A stretch of DNA of 64,000 bases, from positions 310,001 through 374,000 of the forward strand of contig JANQRX010000005.1 in assembly GCA_028284325.1 (NCBI GenBank), in the 5' to 3' direction. The DNA comes from Bauldia sp. (GTDB taxonomy: Bacteria > Pseudomonadota > Alphaproteobacteria > Rhizobiales > Kaistiaceae). The notes beneath the pieces were generated by a model. The model worked only from the letters and a program-made list of their open reading frames with translations. It was not told the origin of the DNA and ran no database searches. Both the position numbers and the translations under genes were made by a program. Below, in pieces: positions 1-64,000 of this stretch; the first letter of the stretch is position 1, and each line of letters opens with the position of its first letter.

Positions 1-1473
1 CGTGCGCGGTAGATCGTCCTCGACGTGGAAGCTCTTCGGCACCTTGTAGGCCGCCAGCCGTTCGCGGCACCAGGCGTCGAGGCTGCCGGTGTCGATGGTG
101 TGATCGGGGCGCGCCAGCAGGAACGCCGCGCCGACCTCGCCCCATCTGGCGTCGGCGACGCCGACGACCGCGGCTTCGAGAATGTCGGGATGGTTGTCGA
201 GCACGCGCTCGACTTCGGCGGGGTACACGTTCTCGCCGCCGGAGATGTACATGTCCTTGATGCGGTCGACGATGAAGAAATAGCCGTCCTTGTCGCGCCG
301 TGCGACGTCACCGCTTCGCAACCAGCCGTCTTCGGTGAACGCCGCGGCCGTCGCCTCCGGGTTCCGGTAGTAGCCGGGCGTGATCGCCGGTCCGCGCAGG
401 AGAAGCTCGCCCGGCCCGTCGCCACTGTGGCTGGTGTCTTCGGTGCCATCGCCGCCATCGATGCGGACCTCGGTCAGCATCTGGGCCTTGCCGATCGAAC
501 CGATCTTGTCGGTCGCCGAGTCGCGATCGACCAGGAATGCCGTCGGCCCGGTCTCGGTCATGCCGAAACCGTTGCAGATCAGCGCGCCGCGTTCGGCGAA
601 GAACGTGATCAGCGGTTCCGGCAACGGCGCACCGCCGCAGCCGCAGCGGATCGCCGACCAGTCGACCTCGTCGATGTCGGCGTGGAGGCTGAACGCCTGG
701 TAGATCGCCGGCACGCCGAAGAACTGGTTGACGGTGCCCGACTTCAAGGTTGCCAGGATGCCGTCGGGATCGAACTTCGCGAAGACGGTCGAGTGTCCGC
801 CGAACAGGAAGATCGGCAGGGTGTAGAGATTGATGCCCGCCGTGTGGAACAGCGGCAGGAAGTTGAGCGAGCTGTCGGTGCTCGTCATGTCGACGGCCTG
901 GCCGATGTTGACGGCGTTGGCCCAGGCCATGCGCGGCGTCTGGATGACCGCCTTGGGCGTGCCGGTCGTGCCGGAGGTGAGCATGAGGTACCAGATGTCG
1001 TCCGACGGAATGCGTCGCGGCGGCATCGGCACATGGTCGCGCCGGAGGTCGTCCAGCGACGGTGTGTCCGGCTCGGCATCCATGGCGAGCGTGGTCAGCC
1101 CGCGCATCTTCGCGAGCGCTCGCGCGGTGTCGCGATTGGCGTCGTCGTAGAGGATCGCGTTGGGGGCGAACGCCTCGGACACGCTGTCGAGTTCGCTCGC
1201 CGGCTGCCGCCAGTTCAGCGGCGCCATCACCAGTTCGGCCTTCTGGCAGGTGAATAGGGCGAGGAAGAAGTCGATGCGGTTCAGCGACAGGACGGCCAGA
1301 CGATCGCCCGGCGCCAGGCCGGCCGTGCGGAAGCCGGTGGCGATGCGGGCGGCCGCGTCGTCGACCTCGGCGAAGGTCAGGTGCTGTCCGCTCGCGTGTT
1401 CGGTGAAGGCGACGCGATCCGGCGTGAGCTCGGCGCGTTTCGCCGTCATGTCGGGAAGGGCGTCGGGGTTCAT
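1..1473 (-). CDS. AMP-dependent acyl-CoA synthetase, partial (3' end beyond window)
   Basis: This ligase adenylates a carboxylic acid, probably a medium- or long-chain or aromatic acid, and transfers it to CoA. The frame stays open for 491 codons to the left edge, so the C-terminus is missing and the ORF track, which needs a stop, did not list it. I translated it by hand. The ATP-binding loop LTSGTTGTPKAV lies near residues 165-176, GFGMTETGP near 301, and the hinge and C-terminal motifs GDV..RDKDGYFFIVDR and GGENVYPAEVE near 385-415. The ATG at 1473 overlaps the stop of the upstream enoyl-CoA hydratase as ATGA, which implies translational coupling in a TetR-hydratase-ligase operon. The family call is firm. 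The substrate cannot be read from sequence. Confidence 0.9.
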   Translation of the reverse strand, partial: MNPDALPDMTAKRAELTPDRVAFTEHASGQHLTFAEVDDAAARIATGFRTAGLAPGDRLAVLSLNRIDFFLALFTCQKAELVMAPLNWRQPASELDSVSEAFAPNAILYDDANRDTARALAKMRGLTTLAMDAEPDTPSLDDLRRDHVPMPPRRIPSDDIWYLMLTSGTTGTPKAVIQTPRMAWANAVNIGQAVDMTSTDSSLNFLPLFHTAGINLYTLPIFLFGGHSTVFAKFDPDGILATLKSGTVNQFFGVPAIYQAFSLHADIDEVDWSAIRCGCGGAPLPEPLITFFAERGALICNGFGMTETGPTAFLVDRDSATDKIGSIGKAQMLTEVRIDGGDGTEDTSHSGDGPGELLLRGPAITPGYYRNPEATAAAFTEDGWLRSGDVARRDKDGYFFIVDRIKDMYISGGENVYPAEVERVLDNHPDILEAAVVGVADARWGEVGAAFLLARPDHTIDTGSLDAWCRERLAAYKVPKSFHVEDDLPRT

Positions 1474-2258
1474 CGCGTCGCTTTGATGTTGGCGACGAAG
1501 CGGCGCATGCCGGCATCGACGGCAGGGCGCGTCACGTTACGGCAGAACGCGGCTTCCTCCGCGACAAGGCGACGGTGGATGACGTCCAGCCGCGGCGAGT
1601 CCCACACGAGCTGTTTGGCCGCGATCATCGCGTCGAGGTCGCGGGTTGCATAGGACGCAATGAGATCGTCGTGGGCGGCTTCGAGGGTGTCGGACGGCGC
1701 GACCGCAACGGCCAGCCCTTCGGCGACGGCCTCGTCGGCGGTGAGGCGGCGGTTGGCGTACTGCCAGGCAAGGGCGCGGCGCGGTCCGACGAGATCCGGC
1801 AGCAGCGCGGTCCAGCCGCCGTCGGGCGAAAAGCCAACCTCGGCGAAGTAGGGCTGGATGAACGCGTCGTCGGCGAGGAGGACCACGTCGGAGGCAAAGA
1901 GCAGGCCGGCGCTGCCGCCGGTCACCGCACCGCGCGCCGCGGTCACGATCACGGCCGGGAAATCGAGCATTCGTACGATGAGCGCCTGCAGCGCGCCCAC
2001 GACCTTATGTGCGTAGTCCTCGAGGTCGCCGGCGTCGCTGGCGGCGATGAAGCGGCCGAGATCGCCGCCGGAGGAAAAGTTGCGTCCCGCGGCGCTGAGG
2101 CGGACGATCGGCGTTTCCGCGGCCTCGGCCACGTCGAGCGCGTTGACGAGGTCGTCGAGCAACGCCGGTTCAAGGCTGTTGGCGCGTGGTGCGTCGAAGC
2201 CGATCTGCGTCGCCATGAGGTCATCGTGCAGACGCTGCCAGCTGACCGTCACCGTCAT
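1470..2258 (-). CDS. Enoyl-CoA hydratase/isomerase family protein
   Basis: This crotonase-fold protein of 262 residues probably acts on an acyl-CoA made by the downstream ligase. The oxyanion-hole segment GRNFSSGGDL lies near residue 65 and the second conserved segment ARGAVTGGSAG near 110. The stretch FIQPYFAEVGFSPDGG followed by LLPDLVG resembles PaaG-type isomerases more than classical hydratases, because the usual catalytic glutamate after the QP motif is not obvious. It may therefore isomerise rather than hydrate. The start at 2258 overlaps the tetR stop as ATGA, and its own stop overlaps the ligase start the same way, so the three genes form a tightly coupled operon. Confidence 0.88.
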   Translation of the reverse strand: MTVTVSWQRLHDDLMATQIGFDAPRANSLEPALLDDLVNALDVAEAAETPIVRLSAAGRNFSSGGDLGRFIAASDAGDLEDYAHKVVGALQALIVRMLDFPAVIVTAARGAVTGGSAGLLFASDVVLLADDAFIQPYFAEVGFSPDGGWTALLPDLVGPRRALAWQYANRRLTADEAVAEGLAVAVAPSDTLEAAHDDLIASYATRDLDAMIAAKQLVWDSPRLDVIHRRLVAEEAAFCRNVTRPAVDAGMRRFVANIKATR

Positions 2259-2842
2259 CGCGGGCCCTCCAGGCCATCGCGGATAAGACGGTAGGCCTGC
2301 TCGGCGACGGCATCGAGCCCGTCCGTCGATCGCTGGAGCGCGAAACGTTCGCCGAGCGACTTGGCCATGCCCATCAGCGCCCAGGCGCGCACCTCGGCGT
2401 CGCCGGGTCGGATCTCGCCGGCGTCGGCGGCGCGCTGGAGCTGGCGGGCATAGGCGGCGGCGAAGCCGGTGAAGTAGTCCCGATAGGCGGCGGGGTCGAC
2501 GAACCGCGCTTCCTCGACGATGCGGTAGAGCGCCGGCCGTTCGGCGACGAAACGAAGGAAGGCGCGCAGGCCCAGGTGCTCGGCTTCCAGACGGTCGCCG
2601 GCGCCGGCCGCCGCCTCGGACAGGACCGTGCGGGTCATGCGCCCCATCTCGGCAACGAGCTCGCTGAAGGCGGCTTCCTTGCTGTCGAAATAGATGTAGA
2701 ACGTGCCCTGGGCCGTGCCCGCCTGGCGCGTGATCTCCGAGATCGACGCCTCGGAGTAGCCGAGCTCGCCGAACACGGTCTCCGCCGCCCTCAGAATCTG
2801 CTCGCGGCGGTCTTTGCCTCTCTGGGTCTTGGGAACTGCCAT
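2255..2842 (-). CDS. TetR/AcrR family transcriptional regulator of the acyl-CoA operon
   Basis: This is a DNA-binding repressor of 195 residues. The N-terminal helix-turn-helix covers roughly residues 10-55, with EITRQAGTAQGTFYIYF as the recognition region and SKEAAFSEL after it. The rest is a helical ligand-binding domain. I chose ATG 2842 over the track start at 2866 because the earlier ATG lies inside the operator palindrome and has no Shine-Dalgarno sequence, while a GAGG stands upstream of 2842. It is the first gene of the operon with the hydratase and acyl-CoA ligase, so autoregulation by an acyl-CoA or related ligand is likely. The ligand is inferred from the neighbours only. Confidence 0.88.
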   Translation of the reverse strand: MAVPKTQRGKDRREQILRAAETVFGELGYSEASISEITRQAGTAQGTFYIYFDSKEAAFSELVAEMGRMTRTVLSEAAAGAGDRLEAEHLGLRAFLRFVAERPALYRIVEEARFVDPAAYRDYFTGFAAAYARQLQRAADAGEIRPGDAEVRAWALMGMAKSLGERFALQRSTDGLDAVAEQAYRLIRDGLEGPR

Positions 2843-2875
2843 ACGTAAACATGAACCTCGGTTCATGTTTACGTA
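2842..2875. promoter_or_regulatory. Perfect inverted repeat, probable TetR operator
   Basis: The core ACGTAAACATGAACC-TC-GGTTCATGTTTACGT is a perfect palindrome with 15-base arms, and one further base pair on each side also matches. It abuts the tetR start codon, so a bound dimer would block the start of the operon. The position and perfect symmetry support an operator. Which protein binds is inferred from the adjacent TetR gene. Confidence 0.8.
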
Positions 2876-3052
2876 GCACCGGCGTTCGGCCGGGTCAATT
2901 TGGCTGACGGCGGGCCCTGACGTTCACCCGCCCGCGGGCGGCGGCCGTACTCGGTTCCCGATGTCCATTGATCACGGCGTCGGCCGCACGCCGTCCACCT
3001 GCGTCGCCGCACACAGGCAACGCCGGGAACACCTCTGCCGTGACGGGTCGGC

Positions 3053-3394
3053 CTATTCGACGGCGTCCTTGATCAGCCTGACGATTGCCTGCTTGATCTT
3101 CGGATTGGGTATTTCCGAGAAGCTCCGCGCGAACTCGATGTCCAGCCTTCCGAACATCTCGTCGGCGCTGCTGCCATCGTCAATTCCGGCAAAGAAGGAC
3201 GACACCTCGGAATCCAGCACTTTTGCGAAGTCGTACAACCTGCTGGCGCTGATCCGGTTCTTGCCGGTCTCGTACTTTTGCACCTGCTGAAACGTGATTC
3301 CAGTTGCTTCGGCCAGCCGCACTTGCGTGAAGCCTCGCAGTATCCGCAAGGCTCGAAGTTGGGCGCCAACGTGTACGTCGACGTGATGCGGCAT
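3053..3394 (-). CDS. XRE-family helix-turn-helix regulator
   Basis: A 113-residue protein with a Cro/CI-type helix-turn-helix near residues 12-60: LRILRGFTQVRLAEATGIT, then QQVQKYETGKNRISASRLY and a conserved FF shortly after. The C-terminal half is a short helical tail with no recognised domain. The ATG at 3394 is preceded by GGAGAGG, which supports the start. It is a single gene between the acyl-CoA operon and the LysR gene, all on the minus strand. This kind of small regulator is common in alphaproteobacterial chromosomes. Its target is unknown. Confidence 0.85.
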   Translation of the reverse strand: MPHHVDVHVGAQLRALRILRGFTQVRLAEATGITFQQVQKYETGKNRISASRLYDFAKVLDSEVSSFFAGIDDGSSADEMFGRLDIEFARSFSEIPNPKIKQAIVRLIKDAVE

Positions 3395-3473
3395 GCATGC
3401 CTCTCCTGTTCGGTTTCAACTCATGAGGGGACCACACAGACAGGCATACTTCAACTGGTATTTGCAGAATTGA

Positions 3474-4502
3474 TTAGAAATTCGGCAACGTGTCACTGGG
3501 CTGAAATGCGGGGGAAGCGGCGAACTTCGACGGTGGTATGTACTCGTCTCTGAACCATGGAAACTGCTTGCTGTCGAACGACTCCTTCAGCCATCGGCGC
3601 ACGGCAGCCACGCGCTTGGTCTTCCCGGTGTCGGGATGATACGTCATCCAGATATCGAATTGCGTCTGCAGGCCGATGTCTTCCAGGGGTTCCACCTGGG
3701 CCGACAGCGCGGACAGGTAGGTCGGAAGCATCCCCAGGCCGGCGCCGTTGGCCACGGCCCAGTAATGCGCCGTGCTGGTGTTGGTGCGGACGGCAATGAA
3801 GCCCTCGCGCGGCACGTCGGGGAACAGCACGTCGACCTGATCGTTGTAGAGCTGCGGGGACAGTTGCTCGACGATGCGATGCCGGGTGATCTCGTCGACG
3901 CTCTTTGGACGTCCATAGGTGTCCAGATATGAGCGCGAAGCATAGGGAATTGCGTGCAGCCTGCCGACCTTGACCGCCTTCAGTTCGGGATTGGCGGGCT
4001 GTGAGATCTGGATCCCGATGTCCGTCTCCAGCCGGATGGGATCGGACGGGCGCATGGTGCAGTTGAGTTCCATGATGAGTTTGGGGTGCGCGCGCTGGAA
4101 CTCCGCAACACGGGGCATCAGCCAGAACGCACCGATCCCCTCCGTCACCGAGACCCGCACCTCGCCCGACAATCCGATGGTCGCACCCGGGGCAGGCCGC
4201 CGCAGATCGAACGTCGCCCGCTCCATCCGCAGCGCGCGCTCGTACACGACGAGACCGTCAGTTGTCGGCTTGGCCCCCGAAGCGCCCCGCGTGACCAGCG
4301 GTGCGCCGATCTGGTGTTCAAGCATGTCGACGTGGCTGCGGACCGTGTTGGTGGCGACCCCAAGACGTTTCGCGGCGGCGCGGAAACTTCCCGCCTGAAC
4401 CAGGCGGAGAAACACGCGAACAGCGTCCCAACTCAGATCCCTCGGATCGGTCTCCGTCGGGTGTTCGAAATACGGAACGCTCTTGCTCAAACTCTTAGCC
4501 AT
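3474..4502 (-). CDS. LysR-family transcriptional regulator
   Basis: A 342-residue regulator with an N-terminal winged helix near residues 24-85 (DAVRVFLRLVQAGSFRAAA, then KRLGVATNTVRSHVDMLE) and a C-terminal substrate-binding domain. It is slightly longer than the usual 300 residues because of extensions at both ends. It is divergent from the tandem-GNAT gene, with 105 bases between starts, so by the usual LysR arrangement it probably controls the GNAT-isochorismatase-small-protein operon. That link is inferred from position. I did not find a convincing T-N11-A box in the gap. Confidence 0.88.
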   Translation of the reverse strand: MAKSLSKSVPYFEHPTETDPRDLSWDAVRVFLRLVQAGSFRAAAKRLGVATNTVRSHVDMLEHQIGAPLVTRGASGAKPTTDGLVVYERALRMERATFDLRRPAPGATIGLSGEVRVSVTEGIGAFWLMPRVAEFQRAHPKLIMELNCTMRPSDPIRLETDIGIQISQPANPELKAVKVGRLHAIPYASRSYLDTYGRPKSVDEITRHRIVEQLSPQLYNDQVDVLFPDVPREGFIAVRTNTSTAHYWAVANGAGLGMLPTYLSALSAQVEPLEDIGLQTQFDIWMTYHPDTGKTKRVAAVRRWLKESFDSKQFPWFRDEYIPPSKFAASPAFQPSDTLPNF

Positions 4503-4607
4503 CGAAACCTCGGATTACTTGATAGCATTTTAGCTGCTCGCGTGTCTCTACTCGCCTATCGCGGGCATAAGTCGGCGTTTTTGGCAAGAACGGCGGGCGT
4601 TGTAGCT

Positions 4608-5846
4608 ATGAACGACATGTCAAGACAACCGATGGCGGACCCTACACGCGGACGGAAGGGTGTTCATTCACTCGACCACTTGGATATGCATGGCCTGTGC
4701 AAGCAGCTCACCGTGTTCAATCCAACCCGTGTGCAGATCGGTGAGCTGATGGATCGTGCCCGCGTCGATCTGCCGAAGATCGCAAGCAACGACGTCGTGC
4801 GCCGGGTCGTGCTCCGGAACCCCGATTCCTTCTGGGCCATCAGGCGCAACTCGGCGAATGAGCCTTCGGAGCCGCGGGGATTCGCGGCCTTCCTGATGCT
4901 GTCGGCGGACGGTGCGGATGCACTCGTGCGGGGCGAGCTGGACGCCACTGATCCGGCGCCGGAGTTTCTCGTTCGGCAGAACGAGAAGCCGGCGGCGATC
5001 TACGTCTGGCTCGTGCACGCCAAGGGGCGCCTTGCGCCGGCCCTCGGTCTGATCATGGAGAAGCTGCAGACGCCGTTGTACCGCGACGTCGACCTGATCG
5101 CCCGCGCCGTGACCAAGGAAGGCTATCAGTTCAATGACAGCCTCGGCTTCCAGCGCGGGCTGTGGTGGGATGGCCGGTTTCACCCGGCGATCCACCATTA
5201 CAGGCGGGCCGGCGTGGCCGGCGACGAGGCCCCGCTGATCGACATCCGCGCGCCCTACGACAGTTTCGGCGGTCGCAGCGACGAAACGACGGTGAAGGTC
5301 GTTCACTCCCTGGACGAGCTGTTGCAGGCGCATTCGATCCGCTCGTCGGTCTATATCGGCGAACAGGACTGCCCCTATTCGGAGGAGTTCGACGGCAACG
5401 ATTGTTCGGGCACCCATCTGCTGGCCTTTCACGACGGCGAGCCCGTGGGGTGCCTCCGCATTCGCTACTTCGCGGACTTCGCAAAGATCGAGCGCCTGGC
5501 GGTGCTCTCCAGGCACAGGCGACGCGGCGTCGGCCGGCGTCTGGTCCTGGCGGCGATCGAGTTCTGCCAGACGAAGGGATACAGCCACCTGGTCGCGCAT
5601 GCGCGCGTCGAGCTCGTGAACTTCTGGGACGGCCTCGGCTTCGCGCGGTGTCCGGACACGGCGGAGTTCTCGTTCTCGGGGCAGGCCTACATCGAGATCG
5701 AAAAGAGCATCACGCCTTCGGCCGAGGCTCTCAGCCGCGCAAGCGACCCCTACATCCTGATTCGTCCCGAAGGACGCTGGGACCGCCCGGGAGTCCTGGA
5801 ACGCTCGGTGGTTCCCAGGCGCGGACGCATGGCATTGGCGGCTTGA
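4608..5846 (+). CDS. Tandem GNAT-fold acetyltransferase
   Basis: A 412-residue protein that appears to contain two GNAT-like halves. The C-terminal half (about 240-380) is clear: an EQDCPY segment, FDGNDCSGTHLLAFHDGEPV, and the acetyl-CoA loop RHRRRGVGRR, like ElaA/YjcF-type acetyltransferases. The N-terminal half (about 30-190) has a GNAT-like order (GFAAFLML, AIYVWLVHAKGR, YQFNDSLGFQ) but no clear acetyl-CoA loop, so it may be a degenerate, non-catalytic domain. The start at 4608 is the first in-frame ATG after the LysR promoter gap. The long upstream extension in the ORF track is antisense to lysR. The next gene starts three bases after the stop. The acceptor substrate is unknown. Confidence 0.8.
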   Translation: MNDMSRQPMADPTRGRKGVHSLDHLDMHGLCKQLTVFNPTRVQIGELMDRARVDLPKIASNDVVRRVVLRNPDSFWAIRRNSANEPSEPRGFAAFLMLSADGADALVRGELDATDPAPEFLVRQNEKPAAIYVWLVHAKGRLAPALGLIMEKLQTPLYRDVDLIARAVTKEGYQFNDSLGFQRGLWWDGRFHPAIHHYRRAGVAGDEAPLIDIRAPYDSFGGRSDETTVKVVHSLDELLQAHSIRSSVYIGEQDCPYSEEFDGNDCSGTHLLAFHDGEPVGCLRIRYFADFAKIERLAVLSRHRRRGVGRRLVLAAIEFCQTKGYSHLVAHARVELVNFWDGLGFARCPDTAEFSFSGQAYIEIEKSITPSAEALSRASDPYILIRPEGRWDRPGVLERSVVPRRGRMALAA

Positions 5847-5848
5847 CC

Positions 5849-6445
5849 ATGGGCGTTGTCGATCTGCGGACATACCGGGACTCGTCGGCCACGCCGCTCC
5901 TGATCCTGGTCGACCCGCAACTTGAGTATCAGTGCGAGGACCGGGCGCTTCGCCTTGATTGCGCCGACGAGGCGATCGCCAACTGCCAGGCCCTCCTGTC
6001 GTTCGCCCGCGCCAGCCGTTTTCCGGTCGCGTTCGTGCGCTGGATCCAGAAGGGGAAGTTCTTCGGGCACATGTCGGCCGGGAGTGGCTGGATCGACGGC
6101 CTGGGACCTCGCGGTTCCGATATGATCTTCGATCGCGACATGCCGTCCTGCTACGCGAGTCGCGACTTCGCCGACATGATGGAACAGGGCGGCGGTTCGA
6201 ACGCCGTTATTGCCGGCTTCACCGGCACCATCGCGTGCCTGTCGACCATCATCGATGCCTTTCACCGGGGTCACCGGGTGATGTTCATCTCCGACGCCTC
6301 GGCGAGTCACCAGACCGTGGACGCATCGCATGCCGATGCCCATCGGGCCGCGGTCGGCATCGCCCGTCTCTATTGTCCGGTGGAGACCACCGCGAGGTGG
6401 ATCGCACGCCACCGGTCGAACGAACCGATGAAGGTCGGAGCATGA
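5849..6445 (+). CDS. Isochorismatase-like cysteine hydrolase
   Basis: A 198-residue protein of the isochorismatase-like fold, a group that includes nicotinamidases, N-carbamoyl-amidases and vinyl-ether hydrolases. The expected Asp-Lys-Cys triad can be placed at VDPQ (near residue 23), the QKGKFF region (near 70) and GTIACLST (near 132), followed by a typical ISDAS segment. It starts three bases after the tandem-GNAT stop, and its own stop overlaps the next start as ATGA, so the three genes are probably co-translated. The pairing with an acetyltransferase suggests amide or ester chemistry on a small molecule. The substrate cannot be assigned. Confidence 0.85.
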   Translation: MGVVDLRTYRDSSATPLLILVDPQLEYQCEDRALRLDCADEAIANCQALLSFARASRFPVAFVRWIQKGKFFGHMSAGSGWIDGLGPRGSDMIFDRDMPSCYASRDFADMMEQGGGSNAVIAGFTGTIACLSTIIDAFHRGHRVMFISDASASHQTVDASHADAHRAAVGIARLYCPVETTARWIARHRSNEPMKVGA

Positions 6446-6654
6446 CCTTCAACAAATCGTCTCGCGCCGACATCGAAGCGCTGGTCAGGCTGCTCCTGTA
6501 CGCGGAGAGCGAGGCGGAACGTCTCGGATTGGCCCAGACGGCCAAGCTGGCGCGCATTCCGGCCCGCGCGGGAATTCGCGAGGCGCGGGAGAAGTTCGGG
6601 ATTGGCGTCGGCCTCGAAACCGAACCCGATTCGGTGAAGCCGACATGCCACTAG
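6442..6654 (+). CDS. Small protein of unknown function, coupled to isochorismatase-like gene
   Basis: A 70-residue protein that I do not recognise. The first 45 residues look helical and charged (ADIEALVRLLLYAESEAERL). The C-terminal part is more polar and ends in Cys-His. No signal peptide, membrane segment or cysteine cluster is present. The ATG overlaps the isochorismatase stop as ATGA, so it is very likely expressed with that enzyme and may be an accessory or regulatory subunit. A ribosomal peptide precursor is possible but the sequence gives no direct support, since there is no leader-core boundary and only one cysteine. Confidence 0.65.
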   Translation: MTFNKSSRADIEALVRLLLYAESEAERLGLAQTAKLARIPARAGIREAREKFGIGVGLETEPDSVKPTCH

Positions 6655-6665
6655 AACGGACCGGT

Positions 6666-7451
6666 TCAGGGAAAGCTGTCGGCAAGAACGCGATCGAAGT
6701 GTTGGGCACACTCGGCGAAGGGGAAGTGGCCGACACCGGGCATCCACGCCACCGATCTGGCCGCGTCAGTCAGCTCCGGAACGAGGTCGCGGGTCGTGAA
6801 ATCGTGCTCCGCGAGCAGGATGTCGACCGGGATGTCGTCGCCGACCGCGCCACGGAAATCGAAGTTCCCCAGACTGTCCATCACACCTTGGAAGGTGTCC
6901 ATCCGGATCGAGAGACCGGGGACGGTCGCCGTCGAGTCCGGACCCAGGTAGTAGGGCAGCATCAGCGACACAAGCCGGTCGCTCTCGCCGGTCGCGGCAA
7001 GGCTTGCAAACCGTGCCGCGATGTCGGCCGGGATGCGCGAGAACAGCCTTTCGCGACAGGTCGTGTACGTCTCCAGCGTCAGCGGCATGGGCGTGATGTA
7101 CAGCCCTTCAGCGAATTTCACGCCGCTGCCGACCGCGACCAGCGCTCCCCAGGAGTGCGCGCAGACGCCCACGGGGTTCCCGTCCGACACCATCCCGGCG
7201 AGTTCACGAACCTGCGTGAAGATCGCTTCGGCGGTCGTCGGGCCAGGCTCGGATGCCGGTCCGTTGCCCGATCCGATCTGGTCGAAGAAGGCAAGCGTCC
7301 GGCGCGTTTCCAGCCGCGACAGCGGCTTCCGCAGATACCTGTGGTCGAAGCCCGGACCACCGTGGAGGACCATCACCAACGGCCCATGGCCGCTGAGGTG
7401 GACGCGCGTCGGGCCGACGCTGGTTTCCAGATCTAGGACGCGACTGGCCAT
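6666..7451 (-). CDS. Alpha/beta hydrolase, proline iminopeptidase-like
   Basis: A 261-residue alpha/beta hydrolase. The oxyanion-hole motif HGGPG lies near residue 30, DQIGSGNG near 57 matches the DQRGSG signature of prolyl iminopeptidases, the nucleophile elbow AHSWGALVA lies near 98, and the acid and histidine sit in LLAEHD and PGVGHFPF. It lacks the large cap of full iminopeptidases, so it could be an esterase, amidase or lactonase. It converges on the small-protein gene and starts head-to-head with the methyltransferase. No Shine-Dalgarno sequence is obvious at ATG 7451. Confidence 0.83.
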   Translation of the reverse strand: MASRVLDLETSVGPTRVHLSGHGPLVMVLHGGPGFDHRYLRKPLSRLETRRTLAFFDQIGSGNGPASEPGPTTAEAIFTQVRELAGMVSDGNPVGVCAHSWGALVAVGSGVKFAEGLYITPMPLTLETYTTCRERLFSRIPADIAARFASLAATGESDRLVSLMLPYYLGPDSTATVPGLSIRMDTFQGVMDSLGNFDFRGAVGDDIPVDILLAEHDFTTRDLVPELTDAARSVAWMPGVGHFPFAECAQHFDRVLADSFP

Positions 7452-7512
7452 GTCATCGCAAACTCAACCGCAAACCGACCCGAAAAGGCAAGCGCCGCGT
7501 CCCTCGGCGGCA

Positions 7513-8334
7513 ATGGTCCAACTGTCGGACTCCACCGATCCGGTCCTCTCCACCGAGTCCCGGGAATCCGGTCATCGTTGGGCCGATCTGCTGGCTCGGC
7601 AAGTCGAAGCGTTCACGCCGCACGAGATATCCTACCTCGATGACTGCCCGACCTGGTCGGGCGCAACCACGGTTCTCGATGTCGGATGCGGCGACGGGAG
7701 CTTCATGCGCACGCTGGGCCGGGCCTACCCCGACAAGCGCTTCACGGGGATCGATGTGTCCGCGGACCTGCTGGCGTTCGCCCGCGACGCCGATCCGGAG
7801 GGCGCCTACCGCCACGCGGATTTCTCGGGCTTCGACAGCGCGCATCGATTCGACGTCATCCTGCTGCGCTTCGTCGTGCAGCATCTGACCGACTTCGGTG
7901 CGGTGCTTGCAAGCTGCGAGCGCCTTCTCGCGCCCGGCGGCGCTGTTCTCATCATCGAATCGGACCTCGGCGCAAGCACGACGACCGTGGCGTTGCCGAC
8001 GGTTCTGGGTGCGCTCACGGATTTCGAGGCGCGCCGCGAACAGGATCAACGGCTGAAGATCGCCGTGAAGGATCCTCGCGCCCTGTTGCGCAACCATCCG
8101 CAATGGGACGTGACGTTCAGTGATCAGATCAACGTGCCGCTCGCCGGGCCGGTCGCGTCGGACCTGTGCGAAAAGTGGCTGGACGTCATTCGGGAAAGCG
8201 ACCTCGTCCGCTGGTCGGCCGACGACGCTCTTGCCGAGCTGGCCGATCTGCGCGCCGGCGGCGCCATCAATGCCGTGTTGCGGGCCACCTGCATTCATCG
8301 AACCGGCGACGCGCCGAGCCGCGGCGCCAACTGA
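7513..8334 (+). CDS. SAM-dependent class I methyltransferase
   Basis: A 273-residue protein with a Rossmann-type SAM site: VLDVGCGDGSF (motif I) near residue 58, FTGIDVS (acidic loop) near 79, FDVILLRFVVQHL near 112 and LLAPGGAVLIIE near 139. The family is close to UbiE/Methyltransf_25 types. The track frame also allows ATG 7450, but that codon overlaps the start codon of the opposite-strand hydrolase and adds a low-complexity leader, so I prefer ATG 7513. Neither start has a strong ribosome-binding site. The substrate is unknown. Proximity to the hydrolase and GNAT genes suggests a shared small-molecule pathway. Confidence 0.82.
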   Translation: MVQLSDSTDPVLSTESRESGHRWADLLARQVEAFTPHEISYLDDCPTWSGATTVLDVGCGDGSFMRTLGRAYPDKRFTGIDVSADLLAFARDADPEGAYRHADFSGFDSAHRFDVILLRFVVQHLTDFGAVLASCERLLAPGGAVLIIESDLGASTTTVALPTVLGALTDFEARREQDQRLKIAVKDPRALLRNHPQWDVTFSDQINVPLAGPVASDLCEKWLDVIRESDLVRWSADDALAELADLRAGGAINAVLRATCIHRTGDAPSRGAN

Positions 8335-8580
8335 CGCGCACGCGAACCCCCGGGTGGAATGCTATCCAGGCGTCGGAGCAGTTCCTGCCCGGCCGCCAGC
8401 GGACGGGTTGCCGTTCCGCGCAAGGAAAATGGAAGCTCAGTCGTCTCCTCAGGCTCGCGGCGGCGTGGACGGCGTCCGCAAGCGAACTCCCGGCGACAAG
8501 CAGCCCGTGATTGGCCAGCAGCACGGTGTGGTGATCTCACGCCGTTAGGCCGACGGCCTCGGCCAAGTCGAGAGCACCGG
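8335..8580 (-). pseudogene. Decayed C-terminal remnant of a class II aldolase-family gene
   Basis: No intact gene fits here, but the minus strand carries pieces of a class II aldolase/adducin-type C-terminus in shifted frames: LDLAEAVGLTA, then HTVLLANHGLLVAG with DAV, then ETTELPFSLRGTATRPL. The NHGLLVAG block matches the conserved family pattern after the active-site domain. The pieces lie in the correct order and each needs a frameshift to join the next, so the gene is dead. It lies just downstream of dctM and may once have been the last gene of the TRAP operon. The call rests on recognising short motifs. Confidence 0.5.
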
Positions 8581-8614
8581 GGCAAGACGACCGCGGATGA
8601 ACGGGACAGCGAAC

Positions 8615-9907
8615 TCACCCTCCACTTCCCGGGAGAAAAAGGGCTATCTGCGGAAACGTGGCGAGCAGGGCGACGCCGACCAGCATGGCGAACCAGAACG
8701 GCAAGGCGGCGACCGCGGCCTGGGAGATGGAGACCTCTCCCTTCGTGATTCCGCAGAGGACGAAGAGATTGGCGCCTACGGGCGGTGTCAGCATGCCGAT
8801 CTCGATACAGACGACGATGACGACCCCGAGCCAGACCGGATCGAATCCAAATCCCGTCATCACCGGGAAGACGACCGGCACGGTCATGAGAAGCAGCGAC
8901 AGGCCGTCAAAGAAACAGCCAAGGACGATGTAGATCAGCACCATGCCGATCAGCACCTGCGTGGCCGACAGATTCATCTCGGTCAGTGACCGCATGACGT
9001 CGCGCGGAATTCCGAGCGCGCTGAACGCCTGAGCGAGCACCAGAGCACCAAGCGCGACGAACATGACGGCACCGAACGTGCGTGTCGCTCCGTAGAAGGC
9101 CTTGACGAGCTGCGGCCAACGGAGATCACCCCAGAACGCACCGATCGCGATCGCGGCAATGACACCCAGGCCGGCGGCCTCGGTGGGCGTGGCGAGGCCC
9201 AGATAGATTGTTCCCAGAACGCAGAAGATCAGCGCGAACAGCGGCCAGATACCGACAAGCCGCCTGAGGCGGTCGGTGTCAGGTGGTTGATCGTCGCTCC
9301 TCCGGGGCGTTTTCTCCGGCTGCAGGAGGGCCGTCACGGCAATGATGGCGCTGAACATCAAGGCGAGCATCAGCCCGGGGACGATCCCCGCCATGAACAG
9401 GGCCGTGATGGAAACACCCTGGGTCGCGCCGTAGATGATGAAGCCGAGACTCGGTGGAATGAGAAGACCGAGTGTGCCACCTGCGGCCAAGGTTCCGACG
9501 ACGAACGGACGGTGATAGCCGCGACGGGCCAACTCCGGATAGGCGACCGTGCCCACTGCTGCGGCGGTCGACATGCTAGCGCCGCTGACCGCGCTGAACA
9601 GCGTGCAAACTGCGATGTTGGTATGCAGCAATTGTCCCGGAACGAAGCGGAACAGGGGCGAGAACGCCTCATAGACCCGGTAGCTGACACCGCTGCGCAG
9701 CAGGATCTCGCCCATCAGGATGTAGAGCGGAACCGCGCTGAGCGTGAACTCGTTGAAGACGTTCCACACCGCGATGAAGCCGAGATTGCTGGCGCCGCCG
9801 AGGAGAAAATGCAGCACCAGTAAGCCGGAAAGCGCGAGCCCGATTCCCAGGGGCGCTGCGGTCAACGCGGTAATCGCCAGGCCGCCGATGAAGAAGACCC
9901 AGATCAT
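8615..9907 (-). CDS. dctM: TRAP transporter large permease subunit
   Basis: A 430-residue integral membrane protein of the DctM family, the Na+-driven permease of tripartite ATP-independent periplasmic transporters. It is hydrophobic throughout with about 12 predicted membrane segments. Family blocks include SAVSGASMSTAAAVGTVA near residue 105, TPTEAAGLG near 233 and MLTPPVGANLFVL near 370. The start is five bases after the dctQ stop. The solute comes from the DctP partner and cannot be read directly. The context of M20, M19 and amine-oxidase genes points to a peptide- or amino-acid-like compound. Confidence 0.93.
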   Translation of the reverse strand: MIWVFFIGGLAITALTAAPLGIGLALSGLLVLHFLLGGASNLGFIAVWNVFNEFTLSAVPLYILMGEILLRSGVSYRVYEAFSPLFRFVPGQLLHTNIAVCTLFSAVSGASMSTAAAVGTVAYPELARRGYHRPFVVGTLAAGGTLGLLIPPSLGFIIYGATQGVSITALFMAGIVPGLMLALMFSAIIAVTALLQPEKTPRRSDDQPPDTDRLRRLVGIWPLFALIFCVLGTIYLGLATPTEAAGLGVIAAIAIGAFWGDLRWPQLVKAFYGATRTFGAVMFVALGALVLAQAFSALGIPRDVMRSLTEMNLSATQVLIGMVLIYIVLGCFFDGLSLLLMTVPVVFPVMTGFGFDPVWLGVVIVVCIEIGMLTPPVGANLFVLCGITKGEVSISQAAVAALPFWFAMLVGVALLATFPQIALFLPGSGG

Positions 9908-9912
9908 GCGCT

Positions 9913-10428
9913 TCAGCTGTCGTCGCCGGAGTGCGCGGCCTTACCGCCGCGGATCAGCCTGGCAACAGCAATCGCAAAGGCGGCAATCAGGCAAAGGATG
10001 ATCAGGCCGACCCATGGATAGAGCGGCAGCTTGCCGATGACGGTTGCGGAGCCGGATCGATAGACGAAGGAGAAATACTGCAGCGCTTCATATGCGAACC
10101 ACAGATAGAATGCGGCTGCGAGCAGGTGTCGACATGCCGATTGGATGGCCGCCATATGGTCGCCGAACAAACTGTCGAGAAGATCGATGCGAATATGCCG
10201 GCTCTCGAATTCGACATTGGCCAAAGCGGAAAAGACAATGCCACAGAAGAGCAGACCGACGATGTCTTCGGTGAAAGCGAAGGGGGCGCTGAAGGCGTAG
10301 CGCATGATTGCGCTCAGGGCGACGAACCCGGCCATGATTGCCATCATCGCGACGGCCAGCAGTTCAAGCCCGCGCGAGGTGAACGACAAGACCCTCCAGG
10401 CAGCATTCATTGCCGCAGCACCGACCAC
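9913..10428 (-). CDS. dctQ: TRAP transporter small permease subunit
   Basis: A 171-residue DctQ-type membrane protein with four predicted membrane helices, including the first near residues 20-40 and the last near 130-155. The conserved F-T-E-D block (APFAFTEDIVGLL) and ESRHIRIDLL are characteristic of the family. It bridges the large permease and helps receive the binding protein. The track start is GTG 10428; ATG 10410 six codons later is equally possible, since neither has a clear ribosome-binding site. It lies between dctP and dctM in the same operon. Confidence 0.9.
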   Translation of the reverse strand: MVGAAAMNAAWRVLSFTSRGLELLAVAMMAIMAGFVALSAIMRYAFSAPFAFTEDIVGLLFCGIVFSALANVEFESRHIRIDLLDSLFGDHMAAIQSACRHLLAAAFYLWFAYEALQYFSFVYRSGSATVIGKLPLYPWVGLIILCLIAAFAIAVARLIRGGKAAHSGDDS

Positions 10429-10490
10429 GCTTGAGTTTCGGCGCGCCCCGCAGCGCGCAAGCTAGAGCAAGTGCGAGGCGCGCCGGTTGA

Positions 10491-11525
10491 TCATTGCAGA
10501 CCGACGGTTTCCGTAACAGCCGTGATATCGGCAACGGCCTGGTCGCCGATCTCGCTTGCCTTGTCGCGCCAGACCCTGAGCGCCGCCTCGGTGAAGGCGG
10601 CCTGATCCTCCGCGCTGAAATCGGGAAGCATCGTCAGCCCGTTTTCCTTCAACCGTTCTATGGCCGGTGCGTCGTAGCGTGCGGCGACATAGGCCTCGAA
10701 ACTGCGCTCAGTAGCCTCTTGGGCCGCGCTTTCGAGCGCCGATTTCTGAGCGTCGTCCAGCTTCTCGTAGGCGCTTTCCGACACGACAATCGTCAACGGA
10801 TGCAGCACAAACGGAAAGAGATAGCTCGCATTGGGTGCCACTTCCTGAAGAGAAATCGTCTCGGCGGCTTGTGCAGGGTAGACGGCGCAATCGACCACGC
10901 CGGTGCTCAGCGCGACGTAGAGATCGTTCTGCCCGATGATCTGGGCCGCGATGCCCAGTTCGCTGAACGTGGCGATCTGAAACTCTTCCCAAACCCGAAG
11001 TTTGCGCGAACGCAGGTCGTCCAGCGAATTGACCGGCTCGCGGCAGAAGATGTGCGTCTGCGACGCCGCATGGCCGATAAACCCGACAAGACGAATTCCG
11101 GCGGCGTTGTAGACCCGGTCGTAGATCGTCTTCAGCGTGGTCAGCGCCTCCTGCACCATGGACGCCTGCGACAAGACGCCGGGCGGCAGCGTCACCGCAT
11201 ACTCGGCCGCGTCTCTTGCAAGGTAGCCCGGGTAGAGCAAGGCGGCTTGAACGACGTTGCCGGGCGGCAGGGTTTGCAGCATGTCGGCGTCTTTCACACC
11301 CAGCGCGCCACCGGGGTAGAAATCGACCTTGATCCCTCCGCCGGAGATTTCACCCACCCGGTCGGCAAACCACTGTGTATTCTGAATCTCAATGCGCGTT
11401 TCGGCGGCAGCTGCGTGCATGCGCCAAACAGCGTCATCTGCCGAAACGGCCCGAGGCGACAGCACCAAGCCGGCAGTCAAACCGGCCAAGACTGCCAAGC
11501 CAACTTTCATTCTTCCAACTCTCAT
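10491..11525 (-). CDS. dctP: TRAP transporter periplasmic substrate-binding protein
   Basis: A 344-residue binding protein with a signal peptide (MRVGRMKVGLAVLAGLTAG, cleavage after AVSA near residue 29). The mature part follows the DctP fold, with the ELGIAAQIIGQNDLYVALSTG block near residue 200 corresponding to the segment around the conserved substrate-binding region. I chose ATG 11525, not the track start at 11633, because GGGAGG stands at the right distance upstream and the signal peptide begins there. It is the first gene of the transporter operon, behind the promoter and palindrome at 11648-11677. Confidence 0.92.
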   Translation of the reverse strand: MRVGRMKVGLAVLAGLTAGLVLSPRAVSADDAVWRMHAAAAETRIEIQNTQWFADRVGEISGGGIKVDFYPGGALGVKDADMLQTLPPGNVVQAALLYPGYLARDAAEYAVTLPPGVLSQASMVQEALTTLKTIYDRVYNAAGIRLVGFIGHAASQTHIFCREPVNSLDDLRSRKLRVWEEFQIATFSELGIAAQIIGQNDLYVALSTGVVDCAVYPAQAAETISLQEVAPNASYLFPFVLHPLTIVVSESAYEKLDDAQKSALESAAQEATERSFEAYVAARYDAPAIERLKENGLTMLPDFSAEDQAAFTEAALRVWRDKASEIGDQAVADITAVTETVGLQ

Positions 11526-11647
11526 GACCGACCTCCCTTTTGCTCCATCGATCCGGCGTGTCTGGTTTGATGCGCAGCAGGAATTTGGGTCTTGTTGCCA
11601 AGACGTTTCATTCATGTTCCGTGCACGGGTCACGCCTTATAAAAAAG

Positions 11648-11677
11648 AAACATTATATGTAGAATGTTTATTGTCAA
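11648..11677 (-). promoter_or_regulatory. Promoter with palindromic operator upstream of dctP
   Basis: Read on the minus strand there is a perfect -35 box TTGACA and, 16 bases on, TAATGT as a candidate -10. Between and over them is the inverted repeat AAACATT-N8-AATGTTT. The ACATT/AATGT half-sites recur upstream of the M20 deacylase gene at 15459-15477, which suggests that one regulator, probably the adjacent TetR protein, controls both operons. The promoter is seen in sequence. The shared regulator is an inference. Confidence 0.65.
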
Positions 11678-11723
11678 CCTCACAACGCCCCTCGAATGTC
11701 GATTCAGGGGCTGATCGGCGCAC

Positions 11724-12968
11724 CTATCCGCAGACCTCTCGAAAGACCCTGAGGAAGTTTTCTCCGAGAACGCCCCTGATATCCCGGTCCGCGAAACCGC
11801 GGGCCACCAGACCGCGCGTGATGTTGGGCAGATCCCGGTAGTCGTCGAAGCCGCGAAGGGTCGACGGTGCGTCGAAGCCGTCCGACGATGAGAAACCGAG
11901 GCCGTAGAGCCAATCGCGCAGGCGGGCCATGCCCCAATCAGGCGACTGCAGGGGCCAATCCGTCCCGATGCCGACATGATCGATGCCGATCAGATCGGCA
12001 ACATATTCGACGTGGTCGAGGAAGTGCTGGATGGTCGGTTCGGCCGCATCGGTCAGAAATTGCGGCACGCAGAAGATCCCGACATATCCTCCGGTTTCCG
12101 CAACGGCCTTCAGTGTATCGTCGGAATGGTTGCGGGGGTTGTCCAGCAGAGCGCACGCGCCCGTGTGGGAGATAACGACCGGGTCGCGCGAAAGCCTGCA
12201 CGCATCGAGCGTGGTCGCCTCTCCACAATGGCTGACGTCGACGATGATACCGCGTTCGTTCATTCGGCCGATCACCTCGGCGCCGAAACTCGTTACCCCA
12301 CAATCGGTGCGATCCATGCAGCCGCCGCCGACGAAGTTGACGGTGTTGTAGGTCAGCTGGATCATACGCATGCCGAACATGTGGAACTGATCGACGCGAT
12401 CGACATTGGTGCCAAGATCGAGCGTGTTCTGTGTGTTCAGGAAACCGACTCTTGTCCCGGAGTCCTTGGCGCGGATGAAATCATCGGCGGTCAGCGCTTT
12501 GTCCAGCCAGTCAAAGCGGTCGAACTGTGCCTGGTGCAGCGCGAACCAGGGCATCGTCTCGACGTAGGCGTCAGCATCCGGCGTACTCTTGAAGCCAATC
12601 GTTTGACGGGAGGCGCCGGTGAGACCTGACGCCTCCCAGGCGTGCCGCAGATCCGGGAACGACCCTGCAAGCGCGAGACGATTGGGAAGGCTCCAGGCGT
12701 CGAGCACCGCCTTCTGCGCGTTGCGATGCTGATCATATTCGGCCTGGAGCCGCTCGATCATCGCCGGCGTGAAGGACCGTCGCCCGCACGGGCCCTGGCA
12801 CAGCGTATCCACGATGATGGCGTCCGCATGCAGCCGGCGCGCCCGGTCTTCCTGTTCACGTGACAGCCCGAAATCGAATATCCCGAAGCGCTCGCCCTTC
12901 GTCTCCGGGAGTGCAGCCGCCGCTGCTGATGCGGGCGTGGAGTTTCCGCTCTTGATCGACCTAGACAT
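11724..12968 (-). CDS. M19 membrane dipeptidase-like protein
   Basis: A 414-residue member of the renal dipeptidase (M19) family. The late metal-binding histidines are present in IIVDVSHCG and VVISHTGACALLDNPRN, and the C-terminal DHVGIGTDW block is typical. The N-terminal HxD motif (usually HNDLP) is replaced by VDTLCQGP, and the bridging glutamate is not where expected (VGFLNTQNT), so the binuclear zinc site may be changed. No signal peptide is evident, so it is probably cytoplasmic despite the family name. It is third in the M20-FAD oxidase-M19 operon, and its start overlaps the oxidase stop by eight bases. Confidence 0.85.
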   Translation of the reverse strand: MSRSIKSGNSTPASAAAAALPETKGERFGIFDFGLSREQEDRARRLHADAIIVDTLCQGPCGRRSFTPAMIERLQAEYDQHRNAQKAVLDAWSLPNRLALAGSFPDLRHAWEASGLTGASRQTIGFKSTPDADAYVETMPWFALHQAQFDRFDWLDKALTADDFIRAKDSGTRVGFLNTQNTLDLGTNVDRVDQFHMFGMRMIQLTYNTVNFVGGGCMDRTDCGVTSFGAEVIGRMNERGIIVDVSHCGEATTLDACRLSRDPVVISHTGACALLDNPRNHSDDTLKAVAETGGYVGIFCVPQFLTDAAEPTIQHFLDHVEYVADLIGIDHVGIGTDWPLQSPDWGMARLRDWLYGLGFSSSDGFDAPSTLRGFDDYRDLPNITRGLVARGFADRDIRGVLGENFLRVFREVCG

Positions 12969-14256
12969 GAAGGCGGTCCAGGATGCGGTACCAGATCAGG
13001 ACGGTTTCCAGTCCAAGGCGGCGCGCCGGGTAGAATGGAATCGGGCGGATGTCGGTCAGCGGAAGCGGCGGGTCCACCCGCTCCTTCTCACCAGCCATAT
13101 CGCCGAGCAGCCGGCCGAGTTGCGACATCATCGCGACGCCGCGCCCATTGCAGCCGGCGACGACGAACAGGCCAGGCGCGGGGTGGTGGAGGTGCGGCAA
13201 GAAATCCGCCGTCAGGCAGAACAGGCCGCCCCACGCATCCTCCCATTCGACATCCTTGATCTGTGGGAAAAGCCGCGCGGCCGCATGGCGTAGCTGTGCG
13301 TAATCGCTTGACGGTTCGTGCAGGCCGAACGAGCCCCTCGCACCGATCAGCAGCCTGCCGGCCGAATCGAAGCGAACGTAGTTCATGATTCGACGCGCAT
13401 CCGAGATGGGCAGCCTCGACGGCATGACCTGTTTCCGCACCGCGTGCGGAAGCGGTTTTGTCGAGGCCATGACGCTCGATGCCGGAACAAGGCTGCGGTC
13501 CAGGCCGTCGATCGCGCCGCTTGCATAACCGTTCGTGCAGATGAGAACGGAGCTCGATCGGACGGAATGCCCGTTAACGTCGGTTTCCCATCGTCCGTCC
13601 AGGTATTGCGGGCGTCCGGCGCGGGACCGTGAAAATACCCGACCACCGCGATCGCCGACGACGCGAGCGAGTTCGCGCGCATAGCTCAGCGGCTGCAACT
13701 GGCCTCCGCGCGGATCGATCCAGCCTCCGCAGTAGGACCGGCTTCCGGTCAGTCTTTCGATTTCCGTCCGATCGACAAGGCGCGGCGCCGTCCCGGTGAT
13801 GTCGGCCCACGCCCGCGCCCGCCTCGTGACCAAAGCCATGGTCTTTTCGTTGACGGCCGGTTGGAGCCAACCGCCTTGCTCGGCGTCGCATTTGAGACCG
13901 TAGGACTTGATGAGCTCGAACGTGGCGTCGGCGACGCCACCTGCGAACTCGACGAGACGTCGTCCCGGCACCTCGCCGAGCATGGAGAAAAGCGTCGCGG
14001 GATCGTGCTTGAGGCCGGCGATGACCTGCCCGCCATTTCTGCCGGACCCGCCAAAGCCGGGCTCGTGCGCATCCACAACCACGACATCGATCGACTGCTC
14101 CAGCAGCCGCAGGGCCGCGTTCAGACCGGCATAGCCGGCACCGATGACCAGGGCTTGGGTTTGTGTTGGGCGATCGAGCGTCGATGTTGCCGCGAGCGGC
14201 TTGGCCGTGCGCAACCATGCGGATCGCTGTGGCGACCATGTCGTCGACTGAAGCAT
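12961..14256 (-). CDS. FAD-dependent oxidoreductase (DAO family, PuuB-like)
   Basis: A 431-residue flavoprotein that probably oxidises an amine or amino acid. The FAD-binding motif ALVIGAGYAGLNAA lies near residues 35-48, followed by VVVVDA and the GGSGRNGGQVIAG segment typical of gamma-glutamylputrescine oxidase-like enzymes. The C-terminal flavin contact VVAGCNGRGVAMMSQLG lies near 380. The start at ATG 14256 shares one base with the upstream deacylase stop (TGATG), so translation is probably coupled; the longer track start runs into that gene. Its position between M20 and M19 hydrolases suggests that it attacks the amine released by them. Confidence 0.88.
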   Translation of the reverse strand: MLQSTTWSPQRSAWLRTAKPLAATSTLDRPTQTQALVIGAGYAGLNAALRLLEQSIDVVVVDAHEPGFGGSGRNGGQVIAGLKHDPATLFSMLGEVPGRRLVEFAGGVADATFELIKSYGLKCDAEQGGWLQPAVNEKTMALVTRRARAWADITGTAPRLVDRTEIERLTGSRSYCGGWIDPRGGQLQPLSYARELARVVGDRGGRVFSRSRAGRPQYLDGRWETDVNGHSVRSSSVLICTNGYASGAIDGLDRSLVPASSVMASTKPLPHAVRKQVMPSRLPISDARRIMNYVRFDSAGRLLIGARGSFGLHEPSSDYAQLRHAAARLFPQIKDVEWEDAWGGLFCLTADFLPHLHHPAPGLFVVAGCNGRGVAMMSQLGRLLGDMAGEKERVDPPLPLTDIRPIPFYPARRLGLETVLIWYRILDRLHV

Positions 14257-15428
14257 CACGAGGCGAACGCGTTGACCGGCCGATTCCGATATCGTTCCAG
14301 CGCCGCGGGAAGAGCGTGCAACATCTCGAGGCATTGCCGGAGCTGGGCTTCATCGACATGTTCGTCGGGACGGTGGGCCTGCTCGATCGACCCGGGCCCG
14401 CAGACGACCGACGGCCAGCCGGCCTGCTGGAAGAAGCCCGCTTCGGTGGCGTAGGACACGCAATCGCCGGTGGCCGGCGGACACAGGTCGGCAAGCAGTT
14501 CCGAGGCCGGGCAGGGGGCTTCGGGCTCAAGCGGCGGCATGAATGTCAGCTGTTGCGTTGCGCATGAGGCGGCGCGGTGCGGCTTAACCAGTTCGGTTCG
14601 ACAGAAGTCATCCACCCGCGCCTGAATGTCAGCCGGGTGCTGTCCCGGCATGAGGCGGCAATCCCACTCGACATCGCAGGAATCGGCGACGATGTTGCGC
14701 GCGCTCCCGCCACGGATCATGCCCGGGTTGATGGTTGCGAAAGGCGGTTCGAAGTTGGAAGCGCTTGCTGGCGAGGAGGCGAATTGACGTTGCAACGCTT
14801 CGAGGAACAGGAGCAATCTCGCGGCCGCGAAGTTCGCGTTCACGCCATTTCCCGGATCGGAGGAGTGGGCCGCGCGGCCCGTAATACACGTCCGCGCGCC
14901 AAACGTTCCCTTGTGCCCGCGTACGATCTGCATGTCGGTCGGCTCGCCGACAACGACCAACTCAGGCTCAACGCCGTGACTCTTCATGTCGGCGATAAGC
15001 GACGGCAGGCGTTGTGAGCCCGTCTCCTCATCGCTTGACAATGCGACATAGATCGGCGCGCCCAAGTCAGGGGCGCCCCAGGCGTGTGCTGCCGTAAGGA
15101 CGCTCGCTACGAACCCCTTCATGTCGCAGGTTCCGCGGCCATAGAGCCGTCCGCCTTCGGCGCTGACCTGCCAGGGATCGCCGGACCAGCCGGCGCCAGG
15201 CGGCACCACGTCGAGATGCCCGGATAGAAGCAACCCGCCAGACGCCACCGGGCCGAACCGCATCCAGATCGACCGAAGCGGCGGGTCGCCGGCGACAACA
15301 ATACGGATATCGCTGGCGACCTCTCCCGCGTCTGCGGCGATCCAGTCGACGATGTCACCGTTGCCGTCGGCGCCGACCGTGGGGAAACGCACCAGCGCAT
15401 TCAATCTCTCGATGACGTGATCCAGCAT
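14256..15428 (-). CDS. M20 family deacylase (ArgE/DapE-like)
   Basis: A 390-residue metallo-deacylase of the acetylornithine deacetylase type. The metal and catalytic motifs are in order: SGHLDVVPP near residue 70, GRGTCDMKGF near 98, SSDEETGSQ near 130, VVVGEPTDM near 156 and a terminal E/H region. The dimerisation insert AAHSSDPGNGVNAN follows near 185. It is first in the operon with the FAD oxidase and the M19 protein. Being apart from other arginine genes, it more likely removes an N-acyl group from an imported compound than makes arginine. AAAGG upstream supports ATG 15428. Confidence 0.88.
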   Translation of the reverse strand: MLDHVIERLNALVRFPTVGADGNGDIVDWIAADAGEVASDIRIVVAGDPPLRSIWMRFGPVASGGLLLSGHLDVVPPGAGWSGDPWQVSAEGGRLYGRGTCDMKGFVASVLTAAHAWGAPDLGAPIYVALSSDEETGSQRLPSLIADMKSHGVEPELVVVGEPTDMQIVRGHKGTFGARTCITGRAAHSSDPGNGVNANFAAARLLLFLEALQRQFASSPASASNFEPPFATINPGMIRGGSARNIVADSCDVEWDCRLMPGQHPADIQARVDDFCRTELVKPHRAASCATQQLTFMPPLEPEAPCPASELLADLCPPATGDCVSYATEAGFFQQAGWPSVVCGPGSIEQAHRPDEHVDEAQLRQCLEMLHALPAALERYRNRPVNAFAS

Positions 15429-15458
15429 CGCACGACCTTTACCGTTTAATAAACATGC

Positions 15459-15483
15459 ATTACATTTAAAATGTAATTGTCAA
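15459..15483 (-). promoter_or_regulatory. Promoter with perfect palindrome upstream of the M20 operon
   Basis: On the minus strand a TTGACA -35 box is followed at once by the perfect palindrome ATTACATTT-N-AAATGTAAT, which fills the spacer. A bound repressor would cover the promoter. The site lies between the M20 operon and the divergent tetR gene, about 80 bases from the latter's start, so it could also serve autoregulation. The -10 box is poor (TAATGC or ATGCAT). Half-sites match those at the dctP promoter. Confidence 0.65.
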
Positions 15484-15555
15484 GCTCTGCCTCTTTTCCT
15501 TGCGACATGCGTGTCCTAAAGCGAGCATCATGGCAGCTGCTAAGAGAGGCTCGGG

Positions 15556-16203
15556 ATGGGCAACAGTGCTGTAGAAGACACGAAGCCCGCAAAGCACGAA
15601 CGCCGTCCGAACGCCCTGCGCACGGCTGAAACGCGCAAGGCGCTGATCGAAGCGACCATCGACTGCCTTTGTGAGATCGGCTACTCGAGAACCACAACGC
15701 TTCAGATTTCGCGCCGCGCGAACATCACGCCGGGCGCGCTCCAGCACCATTTCGGCAAGAAAGACGAACTGATCCTCGCTGCGCTGGATGCGCTGATGAT
15801 CGAGATGTCATTCGTGCTCGATCGCGCCGCGCTCGTGAAGGGCACGGTTCGACAGAAGATCGATGCGTTTGTCGACCATCTTTGGTCGGAGTTCTATGCC
15901 GACCGTCGCTATATGGCGGTTTGGGAGATCGTGATTGGAAGCCGAGGCGAACCCGATCTTCACCCACGCGTGGCGACGCATCGACAGGCGTCCGTGGAAA
16001 AATGCGAGGATGTCTGGTGTCGCGCGTTCAACCTGCCTAGGGACAGCGACGATCCTCGCGTGAAGGCCCTCCACTTCGCCCTCAACTATCTGCGCGGCAG
16101 TGCGATGCTGCCCATCGTTCCCTCCGACAGCGCAGATGCCGACGGTACGCAGCATGCGCTGAAGGACTTTCTGGCGCACCGGTTCGCAAAACACGACGCA
16201 TAG
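15556..16203 (+). CDS. TetR family regulator, probable repressor of the TRAP/M20 operons
   Basis: A 215-residue regulator. The helix-turn-helix covers roughly residues 27-70 (LIEATIDCLCEIGYSRTTTL then QISRRANITPGALQHHFGKK). The C-terminal ligand domain has no close match that I can name. GAGAGG upstream fits the ATG at 15556. It is divergent from the M20 deacylase operon across a palindrome-bearing promoter, the usual layout for a local repressor. The similar palindrome at dctP suggests that it also controls the transporter. Confidence 0.87.
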   Translation: MGNSAVEDTKPAKHERRPNALRTAETRKALIEATIDCLCEIGYSRTTTLQISRRANITPGALQHHFGKKDELILAALDALMIEMSFVLDRAALVKGTVRQKIDAFVDHLWSEFYADRRYMAVWEIVIGSRGEPDLHPRVATHRQASVEKCEDVWCRAFNLPRDSDDPRVKALHFALNYLRGSAMLPIVPSDSADADGTQHALKDFLAHRFAKHDA

Positions 16204-16216
16204 CCGGCACAAATGA

Positions 16217-16292
16217 TGGTGCCGCATGCCGGACTCGAACCAGCGACCCACGCATTACGAATGCGTTGCTCTACCACCTGAGCTAATGCGGC
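16217..16292 (-). tRNA. tRNA-Thr (anticodon CGT)
   Basis: On the minus strand the sequence folds into a full cloverleaf: acceptor GCCGCAT/ATGCGGC, D arm GCTC...GAGC, anticodon stem ACGCA/TGCGT with loop TTCGTAA giving anticodon CGT (codon ACG), T arm GCTGG-TTCGAGT-CCGGC, discriminator A and an encoded CCA. Length is 76 with CCA. It divides the accessory-looking left part from the heme-synthesis block. Its 3' end points left, the side on which integrated elements normally sit, but no integrase or repeated 3' segment is visible in this window. Confidence 0.96.
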
Positions 16293-16365
16293 TTCTGCCG
16301 ATGCGCGGTCGCTGATGCGCCGCGCCGGACGACGCCTTGATACGCGGGCCGGCGTCGCTGTTCAA

Positions 16366-16386
16366 GCGGCCCGATCCGTGGGCCGC
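16366..16386 (-). terminator. Hairpin just after hemY stop, possible terminator
   Basis: The inverted repeat GCGGCCC-N7-GGGCCGC begins three bases beyond the hemY stop codon. The seven G:C pairs make a stable hairpin, but only a short TT follows on the minus strand, so it is at best a weak intrinsic terminator or a transcript-end stabiliser. Confidence 0.35.
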
Positions 16387-16388
16387 CG

Positions 16389-17918
16389 TCAGCCGCCGCG
16401 GCGTTCGTCGTCGGTGAGCGGGCCCGGGCCCGGATCGTCAGGCGGCGGCGGTGTCACCGGTTCGACCTCCGTCGGCGCGTCGCTCCCGGCCGGCGTAGTG
16501 GGCGCTTCGGTGACTTCGGTGTCGTCTGCCGGCGCGGCGATCAGCGCGGGCGCGTCCGCCGCTTCACCCGCATCGGGCACGTCCTCGGCAACCTCGGCAA
16601 GGTCGCCCGCAAGGTCGATGGCGCGGGGGCGCGGCGTGGGGGCCGGCGGCGGTTTCCACTCGAAGGCATCGACCCGCCCGGTGACGGGCGAGACCGGCGC
16701 CCAGGCGTCGAAGACCTCGCCGTCGGCGGTCCACACGGCATCCGGCGGGGCGTAGTGGGCCCGCGCCACCCAGGCCCGGACGCGGCCGATGTCGCCGTGT
16801 TCGCCTTCCTCGACATCGGCCATTAGCAGGCACACGCGCTCGCTCGGATGTGCTCGCAGCAATCCGTCCAGGGTTTCGCGCGCCAGCGGCCAGTCGCGGG
16901 CGGCGATCGCGGCATGGGCGACGGCGATCCCGGACTCGGCGCTGCCCGGCTGCAGGGCGGCGAGCTTGCGCATGCGGGCGAGACGATCCAGCGCGGAATC
17001 GCCCGGCCTGACGGCGGCATAGGCTTCGGCGAGATCGGGATGCGGCCCGGTCTTCCACGCGGTTTCGAGGATGCGCGTGGCGCGCCGCAGATCGCCCGCA
17101 CGCGTCAGAAGCCGCGCGGCCAGGACTGCGGCCGGCACCAGATCGGCGGCGAGCTTGCAGGCCTCCAGCGCGGCTGTACGCGCCTCGTCGGGTTCGCCGC
17201 CTTCAAGTTCCATCGCCTTGCCGGTCAAGAGGACGGCGCGCAGGCGGACGGCGCGGTCGCGGGCGATGAGACCGGCCCGCTCGTTGGCCGCCAGGGTGTC
17301 CAGCGCGCCCGCGAAATCGCCACCCCGCGCCCGGTAGTCGAACACCGCCTGGCCGGCCCAGGGGATCTGCGGCGCCAGATGGTGCGCCTCCTCGGCGAAG
17401 TGCAGGGCGGCGGCCGGTTCGGCCTGCCGCTCGGCCTCGACGAACAGGCCGTGGAGGCCAAGGATGCGGGTGTCGGGATTGTCGGCGAGCTGCTCGAAAT
17501 TGCTGCGCGCTGCGGACGGATCGCCGGTGATCTGCGCCGTCTGGGCGGCCAGCAGCATCACGAGGGGATCGTCGCCGAGCAGCTTGCGCGCCTCGCTCGC
17601 CGCCCGCCGGGCGCCGTCGGTGTCGCCGGCGCCGACCGCGATCATGCCGCGGGTGAGCGACCGGTAGCCGCGGTCGCGCTTGCGGGCGGTCAGCGCGCGA
17701 CGAACGTTGCCGGGGGCGTGCAGGATCAGCCGGACCAGCCATACGAGCAGCGCCAGCGCGATGAAGATCGCGATGAGCGCGATGACGGCGGCCATCAGCG
17801 AGGTTTCGATCTCGTAACCCTGCCAGGTCAGGAGGACGTCGCCGGGCCGGTCGACCAGCCACACGAAGCCGAGCGACAGCAGGAAGACGATGGCGAGGAA
17901 GATGAGAAGCCGGATCAT
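16389..17918 (-). CDS. hemY: HemY N-terminal-domain TPR membrane protein
   Basis: A 509-residue inner-membrane protein of the proteobacterial HemY type, associated with heme synthesis but not the oxidase of the same name in Bacillus. Two membrane helices lie near residues 3-22 and 42-66, followed by a long helical-repeat region (about 70-400) and a proline- and acid-rich tail. The sequence NVRRALTARKRDRGYRSLTRG near residue 75 is typical of the family start. It follows the mitofilin-like gene by 21 bases on the same strand, in the order hemC-hemD-mitofilin-hemY usual for alphaproteobacteria. Confidence 0.9.
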   Translation of the reverse strand: MIRLLIFLAIVFLLSLGFVWLVDRPGDVLLTWQGYEIETSLMAAVIALIAIFIALALLVWLVRLILHAPGNVRRALTARKRDRGYRSLTRGMIAVGAGDTDGARRAASEARKLLGDDPLVMLLAAQTAQITGDPSAARSNFEQLADNPDTRILGLHGLFVEAERQAEPAAALHFAEEAHHLAPQIPWAGQAVFDYRARGGDFAGALDTLAANERAGLIARDRAVRLRAVLLTGKAMELEGGEPDEARTAALEACKLAADLVPAAVLAARLLTRAGDLRRATRILETAWKTGPHPDLAEAYAAVRPGDSALDRLARMRKLAALQPGSAESGIAVAHAAIAARDWPLARETLDGLLRAHPSERVCLLMADVEEGEHGDIGRVRAWVARAHYAPPDAVWTADGEVFDAWAPVSPVTGRVDAFEWKPPPAPTPRPRAIDLAGDLAEVAEDVPDAGEAADAPALIAAPADDTEVTEAPTTPAGSDAPTEVEPVTPPPPDDPGPGPLTDDERRGG

Positions 17919-17939
17919 TGCGTTGTCTCGGTCGCCGTC

Positions 17940-19214
17940 TCAGTTGCCGGCAGCGGGCGCTGCCGCGGCGATCTCGCCCACCAGCCGGTCGATCTTGAGC
18001 CGCCGCCGGACGTCGTCGGCCCAGTCATCGGTGGCGGCGCGGGCGGCGTCGTCGAGCTGGGCGCGACGGGTGAGCGCCAGATCGTAATCATCGGCAGCGA
18101 CCGCCTCGGCCACGCCCGCGAGCGCCGACGTGCCGGTTGCGCCGCCGCTCCCGCCTCCTTCGGGGCGAATGCTGACGATGCCGCTGACGAGATCGGTGAA
18201 CCAGGCGCCGGCGCCATCGGTGTCGCCGCTCCCGGGCTGGTCGGCATCCGCGGCGATCGCCGCGAACCGCGCCGCGAGATCGGCCCGTGTCGCAACGCCG
18301 GTCGCCGCCAGCGGTTCAAGCTCGGCGACTGAGTCGGTGGCGATGGACAGCGGCCCGGCGACTGCCAGCACGTCGGCAAACGGCGCGTTGCCGCGCGACG
18401 CCCGCGCGAGCATCAGTATCACGACCTCGCGGACCGGGCGGACCGAGTCCGGCAGGGCGGTTGAGGGCGTCGTTGCGTCGCGCTCCAGCGATGCGAGACG
18501 AGCCTCGATGGCCGCAGGCGTCGCACCTTCGGCAGCGGCCAGGGCGCTGAGGTCGCTCTGCAGTTGCGCCTGCAGGTCGGCGATGGCGGCGGCAAGATCG
18601 GCCTCGGTGATATTGGCGGCGCCGGCCTCCGTCAGCGTGGCAAGCGTTGCCTGCGCCTCGGCAAGCTCGGCCGCGAGTGCCTCAAGGTCGGCGACGGTCG
18701 CCGTGCCGGCGGTAGTGGAGGATAGCCGGTCGAGGCCTGCGCGGATCGCGTTGGTTTCGATCTCCAGCGCTTCGATCTGACCGGCCTGGGCCTCGGCGCG
18801 CGTCAGCGCGGTCTCGGCCTCGCCGCGTCCGGGCGCCGGCCAGATGCCGAACCCCTGCAGGATGGCCACGAGGACAAGGGCCACGATGCCGCCGCCAACG
18901 GCTGCGGTGATCAGCGGCGTGGCGGCCATGCCGGCGTCCGAGCGCGGACCCGGCGGCGGGGGAGGCTCCGGCGGTTCCGGTGTGGGCGGTGGCTCGGGCG
19001 TCGGCGGTTCAGGAGGCGTCGGTGGTTCCGGCGCCGACGCCTCGGCGGCCGGTTCGGCTTCCGCGGGCTTGGGCGGTTCCGCCTCGAGATCGATCGTCAC
19101 TGGCTTGCGCCCCGCCGGCCGCTTCGCGCCGGCCGTCTTGCGCGCGGTCTTGCGGGCCGTCTTCTTCGCGGCCGTCCCGGCGGTCTTCTTGGGTTGCGGC
19201 GTATCCTCGGCCAT
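17940..19214 (-). CDS. Mitofilin/Mic60-like inner-membrane protein
   Basis: A 424-residue protein with a lysine/alanine-rich N-terminus (KKTARKTARKT), a proline-rich segment near 55-90, a single membrane helix near 97-120 (PLITAAVGGGIVALVLVAIL) and a long alanine-rich coiled-coil region ending in a compact C-terminal domain. This matches the alphaproteobacterial Mic60 relatives that shape intracytoplasmic membranes. The N-terminal basic and proline-rich stretch probably lies in the cytoplasm and the coiled coil in the periplasm. It sits between hemD and hemY, the standard place for this family. Confidence 0.82.
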   Translation of the reverse strand: MAEDTPQPKKTAGTAAKKTARKTARKTAGAKRPAGRKPVTIDLEAEPPKPAEAEPAAEASAPEPPTPPEPPTPEPPPTPEPPEPPPPPGPRSDAGMAATPLITAAVGGGIVALVLVAILQGFGIWPAPGRGEAETALTRAEAQAGQIEALEIETNAIRAGLDRLSSTTAGTATVADLEALAAELAEAQATLATLTEAGAANITEADLAAAIADLQAQLQSDLSALAAAEGATPAAIEARLASLERDATTPSTALPDSVRPVREVVILMLARASRGNAPFADVLAVAGPLSIATDSVAELEPLAATGVATRADLAARFAAIAADADQPGSGDTDGAGAWFTDLVSGIVSIRPEGGGSGGATGTSALAGVAEAVAADDYDLALTRRAQLDDAARAATDDWADDVRRRLKIDRLVGEIAAAAPAAGN

Positions 19215-19296
19215 GTCGTCCTGTCCGGCTCTCCCGTGCCTCGCGGCGAGAATACACGGCTTTGGCGCTTGCGGTAGGCGCAGGCGCGCCGCACCC

Positions 19297-20019
19297 CTAA
19301 CCCGCCGACGCGAGCGCCTCGATCACCTCGAACACGGCGTCTTCGTCCGGGTGCGCGGCGATCCGCACACTGCTCCACGCCCGCGCTGCAAGGGGCGCGG
19401 CGGCGGCCTCGGAGATCGCGACCAGATGGGTCCGCGCGAGGTTGGCCGGCGGTCCGCGGTCGAGTACGTCGGCGAAGGCAGCGGCGGTGCGGGCCGAGTA
19501 GACGAGTACGGCGTCATAGCCGCCGTCGGCGAGCCGCGCGCGGACAGCGTCGTCGAGGGTGGTCACCGCCTCCGCGTGGTAGGCCTCGGTCCGGATCACG
19601 TCGAAGCCCTTTGCCGACAATGCGGCGGCGAGATCGCCGGCGGTGTCACGCGCTGCCGGATAGAGGAGGGCACCGTCGTCCGGCCGTGCGCGTTCGGCAA
19701 TGCGCGCGGTCAGGGCGGCAACGTTGCCAGCGGCGCTGTCGACATGCACGAAACCGGCCGCACGTGCTTCGCGGGCGGTGGCGTCGCCCACGGCGTAGAC
19801 ACTGATCTCCCGCCATTGTGCCGCGGTTGCCCATTGGCGCATGGCCCGCACGGCGTTGGCGCTGGTCGCCACGATGGCGGCGGGCGGGCGCGGCAGATTG
19901 GGCTCGGGATGGACCACGATGCGCAGCATCGGCGTCGTGTCGACCGCGTGGCCGCGTTCGGAGAGCCTGGCCGTGGTGGCGCTGGCGTCGGGCTCCGGCC
20001 GGGTGACGAGCAGGCGCAT
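19297..20019 (-). CDS. hemD: Uroporphyrinogen-III synthase
   Basis: A 240-residue HemD enzyme that cyclises hydroxymethylbilane to uroporphyrinogen III in the cytoplasm. Sequence identity in this family is low, but the start MRLLVTRPEPDASAT, the central FDVIRTEAYHAEAV and the later VLVYSARTAAAFADVL are the usual landmarks. It begins six bases after the hemC stop, so the two consecutive steps of tetrapyrrole synthesis are transcribed together with the mitofilin-like gene and hemY. Confidence 0.92.
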   Translation of the reverse strand: MRLLVTRPEPDASATTARLSERGHAVDTTPMLRIVVHPEPNLPRPPAAIVATSANAVRAMRQWATAAQWREISVYAVGDATAREARAAGFVHVDSAAGNVAALTARIAERARPDDGALLYPAARDTAGDLAAALSAKGFDVIRTEAYHAEAVTTLDDAVRARLADGGYDAVLVYSARTAAAFADVLDRGPPANLARTHLVAISEAAAAPLAARAWSSVRIAAHPDEDAVFEVIEALASAG

Positions 20020-20025
20020 GGCGGT

Positions 20026-20988
20026 TCACGCGTCGGCGAAGAAGGACGGCCCGCCGCGGGCCGCAAGGTCTTCGCCGGCGGCGCGGCCGATCTTCCCGGC
20101 ATCTGCGGCGGGACCATCCAACCGCACGCGGTAGGCGTCGCTGCCGTCGGGGCGGACGATCAGGCCGTCGAACGTCAGCTCCTTGTCGCGAAGCACTGCC
20201 AGGCCGCCGATCGGGGTGCGGCAGGAACCGTCGAGAGCGGCGAGGAAAGCGCGCTCGGCGGTGAGGGTGGTCGCGGTCGGGCCGTGGTCGATCGCTGCCA
20301 GCCGCCCGATCACGGCCGCATCGTCGGCGCGCGCGGTGATGGCGATGGTGCCCTGGCCGGCGGCGGGAAGCCAGGTATCGACATCGAGGGGCGTGGCGTC
20401 GTCGAGATGGAGGCCGAGACGGTGGAGGCCGGCCGCGGCCAGCAATGTCGCCGCCACCTCGCCGTCGTGCAGCTTGCGCAGCCGCGTCTGGACGTTGCCG
20501 CGCAGGCCGACGATCTCGAGGTCCGGCCGCAGGTGCTTCAACAGGGCGGCGCGGCGCACCGACGAGGTGCCGATCCGGGCGCCCTGCGGCAGGTCCTCTG
20601 GCCGGCGCGCGACCGGCGAGATGAAGACATCGCGCACGTCCTCGCGTGGCAGGCAGGCGGCGATCGCGATCCCGTCCGGCAGCCGGGTTTCCAGGTCCTT
20701 GGCCGAGTTCACCGCCAGGTCGATGCGGCCGTCGAGCAGGGCGGCGTCGATCTCCTTGGTGAACAGGCCCTTGCCGCCGATGTCGGCGAGCGGCCGGTCG
20801 AGAATGCGGTCGCCGGTGGTGGTGATGGTGACGATCTCGGTCGCCGTGGCAGCGCCCGGATCGGCCGCGGCGAGTGCGTCGGCCGCCTGCTGCGCCTGGG
20901 CCAGCGCCAGCGGACTGCCGCGGGTTCCGATGCGAAGGGCGGGCGTTTGCAAAGCCTGGGGTCCGGGTGTAGAGGCAGCGCGTGACAC
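20026..20988 (-). CDS. hemC: Hydroxymethylbilane synthase (porphobilinogen deaminase)
   Basis: A 320-residue HemC that joins four porphobilinogens. [17 protein letters not shown] lies near residue 18, [11 protein letters not shown] near 142 and the cofactor-anchoring cysteine in [12 protein letters not shown] near 250. The track start is GTG 20988. A TTG at 20952 would give a more typical N-terminus ([11 protein letters not shown]), so the first 12 residues are uncertain. It is divergent from tsaD, with only about 30 bases between the genes, so the two promoters overlap. Confidence 0.94.
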
Positions 20989-21017
20989 CCGCCGGTCTTG
21001 GCCGATTAGACGACGCG

Positions 21018-22126
<1,109 letters not shown>

Positions 22127-22130
<4 letters not shown>

Positions 22131-23104
22131 CGGACAGGGTGGCCGTGCTCGGCGGCGGCGCCTGGGGCACGGCGCTGGCACTCGCCGCGGCGCGGGCGGG
22201 GCGCGACGTGCTCCTGTGGGCACGCTCGGCGGCCACGGTGACCGCCATCAACGCGACCCACGAAAACAGCGCGCGCCTTCCCGGCGTCCGCCTGCCGCCG
22301 GCGATCGCCGCCACCGACGATCTCGCCGCTGCGGTCACGGACCGCGTGGTGCTGGTGGTGGTGCCCATGCAACAGACGCGGTCGGTGGTCCGGGCCATGG
22401 CGCCTAACGTCGCGGCGGGGACACCGGTGGTGATGTGCGCCAAGGGACTGGAGGCGGCGACGCGCCTGCGCGCCACGGAGATCCTGGCGGAGGAGGCGCC
22501 GCAGGCGCTGCCGGCGGTGCTCGCCGGTCCGAGCTTCGCGACCGAGGTGGCGGCCGGCCTGCCGACGGCGGTGACCATCGCCGCCGCCGATGATGATCTG
22601 GCCGCGCGCCTTTGCACGCTCCTCGCCGGACCGGGATTCCGGCCTTACGCCGAAACCGACATGATCGGCGTGGAACTCGGCGGGGCGATCAAGAACGTGC
22701 TCGCCATTGCCGCCGGCATCGTCGTCGGCCGCCGGCTCGGCGGCAGCGCCCAGGCGGCGCTGATCGCCCGCGGCTTCGCCGAGATGCAGCGCCTGGGCCT
22801 GGCGGCGGGTGCGGAAGCCGGGACCCTGATCGGGCTTTCCGGCCTCGGCGATCTGGTGCTCACCTGCACCTCCGGCCTGTCCCGCAACTATGCCTACGGC
22901 CTGTGTCTGGGCGAAGGCCGGCCGGCCGGTGCGGCGCTGGCCGAGGGTGTCGCCACGGCGCAGGCGGTGGTCGACCTCGCCGAAGCCGCCGGAGTCGAAA
23001 CGCCGATCGCCGCGGCCGTCGCCGCGATCGTCGCCGGGCGTCTCGATGTCGACGCGGCGATCGCCGACCTCATGGCGCGGCCGCTCAGGCGCGAGCGCGA
23101 TTGA
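22127..23104 (+). CDS. gpsA: Glycerol-3-phosphate dehydrogenase [NAD(P)+]
   Basis: A 325-residue enzyme that reduces dihydroxyacetone phosphate to sn-glycerol-3-phosphate for phospholipid synthesis. The NAD-binding motif [16 protein letters not shown] begins near residue 8, ENSARLPG lies near 46, and the catalytic lysine sits in [13 protein letters not shown] near 183. RNYAYG and LAEGVATAQ follow near 250 and 275. The ATG overlaps the tsaD stop by four bases, which implies coupled translation. Confidence 0.94.
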
Positions 23105-23158
23105 CGCTGGACCCTCCGGGACCCTAGCCTTCAACGGTATGTCGAGCGGGAGAGGATG

Positions 23159-23575
23159 ATGGCGTACTGGCTGTTCAAGTCCGAGCCGGGCACCTGGTCG
23201 TGGGACGATCAGGTCAAGGAGGGCAAGAAGGGAACCGAGTGGGACGGTGTGCGCAACTACACCGCGCGCAACAACATGCGGGCGATGAAGATCGGTGACC
23301 GCGGCTTCTTCTACCACTCCGGTGCCGACCGCGAGATCGTCGGGCTGGTCGAGGTGGTGGCCGAGGCCCATCCTGATTCCACCACCGACGACGAACGCTG
23401 GGCGTGCGTGGACATCGCCGCCACGGGCGCGGTGCCGAAGCCGGTGACCTTGCAGCAGATCAAGGACGACCCGCGTCTCGCTGATATGGCGTTGGTGCGC
23501 CTCGGACGTTTGTCGGTCCAGCCGGTCACGGCCGCGGAATGGAAGATCGTCTGCAAGATGGGCGGTGTGACCTAG
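23159..23575 (+). CDS. EVE domain-containing protein
   Basis: A 138-residue EVE-domain protein, a PUA-like fold proposed to bind modified bases. The start AYWLFKSEPGTWSWDDQ, the WDGVRNYTARNNMR segment and IGDRGFFYHS are the family signature. The start is ATG 23159, with GGGAG six bases upstream; the ATG just before it is too close to the ribosome-binding site. It follows gpsA by about 55 bases on the same strand, a common alphaproteobacterial arrangement. The cellular role is not settled. Confidence 0.9.
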   Translation: MAYWLFKSEPGTWSWDDQVKEGKKGTEWDGVRNYTARNNMRAMKIGDRGFFYHSGADREIVGLVEVVAEAHPDSTTDDERWACVDIAATGAVPKPVTLQQIKDDPRLADMALVRLGRLSVQPVTAAEWKIVCKMGGVT

Positions 23576-23693
23576 GCGCGCCCGACGGTCGCCTTGCGCG
23601 GCGGCCGGCGGTTCGGTTTAACGGCGGTGTCGTGCCGGGACCTGCGCGACAACCGCGGAGCCACACGGGACCAACACGGGGACAAGCAAGACC

Positions 23694-25634
<1,941 letters not shown>

Positions 25635-25690
25635 GGACTATTCCGGTTGCTATGCGCGTCACATGACTTCATGCTCGGCGCGTGGTCAGG

Positions 25691-25912
25691 ATGATCCAGA
25701 TCCGCAACGTTCCCGACAGCCTCCATGCGACCATGAAGGCGCGCGCTGCCTCGGCGGGGATGTCGTTGTCCGACTACCTGCTGCGCGAAATTCGCGAGCT
25801 CGCCGAGCGGCCGACGCTTGAGGAGATACGTAGGCGTCTGGAAGCGCTGCCGAAGATCGAGCCCGAGGTGTCGTCGGCAGATATCATCCGTGCCGAGCGC
25901 GATCGCCGCTGA
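25691..25912 (+). CDS. FitA/VapB-type ribbon-helix-helix antitoxin, orphan
   Basis: A 73-residue DNA-binding antitoxin. The ribbon-helix-helix is MIQIRNVPDSLHATMKARA with SLSDYLLREIREL, as in FitA and VapB proteins, and the acidic C-terminus (EPEVSSADIIRAERD) would wrap the toxin. ATG 25691 starts exactly at the beta strand. GTG 25682 is the longer alternative. A PIN-domain toxin normally follows at once, but here only an 18-codon open stretch (IDALLQPADARRATDHVL) precedes a stop, possibly a toxin remnant. The antitoxin therefore looks solitary. Confidence 0.8.
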   Translation: MIQIRNVPDSLHATMKARAASAGMSLSDYLLREIRELAERPTLEEIRRRLEALPKIEPEVSSADIIRAERDRR

Positions 25913-26067
25913 TCGATGCCCTACTGCAGCCGGCAGACGCCCGCCGCGCGACGGACCATGTTCTCTAAGCCGGTGCAGCGGGACCTTGCGGGGTGCCGTC
26001 CGCCACCCCAGATTTCACGGATCGGGAAAGGCTGAATCTCAACGGTCCCACGCGAAACGGCGGAGCT

Positions 26068-26988
26068 ATGAACACCCTCAGAACGGCCATGCTGCTGGCG
26101 GCGCTGACCGCCATTTTCATGGGCGCCGGCTTCCTGATCGGCGGCACCACCGGCGCGGTGATCGCCTTCGGCCTCGCCGCGGCCATGAACCTGTTCAGCT
26201 ACTGGAACGCCGACAAGCTGGTGTTGCGCATGTCCAATGCGCGCGAGGTCGACGCGCGCTCGGCGCCCGAGTTCTACGGCATGGTGCGCGATCTGGCGGC
26301 CCGCGCCGATCTGCCCATGCCCAAGGTCTACATCGCCGACAACCTGCAGCCGAACGCGTTCGCCACCGGGCGCAACCCGGACAACGCCGCCGTGTGCGCG
26401 ACCACCGGCCTGCTGCAAACGCTGAACCGCGACGAGATCGCCGCCGTCATGGCCCACGAGCTCGCGCATGTGAAGAATCGCGACACGCTGATCATGACGA
26501 TCACCGCGACCATTGCCGGTGCCGTATCGATGCTCGCCAATTTCGCCTTCTTCTTCGGCGGGGCGAGCCGCAACAACAATCCGCTCGGCCTGATCGGCGT
26601 GCTGGTGGCCGCGATCGTCGCGCCGCTCGCGGCGTTGCTGGTGCAGATGGCCATCAGCCGGACCCGCGAGTACGCCGCCGACCGCGGCGGGGCGGAGATC
26701 AGCGGCGATCCGGCCGCGCTCGCCTCGGCGCTGCGACGCATCTCGCAAGGGGTGCGGCTGGTGCGCAACGATGCCGCGGAACGCAACCCCGCCACCGCGC
26801 CCCTGTTCATCATCAATCCCCTGTCCGGCGAACGTATGGACAACCTCTTCTCCACCCATCCGGCGACCGAGAACCGGATCAAGGCGTTGATGGCGATGCG
26901 AGCCGAGATGGGCGGCGCCCCGGCCGTCTCGTCGGTCGCGGTGCCGCAGGTCGGCCGCAGCCGGCCTTCGTCCGGCCCATGGGGCTGA
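26068..26988 (+). CDS. htpX: Zinc metalloprotease HtpX
   Basis: A 306-residue inner-membrane zinc protease of family M48 that degrades misfolded membrane proteins. Two N-terminal membrane helices lie near residues 7-25 and 27-45, the active site HELAH is at 130-134 followed by KNRDTL, two more helices lie near 147-200, and the third ligand region is [14 protein letters not shown] near 205. I chose ATG 26068 because the first helix starts there, with CGGAG upstream. Its stop lies ten bases inside rsmB. A heat-shock promoter was not identified. Confidence 0.94.
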
Positions 26989-28313
26989 CCGCCTCGCGAC
27001 AATCGCGGAAGGGGACTCGCGTCCGTGCGGCCCCGGCAGGCCTCGAAACCCGGCTGGTCGCGGCCGACCTCCTGGCCGGTGTTCTCGATCGCCACCAGTC
27101 CCTCGACGCCCAGTTGACCGGCGCATCTTTCGGCAAGCTCGCACCGCGCGACCGTGCACTCGCCCGCGCCATGGTCGGCGTGGCGCTGCGTCGCTTGGGC
27201 GAGATCGATGCGGTGCTCGATGGGCTGCTTGACCGGCGGCCGGGAGCAGCGGAGGTGGTCCGGGCGCTGCAAATCGGGGTGGCGCAGATCCTGTTCATGG
27301 AGGTTCCCGACCACGCCGCGGTCTCGCTCGCGGTCGAGACGGTTGGACGCAAACGGCAACTGAAGGGCTTTCGCGGGCTGACCAATGCGGTCCTGCGGCG
27401 TGTCGCCCGCGAGCGACCGGCGCCCGAGGCGAAGGCGGGTATCAATCAGCCGGATTGGCTGTGGACGCGATGGGTCGCCGCGTACGGCCCTGAAACGGCA
27501 GAGACAATCGCCGCGGCGCTCACCGTCGAACCCTATCTCGATCTCACCGCCAAGGCCGATCCGGAGGCGGTCGCCGATGCGGTCGGTGGCGCACTCTTGT
27601 CCACGGGGAGCATTCGCCTCGATGCCGGCGGCCCGGTCGAGGATCTGCCGGGCTTCGACGACGGCACATGGTGGGTGCAGGACGCCGCGGCTTCCCTCCC
27701 GGCCCGGCTGCTCGGGCCTGTGGCCGGTAGGAAGATCGCCGATCTCTGCGCCGCCCCGGGTGGCAAGACCGCCCAGCTTGCGGCGGCCGGCGCCGAGGTG
27801 ACCGCCGTCGACATCTCCGCCGATCGCCTGGACCGGCTTGCCGGCAACCTCCGGCGCCTCGGGCTGGCGGCGGAGACCGTCGTCGCCGATCTCCTCGCTT
27901 GGGCGCCGACTGAGCGCTTCGACGTCGTCCTGCTCGATGCGCCCTGCACCGCGACGGGAACGATCCGCCGACACCCCGACGTCGCCTATCTGAAGCGTGA
28001 GGCCGACATCGCGGCGTTGGCGAAGGTGCAGGCGGCAATGATCGCGAAGGCCGCGGACCTTCTCAAGCCCGGCGGAACCCTGGTGTATTGCACCTGTTCG
28101 CTGGAGCCGGAGGAGGGCGAGCGGCAGGCGTCCGTCGCCCGCGAGGCGGGGCTCACGACGTGGCCGCTTGACGCCAGCGACCTGCCGGAGCTGCCCGAGG
28201 CGATCACCGCGGACGGGCATTTGCGGACATTGCCCCATTTCATGGCGCTTGATAGGCCACGTATGTCGGGCCTCGACGGGTTCTTCGTCATGCGCATGCG
28301 GCGGCCGGCCTGA
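26979..28313 (+). CDS. rsmB: 16S rRNA (cytosine(967)-C(5))-methyltransferase RsmB
   Basis: A 444-residue protein with an N-terminal NusB-like domain (about 22-150) and a C-terminal SAM-dependent methyltransferase. Motifs are [13 protein letters not shown] near 253, [11 protein letters not shown] near 276, the [15 protein letters not shown] loop with one catalytic cysteine near 318, and [12 protein letters not shown] with the nucleophile near 372. ATG 26979 overlaps the htpX stop. The ORF track extends it far upstream through htpX in a shadow frame, which I rejected. The order with heparinase and purH is typical of alphaproteobacteria. Confidence 0.93.
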
Positions 28314-28396
28314 TTGCCCGGCGCCGGCCTTCGGGCGATAGTCCGAGGGCGCGATTCGGCGGCGCGCCGGTAACATAAAGGAGCTGGACGACGGGC

Positions 28397-30160
28397 ATGG
28401 CGATCGGGTCGGCCTCCGGCGCGGGACGGCGCGTTCGATTTGCAGTGGGAGCGTTCAGGCGGAGCCTGAACTTCCGGCTGCACGCGAGCGCCCTTTATGC
28501 ATGGCGCTACGCCGGCCCCATCCCCGAACGCCTGACCATCGCGCCGATCGACCTCAGGACCGCCGATCCCACGGCAGCCCACGATATCTTCGGCGGACGC
28601 TGGGTGTTCGGCGGCGAGGGACTCGATATCGAGGGCTTCTCGGTCTTCGACGCCGTCGCCCCCAGCGAGCAGTGGGCACATGAGCTGCACGCCTTCGGCT
28701 GGCTGCGGCATCTTCGGGCCATCGAGCCGCAGGACGCGCGGCGACGCGCGCGCATTCTGGTCGATGAGTGGATCAACTTCAGCTCGCACCACGATGCCAT
28801 CGCCTGGGACCCGGAGGTGACGGCGCGGCGGCTGATCGCCTGGTTCTCGCAGGCGCCGATGATCCTGGCGGATTGCGACTACAGCTTCTACCGCCGTTTC
28901 ATGCGTTCGGTGACCAAGCAGGTGCGCTATCTGCGGCGGGTCGCCTATGACAGCCCTCCCGGCCTGCCGCGCCTCAGGATCATGATCGCGCTGGCCACCG
29001 CGGCGCTGTCGATGTCGGACCAGCCGCGCTTCCTGCGCCAGGCGCGCCGGCGCCTCGATCTCGAACTCGTCAACCAGGTGCTGCCGGACGGCGGGCATGT
29101 CAGCCGCAATCCGGGCGCCGTCCTTGAGGCGCTGACCGATCTCCTGCCGTTGCGTCAGGCGTTCTCGATGCAGGGCAACCAGCCGTCGCACGTGCTGGTT
29201 TCGGCGGTCGACCGCATGATGCCGATGCTGCGCTTCTTCCGTCTCGGCGACGGTGGTCTTGCTCGCTTCAACGGTCACAGCGACCGGCCGGGCGACCTCG
29301 CGGCGACGGTGCTCGCCTATGACGACGTGCGTGGCGCCCTGCCCGAGGCGGCGGCGCAGAGCGGCTTCCACAAGGTCGTCGCCAACACCACGGCGCTGAT
29401 CGTCGACACCGGACGGCCGCCGCAGATCGACTTCAGCGTCCAGGCCCATGCCAGTTGCTTGGCCTTCGAGATGAGCGTCGGCCACCAGATGCTCATCGTG
29501 AATTGCGGCGTGCCGTCGCCGGCCGCCCGCTCGCTCAGCCGGCTGGCGCGCACCTCCGCCGCCCATTCCACCGTTTCGATCAACGACACCTCCTCCTGCC
29601 GCTTCCTGCACTCGTCCTCGTCGGACGACTGGATGGGCGACGTGATCGTGGCCGGGCCCGAGCGGGTCGATGTCGACCGGCGGCGTGCCGGCGACGGGAC
29701 CGCGCTTACGGCCCAGCACGACGGCTGGCTCAACCGCTTCGGCCTCGTCCATCGCCGCGCCTTGCGCCTGACGGACGAAGGCGACATGCTCGAGGGGCGC
29801 GATTCCTTCGTCTCGCCGTCCGGGTCGCCCGCCCAGCGGTCCGGCAAGGACCTCTTCACCATCCGCTTCCACGTCCATCCCAACGTCCAGGTGCGCGAGA
29901 TGCGCGAAACCCGCAGCGTGATCCTGGAGATGCCGGGCGGCGAGCGCTGGGAGTTCGAGGCCGATGCCGGGGACCTGCGGATCGAGGAAAGCATCCTCAT
30001 GTCGGTCAACCGCGGCAATCGCGAAACCGATCAGATCGTCATCCACGGGCGCGTCCAGCACACCCCCCAGGTGAGCTGGCGGCTCTACCGCACCGGCCTC
30101 GGCCGCCACCGCGGCCAGCCCCGACCCGAGCCCGAAACCCACGACGCGCCCGAGGAGTGA
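28397..30160 (+). CDS. Heparinase II/III family protein
   Basis: A 587-residue protein with an N-terminal alpha-toroid domain (about 60-300; RRLIAWFSQAP, ARRRLDLELVNQVLPDGGH) and a C-terminal heparinase II/III-like beta domain (about 320-570; HASCLAFEMSVG, AAHSTVSINDTSS). The histidine and asparagine positions of polysaccharide lyases are plausible but not certain. It lacks a clear signal peptide, so the substrate and location are unclear. It lies between rsmB and purH, where orthologues occur in many alphaproteobacteria, which suggests a housekeeping envelope role. AAGGAG lies upstream of ATG 28397. Confidence 0.87.
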   Translation: MAIGSASGAGRRVRFAVGAFRRSLNFRLHASALYAWRYAGPIPERLTIAPIDLRTADPTAAHDIFGGRWVFGGEGLDIEGFSVFDAVAPSEQWAHELHAFGWLRHLRAIEPQDARRRARILVDEWINFSSHHDAIAWDPEVTARRLIAWFSQAPMILADCDYSFYRRFMRSVTKQVRYLRRVAYDSPPGLPRLRIMIALATAALSMSDQPRFLRQARRRLDLELVNQVLPDGGHVSRNPGAVLEALTDLLPLRQAFSMQGNQPSHVLVSAVDRMMPMLRFFRLGDGGLARFNGHSDRPGDLAATVLAYDDVRGALPEAAAQSGFHKVVANTTALIVDTGRPPQIDFSVQAHASCLAFEMSVGHQMLIVNCGVPSPAARSLSRLARTSAAHSTVSINDTSSCRFLHSSSSDDWMGDVIVAGPERVDVDRRRAGDGTALTAQHDGWLNRFGLVHRRALRLTDEGDMLEGRDSFVSPSGSPAQRSGKDLFTIRFHVHPNVQVREMRETRSVILEMPGGERWEFEADAGDLRIEESILMSVNRGNRETDQIVIHGRVQHTPQVSWRLYRTGLGRHRGQPRPEPETHDAPEE

Positions 30161-30234
30161 GGCCGCCGGTCGCGTTTCGTGCGCGCGGCAAATCGTGATA
30201 AGCGGCGCGCGCCGCTTCCCCTGGATCTCACGCC

Positions 30235-31842
30235 ATGGCCGTCACTCCCGGTACTTCTCCCATTCCCGATCGCGTGACCGTTCGCCGCGCCCTTCTGTCG
30301 GTGTTCGACAAGACGGGTCTCGTCGACTTCGCCCGGGCGCTGCACGAGCGCGGGGTGACCCTGGTCTCGTCCGGCGGCACCAAGCGGGCGCTCGACGAAG
30401 CCGGCCTGCCGTCGACGGAGGTCTCCGAGGTGACGGGCTTCCCGGAGATCATGGGCGGGCGCGTGAAGACGCTCCATCCGCTCATCCATGGCGGGCTGCT
30501 TGGCGAGCGCAACGATCCCGACCATGCCGCCGCCATGGAGCGGCACGGCATTGCCGGGATCGATCTCCTGGTCGTGAACCTCTATCCGTTCGAGGCGACG
30601 CTGGCGGCCGCGGCCGACCCCCGCACGATCGTGGAGAACATCGATATCGGCGGCCCGGCGCTCATCCGTGCGGCGGCCAAGAACCACGCCTATGTCGCGG
30701 TGGCGACCGATCCGGACGACTATGACGGCCTGCTTGCCGCCCTCGACGCGGACGACAACGCCACCTCGCTGGAGCTTCGCCAAACGCTCGCTGCCCGTGC
30801 CTTTGCCCGCACCGCCGCCTATGATGCGGCCATTGCCGGCTGGTTCGCCGGCCAGACCGGGTCGCGCGACAGCTTCAGTCTCGCGGGACAGCGGCAGGGC
30901 GACCTGCGGTATGGCGAAAACCCGCACCAGGCGGCGGCGCTCTACCTCACCGGCGAGGATCGTCCCGGTGCGGCGACCGCGCGACAGGTGCAGGGCAAGC
31001 AGCTCTCCTACAACAACATCAACGACACCGACGCGGCCTACGAACTGGTCGGCGAGTTCGACCCCGACGAGCGGGCTGCCGTCGCCATCATCAAGCACGC
31101 CAACCCGTGCGGCGTGGCGGTCGGCGAAACGCTGGCCGACGCCTATCGCCTGGCGCTGCGCTGCGATCCGGTCTCGGCCTTTGGCGGCATCGTCGCGCTC
31201 AACCGGACCATCGACGAAGACGTGGCGGCGGCAATCGTGGAGGTGTTCACCGAGGTGGTGATCGCGCCGGACGCGACCGACGCGGCGCTGGATATCTTTG
31301 CCGCAAAGAAGAACCTGCGGCTGCTTCTTGCCGGCCGCCTGCCCGGTGGCGACGCCCGCTGGACAGTGAGGACCGTAGCCGGCGGCTTCCTCGCCCAGGC
31401 GCGTGACGCCCATCGCGTTGCCGCCACGGATGTGCGGGTCGTGACCAAACGCGCGCCGTCGGAAGGGGAACTGGCCGACCTGATGTTCGCCTGGCGGGTC
31501 GCCAAGCACGTCAAGTCCAACGCCATCGTCTATGCCCGCGAAGGGGCGACGGCCGGGATCGGTGCCGGGCAGATGAGCCGACTCGATTCGGCTCGTATCG
31601 CCGCGCGCAAGGCCGAGGAGGCGGCCGCGGCAGCGGGGCTGCCCGAGACGCTCGCCGCCGGTTCGGTCTGCGCCTCGGACGCGTTCTTTCCCTTCGCCGA
31701 CGGGCTGATCGCGGCCGTCGAGGCCGGTGCCACGGCGGTGATCCAGCCCGGCGGATCGATGCGCGACGAGGAGGTGATCGCCGCGGCCGACGAGCGCGAC
31801 CTCGCCATGGTGTTCACCGGCATCCGCCATTTCCGCCATTAG
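30235..31842 (+). CDS. purH: Bifunctional AICAR transformylase/IMP cyclohydrolase
   Basis: A 535-residue enzyme for the last two steps of de novo IMP synthesis. The N-terminal cyclohydrolase domain shows [16 protein letters not shown] near residue 18 and [14 protein letters not shown] near 72. The C-terminal transformylase domain has the [16 protein letters not shown] block near 257 and the [10 protein letters not shown] motif with catalytic Lys-His near 286. The length and order are normal. It is separated from the heparinase gene by about 75 bases and followed by a palindromic repeat element. Confidence 0.97.
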
Positions 31843-31872
31843 GCGACGGCTTCTGCGCGCGGCAACCTCCCG

Positions 31873-32000
31873 CCGTCGTCCCGCACGCGGTGCGGCATCT
31901 TGATGACGCTCCGCAGATGCGGGACCTGATACTAGGACCGTGAAAGGGTCCCGTGTCTGCGCAGCACCGCTGACGCGCTGCGGTGCGTACGGGACGACGG
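31873..32000. repeat. Palindromic intergenic repeat element
   Basis: A 128-base element is bounded by the perfect 11-base inverted repeat CCGTCGTCCCG/CGGGACGACGG. Inside, GCAGATGCGGGACC pairs imperfectly with GGTCCCGTGTCTGC, so the whole unit can fold into one long stem. It lies between the convergent purH and TPR genes. A related copy is at 46376-46522. It is a REP/RPE-like or MITE-like element. It may act as a transcription end or simply be selfish DNA. Confidence 0.75.
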
Positions 32001-32019
32001 AGAGGGTTTGGTACCGACG

Positions 32020-34035
32020 TCAGACGGGATTGCCCGCGCCGGCCATGCGCGCCCTTAGCGCATCGGCGATCTCCTCGAACACCGGCAGCCAGGCGCCTCG
32101 TTCCTTCTGACGGAACAGGCGCATGGTCGGATACCACGGCGATTCGGTGCCTTCGTTCATCCACCGCCAGTCGGGCCGGTTGCGCAGCGCCACCCACACC
32201 GGCAGCGCCATGGCGCCGGCGAGATGGGCCGGGCCGGTGTCGGAGGTGACGATCAGGTCGAGATTGGCCATGGCGCCGGTGACCTCGCGATAGCCGCTCG
32301 GATTGTTGGTGATCTCCTCGCCGAGCCGCTCGACCTCCATGCCCGACGGCAGGTCGTCGAGCTGGTCGAGGCCGTGGAAGACCTGAAGGCTGATCAGTCG
32401 CACGCCCTCGACCGCCGCCAGCGGCGCGTAGTTGGTGAGCGGAATGGAGCGGTGGATGTCGGGGCCGTATTTGGGGTTGCCCTGCCAGATGATGCCGACC
32501 CGGAACCCCTCATCGCCGATCCGTTCGCGCCACTTGTCGGCGTACTCGGGGGCGGGGCGGAGATAGGGCACGTCCCGCGGCAGCGTTTCCCAGGTGGTCG
32601 CGAACACCGACGGGAGGCTCATCAGCGGAATCTGGAAATCGTAGGTCACGCCGAGGCCGGCGCGTTCGGCGATGGTGAGCCACGGATAGTTGCGGCTGAA
32701 CAGGGTGATGAGCGGCTTCGGCGCGATGAAGGTGATGTCGGCGCCGCTCTCGCGCAGCGGATCGAGGAATCGCAGGAACTGGATCGTGTCGCCGTGACCC
32801 TGCTCGCAATAGACGAGCAGGCGCTTGCCGGTGAGGTCCTCGCCCTGCCATTTCGATGCCGCGCGGCCATGCTCGATCGCCGGATGGTGGGGGCTCAGAA
32901 GCCGCCACTCGTGCTCTGGCCACGCCTCCGCCAGCAGGCCCGTGGAGAAGTAGGCCATGGCCAGATTCTGGTGGGCTTCGAACGCGTTGGGTTCGAGGTC
33001 GATGGTCTCGCGGTTGGCGGCGATCGCCGCCTCGTAGTCGCCTTGCTCGACATAGACCATGGCCCGCGAGAACAGGAGCGCGCCGCCAGAGGCGCCGAGT
33101 TTCTCGGCACGGGCAATGGCCGCGACCTGTTCGTCGAAACGGCCAACCTCGCCCAGCACCAGGCTCCTGGTGACATGGGCGTCGGCGAGGCGCGGCTCGA
33201 GCTCGATCGCGCGGTCGGCGGCGGCCAGGGCGTCGTCGAAGCGCGACATCTGCGACAGGGTGCGGGCGCGGGCGACATGGGCGCGGGCGGTGTCGGGGTG
33301 AAGCGCAAGCAGGTGGTCGAGCGCGGCCAGCGCGTCGTCGTAGGCCTGGCCGTCCGACAGGAGCTGATGCTTCAGCATCAGTGCATCGATGTGGTCCGGC
33401 TCGATCTCGAGGGCCTGCTCCACCGAAACAAGCGCGTCGCCGCCGCTGCCCATCTGCCTGAGGGCGGACGCCCGCCCGAGCATGGAGGCGACCGAGCGGG
33501 GGTTGTGGGTGAGCGCGGCGCGGAAATCGGCCATGGCCATGGCCGGCTGGTCGAGGTCCAGATAGGTGTAGGCGCGGTTCTGTAGCGCCTCGGCGAAGTT
33601 GGCGCGGCCGGCGATCGCGGCGTCGTAGGCGGCGAGCGCGTCCTTGTGGCGCTCCAGGTCGCGCAGGATGTTGCCGCGATTGAAATGGGCGGTGGTGTAG
33701 CCTGCGCGCAGGCGCAGCGCCTTGTCCTCGGCGCGCAGCGCTTCCCTCAGGCGACCCAGATCCTGAAGCGCAACGCCGCGGTTGCAGTGCGCCTCGGGAA
33801 AACCCGGCGCCATCTTGATGGCGCGGTCGAAGGCCTTCAGCGCCTCGCGCGCGCGGCCGGCCTTGAGGTGGATGTCACCCAGGACGTTCCAGCCGACCGG
33901 CGTCTTGAGCGCGATCTTGCCGTCGGCCTGCAACGCCTTCTCGGCCTCGTCCAGACGGCCGGCGGTGATGTGGCCGGTCGCCCTCTTGAGGATGGCGACG
34001 ATCGCGGCCTGCTGGGGTGGTGCCTTCACGTTCAC
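32020..34035 (-). CDS. TPR protein with glycosyltransferase-9-like C-terminal domain
   Basis: A 671-residue protein. Residues about 10-400 are tandem tetratricopeptide repeats (FPEAHCNRGVALQDLGRL, TAHFNRGNILRDLERH). Residues about 430-665 resemble an ADP-heptose/GT9-type domain (RLLVYCEQGHGDTIQFLRFL, the VTSDTGPAHLAGAM motif). Such fusions are common in alphaproteobacteria and are thought to modify surface glycans or proteins. I chose GTG 34035 because the track start lies deep inside the upstream glutamate dehydrogenase gene. The new start leaves a 28-base gap, so the two may be co-transcribed. Confidence 0.82.
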   Translation of the reverse strand: MNVKAPPQQAAIVAILKRATGHITAGRLDEAEKALQADGKIALKTPVGWNVLGDIHLKAGRAREALKAFDRAIKMAPGFPEAHCNRGVALQDLGRLREALRAEDKALRLRAGYTTAHFNRGNILRDLERHKDALAAYDAAIAGRANFAEALQNRAYTYLDLDQPAMAMADFRAALTHNPRSVASMLGRASALRQMGSGGDALVSVEQALEIEPDHIDALMLKHQLLSDGQAYDDALAALDHLLALHPDTARAHVARARTLSQMSRFDDALAAADRAIELEPRLADAHVTRSLVLGEVGRFDEQVAAIARAEKLGASGGALLFSRAMVYVEQGDYEAAIAANRETIDLEPNAFEAHQNLAMAYFSTGLLAEAWPEHEWRLLSPHHPAIEHGRAASKWQGEDLTGKRLLVYCEQGHGDTIQFLRFLDPLRESGADITFIAPKPLITLFSRNYPWLTIAERAGLGVTYDFQIPLMSLPSVFATTWETLPRDVPYLRPAPEYADKWRERIGDEGFRVGIIWQGNPKYGPDIHRSIPLTNYAPLAAVEGVRLISLQVFHGLDQLDDLPSGMEVERLGEEITNNPSGYREVTGAMANLDLIVTSDTGPAHLAGAMALPVWVALRNRPDWRWMNEGTESPWYPTMRLFRQKERGAWLPVFEEIADALRARMAGAGNPV

Positions 34036-34063
34036 GTGGTGCCGGGTCCGGTGGGACGTTCTC

Positions 34064-37000
34064 TCACGAAGCGCGGCCGCGGCAGAAATCGGCGAGCAGG
34101 CCCGAGGCCACCGACAAGCGCGAGACCGTAAGGTCGTCGGATTCGGTGACCGACTGGACGGTCTCCAGCACACGGCCGGCACCGTCGCCACCGGCGTCGA
34201 TCCACGTCTCGATGGCGTCGACGCCTGACCCGTTCGCGAGCACGGATTCGGTCAGGCGGCGGTGGGTCTGGCCGAGCTGTTCCACGGCACGCTCCATGGC
34301 GAGGCCATCATAGTAGTCCGTGAGCGCAAGCGCTGCGGCCTGTTCGGCCATGCGCGCGATGCGGAACCGCTCGCCGACGGCGAAATAGACCCGTGCGGCG
34401 TTGTCGAGCCTGGCGTCGGCGGCGCGTGCGGCGAGCGCGATATCGAGGGCCTCGGCGAGCGCCGGCAGGCGCGCAATCCGTCCGGCGAGGTCGGCCGGTA
34501 CACCTTCGCCGACGAGGTCCTCGCTGACCGCCGCGATGCGTCCCGTCAGCCGCTCGGGAAGGACCTTGTCCAGTATGGCGGACAGGCCCTCGACCGACGG
34601 CCGGAAGGTGTCGACCAGCGGCGCAATGCCCGTGGCGACCGTCGTGTTCTCCAGGAACCAGATGGTTCGGCCGTGCGCCAGTTGCCGTAGCGCCTGGTAG
34701 AGCCGAAGCTGGACCTTGCCGGCGAGCCTGTTGTCGAGCGCGTCGATCTTGGCGGTGAGGTCACCAAGGGCGAACACCTCGCGGGCCACGACATAGGCGC
34801 GGGCGATGGACCCGGCGTCGGCGCCGGTGCGGTCCGACACCTGCATGGCGAAGGTGGAGCCGCAATTGTTGACCAGCGCATTGCTGAGGCTGGTGACGAT
34901 GATCTCACCGCGCAGGCGATGGCCGGCGATGGTGTCGGCGTATTTCGTCCGCATGCGCGCGGGGAAATAGCGCATCAGCTCTTCAGCCAGTGCCGGATCG
35001 TCGGCGATATCGGTTGCCATCAGATCCTCGAACAGGGTGATCTTGGCATAGGCCATGAGAACGCCGAGTTCGGCCCGGCTCAGGGGCATGCCGGCCGCAT
35101 GGCGTTCGGCCATCTCCACGTCGTCGGGCAGCAATTCCACCTCGCGGTCGAGACGGTCGGCGCGTTCCAGCGCCTGCATGAAGCGCTGCTGGTGGCCGAA
35201 GGCGGCCAGTCCGCGGGCATGCGACAGGGAGATCGCCAGCGTCTGGCGGTAGTTGTTGTCGAGCGCCAGCTCCCCGACCGCGTCGGTCATGGCGCTGAGC
35301 AGCCGGTTGCGTTGCGCCTGGCGGAGACGTCCGTCGCGGACGGCCGCACCGAGAGCGATCTTGATGTTGACCTCGATGTCGGAGGTGTTGACGCCGGCGG
35401 AGTTGTCGATGGCGTCGGAGTTGCAGCGTCCGCCGGCGAGCCCGTAGGCGATCCGCGCCCGCTGGGTGAAACCGAGATTGGCGCCTTCGCCGACCACCCG
35501 GGCGCGCACCCTGTCGGCTGTGATCCGTACGGGATCGTTGCTGCGGTCGCCGACCTCGTCGTTGCGCTCGTCCGGCGCCTTCACGAAGGTGCCGACGCCG
35601 CCGAACCAGAGCAGATCGACGTTGGCGGCGAGGATCGCCTTGATGACCTCGGCCGGTGTCGCGCGCGCGCCGGTCAGCCCCAGGAGGTCGCGCATCTCGC
35701 GGCTGAGCGGGATCGACTTGTCGCGTCGGGAGAACACGCCGCCGCCAGTGGAGATCAGATCGGCCTTGTAGTCCGCCCAACTGGAACGCGGCCTGTCGAA
35801 CAGGCGCTTCCGTTCCTTGAGCGCGGCCGCCGGATCGGGGTCGGGATCGATGAAGATGTCGCGATGGTCGAAGGCCGCCACCAGGCGGGTGACCGGCGAC
35901 AGCATCATGCCGTTGCCGAAGACGTCGCCGGACATGTCACCGACGCCCACGGTGGTGAACGGGGCCGTCTGGATGTCGACATCCATCTCGCGGAAGTGCC
36001 GCTTGACCGCCTCCCAGGCCCCGCGGGCGGTGATGCCCATCTTCTTGTGGTCGTAGCCCTGCGACCCGCCGCTGGCGAAGGCATCGCCGAGCCAGAAACC
36101 GCGCGCGACGGCGATCTCGTTGGCAATGTCGGAGAAGGTCGCCGTGCCCTTGTCGGCCGCCACCACCAGGTAGGGATCGTCGCCGTCGCGGCGCACCACC
36201 GCCTTCGGCGGCACCACCGTTTCGCCGTCGAGGTTGTCGGTGATGTCGAGAAGGCTGGCGATGAACAGGCGATAGGTGGCCTCGCCCTCGGCGAGGAAGT
36301 CTTCGCGGCTCATGCCCGGCCGCAGCCATTTGGCGACGAAGCCGCCCTTGGCCCCGACGGGGACGATTACCGCGTTCTTGACCTGCTGCGCCTTGACGAG
36401 ACCGAGGATCTCGGTGCGGAAATCCTGCGGCCGGTCCGACCAACGCAGGCCGCCGCGCGCCACCTCGCCGAAACGCAGATGCACGCCTTCGAGCCGCGGC
36501 GCGTAGACATAGATCTCGCGGAACGGACGCGGCTCGGGCAGGAAGTCGATCCGTTGCGGATCGAACTTGAAGACGATCTCGGCCCGCGGCGCGCCTTCGG
36601 AATCGGTCTGGTAGAAATTGGTCCTGAGCACCGCGTCGAGCAGGGCGTAGAGGCGCCGGGCGACGAGGTCCTGTTCCAGGGTCGCCACGTCCTCCAGCGC
36701 CGCCGTGAACTTCCCGCTCAGCGCCTCCGCGGCCTTCGCGTCATGGCCGGCGGGATCGAAGCGGGCGGCGAACAGGTCGACATAGAGGCGCGGCAGGTCC
36801 GGATAGCGGAGCAGGGTCTCCCACATCGATCGCTGGGAATAGGGGGTGCCGGTCTGCTGCAGGTAGCGGCCGAAGGCGCGGATCAGGGCGACGCTGCGCC
36901 AGTCGAGACCGGCCACCAGCACCAGCGCATTGAAGCCGTCGTTCTCGGCCCGCCGCTCCCAGATGGCCATCAGCGCGTCGGTCAGCCGCTCGCGGGCGCC

Positions 37001-38878
37001 GTCGAGGTCGATCTCGCCGCCGTCGGCACGCCGCAGCGTCATGTCGTGGATGTAGCCGATCGTCGCTTCGCCGGCGCCGATCTCGAAGGTCTGCTCGGCG
37101 ACCACATGGAAGCCCATGTTTTCGAGGATCGGCACCCGTTCGGAGAGGCTGAGCGGGCTCGCGAGATGAAGCAGCTTCAGGCCCAGTTCATCGGGCGCGT
37201 CGGCGTTGGTGTCGTGGAAGATGGCCGCCAGCGGCCCCTCCGGCGTCAGGCTCTCGAACGTGGCGATGTCGTCGACCGCGATCCGTGGCGCGAAGACCTC
37301 GCGATAGGCGGCGGGAAAGGCCGCTTCATACTTGCCGGCGCGCTTCCGTGCCTCCGCCTCCGGCAGGCGCTCCCTGAGCCGCTCACGCAGATGGTCGGTC
37401 CAGGTGCGGGTGAGGTCGGTGACGCCGGCCTCGAGCACGGCCTGGTCGACCGACGGCGTGCGGCCCTCGGGGCGGCCGATGATGAAGTGCACCCGGGCGA
37501 GCGCCATGTCGGCGGGGTAGGACGGGTCGTAGGCCGAGACGCGCCCCTCGAACCGTTCGGCCAGGTAGTCGCCGATGGCGATGCGGACGTCGGTGTTGTA
37601 GCGCTCGCGCGGCACGAACACGATCACCGACACGTAGCGGTCGAAGCGGTCGGGCCGGACGAGGACGCGCACGCGCGGACGTTCGTGCAGTTCGAGGATG
37701 GCGAGCGCGAAGTCGTGCAGCGTCTCGTCATCGGTGTGGAACAGTTCGTCGCGCGGATAGGATTCCAGCACGTTGACCAGCGCCTTGCCCGAATGGCCGT
37801 GGGGATCGAAACCGGCCAGCGCCAGCACGCGCTCGGACTTGCGGCGCAGATAGGGGATCGTGCGGGTGGAACGGTTGTAGGCGGTCGAGGTGAACAGGCC
37901 GACGATCCGCAGTTCGCCGGCCAGCTTGCCGCTGCTGCCGAACAGCTTGACGCCGATGTAGTCCATGTAGACGCGACGATGGACGCGCGACCGGATGTTG
38001 GCCTTGGTGATGAACAGGGGTTCCGGGCGCATCAGGAATGCGCGGATGGCCGGTGTGGTGGTGTAGGCCTGACGGCCGCGCCGGAGCACGCGGATATCGG
38101 GGTCGGCGAGAATGCCGAGGGCCTTGGTGTCCCTGCGCTTGAGGCGTCCCTGGGTGCGGCCGCCGAGGAAATCGTATTCGCGCATGCCCAGCAGCGTGAA
38201 GTTGTCGTCGAGCAGCCAGGTCAGGAAGGCGATCGCCTCCTCGCGGTCTTCGTCGCTGAAGCCGGCGGCGCCGAAGCGGAAGTCGTCGATGGCGCGTTCG
38301 AGCCGCGCACGCATGGCGCGCCAGTCGGTCACCGCGCGCCGCACTTCGGTCATCAGGCTGTCGAGCCGGCGGGCCATCTCGTCGACGTGTGCGTCGTCAA
38401 CGCGGTCGACGTGGATCTGGAGCAGGCTTTCGCGCGTGCCGGCGCTGCTGGTGCCGCGCACAAGGCCGCCGTGGAAGCGTTTCATGTCGCCGTCGGCGCT
38501 GCGCGTCACGACGATGACGGGATGGATGACAAGGCGGATGTCGACGCCGAAGGCCTCAAGCTCGCCGATGATCGAGTCGACGATGAAGGGCATGTTGTCG
38601 GTAACGATCTCGATCAGGGTGGTGGAGGCGAGGATCGCGCCATTGTCGATCGCGTCGGGTTGGACGAGGCGGACCTTGTGGGCGCCGACGTCGCGGTGGC
38701 GGACGAAATCGGTGATGGAGGTCGCCGCGGCGGCCAGTTCGGCGACGGTGTAGGCCTCCAGATCCTCCAGGCTGGCGTCGGCCAGGAGAACGGCGGCAAG
38801 CTCCCTGGTGGGGGTGCGGGCCTTGGCCAGGCGTCGGCGGACGGCGGTGACGAGTTGCTTGCGTTGGTCGTGATCCAC
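34064..38878 (-). CDS. gdhB: NAD-specific glutamate dehydrogenase, large type
   Basis: A 1604-residue NAD-glutamate dehydrogenase of the L_180 type, which deaminates glutamate to 2-oxoglutarate. The N-terminal regulatory half (about 1-700) shows MPFIVDSIIGEL near 92. The catalytic core near 800-1100 has WSDRPQDFRTEILGLVKAQQ, PVGAKGGFVAKW with the catalytic lysine near 840, and the GVGDMSGDVFGNGM loop. I chose GTG 38878, preceded by GGGAGGG, over the track ATG, because the extra 26 residues are arginine-rich and not family-like. The gene symbol follows common usage for this class. Confidence 0.92.
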   Translation of the reverse strand: MDHDQRKQLVTAVRRRLAKARTPTRELAAVLLADASLEDLEAYTVAELAAAATSITDFVRHRDVGAHKVRLVQPDAIDNGAILASTTLIEIVTDNMPFIVDSIIGELEAFGVDIRLVIHPVIVVTRSADGDMKRFHGGLVRGTSSAGTRESLLQIHVDRVDDAHVDEMARRLDSLMTEVRRAVTDWRAMRARLERAIDDFRFGAAGFSDEDREEAIAFLTWLLDDNFTLLGMREYDFLGGRTQGRLKRRDTKALGILADPDIRVLRRGRQAYTTTPAIRAFLMRPEPLFITKANIRSRVHRRVYMDYIGVKLFGSSGKLAGELRIVGLFTSTAYNRSTRTIPYLRRKSERVLALAGFDPHGHSGKALVNVLESYPRDELFHTDDETLHDFALAILELHERPRVRVLVRPDRFDRYVSVIVFVPRERYNTDVRIAIGDYLAERFEGRVSAYDPSYPADMALARVHFIIGRPEGRTPSVDQAVLEAGVTDLTRTWTDHLRERLRERLPEAEARKRAGKYEAAFPAAYREVFAPRIAVDDIATFESLTPEGPLAAIFHDTNADAPDELGLKLLHLASPLSLSERVPILENMGFHVVAEQTFEIGAGEATIGYIHDMTLRRADGGEIDLDGARERLTDALMAIWERRAENDGFNALVLVAGLDWRSVALIRAFGRYLQQTGTPYSQRSMWETLLRYPDLPRLYVDLFAARFDPAGHDAKAAEALSGKFTAALEDVATLEQDLVARRLYALLDAVLRTNFYQTDSEGAPRAEIVFKFDPQRIDFLPEPRPFREIYVYAPRLEGVHLRFGEVARGGLRWSDRPQDFRTEILGLVKAQQVKNAVIVPVGAKGGFVAKWLRPGMSREDFLAEGEATYRLFIASLLDITDNLDGETVVPPKAVVRRDGDDPYLVVAADKGTATFSDIANEIAVARGFWLGDAFASGGSQGYDHKKMGITARGAWEAVKRHFREMDVDIQTAPFTTVGVGDMSGDVFGNGMMLSPVTRLVAAFDHRDIFIDPDPDPAAALKERKRLFDRPRSSWADYKADLISTGGGVFSRRDKSIPLSREMRDLLGLTGARATPAEVIKAILAANVDLLWFGGVGTFVKAPDERNDEVGDRSNDPVRITADRVRARVVGEGANLGFTQRARIAYGLAGGRCNSDAIDNSAGVNTSDIEVNIKIALGAAVRDGRLRQAQRNRLLSAMTDAVGELALDNNYRQTLAISLSHARGLAAFGHQQRFMQALERADRLDREVELLPDDVEMAERHAAGMPLSRAELGVLMAYAKITLFEDLMATDIADDPALAEELMRYFPARMRTKYADTIAGHRLRGEIIVTSLSNALVNNCGSTFAMQVSDRTGADAGSIARAYVVAREVFALGDLTAKIDALDNRLAGKVQLRLYQALRQLAHGRTIWFLENTTVATGIAPLVDTFRPSVEGLSAILDKVLPERLTGRIAAVSEDLVGEGVPADLAGRIARLPALAEALDIALAARAADARLDNAARVYFAVGERFRIARMAEQAAALALTDYYDGLAMERAVEQLGQTHRRLTESVLANGSGVDAIETWIDAGGDGAGRVLETVQSVTESDDLTVSRLSVASGLLADFCRGRAS

Positions 38879-39022
38879 GGGGCTCGTGCCCTCCCTGCCG
38901 CCGCGCCGGTTGATCCGCCCACCTCTGTCACGGGCCTGCACGCGTGGCAAGCACAAGCGCCCCGTCTTTCTGCCGTCTGGCCGGCGGTCGCTTGACTCCC
39001 GACCGGTTCTTCGGAATCATAA

Positions 39023-39037
39023 GAACAAAACATGAAC
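39023..39037 (+). promoter_or_regulatory. LexA (SOS) box, alphaproteobacterial type
   Basis: GAAC-N7-GAAC (GAACAAAACATGAAC) matches the direct-repeat LexA box of alphaproteobacteria exactly. It lies ten bases before the chosen imuA start, where bound LexA would block the promoter. It shows that imuA-imuB belongs to the DNA-damage regulon. No such box was found in front of dnaE2 itself. Confidence 0.88.
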
Positions 39038-39046
39038 ATTGGGTCT

Positions 39047-39973
39047 ATGATGACCAGCATGTCCGCCATGTCCGGCGCCAACGTCGCCGTCGACGGCCGT
39101 CTCGTCCAGCTTCGCCGCCGGATCGCGATCCTTGAGGGGCGCGGCCTCCTGCCCGGCGCGCTTGCCGGCGGCCTGCGGGCGCGCGATCCCGACACCCCGG
39201 CGGGACAGTCGCTGTCGCCGCGGCGCGGCCGTCCGGTCCTGCCGTTCGGTCTTGCCCCCCTCGATGCCTGTCTCGGCGGCGGGCTGCGGCGCAACGCCCT
39301 TCACGAACTGCGCGGGATGGCCAGCCGCAACGGTGCCGCCACCGGTTTCGCCCTGGCCCTGCTCGCCAGGCTGTCCCGTGATGACGACCGTCCGGTCCTG
39401 TGGATCATGGAGGCCGCGGCCGCACGCGAGGCCGGCGCGCTCTACGGCGTCGGCCTCGACCGTTTCGGGCTTGCGGCCCGGCAGGTTGTGCTTGTCAACG
39501 TTCGTACCCCCGCCGAGGCGCTCTGGACCTTCGAGGAGGCGCTGCGCTGCCGCGGACTTGCCGCGGTCATGGCCGAAATCCGCGGACATCCGCGCCTCCT
39601 CGATCTGACCGCCAGCCGCCGGCTGGCGCTCCGGGCCCGTGACAGCGGGGTGATGGCGCTGCTCCTGCGCCAGGTCGAGCAGCCCGAGCCGGGGGCGGCG
39701 CTCACCCGCTGGCAGGTGGTGCCGCGGCCGACCCGGCATCCCGAGCTCTATCCCGCCGGCATCGGTCCGCCGGCCTGGCAGGTGACCCTTGAGCGCAACC
39801 GGCGCGGCGCCACCGGTGTCTTTGATCTGGAGTGGGATCATGCAACGCGTACCTTCGCAGCGATCGACCGCGCCCGCGCGGCGGCTTCTGGCCCTGTGGC
39901 TGCCGCGCCTGTCGACCGATCGTCTGCACCGTCAGGCGCTCGGACGGTCGTGGCGCTCCGGGACGCCTCCTGA
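39047..39973 (+). CDS. imuA: SOS mutagenesis protein ImuA
   Basis: A RecA-like protein of about 308 residues that works with ImuB and DnaE2 in translesion synthesis. VQLRRRIAILEGRG lies near residue 20 and LPFGLAPLDACLGGGLRR near 67, followed by the conserved LHELRG. The frame also offers ATG 39032, but that lies inside the LexA box, so I prefer ATG 39047 (or 39050/39059). The 3' end overlaps imuB by 134 bases. ImuA lacks a full Walker motif and probably does not act as a recombinase itself. Confidence 0.9.
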   Translation: MMTSMSAMSGANVAVDGRLVQLRRRIAILEGRGLLPGALAGGLRARDPDTPAGQSLSPRRGRPVLPFGLAPLDACLGGGLRRNALHELRGMASRNGAATGFALALLARLSRDDDRPVLWIMEAAAAREAGALYGVGLDRFGLAARQVVLVNVRTPAEALWTFEEALRCRGLAAVMAEIRGHPRLLDLTASRRLALRARDSGVMALLLRQVEQPEPGAALTRWQVVPRPTRHPELYPAGIGPPAWQVTLERNRRGATGVFDLEWDHATRTFAAIDRARAAASGPVAAAPVDRSSAPSGARTVVALRDAS

Positions 39974-41441
39974 GGCGCCGCTTGCCGTCGTCGCCAAGGT
40001 CAGGAACGCCATGCGGCTCGTGGCGACCGACGCGGTTGCCGAGCGTCATGGCCTGACCCGCGGGCAGTCGCTGGCCGATGCCCGTGCCATCCTGCCGGCG
40101 CTCGATGCCGTCGACGACGATCCCGAAGCCGACGCCCGGCTTCTCGCCGTCACCGCCGACTGGGCGGAACGCTACACCCCCCTGGTCGCGCTCTCCGGCG
40201 CCGACGATCTGATGCTCGACATCACCGGGTGCGCCCATCTGTTCGGCGGCGAGGCCGCGCTCCTTGCCGATGTGCAGGCACGGATCGGCGACCAGGGCTT
40301 CGCCGGTCGCGCGGCCATCGCCGATACGCCCGGCGGGGCGTGGGCGCTGTCGCGCTACGGGGCGCCCACAGTGGTGCCGGTCGGCGGCCTTGCGGCGGCC
40401 CTCGAACCCTTGCCGATGGCCGCACTTCGTCTCGACGTGGAGACCGTGGCGGCCATGGACCGGGTCGGGCTCAAGACCATCGGACAGGTCATCGCGATGC
40501 CGCGCGCGCCGCTGGCCGCCCGTTTCGGCGCCGCCCTGATCCGGCAGCTCGACCGGGCGCTCGGCCACGACGAGGAGGCGATCAGTCCCCGCCGGCCGAC
40601 ACCGTCGCTGATGAGCGAACGTCGCTTTGCCGAGCCGATCGCGCGCGAGGAGGATATCGCCGCGACGCTGGCCGCCCTCGCGGCGTCGCTGGCCGAGGCC
40701 CTGGAGCGTCACGGCCAGGGCGCGCGGCTGCTCGACTACAGCCTGTTCCGGGTCGACGGCGTGGTGGCCCGCATCCGGGTCGGGGCCAGCCGGCCGGTCC
40801 GATCGCCGAAGCTGATCCTCTCGCTCTTCCGCGAAAAGTTTGCTGCCCTCGGCGACAGCCTCGACGCCGGCTTCGGTTTCGATACCGCGCGCCTGTCGGT
40901 GCTCGAAGCCGCCGTCACCACCGGGGCACAGGTCGATCTTGCCGGCGACGCGGCCGGGGAAGCCGATCTGGAGCAGCTCGTCGACCGGATCGGCGCCAGG
41001 CTCGGGGCCGGCAGCGTCAGGACGATTCGACGACACGGCAGCCATGTGCCGGAACGCGCCGTCGTCCATCGCTCGTGGAGCGAAGGGGGGACGGCAACGG
41101 CCGCCATGCCCGGCTTCCGCGAGGCCCCCGACGACGCCCCGGATGATGGGCCGCTCGAACGGCCGGTCCGCCTGTTTGCGCATCCCGAGCCGGTGGAGGC
41201 GCTGGCCGAGGTGCCGGACGGTCCGCCGGTGCGCTTCCGCTGGCGCCGGGCCGTCTTCCAGGTCGCCCGCGCCGAAGGGCCGGAGCGGATCGCCTCGGAA
41301 TGGTGGCGCGAGGACAGCCTCACCCGCGACTATTTCCGCGTCGAGGACCCGACCGGCCACCGCTTCTGGCTCTATCGCGAGGGGCTCTACGGACGCGAGA
41401 CGGCCGCCCCGCGCTGGTTCCTGCACGGGGTGTTCGCATGA
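39840..41441 (+). CDS. imuB: Y-family polymerase-like protein ImuB
   Basis: A 533-residue inactive Y-family polymerase homologue that links DnaE2 to the beta clamp. The start LLALWLPRLSTDRLHRQ near residue 18 replaces the metal-binding DMD motif of active enzymes, while the palm, thumb and little-finger order remains: LVALSGADDLMLDITGCAHL near 120, GLKTIGQVIAMPRAPLAARFG near 217. ATG 39840 overlaps imuA, as in other cassettes. It ends 14 bases before the stop of the convergent hicB gene. Confidence 0.92.
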   Translation: MQRVPSQRSTAPARRLLALWLPRLSTDRLHRQALGRSWRSGTPPEAPLAVVAKVRNAMRLVATDAVAERHGLTRGQSLADARAILPALDAVDDDPEADARLLAVTADWAERYTPLVALSGADDLMLDITGCAHLFGGEAALLADVQARIGDQGFAGRAAIADTPGGAWALSRYGAPTVVPVGGLAAALEPLPMAALRLDVETVAAMDRVGLKTIGQVIAMPRAPLAARFGAALIRQLDRALGHDEEAISPRRPTPSLMSERRFAEPIAREEDIAATLAALAASLAEALERHGQGARLLDYSLFRVDGVVARIRVGASRPVRSPKLILSLFREKFAALGDSLDAGFGFDTARLSVLEAAVTTGAQVDLAGDAAGEADLEQLVDRIGARLGAGSVRTIRRHGSHVPERAVVHRSWSEGGTATAAMPGFREAPDDAPDDGPLERPVRLFAHPEPVEALAEVPDGPPVRFRWRRAVFQVARAEGPERIASEWWREDSLTRDYFRVEDPTGHRFWLYREGLYGRETAAPRWFLHGVFA

Positions 41442-41455
41442 GCGGCGTGAGGGCG

Positions 41456-41869
41456 TCAGCCGGTGATCTTTTCGCGCGCCGCCTGGGCGAGAAACGCCGA
41501 GCGGGTGAGGCCGCGCGAATCCGCTGCCTCGTCGATCTGTTCAAGCAGGCCGCGTTCGACCGTGACGTTGACGCGTACGGTGCGGCCGGGATCGGCCAGC
41601 AAGGGAACGAGCAAGGTCGTCGCGCCGCGTTTCAGGGCCTTGCGAACCTCCCGGTCGCTCATGGCATCCGCGATCGCGCGGGGCGTCGGCACATCGCGGC
41701 CGTTGCTCTCCAGCGCTTCGACGTGCTGGCGGAGCATCTCCGCCGCGACGCGGGGAAGATCGTCAAAATCGTCGGCGGCCGGAAAGCAGCCGGACATGTC
41801 GGGAAACCACATGCCGAAGGCGCTGTCCGCGTCCTTTTCGACGACGCCGAGATAGTAGGTGGTGGCCAT
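41456..41869 (-). CDS. hicB: HicB family antitoxin
   Basis: A 137-residue antitoxin. Residues 1-50 form the degenerate RNase-H-like toxin-binding part (YYLGVVEKDADSAFGMWFPD, then MSGCFPAADDFDDL), and the C-terminus is a ribbon-helix-helix (VRVNVTVERGLLEQIDEAAD, then SAFLAQAAREKI) that binds its own promoter. It follows hicA by 12 bases on the minus strand, antisense to the surrounding mutagenesis genes. The toxin-first order is usual for hicAB. Autoregulation is expected from the family. Confidence 0.9.
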   Translation of the reverse strand: MATTYYLGVVEKDADSAFGMWFPDMSGCFPAADDFDDLPRVAAEMLRQHVEALESNGRDVPTPRAIADAMSDREVRKALKRGATTLLVPLLADPGRTVRVNVTVERGLLEQIDEAADSRGLTRSAFLAQAAREKITG

Positions 41870-41881
41870 TCAACTCATGAC

Positions 41882-42073
41882 TCAGGTTTTCCATCCGGCG
41901 ATCCGATAGATCGACCTGACCTGGCCGACCGGCAGGTCCTTCTTCGGATGGGTGATGGTGATCAACTCCATCTTATCGGGGTGTTTGAACGTGTGGTGGT
42001 CGCCCTTCACACGATCGAGTTCCCATCCGTCCCGCCGAAGCATCCGCAGAAGTTTGCGGCTGTTCGATTCCAT
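41882..42073 (-). CDS. hicA: HicA family mRNA interferase toxin
   Basis: A 63-residue double-stranded-RNA-binding-fold toxin that cleaves mRNA during translation. The active histidine lies in the GDHHTFKHP motif near residues 25-33, after LLRMLRRDGWELDR. GGAGG just before the ATG supports the start. A TTGACC box with TATTTT about 18 bases on lies upstream on the minus strand and overlaps the dnaE2 leader. The catalytic residue and full length are present, so the toxin looks active. Confidence 0.9.
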   Translation of the reverse strand: MESNSRKLLRMLRRDGWELDRVKGDHHTFKHPDKMELITITHPKKDLPVGQVRSIYRIAGWKT

Positions 42074-42169
42074 GCGCGCCTCCGAAAGGCTCTGTTCTCA
42101 ACCATGGCCAATGTCCCGTTCCATTGATGTGTATAAAAATAGCGATGATTCGACGAGGAGGTCAACCCC

Positions 42170-45100
42170 ATGACCACCTTCGCCGAACTCGCCGTCACCA
42201 CCAATTTCTCCTTCCTGCGCGGAGCCTCGCACCCCGAGGAGCTGGTGTTCGAGGCGGCGAAGCTGGGGCTTGCCGGCGTCGCCGTGGCCGACCGCAATTC
42301 GCTCGCCGGTGTCGTGCGCGGCCATCTGGCGGCGAAGGAAGCGGGGCTCCGCTACGCCGTCGGCTGCCGGCTGGTCTTTCGTGACGGTACCCCCGACATC
42401 CTCGTCTGGCCCACCGACCGGATCGCCTATGGCCGCCTCTGCCGGCTGCTCACCCTCGGCAACCGGCGCGCCGAGAAGGGCGATTGCCACCTCGATCTCG
42501 GCGATCTCCTGACCTGGGGGCAGGGCCTGATCCTCGGCGTCTGTCCGCCGACATCCGTCGACGACCGCCTGCGCACGGTGCTGCGGCGTCTCGCCGACGC
42601 CTTTCCCGGCCAGGTGCGCTTGATGGCGGCCATGACCTACGGGGCGGGCGATCATCGACGGCTGGCGATGCTGGCGGATCTCGCCCGGCGCTGCCGCACG
42701 CCGCTGATGGCGAGCAATCTGCCGCTCTACCACGTACCGGAGCGCCGGCAGATGCAGGACGTGGTCACCTGCATCCGCGAGCACACCACGCTTGCCGAGG
42801 CCGGCTATCTCCTGGCCGCCAACGCCGAACGTCATCTGAAGGACGCGGCGGAGATGGCGCGCCTGTTCCGCGCCTGGCCGGACGCGGTGGCGGAGACCCG
42901 GGCGGTCCTGGAGAAGCTGGCCTTCAGCCTGGAGGAGCTGCGCTACCAGTATCCGGACGAACCGACCGGGGCCGGACGGACGCCCCAGGAGGCGCTGGAG
43001 GTGCTGACCGAGGAGGGGGCCGACAGGCGCTACCCCGACGGGGTGCCGGACAAGGTGCGCGCCGCCCTCGATCACGAACTGAAGCTGATCGGCGAGCTCG
43101 ACTACGCCCCCTACTTCCTCACTGTCTACGACGTCGTCCGTTTCGCCCGCGAGAACGGCATCCTGGTGCAGGGCCGGGGTTCGGCCGCCAATTCGGCCGT
43201 GTGCTTCGCCCTCGGCATCACCGAGGTCGATCCCGACCGGGTCGATCTCCTGTTCGAGCGCTTCGTTTCGGCGGAGCGCAACGAGCCGCCCGACATCGAC
43301 GTCGATTTCGAGCACGAGCGGCGCGAGGAGGTGATGCAGTACATCTACAAGAAGTACGGCCGCGAGCGCGCCGGGTTGGCCGCCACCGTCATCACCTACC
43401 GCTCGCGCTCGGCGGTGCGCGAGGTCGGCAAGGCGTTCGGCCTCTCGGAAGATGCCGTCGGCGCCCTGTCGGGCACCGTGTGGGGCTGGTCCGATGGCGG
43501 CGTGCGCGAGGTCGACGTGAAACGCGTCGGGCTCGATCCGGACGAGCGCACCGTGGCGCAGGTGATGGCGCTGACGCAGGAGATTTCCGGTTTCCCTCGC
43601 CACCTGTCACAGCATGTCGGCGGCTTCGTCATCACCCGCGACCGGCTCGACGAAGTCTGCCCGATCATGAACGCGGCGATGGACGACCGCACCACCGTCG
43701 AGTGGGACAAGGACGACCTCGACGCCCTCGGCATCCTCAAGATCGATGTGCTGGCGCTTGGCATGCTGTCCTGCATCCGCCGCGCCTTCGACTTCATGGA
43801 CAAGCACTACGGCGCCGCGCCGACGCTTGCCTCGATCCCACCCGACGACCAGGCCGTCTACCGCATGCTCCACCGCGCCGATTCGCTAGGTGTGTTCCAG
43901 GTCGAGAGTCGGGCGCAGATGTCGATGCTGCCGCGGCTGAAGCCGAAGACCTTCTACGACCTCGTGATCGAGGTGGCGATCGTGCGGCCGGGGCCGATCC
44001 AGGGCGACATGGTCCATCCCTATCTGCGGCGGCGCAGCGGTCTGGAGACCGTCACCTATCCGGCGCCGTCGCCCGAACACGGACCGCCCGACGAACTGGA
44101 GCGGGTGCTCGGCAAGACCCTCGGGGTGCCGCTGTTCCAGGAGCAGGCGATGCGGATCGCCATCGTCGCCGCCGGCTTCACGCCCGGCGAGGCCGACAAG
44201 CTGCGCCGCGCCATGGCCACCTTCCGCCGGGTCGGCACCATCGGCAACTTTCGCAACAAGATGGTGGAGGGCATGGCCGCCCGCGGCTATGAGCGCGACT
44301 TCGCCGAACGCTGCTTCCGCCAGATCGAGGGCTTCGGCGATTATGGCTTTCCCGAAAGCCACGCGGCGAGCTTCGCGTTGCTGGTCTACGCCTCGTGCTG
44401 GCTCAAGTGCCACTACCCGGACGTCTTCTGCGCCGCCCTGCTCAACGCCCAGCCCATGGGCTTCTACGCCCCTGCGCAGATCGTCCGCGACGCGGAGCGC
44501 CACGGCGTCCAGGTGCTCGCCCCCGACATCAACCGGTCCGACTGGGATGCGACGCTGGAGAAATCCGACGATCCGCCGCCGCCCCTTCACCCGACCCATG
44601 CCGAGATGAAAGACGACATCCGCAGCACCCACGCGGTGCGGCTCGGGTTGCGGCAGGTCAAGGGGCTGCGCGAGGAGGATGTGCAGGTCCTGATGGAGCG
44701 GCGCGCCGGCGGCTATGATTCGGTGCGCGACCTGTGGCTGCGCTCGGGCCTGGCGCGGGCGACGATCGAACGGCTGGCCGATGCGGACGCCTTCCGTTCC
44801 ATCGGGCTCGATCGCCGGGACGCGCTGTGGGCGGCGCGGGCGCTCGGAACGAAAGGCAAGCGGACCGGCGCAACCGACCGGCTGCCGTTGTTCGATGTCG
44901 CTGCCCGGTCGGAGGTGACGAACGAACCCGATGTCGACCTGCCGCCAATGCCGGTCGGCGAGCATGTGGTCAACGACTACCGCTTCCTCGGCCTGTCCCT
45001 GAAGACGCATCCGCTGGCGCTGCTGCGCGACCGCCTCGCCGAACGCCGGGTCGTGCCCAATGCGACGCTGCGCGCGACGCCGAACGGCCGGCGCGTGGCG

Positions 45101-45541
45101 ATCGCCGGGCTGGTGATCATCCGCCAGCGTCCCGGCACCGCCAAGGGTGTCATCTTCGAGACGCTGGAGGACGAAACCGACATCGCCAACATCATCGTCT
45201 GGCCCAAGACCTTCGAGCGCTACCGGCCGGTGGTGCTCGGGGCGCGGCTCATCAGGGTGACCGGCAGGGTGCAGAGCGAGAGCGGCGTCATCCATGTCGT
45301 CGCCGACCACCTGGAGGACCTGACCCCGATGCTGGCGGTGCTCGCCGCCGACCACGGGGGCGTGGAGGCCCATGCGCGGGCCGATGAGGTCAAGCACCCG
45401 CCGACCGATATTCGCTCCAAGAACGGCCCACGCTCGCGCCTCGACCCCCGGCCACGGATCGCCCCGGCGATCGTCAGCGACCCGGCCGCCGTCGCCGCGG
45501 CCAACCACAAGGTGATGCCGAAGGGCCGCAACTTCCACTAG
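42170..45541 (+). CDS. dnaE2: Error-prone DNA polymerase DnaE2
   Basis: A 1123-residue C-family polymerase for SOS translesion synthesis. The N-terminal PHP domain starts FAELAVTTNFSFLRGAS. The palm has GRGSAANSAVCFALGI near 337 and EPPDIDVDFEHERREE near 373 (catalytic aspartates). PGPIQGDMVHPYLRRRSG lies near 607. It ends in an OB-fold region (GLVIIRQRPGTAKG) near 980. AGGAGGT precedes ATG 42170. Normally it follows imuB directly. Here hicAB intervenes, so transcription from the LexA-box promoter must cross the antisense pair unless dnaE2 has its own promoter. Confidence 0.95.
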   Translation: MTTFAELAVTTNFSFLRGASHPEELVFEAAKLGLAGVAVADRNSLAGVVRGHLAAKEAGLRYAVGCRLVFRDGTPDILVWPTDRIAYGRLCRLLTLGNRRAEKGDCHLDLGDLLTWGQGLILGVCPPTSVDDRLRTVLRRLADAFPGQVRLMAAMTYGAGDHRRLAMLADLARRCRTPLMASNLPLYHVPERRQMQDVVTCIREHTTLAEAGYLLAANAERHLKDAAEMARLFRAWPDAVAETRAVLEKLAFSLEELRYQYPDEPTGAGRTPQEALEVLTEEGADRRYPDGVPDKVRAALDHELKLIGELDYAPYFLTVYDVVRFARENGILVQGRGSAANSAVCFALGITEVDPDRVDLLFERFVSAERNEPPDIDVDFEHERREEVMQYIYKKYGRERAGLAATVITYRSRSAVREVGKAFGLSEDAVGALSGTVWGWSDGGVREVDVKRVGLDPDERTVAQVMALTQEISGFPRHLSQHVGGFVITRDRLDEVCPIMNAAMDDRTTVEWDKDDLDALGILKIDVLALGMLSCIRRAFDFMDKHYGAAPTLASIPPDDQAVYRMLHRADSLGVFQVESRAQMSMLPRLKPKTFYDLVIEVAIVRPGPIQGDMVHPYLRRRSGLETVTYPAPSPEHGPPDELERVLGKTLGVPLFQEQAMRIAIVAAGFTPGEADKLRRAMATFRRVGTIGNFRNKMVEGMAARGYERDFAERCFRQIEGFGDYGFPESHAASFALLVYASCWLKCHYPDVFCAALLNAQPMGFYAPAQIVRDAERHGVQVLAPDINRSDWDATLEKSDDPPPPLHPTHAEMKDDIRSTHAVRLGLRQVKGLREEDVQVLMERRAGGYDSVRDLWLRSGLARATIERLADADAFRSIGLDRRDALWAARALGTKGKRTGATDRLPLFDVAARSEVTNEPDVDLPPMPVGEHVVNDYRFLGLSLKTHPLALLRDRLAERRVVPNATLRATPNGRRVAIAGLVIIRQRPGTAKGVIFETLEDETDIANIIVWPKTFERYRPVVLGARLIRVTGRVQSESGVIHVVADHLEDLTPMLAVLAADHGGVEAHARADEVKHPPTDIRSKNGPRSRLDPRPRIAPAIVSDPAAVAAANHKVMPKGRNFH

Positions 45542-45606
45542 AGCCGGCAATGGCTTCAAACCGCGCGCCGGCAATGCTATGGCCCTCTTTTGGAGCGTGT
45601 TGCGTC

Positions 45607-46356
45607 ATGATTGTCCGGCTTCTCTTCGCCATTGCGCTGCTTTTGTCCGCGCCCGCCTTTGCCGCCGATCCGGCCGGCCGGGCGGTCAAGGTCACCCAGA
45701 CCGCGCGGGTCCTGGCCGCTGCGGACGCCAGTGTTCGCCTGCTCGAGGTTCCGGGCAAGGTGTTCACCGGCGACCTCATCACCACCGACGACCAGGGGGA
45801 GGCCCAGCTCGAATTCCGCGACGACACCCGCCTCGTCGTCGGCCCCAACTCCCGCCTGTCGATCGACACCTTCATCTATGCCGGCCGTGCCACCGCCAGG
45901 GAAGTCACCATCGACGCGGTGGTCGGGGCGTTCCGGTTCCTGTCCGGCCGCAGCAGCAAAGAGGCCTACCGGATCAACTTCCCCGCCGGCACGATCGGTA
46001 TCCGCGGCACCGAGTTCGACCTGACGGTCGACGCCAACGGTGACGGGATCGTCGCCCTGTGGGGCGGCACGGCCATCGTCTGCGACCAGTCCGGACGCTG
46101 CGCCGAACTGACCGGGCGTTGCAGCATGCTGCGCCTCTCTGTCGGAGGCGATTTCGACTGGGAGCAGAACGCCTACGATCGCACGATCGTGCTGGAGGAG
46201 GCGTTCCCCTACGCCTTCCAGCAGGGCGGGCTGGACCCGCGCTTCCGGGTGCAGACGGCCTTCGGGTGCGAGATCCGCGATTTCAATCAGACCGACCCGC
46301 TGACGCAGGGCGGCGGCGTCGTATCGCCGGGAACCACGACCGTCATCATCAAGTGA
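45607..46356 (+). CDS. FecR-domain periplasmic protein
   Basis: A 249-residue secreted protein with a signal peptide (MIVRLLFAIALLLSAPAFAA, cleavage near residue 20) and a FecR-type domain near 40-150: VPGKVFTGDLITTDDQGEA, FRDDTRLVVGPNSRLSID, FPAGTIGIRGTEFDLTV. The C-terminal part has three or four cysteines (VCDQSGRC, GRCSM) that could form disulfides. It is not next to a sigma factor or TonB receptor, so it is unlikely to be an iron-signalling FecR. Its role is unknown. ATG 45607 begins the signal peptide. Confidence 0.85.
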   Translation: MIVRLLFAIALLLSAPAFAADPAGRAVKVTQTARVLAAADASVRLLEVPGKVFTGDLITTDDQGEAQLEFRDDTRLVVGPNSRLSIDTFIYAGRATAREVTIDAVVGAFRFLSGRSSKEAYRINFPAGTIGIRGTEFDLTVDANGDGIVALWGGTAIVCDQSGRCAELTGRCSMLRLSVGGDFDWEQNAYDRTIVLEEAFPYAFQQGGLDPRFRVQTAFGCEIRDFNQTDPLTQGGGVVSPGTTTVIIK

Positions 46357-46375
46357 CGGGGTTCGACGCCCGCGA

Positions 46376-46522
46376 CGTCGTCCCGCACGCGGTGCAGCAT
46401 CTTAGATGATCGCCCAGATGCAGGGCCTCTGACCTCGGCTGCGGCTTGTCGTCAGCCTTCCTGCGAGAGATTCCGTGTCTGCGACGCATCACTTCGTGCT
46501 GCATCGCGCACGGAATGACGGA
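46376..46522. repeat. Palindromic intergenic repeat element, second copy
   Basis: CGTCGTCCCGCACGCGGTGC is almost identical to the left end of the element at 31873, and the right end ATTCCGTGTCTGCGAC...CGCACGGAATGACGG is its imperfect complement. A third fragment, CGTCATCCGCACGCGGTGCGTGC, lies at 46588-46610. The set fills the gap between the FecR-domain gene and the convergent epimerase-like gene. The copies are diverged, so this is an older family and not a recent insertion. Confidence 0.7.
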
Positions 46523-46619
46523 GAAGTGGTCGGGCGATCCACTCGGCGTCGTCGCACACCCCACACCGTCAGTGCCTACACCCGCGCCGTCATCCGCACG
46601 CGGTGCGTGCACGGCGGCG

Positions 46620-47567
46620 TCAGCGCTCCAGTTGCGTCATGTCGAGGATGCCGCGCTCAAGCAGCGTGCGGAAGCGGTCCACGGTCTCACTGACGCCGTC
46701 GGCGATCGGCGTGTGGTCGAAGTCGCCGAGAAAGTCGCGGATCGGGGTGTCCGAAACGTCGGGCGGGAACGGCAGTTCGGCACCTTCGCTGGACACCTCG
46801 GCGCCGGGGACGGCGGCGCGGACGAGGTTTACCACCTCGTCGACGGCGTGGTCGTCGCCGTTGAGATCGAAGATGTGCGCGCCCTCGCGATCCTGCGAAA
46901 CGGCGGTCAGGAAGGCATCGGCCACGTCACCGGCGTAGAGGAAGGCGGCCCGGCCGCCGAAGGGGATGGTGTAGGCGCGTCCGGCGGTGGCGGCGAGCAT
47001 TGCCTTGGTCGGCGCCGATGTCATGCCCTGGTCGCGGCCGACGCCGTAGACGACGCCCGGACGGATGACGACGCTCGGCACCTCCCAGTCCTGCCAATAG
47101 ACGCGCGCCATCTCCTCGTTGGCGGCCTTGTAGGCGCCGTAGAGGGTGCCGAGATACGGATTGCCGGGTGCGGCGCTGCCCAGCGCGGCGATGGAGCTGG
47201 CGAGCGCGAAGCGCTTCACGCCGGCCTCGCGCACGGCCTCCATGACGTTGGCGGTGCCGACCACGTTGACGCGCGCGCCGGCCACGGGATCGGCCTTGCA
47301 GAACGGCACCTGCAAGGCACCGAGATGCACCACTGCCTCGACACCGGCGTCGATCACGGCGTGGCGTACGGTCTCGGTATCGGCGACGTCGCCCTGCCGC
47401 CAGTCGATGGTCGCCAGGGCATCGTCGTCGAGGAGCAGGCGCGGGCGGGTCGGCGCGTCGGCGAGGTCGAGCACGACCGCGCGCCAGCCGCGATCAAGGG
47501 CATGCTTCAGGACCCAGCTGCCAATGCAACCATTGGCGCCGGTGACGAGGACGGACGATTCGGGCAT
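46620..47567 (-). CDS. NAD-dependent epimerase/dehydratase (SDR family)
   Basis: A 315-residue extended short-chain dehydrogenase. The NAD motif VLVTGANGCIGSWVLKHAL begins near residue 6, VVHLGALQVP lies near 80, and the catalytic tyrosine/lysine pair is YGAYKAANE near 145, with serine in ALASSIAALG near 124. RPGVVYGVG follows near 175. The start is ATG 47567, with AGGA upstream, not the longer track start. Likely substrates are sugar nucleotides or sugar acids (UronD/D-erythronate dehydrogenase types). The exact one cannot be assigned. It is downstream of the DHOD-like gene but separated by 86 bases. Confidence 0.86.
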   Translation of the reverse strand: MPESSVLVTGANGCIGSWVLKHALDRGWRAVVLDLADAPTRPRLLLDDDALATIDWRQGDVADTETVRHAVIDAGVEAVVHLGALQVPFCKADPVAGARVNVVGTANVMEAVREAGVKRFALASSIAALGSAAPGNPYLGTLYGAYKAANEEMARVYWQDWEVPSVVIRPGVVYGVGRDQGMTSAPTKAMLAATAGRAYTIPFGGRAAFLYAGDVADAFLTAVSQDREGAHIFDLNGDDHAVDEVVNLVRAAVPGAEVSSEGAELPFPPDVSDTPIRDFLGDFDHTPIADGVSETVDRFRTLLERGILDMTQLER

Positions 47568-47653
47568 GGGGCGATCCTGCGAGGCGACAGTGCGGGGCAA
47601 CGCCCGAGACCGGGCGCGATGACGGCGCCACCATGCCGCTGCGCCCGGTCAAG

Positions 47654-48658
47654 TCAAGCAGCGGACGGGTAGCCCGTGAGGATGCGGATGTACTGGGCCC
47701 GGAGATAGGCTTCCGGATCGGCAAGGCGTGAGGCGGCGAGCCGGCCGCGGAGGTCGGCGACCGAGGCGAAACCGCGCGTTTCCATCCATTGCTCGAGCCC
47801 GGCGCGGAGCGTGCCGAGATACCCCGCGCCGTTGCGCAGGAGCGCCGAGGTCGTCATCACCACGTCGGCCCCGACCAGGAGATATTTGACGACCTCCTCG
47901 TGGGTAGTCACGCCGGAGGTGGCGGCGATGGCGGCCTTTTCGCGGCCCGCCAGCAACGCGATCCACATCAGCGCCTGCCGGATCTCGCCGGGCGAACTCA
48001 GCTCCAGCCCGGCGGTCGGCAGCAAGGTCTCCAGATCGATGTCCGGCTGGTAGAAGCGGTTGAACAGAACCAGGCCATCGGCGCCCGCCGTCACCGCCTC
48101 GCCGGCGAAATGCAGGGGCGCGCTCAGCCACGGACCGAACTTCACCGCGAGCGGGATCCCGATCGCGTCCTTGACGATGCGAACGGTCTCCAGCCAGCGC
48201 TTCTCGACGTCGGCGCCGCTGGCGCCGCGCTCGGCCGGGACGCGGTAGAGGTTGAGTTCGATGGCGGCCGCGCCGGCGTTCTCCATCTCATGGGCGAATT
48301 CGACCCACCCGTTCGGCGTCGAACCGTTGAGGCTGGCGACGATCGGCACGGCGCAGGATTCGGCTGCCCGGCGCAGGGTTTCCAGGCGCGATTCCAGCCC
48401 GCCGACCGGTTGCACCCGATCGGAGAAGTAGCCGGAGGCTTCGGGCTGCGCGAAACTGCCGGTCTCGAACAGCTCCACCATCGCAGCGTCGTCGGCCTCG
48501 ATCTCCTCCTCGTAGATCGAGGGCAGGACGATCGCTGCCGCGCCGGCATCCTCAAGCTGGCGGACGCCGTCGATGTCGCGCCCGAACGGCGATGCGGAGG
48601 CGACGATCGGATGCTTGAGGTCAAGGCCGAGATAGGTGGTTGCGAGGTCGATGGCCAT
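47654..48658 (-). CDS. Dihydroorotate dehydrogenase-like flavoprotein
   Basis: A 334-residue FMN-binding TIM barrel of the dihydroorotate-dehydrogenase-like group. TTYLGLDLKHPIVASASP near residue 7, VASLNGSTPNGW near 105, LAVKFGPWLS near 165 and ATSGVTTHEEVVKYLLVGAD near 245 follow the family. The usual catalytic cysteine/serine position is not clear, so pyrimidine synthesis is unlikely. It starts 12 bases after the pyruvate:ferredoxin oxidoreductase stop, and such a pair is seen in other bacteria. It may exchange electrons with ferredoxin, but that is inferred. Confidence 0.85.
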   Translation of the reverse strand: MAIDLATTYLGLDLKHPIVASASPFGRDIDGVRQLEDAGAAAIVLPSIYEEEIEADDAAMVELFETGSFAQPEASGYFSDRVQPVGGLESRLETLRRAAESCAVPIVASLNGSTPNGWVEFAHEMENAGAAAIELNLYRVPAERGASGADVEKRWLETVRIVKDAIGIPLAVKFGPWLSAPLHFAGEAVTAGADGLVLFNRFYQPDIDLETLLPTAGLELSSPGEIRQALMWIALLAGREKAAIAATSGVTTHEEVVKYLLVGADVVMTTSALLRNGAGYLGTLRAGLEQWMETRGFASVADLRGRLAASRLADPEAYLRAQYIRILTGYPSAA

Positions 48659-48670
48659 CGGAAAGCCCTC

Positions 48671-51600
48671 CTAAACGTCTTCCCAATTGGGCAGGAAACG
48701 GCTGCCGTCCCGCGCGGCCAGATCCTCGTAGACACGATAGCGCTCGTCGACCACGGCCTGGGCCTGTCGCAGCATGTGTTCGGCGCGCTCCGGCTGGGTG
48801 CGGGCGAGCGAGGTGTAGCGCAGTTCGTTGTAGGCGAAGTCCTTGAGCTTCAGCCGCGGGCGCGGGCTGTCGAGGCGGAACGGATTCTGTCCCCGCCGCC
48901 GCCGCGTCGGGTCGTAGCGGAACAGCGGCCAGTAGCCGGACGCCGCCGCCCGCGCCTGCTGACGCAGGCCGTTCTTCATGTCGTAGCCATGGGCGATGCA
49001 GTGGGAATAGGCGAGCAGGATCGACGGACCGGGATAGGCCTCGGCCTCGCGAAACGCCACCAGCGCCTGCTCGGCGTTGGCGCCCAGCGCGATCTGGGCG
49101 ACATAGGCGTAGCCGTAGGCGATCGCCTGCATGGCGAGATCCTTGCGGGGGATTTCCTTGCCGCCGGCGGCGAATTTGGCGGTGGCCGCGAGCGGCGTTG
49201 CCTTCGACGACTGGCCGCCGGTGTTGGAGTAAACCTCGGTGTCGAGCACCAGGATGTTGACGTCGCGGTCCTGCGCCAGCACGTGGTCGAGGCCGCCATA
49301 GCCGATGTCGTAGGCCCAGCCGTCGCCGCCGACCAGCCACACGCTGCGGCGGACGAGGAAATCGGCAAGCGCCCTGAGGTTGACGGCCTCGTCATCGTCG
49401 TCGCCGTCGAGCCTGGCGAGCATCTCGGCCACCCGCCCATGCTGGGCGGCGAGTTCGCTTTCGGTCACCTGCGAGGCGGTCAGGATTTCCGCGGCGAGAT
49501 CCTCGCCGATCCGCCCGGCGCAGGCCTGCACGAGGCTGCGCGCGATCTCCACCTGCTTGTCGATGGCGAGACGGTAGCCGAGGCCGAACTCCGCATTGTC
49601 CTCGAACAGCGAGTTGGACCACGCCGGCCCGCGGCCGTCGGCGCCGACTTTCCACGGCGTCGTCGGCAGATTGCCGCCGTAGATCGACGAGCAGCCGGTG
49701 GCGTTGGCGATCTGGAGGCGATCACCGAACAACTGGCTGAGGAGCTTGACGTAAGGCGTCTCGCCGCAGCCGGCGCAGGCGCCGTTGAACTCGAAGCGCG
49801 GCTCCAGGAACTGCACGCCGCGGACATTGGCGAAGTTGACCCGTGATCGCTCGGGAACGGGCAGGGATTCGAAGAACGCGATGTTGTCGCGCTCGCGTTC
49901 GACCAGGCCGGCCTTGTCCGTCATGTTGATGGCGCGGCGGCCGGATTCGGTGGGGTTGTGGATCGGGCAGTTCTCGACGCAGAGCGCGCAGCCCGTGCAG
50001 TCCTCAACATAGATTTGCAGGGTGAAGCGGCTGCCGGGAAAGCCGCGGGCGTTGACCGGCGCCGACGGGAACGTCTCCGGCGCGTCGTCGAGGGCGTCGT
50101 CCTCGTAGTACTTGGCGCGGATGACGCTGTGCGGACACACGATCGAGCACTGGCCGCACTGGATGCAGAGATCGGAGTCCCAGACCGGCACTTCGGCGGC
50201 AATGTTGCGCTTCTCGAACGCGGTGGTGCCGGGGGGAAAGGTCCCGTCCACGGGCAGGGCGCTGACGGGAATCGTGTCGCCCTCGCCGGCGAGCATCCGG
50301 GCGGTGACCCGCTTCACGAACTCCGGGGCGTCGTCGGGCACCAGTTGCGGGGCTGCGACATCCTCGGGCTCCGTGTCCGGTACCGTCACTTCGTGGAGAT
50401 GCTCCAGTGCGGCGTCGACGGCGGCGAAGTTCTTCTTCACCACCGCGCTGCCCTTGCGGCCGTAGGCCTTGCGAATGGAGTCCTTGATGGCGTCGACCGC
50501 TTCGTCGCGCGGCAGGACGCCGGAGATGGCGAAGAAGCAGGTCTGCAGGATGGTGTTGACGCGCTGGCCGAGGCCGAGCTCGCGCGCCACCCGCGTCGCG
50601 TCGATGACGAACAGTTTGAGGCCCTTGTCGACGATGTGCTTCTGCACGCGGCCGGGCAGCGTCGCCCACACGTCGTCCGGCCCGGACGGGGCGTTGAGCA
50701 GGAAGACGGCGCCCGGCCGGGCGGTTTCGAGAACGTCGAGACGGTGCAGGAACTCGAACTTGTGACAGGCGACGAAATCGGCGTGGCGGATCAGATAGGG
50801 CGCGTGGATGGGCTCCTCGCCGAAGCGGAGGTGGGAAATCGTCTCGGCCCCGGATTTGTGGGAGTCGTAGACGAAATAGCCTTGCGCGTAGCGGCCGGGG
50901 TCGGCGGCGAGAATCTTGACGCTGTTCTTGTTGGCCCCGACCGTGCCGTCGGCGCCGAGACCGTAGAAGACGGCGCGCGTGGTCGCGGCCGGCTCGATGT
51001 CGTAGTCGCGGTCGAAGTCGAGGCTGGTGTTGGCGACGTCGTCGTCGATGCCGATGGTGAAGCCGCTTCGCGGCGTCTCGCGCCCGATCTCGTCGAACAC
51101 GGCCTTGACCATGCCCGGGGTGAAGTCCTTGGACGACAGGCCGTAGCGGCCGCCGACGATCCGCGGCGCATTGGCATGGCCGGCATAGGCCATGACCACG
51201 TCCTGGAACAGCGGCTCGCCGGAGGCGCCGGGCTCCTTGCAGCGGTCGAGCACGGCGACCGTCTTCACGGTCGCGGGCATGGCGGCGAGGAAATGCTCAA
51301 CCGAGAAGGGCCGGAACAGAAGCACCTGCAGCGCCCCGACCTTCTCACCGTCGGCCTGCAGATGGCGCGCGGTCTCGCGCACCACCTCGGCGCCGGAGCC
51401 CATGGAGACGATCACCCGCTCGGCGTCGGGGGCGCCGTCGTAGCGGAACAGGCTGTAGCTGCGGCCGCAAAACTCGGCGAGGCGATCCATCGCTGCCTGG
51501 ACGATGCCGGGAACGGCGGCGTGGAACGGATTGGTGGCTTCGCGCGCCTGGAAGAAGGTATCGGGATTATGGGCCGTGCCGCGGACAAAGGGCTTGGCCG

Positions 51601-52228
51601 GGCTCAGGGCCCGGGCCCGGTGGGCGCGCACGAGGTCGTCGTCGATCATCGCCCGGATGGTCGTGTCGGGCAGCAGCGACAGAGTGTTGACCTCGTGCGA
51701 GGTGCGGAAGCCGTCCATGAAGTGGAGGAAGGGCACCCGCGATTCCAGCGTCGCCGCCTGGGCGACGAGAGCGAGGTCGTGGGCCTCCTGCGCCGAGCAC
51801 GCGCCAAGCATGGCGTAGCCGGTCGAGCGGGCGGCCATGACGTCCTGGTGGTCGCCGAAGATCGACAGGGCCTGGGTCGCCACGGAACGCGCGGCGACGT
51901 GGATGACGTTCGGCGTCAGTTCGCCTGCGATCTTGAACATGTTGGGCAGCATCAGGAGCAGCCCCTGCGACGCGGTGAAGGTCGTGGTCAGGGCGCCGCT
52001 CTGCAGCGCGCCGTGCATGGCGCCGGCAGCGCCGGCCTCGGACTGCATCTCCTGCACGACCGGCGCGTTGCCCCAGATGTTGCGAATGCCGGCGCTCGAC
52101 CATTCGTCGGCGAACTCGGCCATCGGCGACGACGGCGTGATGGGATAGATCGCGCAGATCTCGTTGACCCGGTAGGCGACGTGGGCGACCGCGGCGTTGC
52201 CGTCGATCGTGATGCTGGCGTTGTCCAT
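48671..52228 (-). CDS. nifJ: Pyruvate:ferredoxin (flavodoxin) oxidoreductase, single-chain
   Basis: A 1185-residue enzyme that oxidises pyruvate to acetyl-CoA and CO2 and reduces ferredoxin or flavodoxin. The order is complete: the pyruvate-binding domain with CAIYPITPSSPMAE near 28, the CoA-binding domain, an insert with two [4Fe-4S] motifs (CIQCGQCSIVCP near 688, CTGCALCVENCP near 741), a third cluster region with GACAGCGETPY, and the thiamine domain GGDGWAYDIGYGG near 966, ending with LDTEVYSNTGGQSSK. The start is ATG 52228. It is second in an operon with the GltD-like flavoprotein, behind an FNR box. Confidence 0.95.
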   Translation of the reverse strand: MDNASITIDGNAAVAHVAYRVNEICAIYPITPSSPMAEFADEWSSAGIRNIWGNAPVVQEMQSEAGAAGAMHGALQSGALTTTFTASQGLLLMLPNMFKIAGELTPNVIHVAARSVATQALSIFGDHQDVMAARSTGYAMLGACSAQEAHDLALVAQAATLESRVPFLHFMDGFRTSHEVNTLSLLPDTTIRAMIDDDLVRAHRARALSPAKPFVRGTAHNPDTFFQAREATNPFHAAVPGIVQAAMDRLAEFCGRSYSLFRYDGAPDAERVIVSMGSGAEVVRETARHLQADGEKVGALQVLLFRPFSVEHFLAAMPATVKTVAVLDRCKEPGASGEPLFQDVVMAYAGHANAPRIVGGRYGLSSKDFTPGMVKAVFDEIGRETPRSGFTIGIDDDVANTSLDFDRDYDIEPAATTRAVFYGLGADGTVGANKNSVKILAADPGRYAQGYFVYDSHKSGAETISHLRFGEEPIHAPYLIRHADFVACHKFEFLHRLDVLETARPGAVFLLNAPSGPDDVWATLPGRVQKHIVDKGLKLFVIDATRVARELGLGQRVNTILQTCFFAISGVLPRDEAVDAIKDSIRKAYGRKGSAVVKKNFAAVDAALEHLHEVTVPDTEPEDVAAPQLVPDDAPEFVKRVTARMLAGEGDTIPVSALPVDGTFPPGTTAFEKRNIAAEVPVWDSDLCIQCGQCSIVCPHSVIRAKYYEDDALDDAPETFPSAPVNARGFPGSRFTLQIYVEDCTGCALCVENCPIHNPTESGRRAINMTDKAGLVERERDNIAFFESLPVPERSRVNFANVRGVQFLEPRFEFNGACAGCGETPYVKLLSQLFGDRLQIANATGCSSIYGGNLPTTPWKVGADGRGPAWSNSLFEDNAEFGLGYRLAIDKQVEIARSLVQACAGRIGEDLAAEILTASQVTESELAAQHGRVAEMLARLDGDDDDEAVNLRALADFLVRRSVWLVGGDGWAYDIGYGGLDHVLAQDRDVNILVLDTEVYSNTGGQSSKATPLAATAKFAAGGKEIPRKDLAMQAIAYGYAYVAQIALGANAEQALVAFREAEAYPGPSILLAYSHCIAHGYDMKNGLRQQARAAASGYWPLFRYDPTRRRRGQNPFRLDSPRPRLKLKDFAYNELRYTSLARTQPERAEHMLRQAQAVVDERYRVYEDLAARDGSRFLPNWEDV

Positions 52229-52250
52229 CGACGGGTTTCTCTCGTCTAGC

Positions 52251-53927
52251 CTAGGCCCGGGCCCGGAAGCGGTGGGGGATGCGCGTGGCCTCGGCCGCGG
52301 CGGTCGCCTCGGCGGATTCCATGGTGATGGCGTGGCACGGGCACTGGTCGAAGCAGACCGCACAGCCGGTGCAGAGATCGAGGTTGACGGCGTAATGCTC
52401 GCCGCCGTCGCGGCGCTCGATCGCCTGTTCCGGGCAGGCCGCCAGGCAGTTGTCGCACTCGAAACAGTTGCCGCAGGAGAGACACCGGTCGGCCTCGTAG
52501 CGGGCGTCGCGCTCGCTGATGGTCGCCACCACCTCGTCGAAGCCGGTGCGACGCTCCACCGGCAGCACGCTCGGCCGCGACTGGTCGGCGTCGAGGAACA
52601 TCGGCAGGTTGAGGTCGGCGAACCTGACCGTCTGATGCTTCTCCTTGGCCGGGAGGCGGGCGCCGCGCATCCAGGCGTCGATGGCCCGCGCCGCCTTCCT
52701 GCCGTGGCCGGTGGCCGCGGTCATGGTGCGGGCGCCGCCGATCAGATCGCCGCCGGCGAAAATGCCGGGTTCGCCGGTCATCAGGTCGGCGTCGACGACG
52801 ACGCTGCCGTCCTGGGTGAACGAGATGCCGGGCTCGCTGGCGAGGAAACTCGATTCGGCATGCTGGCCGAGCGCCAGCACCAGGGCGTCCACCGGCAGGG
52901 TTTCGAACTCGCCGGTGGGCGTCAGGTTGCCATCCTCTTCAAGCCGGATGCTCTCGACCCTGACCCCCTCGGCGCCGTAGCTCACCGGCGCCGACAGCCA
53001 TTTCGCCTTGACCCCTTCAAGAAACGCCTCGTCCGCCTCGTAGGGGTCGGCACGCATGTGGGCGCGGTCGCGGCGGTAGATCAGGATCGCCTCCTCGGCG
53101 CCGAGACGCTGGGCGACACGGGCCGCGTCCATCGCCGTGTTGCCGCCGCCGATCACGCCGACGACGCGGCCGAGCAGCGGGGCCTTGCCGGCCTCGACCT
53201 GTTCGAACATGGTGATCGCGTCGACCATCTTGCGGCCGTCGGCGGCGGGAATGTCGAGATGGTTGCCGGCGTGGGTGCCGATGGCGACGAAACAGGCGTC
53301 GAAGCCGCCGCCGACCATGGCCGCCTTCACGTCGTCGACGCGGGTGTTCATGGTGAGCGTCACGCCCATGGCCTCGATGCGCCTGATCTCGGCCATCAGG
53401 TCGTCGCGCGGCAAGCGGTAGGCGGGGATCCCGAAATGCAACATCCCGCCGGGCCGATCCTGCTCGTCGCGGATTTCGACGGCGTGGCCCATGCGGCGCA
53501 GATGCCAGGCGCAGGAGAGGCCGGCGGGGCCGGCGCCGATCACCAGCACCTTGCGCCCGGTCGGGCCGCCGGCAGCAACGGTCCAGCCTTCGGCGGTGGC
53601 GCGGTCGCCCAGCAGCCGCTCCACCGCGTGGATGGAGACCGTCTCGTCCAGTTCGGCGCGGTTGCACTTGCTCTCGCACGGGTGATAGCAGGCACGCCCG
53701 TGGGTCGCCGGCATCGGATTGTCGGCGACGAGGAGACGCCAGGCGCCCTCGAAATCGCCCTCGCGGGCGCGGGCCAGCCACGCCTGGATGTTCTCGCCGG
53801 CCGGACAGGCCTGATTGCAGGGGGGCAGGCGGTCGATCCACGCCGGGTGTTGCCAGCGTACCGGGCCGGCGCCGCGCTGGATGGTCGCCTGCAGGACCGG
53901 CGTGAGGTCTTTCGGTATCAGGCTCAT
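52251..53927 (-). CDS. GltD-like NAD(P)-dependent flavoprotein with ferredoxin-type clusters
   Basis: A 558-residue protein. The N-terminal iron-sulfur domain has PPCNQACPAGEN and CYHPCESKCNRAELDE. The FAD motif VLVIGAGPAGLSCAW lies near 131 and the NAD(P) motif VVGVIGGGNTAMDAARVA near 259. The C-terminus adds two ferredoxin-like [4Fe-4S] motifs (CFECDNCLAACP, CTGCAVCFDQCP). This is the small subunit of glutamate synthase extended by ferredoxin modules. Being directly ahead of nifJ, it probably passes electrons between reduced ferredoxin and NAD(P). It is the first gene of the operon downstream of the FNR box. Confidence 0.87.
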   Translation of the reverse strand: MSLIPKDLTPVLQATIQRGAGPVRWQHPAWIDRLPPCNQACPAGENIQAWLARAREGDFEGAWRLLVADNPMPATHGRACYHPCESKCNRAELDETVSIHAVERLLGDRATAEGWTVAAGGPTGRKVLVIGAGPAGLSCAWHLRRMGHAVEIRDEQDRPGGMLHFGIPAYRLPRDDLMAEIRRIEAMGVTLTMNTRVDDVKAAMVGGGFDACFVAIGTHAGNHLDIPAADGRKMVDAITMFEQVEAGKAPLLGRVVGVIGGGNTAMDAARVAQRLGAEEAILIYRRDRAHMRADPYEADEAFLEGVKAKWLSAPVSYGAEGVRVESIRLEEDGNLTPTGEFETLPVDALVLALGQHAESSFLASEPGISFTQDGSVVVDADLMTGEPGIFAGGDLIGGARTMTAATGHGRKAARAIDAWMRGARLPAKEKHQTVRFADLNLPMFLDADQSRPSVLPVERRTGFDEVVATISERDARYEADRCLSCGNCFECDNCLAACPEQAIERRDGGEHYAVNLDLCTGCAVCFDQCPCHAITMESAEATAAAEATRIPHRFRARA

Positions 53928-54011
53928 GGGGGACCTCCCGCCGGCTGGATCGACGCCGCGGGGCGTCGGAAACGTGAACCACGATCACGTCAGCCGGCCG
54001 GGCGCGGCGCA

Positions 54012-54025
54012 TTGATGCTGATCAA
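54012..54025 (-). promoter_or_regulatory. FNR/FnrL box upstream of the GltD-like-nifJ operon
   Basis: TTGAT-GCTG-ATCAA is a perfect FNR-family consensus. Its centre lies about 91 bases before the GltD-like start codon. An activator at -41.5 would place the transcription start near 53977 with a leader of about 50 bases. The glycosyltransferase on the other strand begins 96 bases away and could also be affected. The box is seen directly. The low-oxygen response is inferred. Confidence 0.75.
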
Positions 54026-54120
54026 GGAAACCCGTTACGGCCCCACGACCCGGGCCGGGTCAGGCCAAGCCATGCTCGTTGTCTTGAGCCGCGATACGCG
54101 TCATAGTTGCTCGGGCGAGT

Positions 54121-55245
54121 ATGGCGGTACTTGGATCAGGCGATCGACATGCGCGGCAGTTCGGGCCGCTCGCCCGAACCGATCTGATCGTCAGTACGTT
54201 TCCCCCGACAAGATGCGGCGTTGCCGCCTACGCGTTCCAATCGTTTCTCTCCAGAGAACAACGCGGACGCCAGGTCCGTCGCATCGCTCTGAAGGAAGGC
54301 GAAGGCGACGCCAATCTCCTCATCAACGACACGCGGTCCATCGTCCGCCTCTTCGCCTTTGTCCTCGTCCGCCGCTTCGACGAGACCGACGTCCAGTATG
54401 TCGACGCGTTCTTTCAGGTGACCGAGCACGGCGTTCGGCGGCGCCTGAATTCAGCGTTGCTCATCGTCCTGCTGGCGCTGATCAGGCTCAGAAGCCGGCG
54501 CATGACGACGATCGTCCATGAGTTCATCGACACCGACGAAATCCATCTGCTGCACTATCGGCGGGCGATCTTTCTGATTGCGGGGACCATCCTGTTCCAC
54601 ACCGAGCCGGAGCGGCAGAGATTCCTCGACTTCCATGACGGGCGATTCGCGGGCAAGGCCGTTGTCGCCGACCATGGCAGGGATCTGCTTCTCTTCGCTG
54701 ATGAGGGGCGGCACGCCGCCAGACGTCGTCTCGACCTCGACGAAGGCGCGTGTGTGTTCCTCTGCATCGGTTTCTTCACGCCTCTCAAGGGTGTCGACGA
54801 AGCCGTCACCGTCTTCCGCGAAGCGGCGCTTGACGATGCCGTCCTTCACGTGATCGGCAGTTGCCGGACGGGCAGTGCCCGCGAGATCGCGGTCCGCGAC
54901 GAACTCCGCGATCTGTCGGCTGCCGCGGACAACATCGTCTTCGAGGATCGATATGTGTCGGATGACGAGTTCGATCGCTGGATTGTCGCCGCCGATGCGG
55001 TGGTCATTCCCTACACCCGGATGTGGAGCTCGGGCGTGGCGGCGCGGGCGAAGCTGGCCGGAACCAGGGTCATCGGACGCGCCTTGCCGAGCCTGGAGCG
55101 ACAGCTCCACGGTCACGCGCTGACGACATTCCGTTCAACCGACGATCTCGCCGGCGCCTTTCGCCGGGTTCACGCGAGAACCATGCAGGCGCGCAGCCTG
55201 CTTGCGCCGGTCACGCCGGGGAGGCAATCTGGTCGCGACGGCTGA
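54121..55245 (+). CDS. Glycosyltransferase, GT4-like
   Basis: A 374-residue protein with the layout of a GT-B glycosyltransferase. The N-terminal Rossmann part begins with LIVSTFPPTRCGVAAYAF near residue 22, and the C-terminal part has VFLCIGFFTPLKGVDEAV near 207 and the acidic ADAVVIPYTRMWSSGVAARA segment near 285, where group 4 enzymes bind the nucleotide sugar. The canonical EGFG glutamate is absent and replaced by MWSSG, as in several family members. No membrane helix is obvious. It is followed 17 bases later by a small gene. The sugar and acceptor are unknown. Confidence 0.78.
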   Translation: MAVLGSGDRHARQFGPLARTDLIVSTFPPTRCGVAAYAFQSFLSREQRGRQVRRIALKEGEGDANLLINDTRSIVRLFAFVLVRRFDETDVQYVDAFFQVTEHGVRRRLNSALLIVLLALIRLRSRRMTTIVHEFIDTDEIHLLHYRRAIFLIAGTILFHTEPERQRFLDFHDGRFAGKAVVADHGRDLLLFADEGRHAARRRLDLDEGACVFLCIGFFTPLKGVDEAVTVFREAALDDAVLHVIGSCRTGSAREIAVRDELRDLSAAADNIVFEDRYVSDDEFDRWIVAADAVVIPYTRMWSSGVAARAKLAGTRVIGRALPSLERQLHGHALTTFRSTDDLAGAFRRVHARTMQARSLLAPVTPGRQSGRDG

Positions 55246-55262
55246 ACGAGGCAGGTGATCCC

Positions 55263-55577
55263 ATGACCAACGTGTCTTCGACCGACTGGCGCAGGATGGC
55301 GGACGCGCCGCGGGACGGGCAGCGCATCCTGGTCGCGGTCCATGCGAGCGAACAGGGGCCGGCCCAGATGGATGTGGTCGCCTGGGTCACGCCGGCGCAC
55401 GGCGCCGACGAGGCGTGGCTGGCGGCCGATTCCCGGCCCGACCTGGAGGTGACCTACGCCGAGGGGGAACTGGCCGGCTGGATGCCGCTTCCCGACGACC
55501 TGCCGCCATTGCGCTCCGGACGCGCTGTGCTCGCCGCCGATGACGCCGACGGTGAACAGGACGGCTCGTCGATCTGA
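55263..55577 (+). CDS. Small DUF551-like protein
   Basis: A 104-residue acidic protein. DWRRMADAPRDGQRILVAVH at the start and GWMPLPDDLPP near residue 76 recall the DUF551-type proteins that carry a WMPLPEPP motif, usually found in phages and proteobacterial genomes. No signal peptide or membrane segment is present. It lies just after the glycosyltransferase gene and overlaps no other real gene. The function is unknown. Confidence 0.68.
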   Translation: MTNVSSTDWRRMADAPRDGQRILVAVHASEQGPAQMDVVAWVTPAHGADEAWLAADSRPDLEVTYAEGELAGWMPLPDDLPPLRSGRAVLAADDADGEQDGSSI

Positions 55578-55586
55578 CGTCCGATT

Positions 55587-55940
55587 CTAGCGGCGGAAGA
55601 GACCGGCCAACAGGTTGCCGCCGCCGGCGCCGCGCTCCACCGGGAGGCCGGCGCGCTGCCAGGCCATGATTCCGCCCTGCAGGACATAGGCGTCCGCACC
55701 GTTCGCGCGCGCGGCCAGCGCCGCCGCATTGACGTTGGTGCGGGTGCCGCTGGCACAGAGATAGACGATCTTCCCGGCGGCCGGCATATCGGTTGCGGTG
55801 AAGCGGCTGAGCGCGATGTTGTGCGATCCGGCGATGTGGGTGCGGGCGTATTCGTGCGGCTCGCGAATGTCGACCAGCACTGCGCCATCGTCCTTCATGC
55901 GGGCGGCTTCGGGGGCGTCAACGGGTTTCAGTCCACTCAT
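55587..55940 (-). CDS. Rhodanese-domain sulfurtransferase
   Basis: A 117-residue single rhodanese domain. VLVDIREPHEYARTHIAGSH near residue 21 is the standard rhodanese start, and the active cysteine is C62 in the CASGTRT loop, which would carry a persulfide. The longer track frame is arginine-rich noise, and AAGGA precedes ATG 55940. It lies 53 bases downstream of the bigR-like gene on the same strand. With the divergent persulfide dioxygenase it forms a sulfide detoxification unit, a grouping known from BigR-controlled operons. Confidence 0.88.
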   Translation of the reverse strand: MSGLKPVDAPEAARMKDDGAVLVDIREPHEYARTHIAGSHNIALSRFTATDMPAAGKIVYLCASGTRTNVNAAALAARANGADAYVLQGGIMAWQRAGLPVERGAGGGNLLAGLFRR

Positions 55941-55993
55941 GGTGCCGGGTTCCTTGCTGGGAGGTTGGGGAGGTTGTGCGTTTCGGAGGCGTT

Positions 55994-56308
55994 TCAGGGG
56001 CAGTAGATGGCCTTCAGCGTGCCCAGCACCTGAACGGCGTTGGGATCGGTGACCCGGTAGTTCACGACCTGACCGTCGCGTCGGGTCGCCACCAGGCCGT
56101 CGGCGCGCAGCCGCGCCAGATGCTGGGAGACGGCCGACTGGCTGAGCCCGATCGCCGCTTCCAGCCGCCCGACCGAGGCCTCGCCGTGGCGCAGGAGCTC
56201 GCACAGGATCAGAAGGCGGTTGCGGTTGGCGAGAAGGCCGAGCAGACGCGCGGCCTCCGCTGCGTTACCCTCCAGTTCGGCAATGCCGTCGACCTGCAGA
56301 CCGTTCAC
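55994..56308 (-). CDS. bigR: ArsR-family persulfide-responsive repressor (BigR/SqrR-like)
   Basis: A 104-residue winged-helix repressor. The recognition region is SVGRLEAAIGLSQSAVSQHL with RLRADGLVATRRDGQVVNYR after it. Two cysteines, C36 in LLILCELL and C103 in IYCP at the C-terminus, match the pair that forms a tetrasulfide bridge in BigR and SqrR, so it should sense sulfane sulfur, not metals. The start is GTG 56308. The palindrome at 56328-56349 matches the AT-rich BigR box between it and the divergent dioxygenase. Confidence 0.87.
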   Translation of the reverse strand: MNGLQVDGIAELEGNAAEAARLLGLLANRNRLLILCELLRHGEASVGRLEAAIGLSQSAVSQHLARLRADGLVATRRDGQVVNYRVTDPNAVQVLGTLKAIYCP

Positions 56309-56327
56309 CTTGCCTCGCGCCTCTTGG

Positions 56328-56349
56328 TATATTAGGATTTGCTAATATA
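56328..56349. promoter_or_regulatory. BigR-type operator palindrome
   Basis: TATATTAG-N6-CTAATATA is a perfect inverted repeat between the divergent repressor and persulfide dioxygenase genes. The AT-rich sequence and spacing agree with known BigR boxes. One site could repress both transcription units, since it lies about 20 bases from the repressor start and 42 from the dioxygenase start. Confidence 0.88.
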
Positions 56350-56390
56350 TAGACGGACGACGCAACAAAGCAAGACGAGGAATGAAAGCC

Positions 56391-57275
56391 ATGGCCGGTC
56401 AGCTTGAGATCAAGGCCTTTTTCGACGAGGCCACCAACACGATCAGCTACCTGGTGTGGGACGGAACCACCATGCGCGGGGCCGTGATCGACCCGGTGCT
56501 CGACTACGACCCCAACGCCGGCGAGGTCGATACGGCATCGGTCGAGGGAATCCTGCACGCGGCCGCCGATGCCGGGATCACCATCGACTGGGCGCTGGAG
56601 ACCCACGCCCATGCCGATCATCTGTCGGGCGCCCCGTACATCAAGCAGAAGACCGGCGCGACGGTGGGCATCGGCGAGCGCATCAAGGATGTGCAGCGGA
56701 TCTTCCGGCCGATCTTCAACGCCACCGACCTGCAGCCGGACGGGGGCGATTTCGACCGCCTGTTCGCCGACGGCGAGACGTTCTGGATCGGCGACCTGGA
56801 GGTCGAGGTGCTCTACACGCCGGGGCACACGCCGGCCGACATCAGCTACAGGATCGGCGATACCGTGTTTGTCGGCGATACGCTGTTCATGCCCGATTTC
56901 GGCACCGCGCGCGTCGATTTCCCGGGCGGCGATGCCCACCAGCTCTTCAACTCGATCCAGCGGCTCCTGACCCTCCCGCCGGAGACCCGCCTCTTCATGT
57001 GCCACGACTACAAGGCGCCGGGTCGCGACCACTATGCGTGGGAAACGACGGTCGCCGAGCAGAAGGCGTCGAGCGTGCATGTGAGCGACGGCGTCCGCGC
57101 AGAGGATTTCGTGGCGATGCGCACCGAGCGCGACGCCAAGCTGGCGGCCCCGCGCCTGCTCCTGCCGTCGATCCAGGTCAACATCCGGGCCGGGCGCTTC
57201 CCGCCGGCGGAAGCCAACGGCGTCCAGTACCTGATGATTCCGGTGAAGCCGAAGACGCAGGCGCCCGCCGCCTGA
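56391..57275 (+). CDS. blh: Persulfide dioxygenase-type metallo-beta-lactamase fold protein (Blh/ETHE1-like)
   Basis: A 294-residue MBL-fold iron enzyme expected to oxidise glutathione persulfide to sulfite. The metal motif THAHADHLSG lies near residue 72, with YTPGHTPADISY near 143, VGDTLFMPDFGTARVDFPGG near 161 and MCHDYKAPG near 202, in the order of Blh/ETHE1 proteins. I prefer ATG 56391, since GAGGA stands nine bases upstream and the earlier ATG is too close to it. The gene is divergent from bigR across the shared operator. Confidence 0.9.
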   Translation: MAGQLEIKAFFDEATNTISYLVWDGTTMRGAVIDPVLDYDPNAGEVDTASVEGILHAAADAGITIDWALETHAHADHLSGAPYIKQKTGATVGIGERIKDVQRIFRPIFNATDLQPDGGDFDRLFADGETFWIGDLEVEVLYTPGHTPADISYRIGDTVFVGDTLFMPDFGTARVDFPGGDAHQLFNSIQRLLTLPPETRLFMCHDYKAPGRDHYAWETTVAEQKASSVHVSDGVRAEDFVAMRTERDAKLAAPRLLLPSIQVNIRAGRFPPAEANGVQYLMIPVKPKTQAPAA

Positions 57276-57340
57276 TCGTCCACCCCTGCCGGCCGTGCTA
57301 GGTGTTCAAGCTGCAAACGGCCGACAGGAGCGAACAGACG

Positions 57341-58024
57341 GTGCGCCTTTACGAACTTTGCGGGGCGGACCCCGACATCCGGTTCTCGCCCCATTGCTGG
57401 AAGGCGCGGCTGGCGCTCGCCCACAAGGGGCTCGCCTTCGAGGGGCGCCCGGTTCCGTTCACCGCCATCGGTGACATCGACGGCGGTGGACACAAGCGGG
57501 TGCCTGTGCTCGACGACGACGGCGTCATCACCCGCGATTCGTTTCAGATCGCCCGTTATCTCGACGCGCACCATCCGGAGCGCCCGCTGTTTGCGCCGGA
57601 AAGTGCGGCGATCGTGCGCCTGGTCGAAGCTGTCGGCGCGCCGGCCTACGCGGTCATCACCCGGATGATCGTCAAGGATATCCACGATCTTCTCGCCCCG
57701 GCCGACCAGGCCTATTTCCGCGAGAGCCGCGAGCGCCGTCTCGGCGCCAAGCTGGAGGAGGCGCAGGAGGGCATCGAGGCGCTCGCCGACGATCTGGCGC
57801 AGGCTTATCGTCCGGTGCGCCTGGCGCTCAAGGAGAGCGACTTCCTCGGTGGCGGCACCCCGCTGTTCGTCGATTACGTTGCCGCGGCCCCGCTGCTGTG
57901 GCTCCACTTCGTCGCCGGGCGCATCCCGTTCGATCCGGCCGAGGGCGTGGGCGCCTGGTTCGCCCGCATCGGCGACCTCCATGGCGGCGAGGTCGACCGG
58001 GCGCCGACCGGCGCGGCGGCCTGA
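57341..58024 (+). CDS. Glutathione S-transferase
   Basis: A 227-residue GST. The thioredoxin-like N-terminal domain (about 1-80) starts VRLYELCGADPDIRFSPHCW, with RVPVLDDDGVITRDSFQIAR near 50 containing the cis-proline and the glutathione-binding acidic/serine pair. The C-terminal helical domain follows. GTG 57341 is preceded by AGGAG at ten bases, so I chose it over the longer track start. The family is close to the beta-etherase-like and unclassified GSTs of alphaproteobacteria. It lies 65 bases after the dioxygenase and could be expressed with it, since that enzyme uses a glutathione persulfide. Confidence 0.86.
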   Translation: MRLYELCGADPDIRFSPHCWKARLALAHKGLAFEGRPVPFTAIGDIDGGGHKRVPVLDDDGVITRDSFQIARYLDAHHPERPLFAPESAAIVRLVEAVGAPAYAVITRMIVKDIHDLLAPADQAYFRESRERRLGAKLEEAQEGIEALADDLAQAYRPVRLALKESDFLGGGTPLFVDYVAAAPLLWLHFVAGRIPFDPAEGVGAWFARIGDLHGGEVDRAPTGAAA

Positions 58025-58034
58025 GGTGCCGGAG

Positions 58035-58586
58035 ATGACGACCTGGGTCGCGCTGCTCCGGTCGGTCAATGTCGGCGGGCACAACATCCTGCCGATGAAG
58101 GCGCTGGCCAACGCTGCCGGCAACGCCGGTTTCACAGGCTTCGCGACCTACATCCAGAGCGGCAACTGCGTCTTCCTTGCGGGCGACGACGATCCCCAGG
58201 ATCTGGCCGGCCGGCTGGCGCAGGTGATCGAGGACGATTTTGGTTTCAGGCCGCCGACACTGGTGATGCGCGCGGGCGCGTTCGCGGCAGTGGTCGCCGC
58301 CAATCCGTTCGATGTCGCCGACGCCGACGCCAACACCGTCCACATTCACTTTGCCTGGCAGACGGTGCGCGCGCCCAAACCGGCCGAGGTCGCGGCCGTG
58401 GCGCAGGCGGATGAGGCGATCCGGCTGATCGGCAACACGCTCTATCTGCACGCACCGGCCGGCATCGGGCGCAGCAAGCTGGCCGAGAAGCTGCCGTCGA
58501 TGCTGGGTGCGGAGGTGACGGTGCGGAATCTGCGCACGGCGCGAAAGATTGTGGCGCTGGCGGAGACCGTCGCCGCGGCCGGTTAG
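58035..58586 (+). CDS. DUF1697 family protein
   Basis: A 183-residue protein of the DUF1697 family. TTWVALLRSVNVGGHNILPM at the start, GFATYIQSGNCVF near 38 and SKLAEKLPSMLG near 150 are characteristic. The function is unknown; the fold is ferredoxin-like. It starts ten bases after the GST stop with GGAG upstream, so the two are probably co-transcribed. Its stop overlaps the stop of the convergent GNAT gene by four bases. Confidence 0.87.
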   Translation: MTTWVALLRSVNVGGHNILPMKALANAAGNAGFTGFATYIQSGNCVFLAGDDDPQDLAGRLAQVIEDDFGFRPPTLVMRAGAFAAVVAANPFDVADADANTVHIHFAWQTVRAPKPAEVAAVAQADEAIRLIGNTLYLHAPAGIGRSKLAEKLPSMLGAEVTVRNLRTARKIVALAETVAAAG

Positions 58587-59101
58587 TTGGGCCGGGTGCC
58601 CCAGACGAAGGCGATCTTCTGCAGCGAGGTGCCGCCGAAGCGCTCATGGGCGCGGGCGACCTGGCGTCCGCCGGCATTGGCGTAGAAGCGACAGGCGAGG
58701 TCGTTGTCGGCCAGCGCCCACACCACCATGGTGTCGAAGCCGAAGCGACGCAGTTCGCGGCGGGCGGACAGGAACAGGCGCGTGCCGAGACCGATGCCCT
58801 GGTATTCGGGCAGCAGGTAGATTTCGTAGACCTCGCCCTTCTGGCGCAGGTTGCGGGCGCGGTTGGCGCCGAACGTGGCGTAGCCGCAGACCACGCCGCC
58901 CACTTCGAGGACGAGGATCGCCGTGCCGCGGCGGATCGCCCGCGACCACCAGTCGGGCCCGCGCCGGGCGACGATCCGCGAGAGTTCCTGGGCCGGGATC
59001 AGGCCGTCATAGGCCAGACGCCACGAGGCGTCGTGCACGGCGGTGATCGCCTCCGCATCGTCGGTCTCGGCCCGCCTGACTTCGATCTCCAGGGTACTCA
59101 T
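58583..59101 (-). CDS. GNAT family N-acetyltransferase
   Basis: A 172-residue single-domain GNAT protein. EVRRAETDDAEAITAVHDAS starts the fold, LPEYQGIGLGTRLFLSARRE near residue 98 carries the acetyl-CoA-binding Q-x-x-G-x-G motif, and FYANAGGRQVARAHERFGG near 137 is the usual C-terminal segment. The family is close to ribosomal-protein- or antibiotic-type acetyltransferases. The acceptor is unknown. It follows typA by 83 bases in the opposite order on the minus strand. Confidence 0.87.
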   Translation of the reverse strand: MSTLEIEVRRAETDDAEAITAVHDASWRLAYDGLIPAQELSRIVARRGPDWWSRAIRRGTAILVLEVGGVVCGYATFGANRARNLRQKGEVYEIYLLPEYQGIGLGTRLFLSARRELRRFGFDTMVVWALADNDLACRFYANAGGRQVARAHERFGGTSLQKIAFVWGTRPN

Positions 59102-59184
59102 GGAAACCAGCTTACCACCGGCCGGACGCTTGCCTAGGGGGCGGCCCGCAAAAGCACGTGATTTTTTCGCCGCCGCGCGGCCGG

Positions 59185-60999
<1,815 letters not shown>

Positions 61000-61068
61000 G
61001 ACTCTCTCGGGCCGCGGGGCGCGCGCACTATAGGCAGGAGCCGGGCGAACGCAATCGCGCGAACCGCC

Positions 61069-62517
61069 CTACATGCGCCGGGCGACGATGGCGGCAAGCC
61101 TTTGGGCTGCCGGTGCGATCTCTTCCAGATGGGGCAGGGCGAAGCCGAGGAGAAGCCCCGGCCGCGGGGTTTCGACGCAGATCGGCGACAGCGGCACGGC
61201 CGCCAGGTCGGCGTCGGCCAGATCCTCCACCAGCCTCAGATCATCGACGTGATCCGGCAGGCGTACCAGCAACTGCAGACCGCCACGGGGTGCTGCGACC
61301 GTAGCGCCTTCCGGCAGATGGGTCCTGAGTGCAGCGACGAGGGCGTCGCGCTTGGCCGCGTAGAGCGGGCGGGTGCGGCCGACATGGGCGGCGAGGTAGC
61401 CTTCGTTGATGAAGTCGGCCACCGCGGCCTGCACATGATGGGAGACGACCTGGCCGAGCGCGGCGGTGATGTCGGCCATGCGCGCGGCCAACCGCGGCGG
61501 CGCGACGATGAAGGCGATGCGGATGCCCGGCGCCAGAAGCTTGGAGAAGGTGCCGACATAGACCACATGGCGACCGCCATCGATGCCCTGGAGGGAGGCG
61601 ATCGGCCGTTCGGCGTAGCGGAACTCGCTGTCGTAGTCGTCCTCGAGCACGACCGCGCCTCGGCGACGGGCGGCCTCCAGAAGCGCGAGCCGCCGGCGCA
61701 GCGTCATGGTGACGCCGGTCGGGTAGTGGTGGGAGGGGGTGACCGCGATGAGACGCAGCCGTTCCACGCCCTCCAGCGCCGCCGCCACCAGCCCCTCGTT
61801 GTCGACCGGCACCGGCGCCACATTGGCCGCGGCGGCGGCGAAGACGTGGCGGGCGCCGGGATAGCCGGGATCCTCGACCGCCACCGTGTCGCCGGGGTCG
61901 GTGCAGCACAGGACGATCGCGTCGAAGGCGGCCTGCGCCGACGGCACGATGACGATCTGGCCGGGGTCGGCGACGACCCCGCGGGCGCGGTTCAGGTGCC
62001 CGGCCAGCGCTTCCTGCAACAGCGGCAGGCCGTCGGCGTGGTGGTAGGAGAGATCGTCGCGGCGCAGCGTGCGGGCGCGGGCAGCGAGACAGCGCGACCA
62101 CTCCTTCTGCGGAAAGTCGGCCAGCGACGGCAAACCGGGCCGAAAGCAGCGCGGCCACGGCGGGTTGTTGGCAGCGGCGCGGCCGAAGGTCTCGGCGCGC
62201 GCGGACGGGGCCGGTCCCTCTGTCGTCGGCAGCGACTTGAGGGCGACGTCCGACATCGCCGCCACGATCGTCCCGCGTCCGGTCCGGGCATCGAGATAGC
62301 CCTCGGCCGCGAGCTGCTCGTAGGCGGCGACGACGGTGCCGCGACTCACACCGAGGCGTTCGGCCATGCGGCGGGTGGCGGGCAGCCGCGCGCCCGGCGC
62401 CAGCCGCCGGGCCAGGATCGCGTCGCGCAGGCCGCGATAGATCTGACGCTCGCGATTGCCCGCGGTCGGGTCGAAGGGAAAGGCCCAGGCGTAGTCGTCG
62501 CTGCCGGATTGGACCAA
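61069..62517 (-). CDS. MocR/PdxR-type GntR-aminotransferase transcriptional regulator
   Basis: A 482-residue regulator with an N-terminal GntR winged helix (about 25-95; LPATRRMAERLGVSRGTVVA) and a C-terminal fold-type I aminotransferase-like domain. The PLP-lysine lies in YVGTFSKLLAPG near 322, and DDLSYHHADGLPLLQEALAG lies near 152. The start is TTG 62517, with GGAGA eight bases upstream; it overlaps the first ATTGG(A/T)CC operator. MocR proteins usually sense PLP or an amino compound and bind repeated sites. The genes controlled are probably the two divergent small proteins. Confidence 0.88.
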   Translation of the reverse strand: MVQSGSDDYAWAFPFDPTAGNRERQIYRGLRDAILARRLAPGARLPATRRMAERLGVSRGTVVAAYEQLAAEGYLDARTGRGTIVAAMSDVALKSLPTTEGPAPSARAETFGRAAANNPPWPRCFRPGLPSLADFPQKEWSRCLAARARTLRRDDLSYHHADGLPLLQEALAGHLNRARGVVADPGQIVIVPSAQAAFDAIVLCCTDPGDTVAVEDPGYPGARHVFAAAAANVAPVPVDNEGLVAAALEGVERLRLIAVTPSHHYPTGVTMTLRRRLALLEAARRRGAVVLEDDYDSEFRYAERPIASLQGIDGGRHVVYVGTFSKLLAPGIRIAFIVAPPRLAARMADITAALGQVVSHHVQAAVADFINEGYLAAHVGRTRPLYAAKRDALVAALRTHLPEGATVAAPRGGLQLLVRLPDHVDDLRLVEDLADADLAAVPLSPICVETPRPGLLLGFALPHLEEIAPAAQRLAAIVARRM

Positions 62518-62554
62518 TAGATAATCTCCAAATGGACCTCAGAACCGGTCCAAT
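62508..62554. promoter_or_regulatory. MocR-type repeated operator, three ATTGG(A/T)CC sites
   Basis: ATTGGACCAAT at 62508-62518 is a palindrome that contains the regulator's TTG start. AATGGACC lies at about 62531-62538 and GGTCCAAT at 62547-62554 in the opposite sense. Several repeated half-sites at uneven spacing are typical of PdxR/MocR regions. The cluster covers the promoter gap between the regulator and the first small gene. Confidence 0.65.
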
Positions 62555-62594
62555 AAGAGCCTATCTTGGAAGCAGGTCAAGAGAGGAGGACACC

Positions 62595-62777
62595 ATGCTC
62601 GTTCCCGGCTTCGTCTTCAGATTCGGCAAGGATCGTCAACGGCCGGCGGCGCGGCCGCTGCCGCCTCTGACGCCCGCGCAGCGGGTCGATCTGGGCCTCG
62701 ACGCCGGCGCACCGGCGATCGACAGCCTTTATGATCGTGAAGCGCTGGCGCGCTTCAACGTCGAACGTCTGCGGTAA
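62595..62777 (+). CDS. Small DUF1127-like protein A
   Basis: A 60-residue basic protein. The core LTPAQRVDLGLDAGAP (near 23-38) recalls the DUF1127 pattern (R-x-L-xx-L-x-x-LDDR-x-L-x-DIGL), and the C-terminal half YDREALARFNVERLR is helical. GAGAGGAGG lies upstream of ATG 62595, a strong ribosome-binding site. It is divergent from the MocR regulator and precedes its paralogue B. DUF1127 proteins elsewhere bind RNA or affect phosphate and carbon responses. The role here is unknown. Confidence 0.72.
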   Translation: MLVPGFVFRFGKDRQRPAARPLPPLTPAQRVDLGLDAGAPAIDSLYDREALARFNVERLR

Positions 62778-62814
62778 GCGCGGCGCTGACGCCTTCGCCG
62801 CTATCTGTCTTTCA

Positions 62815-62860
62815 ATTGGACCATCAGGAATGCGGAAATTGGCTCCAATGACAGGGCCAA
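62815..62860. promoter_or_regulatory. Second cluster of ATTGG(A/T)CC-type sites before small protein B
   Basis: ATTGGACCAT (62815-62824), ATTGGCTCCAAT (62838-62849) and GGGCCAAT repeat the half-sites found at the MocR promoter. They lie about 50-90 bases before the second small gene. The recurrence suggests that one MocR protein controls both small genes separately. Confidence 0.6.
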
Positions 62861-62906
62861 TCAGGGGGTATCCCGAACGTCCGTCCACCAGATTTGGAGA
62901 CCAGCC

Positions 62907-63092
62907 GTGAATCGTTCGAGCCTTGGAAAGTGGGTCGCAGGGGTGGCCCGGCGCCGTCGCGACAGGCGGACGATCGACGCCATGACACCGGCGCAGCGGC
63001 GCGATGTCGGTCTCGGCGCCGGTGCGGCGATGAAGAACGCGCTGTTCGACCGGGCGGCGGCGACGCAGATCTATCTCGACAGCCTCAAGTAA
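62907..63092 (+). CDS. Small DUF1127-like protein B
   Basis: A 61-residue basic protein, clearly a paralogue of protein A: MTPAQRRDVGLGAGA aligns with LTPAQRVDLGLDAGA, and FDRAAATQIYLDSLK with YDREALARFNVERLR. The N-terminus is a poly-arginine stretch (VARRRRDRR). The GTG start has GGAGA six bases upstream. Codon use fits the neighbours. It has its own repeated sites and ends three bases before the stop of the protease on the opposite strand. Confidence 0.7.
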   Translation: MNRSSLGKWVAGVARRRRDRRTIDAMTPAQRRDVGLGAGAAMKNALFDRAAATQIYLDSLK

Positions 63093-63095
63093 CGA

Positions 63096-64000
63096 TCAGT
63101 CCTGTCGCGCAGCGCCCTGCCACGGCGAGGCGTCGGGCGACGGTGGGCCGGCGTCCTCGATCATCATGAACTCGGCGAGATTCTCGCGGCTGACATAGCC
63201 GACCAGCCGCTGGTCGCGGTCGACCACGCCGACTTCGGCCGCCTGGGCTTCGTTCATGAGCTTCAGGGCCGCGTCGAGGCTCTGGCCCTGCCAGACCACC
63301 GGCACGTCGCGGGCCATGACGTCGATCACCGGCGTCGTCGGCCCGCTCGCCTTCAGCGCCCCGATCATGGCGTCGCGGCCGAGGAAGCCGCGCAGGCGCC
63401 CGCCGCCGTCGACGACCGGAAACTCCCGCTGGGTGGTGCGGATCAGCGCCTCGGTGGCGTCGTCGATGGTGGCCTGCATGTTCAGCGTCTCGTAGGCCCG
63501 CACCATGGCGCTGTCGACGGTGACGCCGCGCACCGTCTCGCGCATGCCGACCTGGCCCGCCTCGCCGGCCGCGGCCAGGAACACGAAGATGGCGATGAAC
63601 ACGAGGATGGCGTTGCCGCTGATCAGGCCGAGAAAGCCGAAGACGAACGCGAGGCCCTGGCCGATCCGCGCCGCGATCTCGGTCGCCTGCCGGCGGCCCA
63701 TGCGGAAGGCGAGCAGCGCCCGCAGGACCCGGCCGCCGTCCATGGGAAAGGCGGGAATGAGGTTGAACACCACCAGGAAGATGTTGACCGCGGCGAGCCG
63801 CGTGAGGAAGCCCGGCTCAGGGTTCTCGATCTCGGCCACGGCCATGGGGTCGACCTGACCGCCGAGATAGAGGATCAGCACGGCGGCGATCACCACGTTG
63901 ACCAGCGGGCCGGCGATGGCGATGACGATCTCCTCCGACGGCTTCTCGGGCATGCGCGACAGGCGCGCCAGACCGCCGATGGGGAGCAGCGTGATGTCGG
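63096..64000 (-). CDS. Site-2 protease (M50) with CBS domains, partial (5' end beyond window)
   Basis: The C-terminal part of a membrane zinc protease. The frame is open to the right edge (GGLARLSRMPEKPSEE precedes the track ATG), so the N-terminus with the HExxH motif is outside. Visible are the AGPLVNVVIA segment, the third-ligand motif NLIPAFPMDGGRVLRAL near 63735, several membrane helices, and two CBS domains (about 63100-63450) that may bind adenine nucleotides. The family cleaves membrane-bound regulators or acts as a housekeeping protease. The regulated substrate is unknown. Confidence 0.9.
   Translation of the reverse strand, partial: DITLLPIGGLARLSRMPEKPSEEIVIAIAGPLVNVVIAAVLILYLGGQVDPMAVAEIENPEPGFLTRLAAVNIFLVVFNLIPAFPMDGGRVLRALLAFRMGRRQATEIAARIGQGLAFVFGFLGLISGNAILVFIAIFVFLAAAGEAGQVGMRETVRGVTVDSAMVRAYETLNMQATIDDATEALIRTTQREFPVVDGGGRLRGFLGRDAMIGALKASGPTTPVIDVMARDVPVVWQGQSLDAALKLMNEAQAAEVGVVDRDQRLVGYVSRENLAEFMMIEDAGPPSPDASPWQGAARQD

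Follow-up and report, generated by a model that had tools for sequence, protein, structure and literature searches.

The right end of the analyzed DNA of Bauldia sp. (hereinafter, the window, that is, the whole stretch of 64,000 nucleotides) raises the question whether a regulator of the MocR/GabR type controls two small basic genes that are divergent from it, through repeated boxes located upstream of each, and whether such a pairing represents a new type of regulon. The gene order in this region is a TypA-like GTPase, mocR (minus strand), ORF1 and ORF2 (both plus strand), and a site-2-protease-like gene with CBS domains (minus strand). The locus includes the following features:

61069-62517, minus strand: mocR, 482 aa MocR/GabR-type regulator, GntR winged helix and fold-type-I aminotransferase domain, TTG start
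62508-62554: predicted operator 1, boxes 62508-62515 (plus, palindromic to 62518), 62531-62538 (plus) and 62547-62554 (minus), 1 mismatch to the pattern, overlaps the mocR start codon
62595-62777, plus strand: ORF1, 60 aa basic protein, paralog of ORF2, ATG start, GGAGG ribosome site at 62585-62589
62815-62861: predicted operator 2, boxes 62815-62822 (plus), 62838-62845 (plus) and 62854-62861 (minus), 3 mismatches to the pattern, between ORF1 and ORF2
62907-63092, plus strand: ORF2, 61 aa very basic protein, GTG start, GGAG at 62896-62899, sub-threshold DUF1127 match

The mocR product has the architecture characteristic of the MocR/GabR type, an N-terminal GntR winged helix (Pfam GntR, 56.5 bits) fused to a fold-type-I aminotransferase-like domain (Aminotran_1_2, 97.5 bits), and comparison with GabR (4n0b) gives an E-value of 6.6e-54. 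K326 of the window protein (TFSKLLAPGIR) aligns with the conserved TFSK lysine of GabR (TFSKSLLPGLR) and is the predicted PLP-binding lysine. Among the NCBIfam models, PdxR (NF052282) is matched with 412 bits, above the curated cut-off of 320; the score of the rhizopine MocR model, 431 bits, is above that of PdxR and yet below that model's own cut-off of 650. The TTG start codon (62515-62517), with GGAG 8 nt upstream, overlaps ATTGGACCAAT (62508-62518), so that the gene indeed begins inside one of the repeats, as originally described. The closest ortholog of this protein, with 62% identity, is encoded in a genome from another genus (G009).

The products of ORF1 and ORF2, with calculated pI values of 10.6 and 11.7, respectively, are 40% identical across 40 aa (E 4e-10), a similarity score reached in none of 5000 shuffles; the initial description of two divergent basic paralogs of 60 and 61 residues is thus borne out. 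Their assignment to the DUF1127 family, which we take to be the same as COG5457 or YjiS, is a different matter. A Pfam search with ORF2 detects DUF1127 (PF06568) over residues 12-36 with an E-value of 5.6e-4 and 20.0 bits, below the gathering cut-off of 23.3, which weakly favors the assignment of this protein and falls short of family membership, whereas ORF1 has no match in Pfam or NCBIfam; a profile derived from 29 DUF1127 domains of relatives yields near-zero scores for both. At the sequence level, the two proteins are best called DUF1127-like at most. The structure model of ORF2 is all-helical, with low confidence (pLDDT 69.9). The window genome (G000) carries one DUF1127 gene above the Pfam cut-off (C11:149265), compared to 2 to 6 in most relatives from the same family.

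No convincing homologs of ORF1 or ORF2 are found in 385 genomes of the class; weak class-wide matches of ORF2 (the longest-looking small frames are in L170 and L172) were rejected because of their overlap with other genes and their location away from MocR. The sole candidate ortholog in the family is a 55 aa ORF at the same position of the orthologous locus in G009, which ends with TQRWLDSLR, compared to TQIYLDSLK in the window. The profile used in the family search had three rows, one of which was this very ORF, so that the search is circular in its case; BLASTP yields no alignment for it, and shuffle tests give p of about 2e-4 for the global and 0.09 for the local comparison. This ORF appears to be a poorly conserved positional counterpart, for which the pairwise evidence is weak.

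Upstream of each small ORF, there is a site of the same geometry, ATTGGNCC - 15 - AWTGGNNC - 8 - inverted box, with the box sequences ATTGGACC/AATGGACC/GGTCCAAT in operator 1 and ATTGGACC/ATTGGCTC/GGGCCAAT in operator 2. These two sites score 36.6 and 36.0, respectively, and the next unrelated site within 20 kb scores 3.7. They end 41 and 46 bp before the start of the respective small gene (in G009, the corresponding distance is about 50 bp). Operators of MocR/GabR regulators consist of two to four repeated boxes between the divergent genes; here, two direct boxes and one inverted box are present. The earlier note described clusters of ATTGG(A/T)CC before each small gene; repeats are present upstream of both, but the second cluster includes one exact ATTGGWCC only, and the common feature is the three-box layout. 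Within the 64 kb window alone, ATTGGWCC is found 5 times against a shuffle mean of 2.75, which is not significant and compatible with a chance cluster. In the 3.58 Mb genome, however, this motif occurs 58 times (20 for a control pattern), with 4 of the 58 within 315 bp at the locus, the sole such cluster in the genome; together with the identical three-box geometry of the two sites and its conservation in the ortholog, this makes chance an extremely improbable explanation. The sole other close pair in the genome is the second ATTGGTCCAAT palindrome, located inside another ORF, of 149 aa; it was rejected as a regulon site and attributed to chance. The pattern search detects no third three-box site in the window genome, there is no ATTGGWCC within tens of kb of its one true DUF1127 gene, and a scan of the locus finds no sigma-70-type promoter.

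A search of 298 genomes of the order with the three-box pattern, allowing up to 3 mismatches, yields four matches, two at the window locus, one in G009 and one in G086, all at MocR divergent regions; a reversed control pattern yields one match in the same genomes. The G009 match is located in the divergent region of the closest MocR ortholog, and the boxes and their exact spacing are kept there although the spacers differ, so that the repeats are conserved where the earlier note had demanded conservation, in an orthologous locus. The G086 match adjoins a 488 aa MocR gene divergent from an EamA transporter. More broadly, at 37 of the 111 related MocR loci (one a duplicate), many of them adjacent to pyridoxamine-phosphate-oxidase-like genes, a site of the same layout scores at least 15.9 and exceeds the top score in 30 shuffled versions of that region; the five loci used to derive the position weight matrix, or near copies of them, are among these 37. 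Given that, in the 298 genomes, the pattern is almost confined to the divergent regions of MocR genes and that the exact spacing is kept in the nearest ortholog, the three-box sites are very probably operators of the window MocR, and ORF1 and ORF2 are very probably its targets, in agreement with the original proposal that the regulator controls both small genes via the repeats. Binding of the ATTGGNCC boxes by some other regulator seems very unlikely: the boxes accompany MocR genes of this clade across many genomes in which the neighboring genes differ, and in one relative, G029, all three have changed in a coordinated way (ATTGGTAT/AATGGATA/ATACCAAT).

Analysis of the gene neighborhoods of the 111 related MocR loci reveals a Pyridox_ox_2-like gene in the fetched flanks of 48; other neighbors include EamA, LysE or BenE transporters and the small zinc-ribbon protein DUF1272. 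For example, the related MocR genes of Parvibaculaceae/Rhodobiaceae (L034-L039, e.g., L035:1989-2817) are divergent from the gene of a small DUF1272 zinc-ribbon protein, with a Pyridox_ox_2 gene after it, and these loci share the three-box operator. The PdxR/PdxW/PdxQ groups, which are associated with PLP metabolism and have Pyridox_ox_2, DUF1272, EamA or LysE targets, are the nearest MocR clade and share the three-box operator with the window locus, but differ from it in that no PLP-metabolic gene (pyridoxine biosynthesis or salvage) adjoins the window mocR; the window genome has no Pyridox_ox_2 gene and no three-box site outside this locus. In a quick tree, the window MocR joins the G009 ortholog (support 100) inside a group with G029 (Pyridox_ox_2) and G039/G086 (EamA) (support 94, no bootstrap). 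Given that the clade relatives adjoin Pyridox_ox_2 or EamA genes and the window genome is devoid of Pyridox_ox_2, we infer a plausible change of the MocR target in the window lineage. Beyond the one poorly conserved ORF, no DUF1127 adjacency is detected in this clade (111 related loci) with the 29-domain profile, which is insensitive to diverged members given its near-zero score for ORF2. A DUF1127 gene 1.9 kb from the MocR gene of G029 was rejected as a MocR partner, being divergent from a LysR gene rather than from MocR. At another locus (L176:3124-4444), a LysR gene and a DUF1127 gene that diverge from each other are located 1 kb past a MocR/Pyridox_ox_2 divergon.

An alternative is that the operators serve autoregulation of mocR only, whereas ORF1 and ORF2 are untranslated or non-functional remnants at the place where a PLP-oxidase-like target gene was. 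The lack of Pyridox_ox_2 in this genome, against its presence at so many related loci, and the lack of orthologs of the two ORFs outside it, save the doubtful one in G009, are compatible with this possibility. Nevertheless, it is unlikely considering that the similarity between the two proteins is far beyond that of shuffles, that both ORFs have ribosome sites at a normal distance, and that ORF2 has its own intact operator copy, which is unneeded for mocR autoregulation.

The locus is best interpreted, with good but not full confidence, as a MocR divergon in which the regulator binds two three-box operator copies and controls mocR, ORF1 and ORF2. The genes, the geometry of the operators and the conservation beside MocR genes are observed; from these, and from related systems, we infer the binding by MocR, the direction of control, the ligand and the role of the microproteins. 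Specifically, MocR would bind both copies of the operator, each with two direct boxes 23 bp apart and one inverted box, which is the most frequent arrangement among MocR regulons (32%) according to PMC5320631. Operator 1, between mocR and ORF1, covers the mocR start codon, and therefore binding there would most likely repress mocR and control ORF1; operator 2 would control ORF2. By analogy with characterized MocR divergons, MocR most likely activates the small genes and represses its own; according to PMC5320631, MocR-TFs often repress their own genes and are encoded divergently from the targets they activate. Also by analogy, PLP or a PLP-reactive amine would change MocR binding, and the microproteins might work like DUF1127 proteins, as small adaptors for RNA or protein partners; among the DUF1127 proteins, CcaF1 binds RNA, the Agrobacterium SDPs bind PhoR, and Salmonella YjiS displayed no association with RNA. 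It appears doubtful that a MocR ancestrally controlling a PLP-oxidase-like enzyme was rewired to two lineage-specific microproteins via duplicated operator and gene units, so that small basic adaptors acting on RNA or a sensor kinase would be present at a level dictated by PLP or amine status; the link of the locus to vitamin B6, amines or RNA regulation is speculation.

The earlier note considered this pairing a new regulon type, which is not borne out. COG5457 (YjiS family) is frequent in MocR-TF regulons according to a published survey (Suvorova & Rodionov 2016, PMC5320631). Furthermore, among 30 EhuR-type MocR loci collected from the class, 15 carry a DUF1127 ORF that is oriented oppositely to mocR and lies on its divergent side. 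In 14 of the 15, this ORF starts at 69-146 bp from the end of the mocR match and, in the remaining one, at 968 bp, where the mocR match may be partial; all 10 DUF1127 proteins of these loci that were tested pass the Pfam cut-off. Thus, the adjacency that was to be sought in related genomes is found at EhuR-type loci, but not in the own clade of the window MocR, save for the single G009 ORF. Because the EhuR-type MocRs belong to another subgroup, the window locus represents a distinct instance of an already recognized regulator/target pairing, not a new kind of system. The EutR/EhuR-type and other MocR-TF divergons with COG5457/DUF1127 targets (PMC5320631) resemble it in that a small basic DUF1127-type gene is divergent from MocR, with repeated boxes in between. 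The EhuR-type divergons differ in their boxes, which are ATTGTCATGGTGACAAT-like and repeated in the intergenic regions (visual inspection shows a 23/16 spacing in L199 at least) in place of ATTGGNCC, in having one target gene rather than two operator and gene units, and in that their small proteins are clear DUF1127 members, unlike those of the window. VtlR of Brucella, which controls three DUF1127 genes (PMC12595884), is likewise a regulator devoted to several small genes of the DUF1127 family, but belongs to the LysR family, the regulator and its site being unrelated. The novelty of the window locus is therefore modest and consists in the two operator and gene units, the diverged lineage-specific proteins and a MocR clade that is usually paired with PLP-oxidase-like enzymes.

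Many alphaproteobacteria are predicted to carry MocR-DUF1127 divergons, and no experimental test of the pairing was found in the literature searched. At the window locus, the predicted operators have exact coordinates, each of the two target genes has an operator of its own, and there is a clear prediction on ligand binding. The survey of EhuR-type loci opens the way to asking directly, in laboratory strains, why DUF1127 microproteins are controlled by PLP-type sensors. Most of the 15 DUF1127 proteins at the EhuR-type loci (L177-L206, e.g., L181:2978-3202 and L199:2940-3209) contain, by eye, a C-terminal tail close to E-x-x-KPFWR, which follows the DUF1127 domain, outside the true DUF1127 match, and may mark a MocR-linked subfamily.
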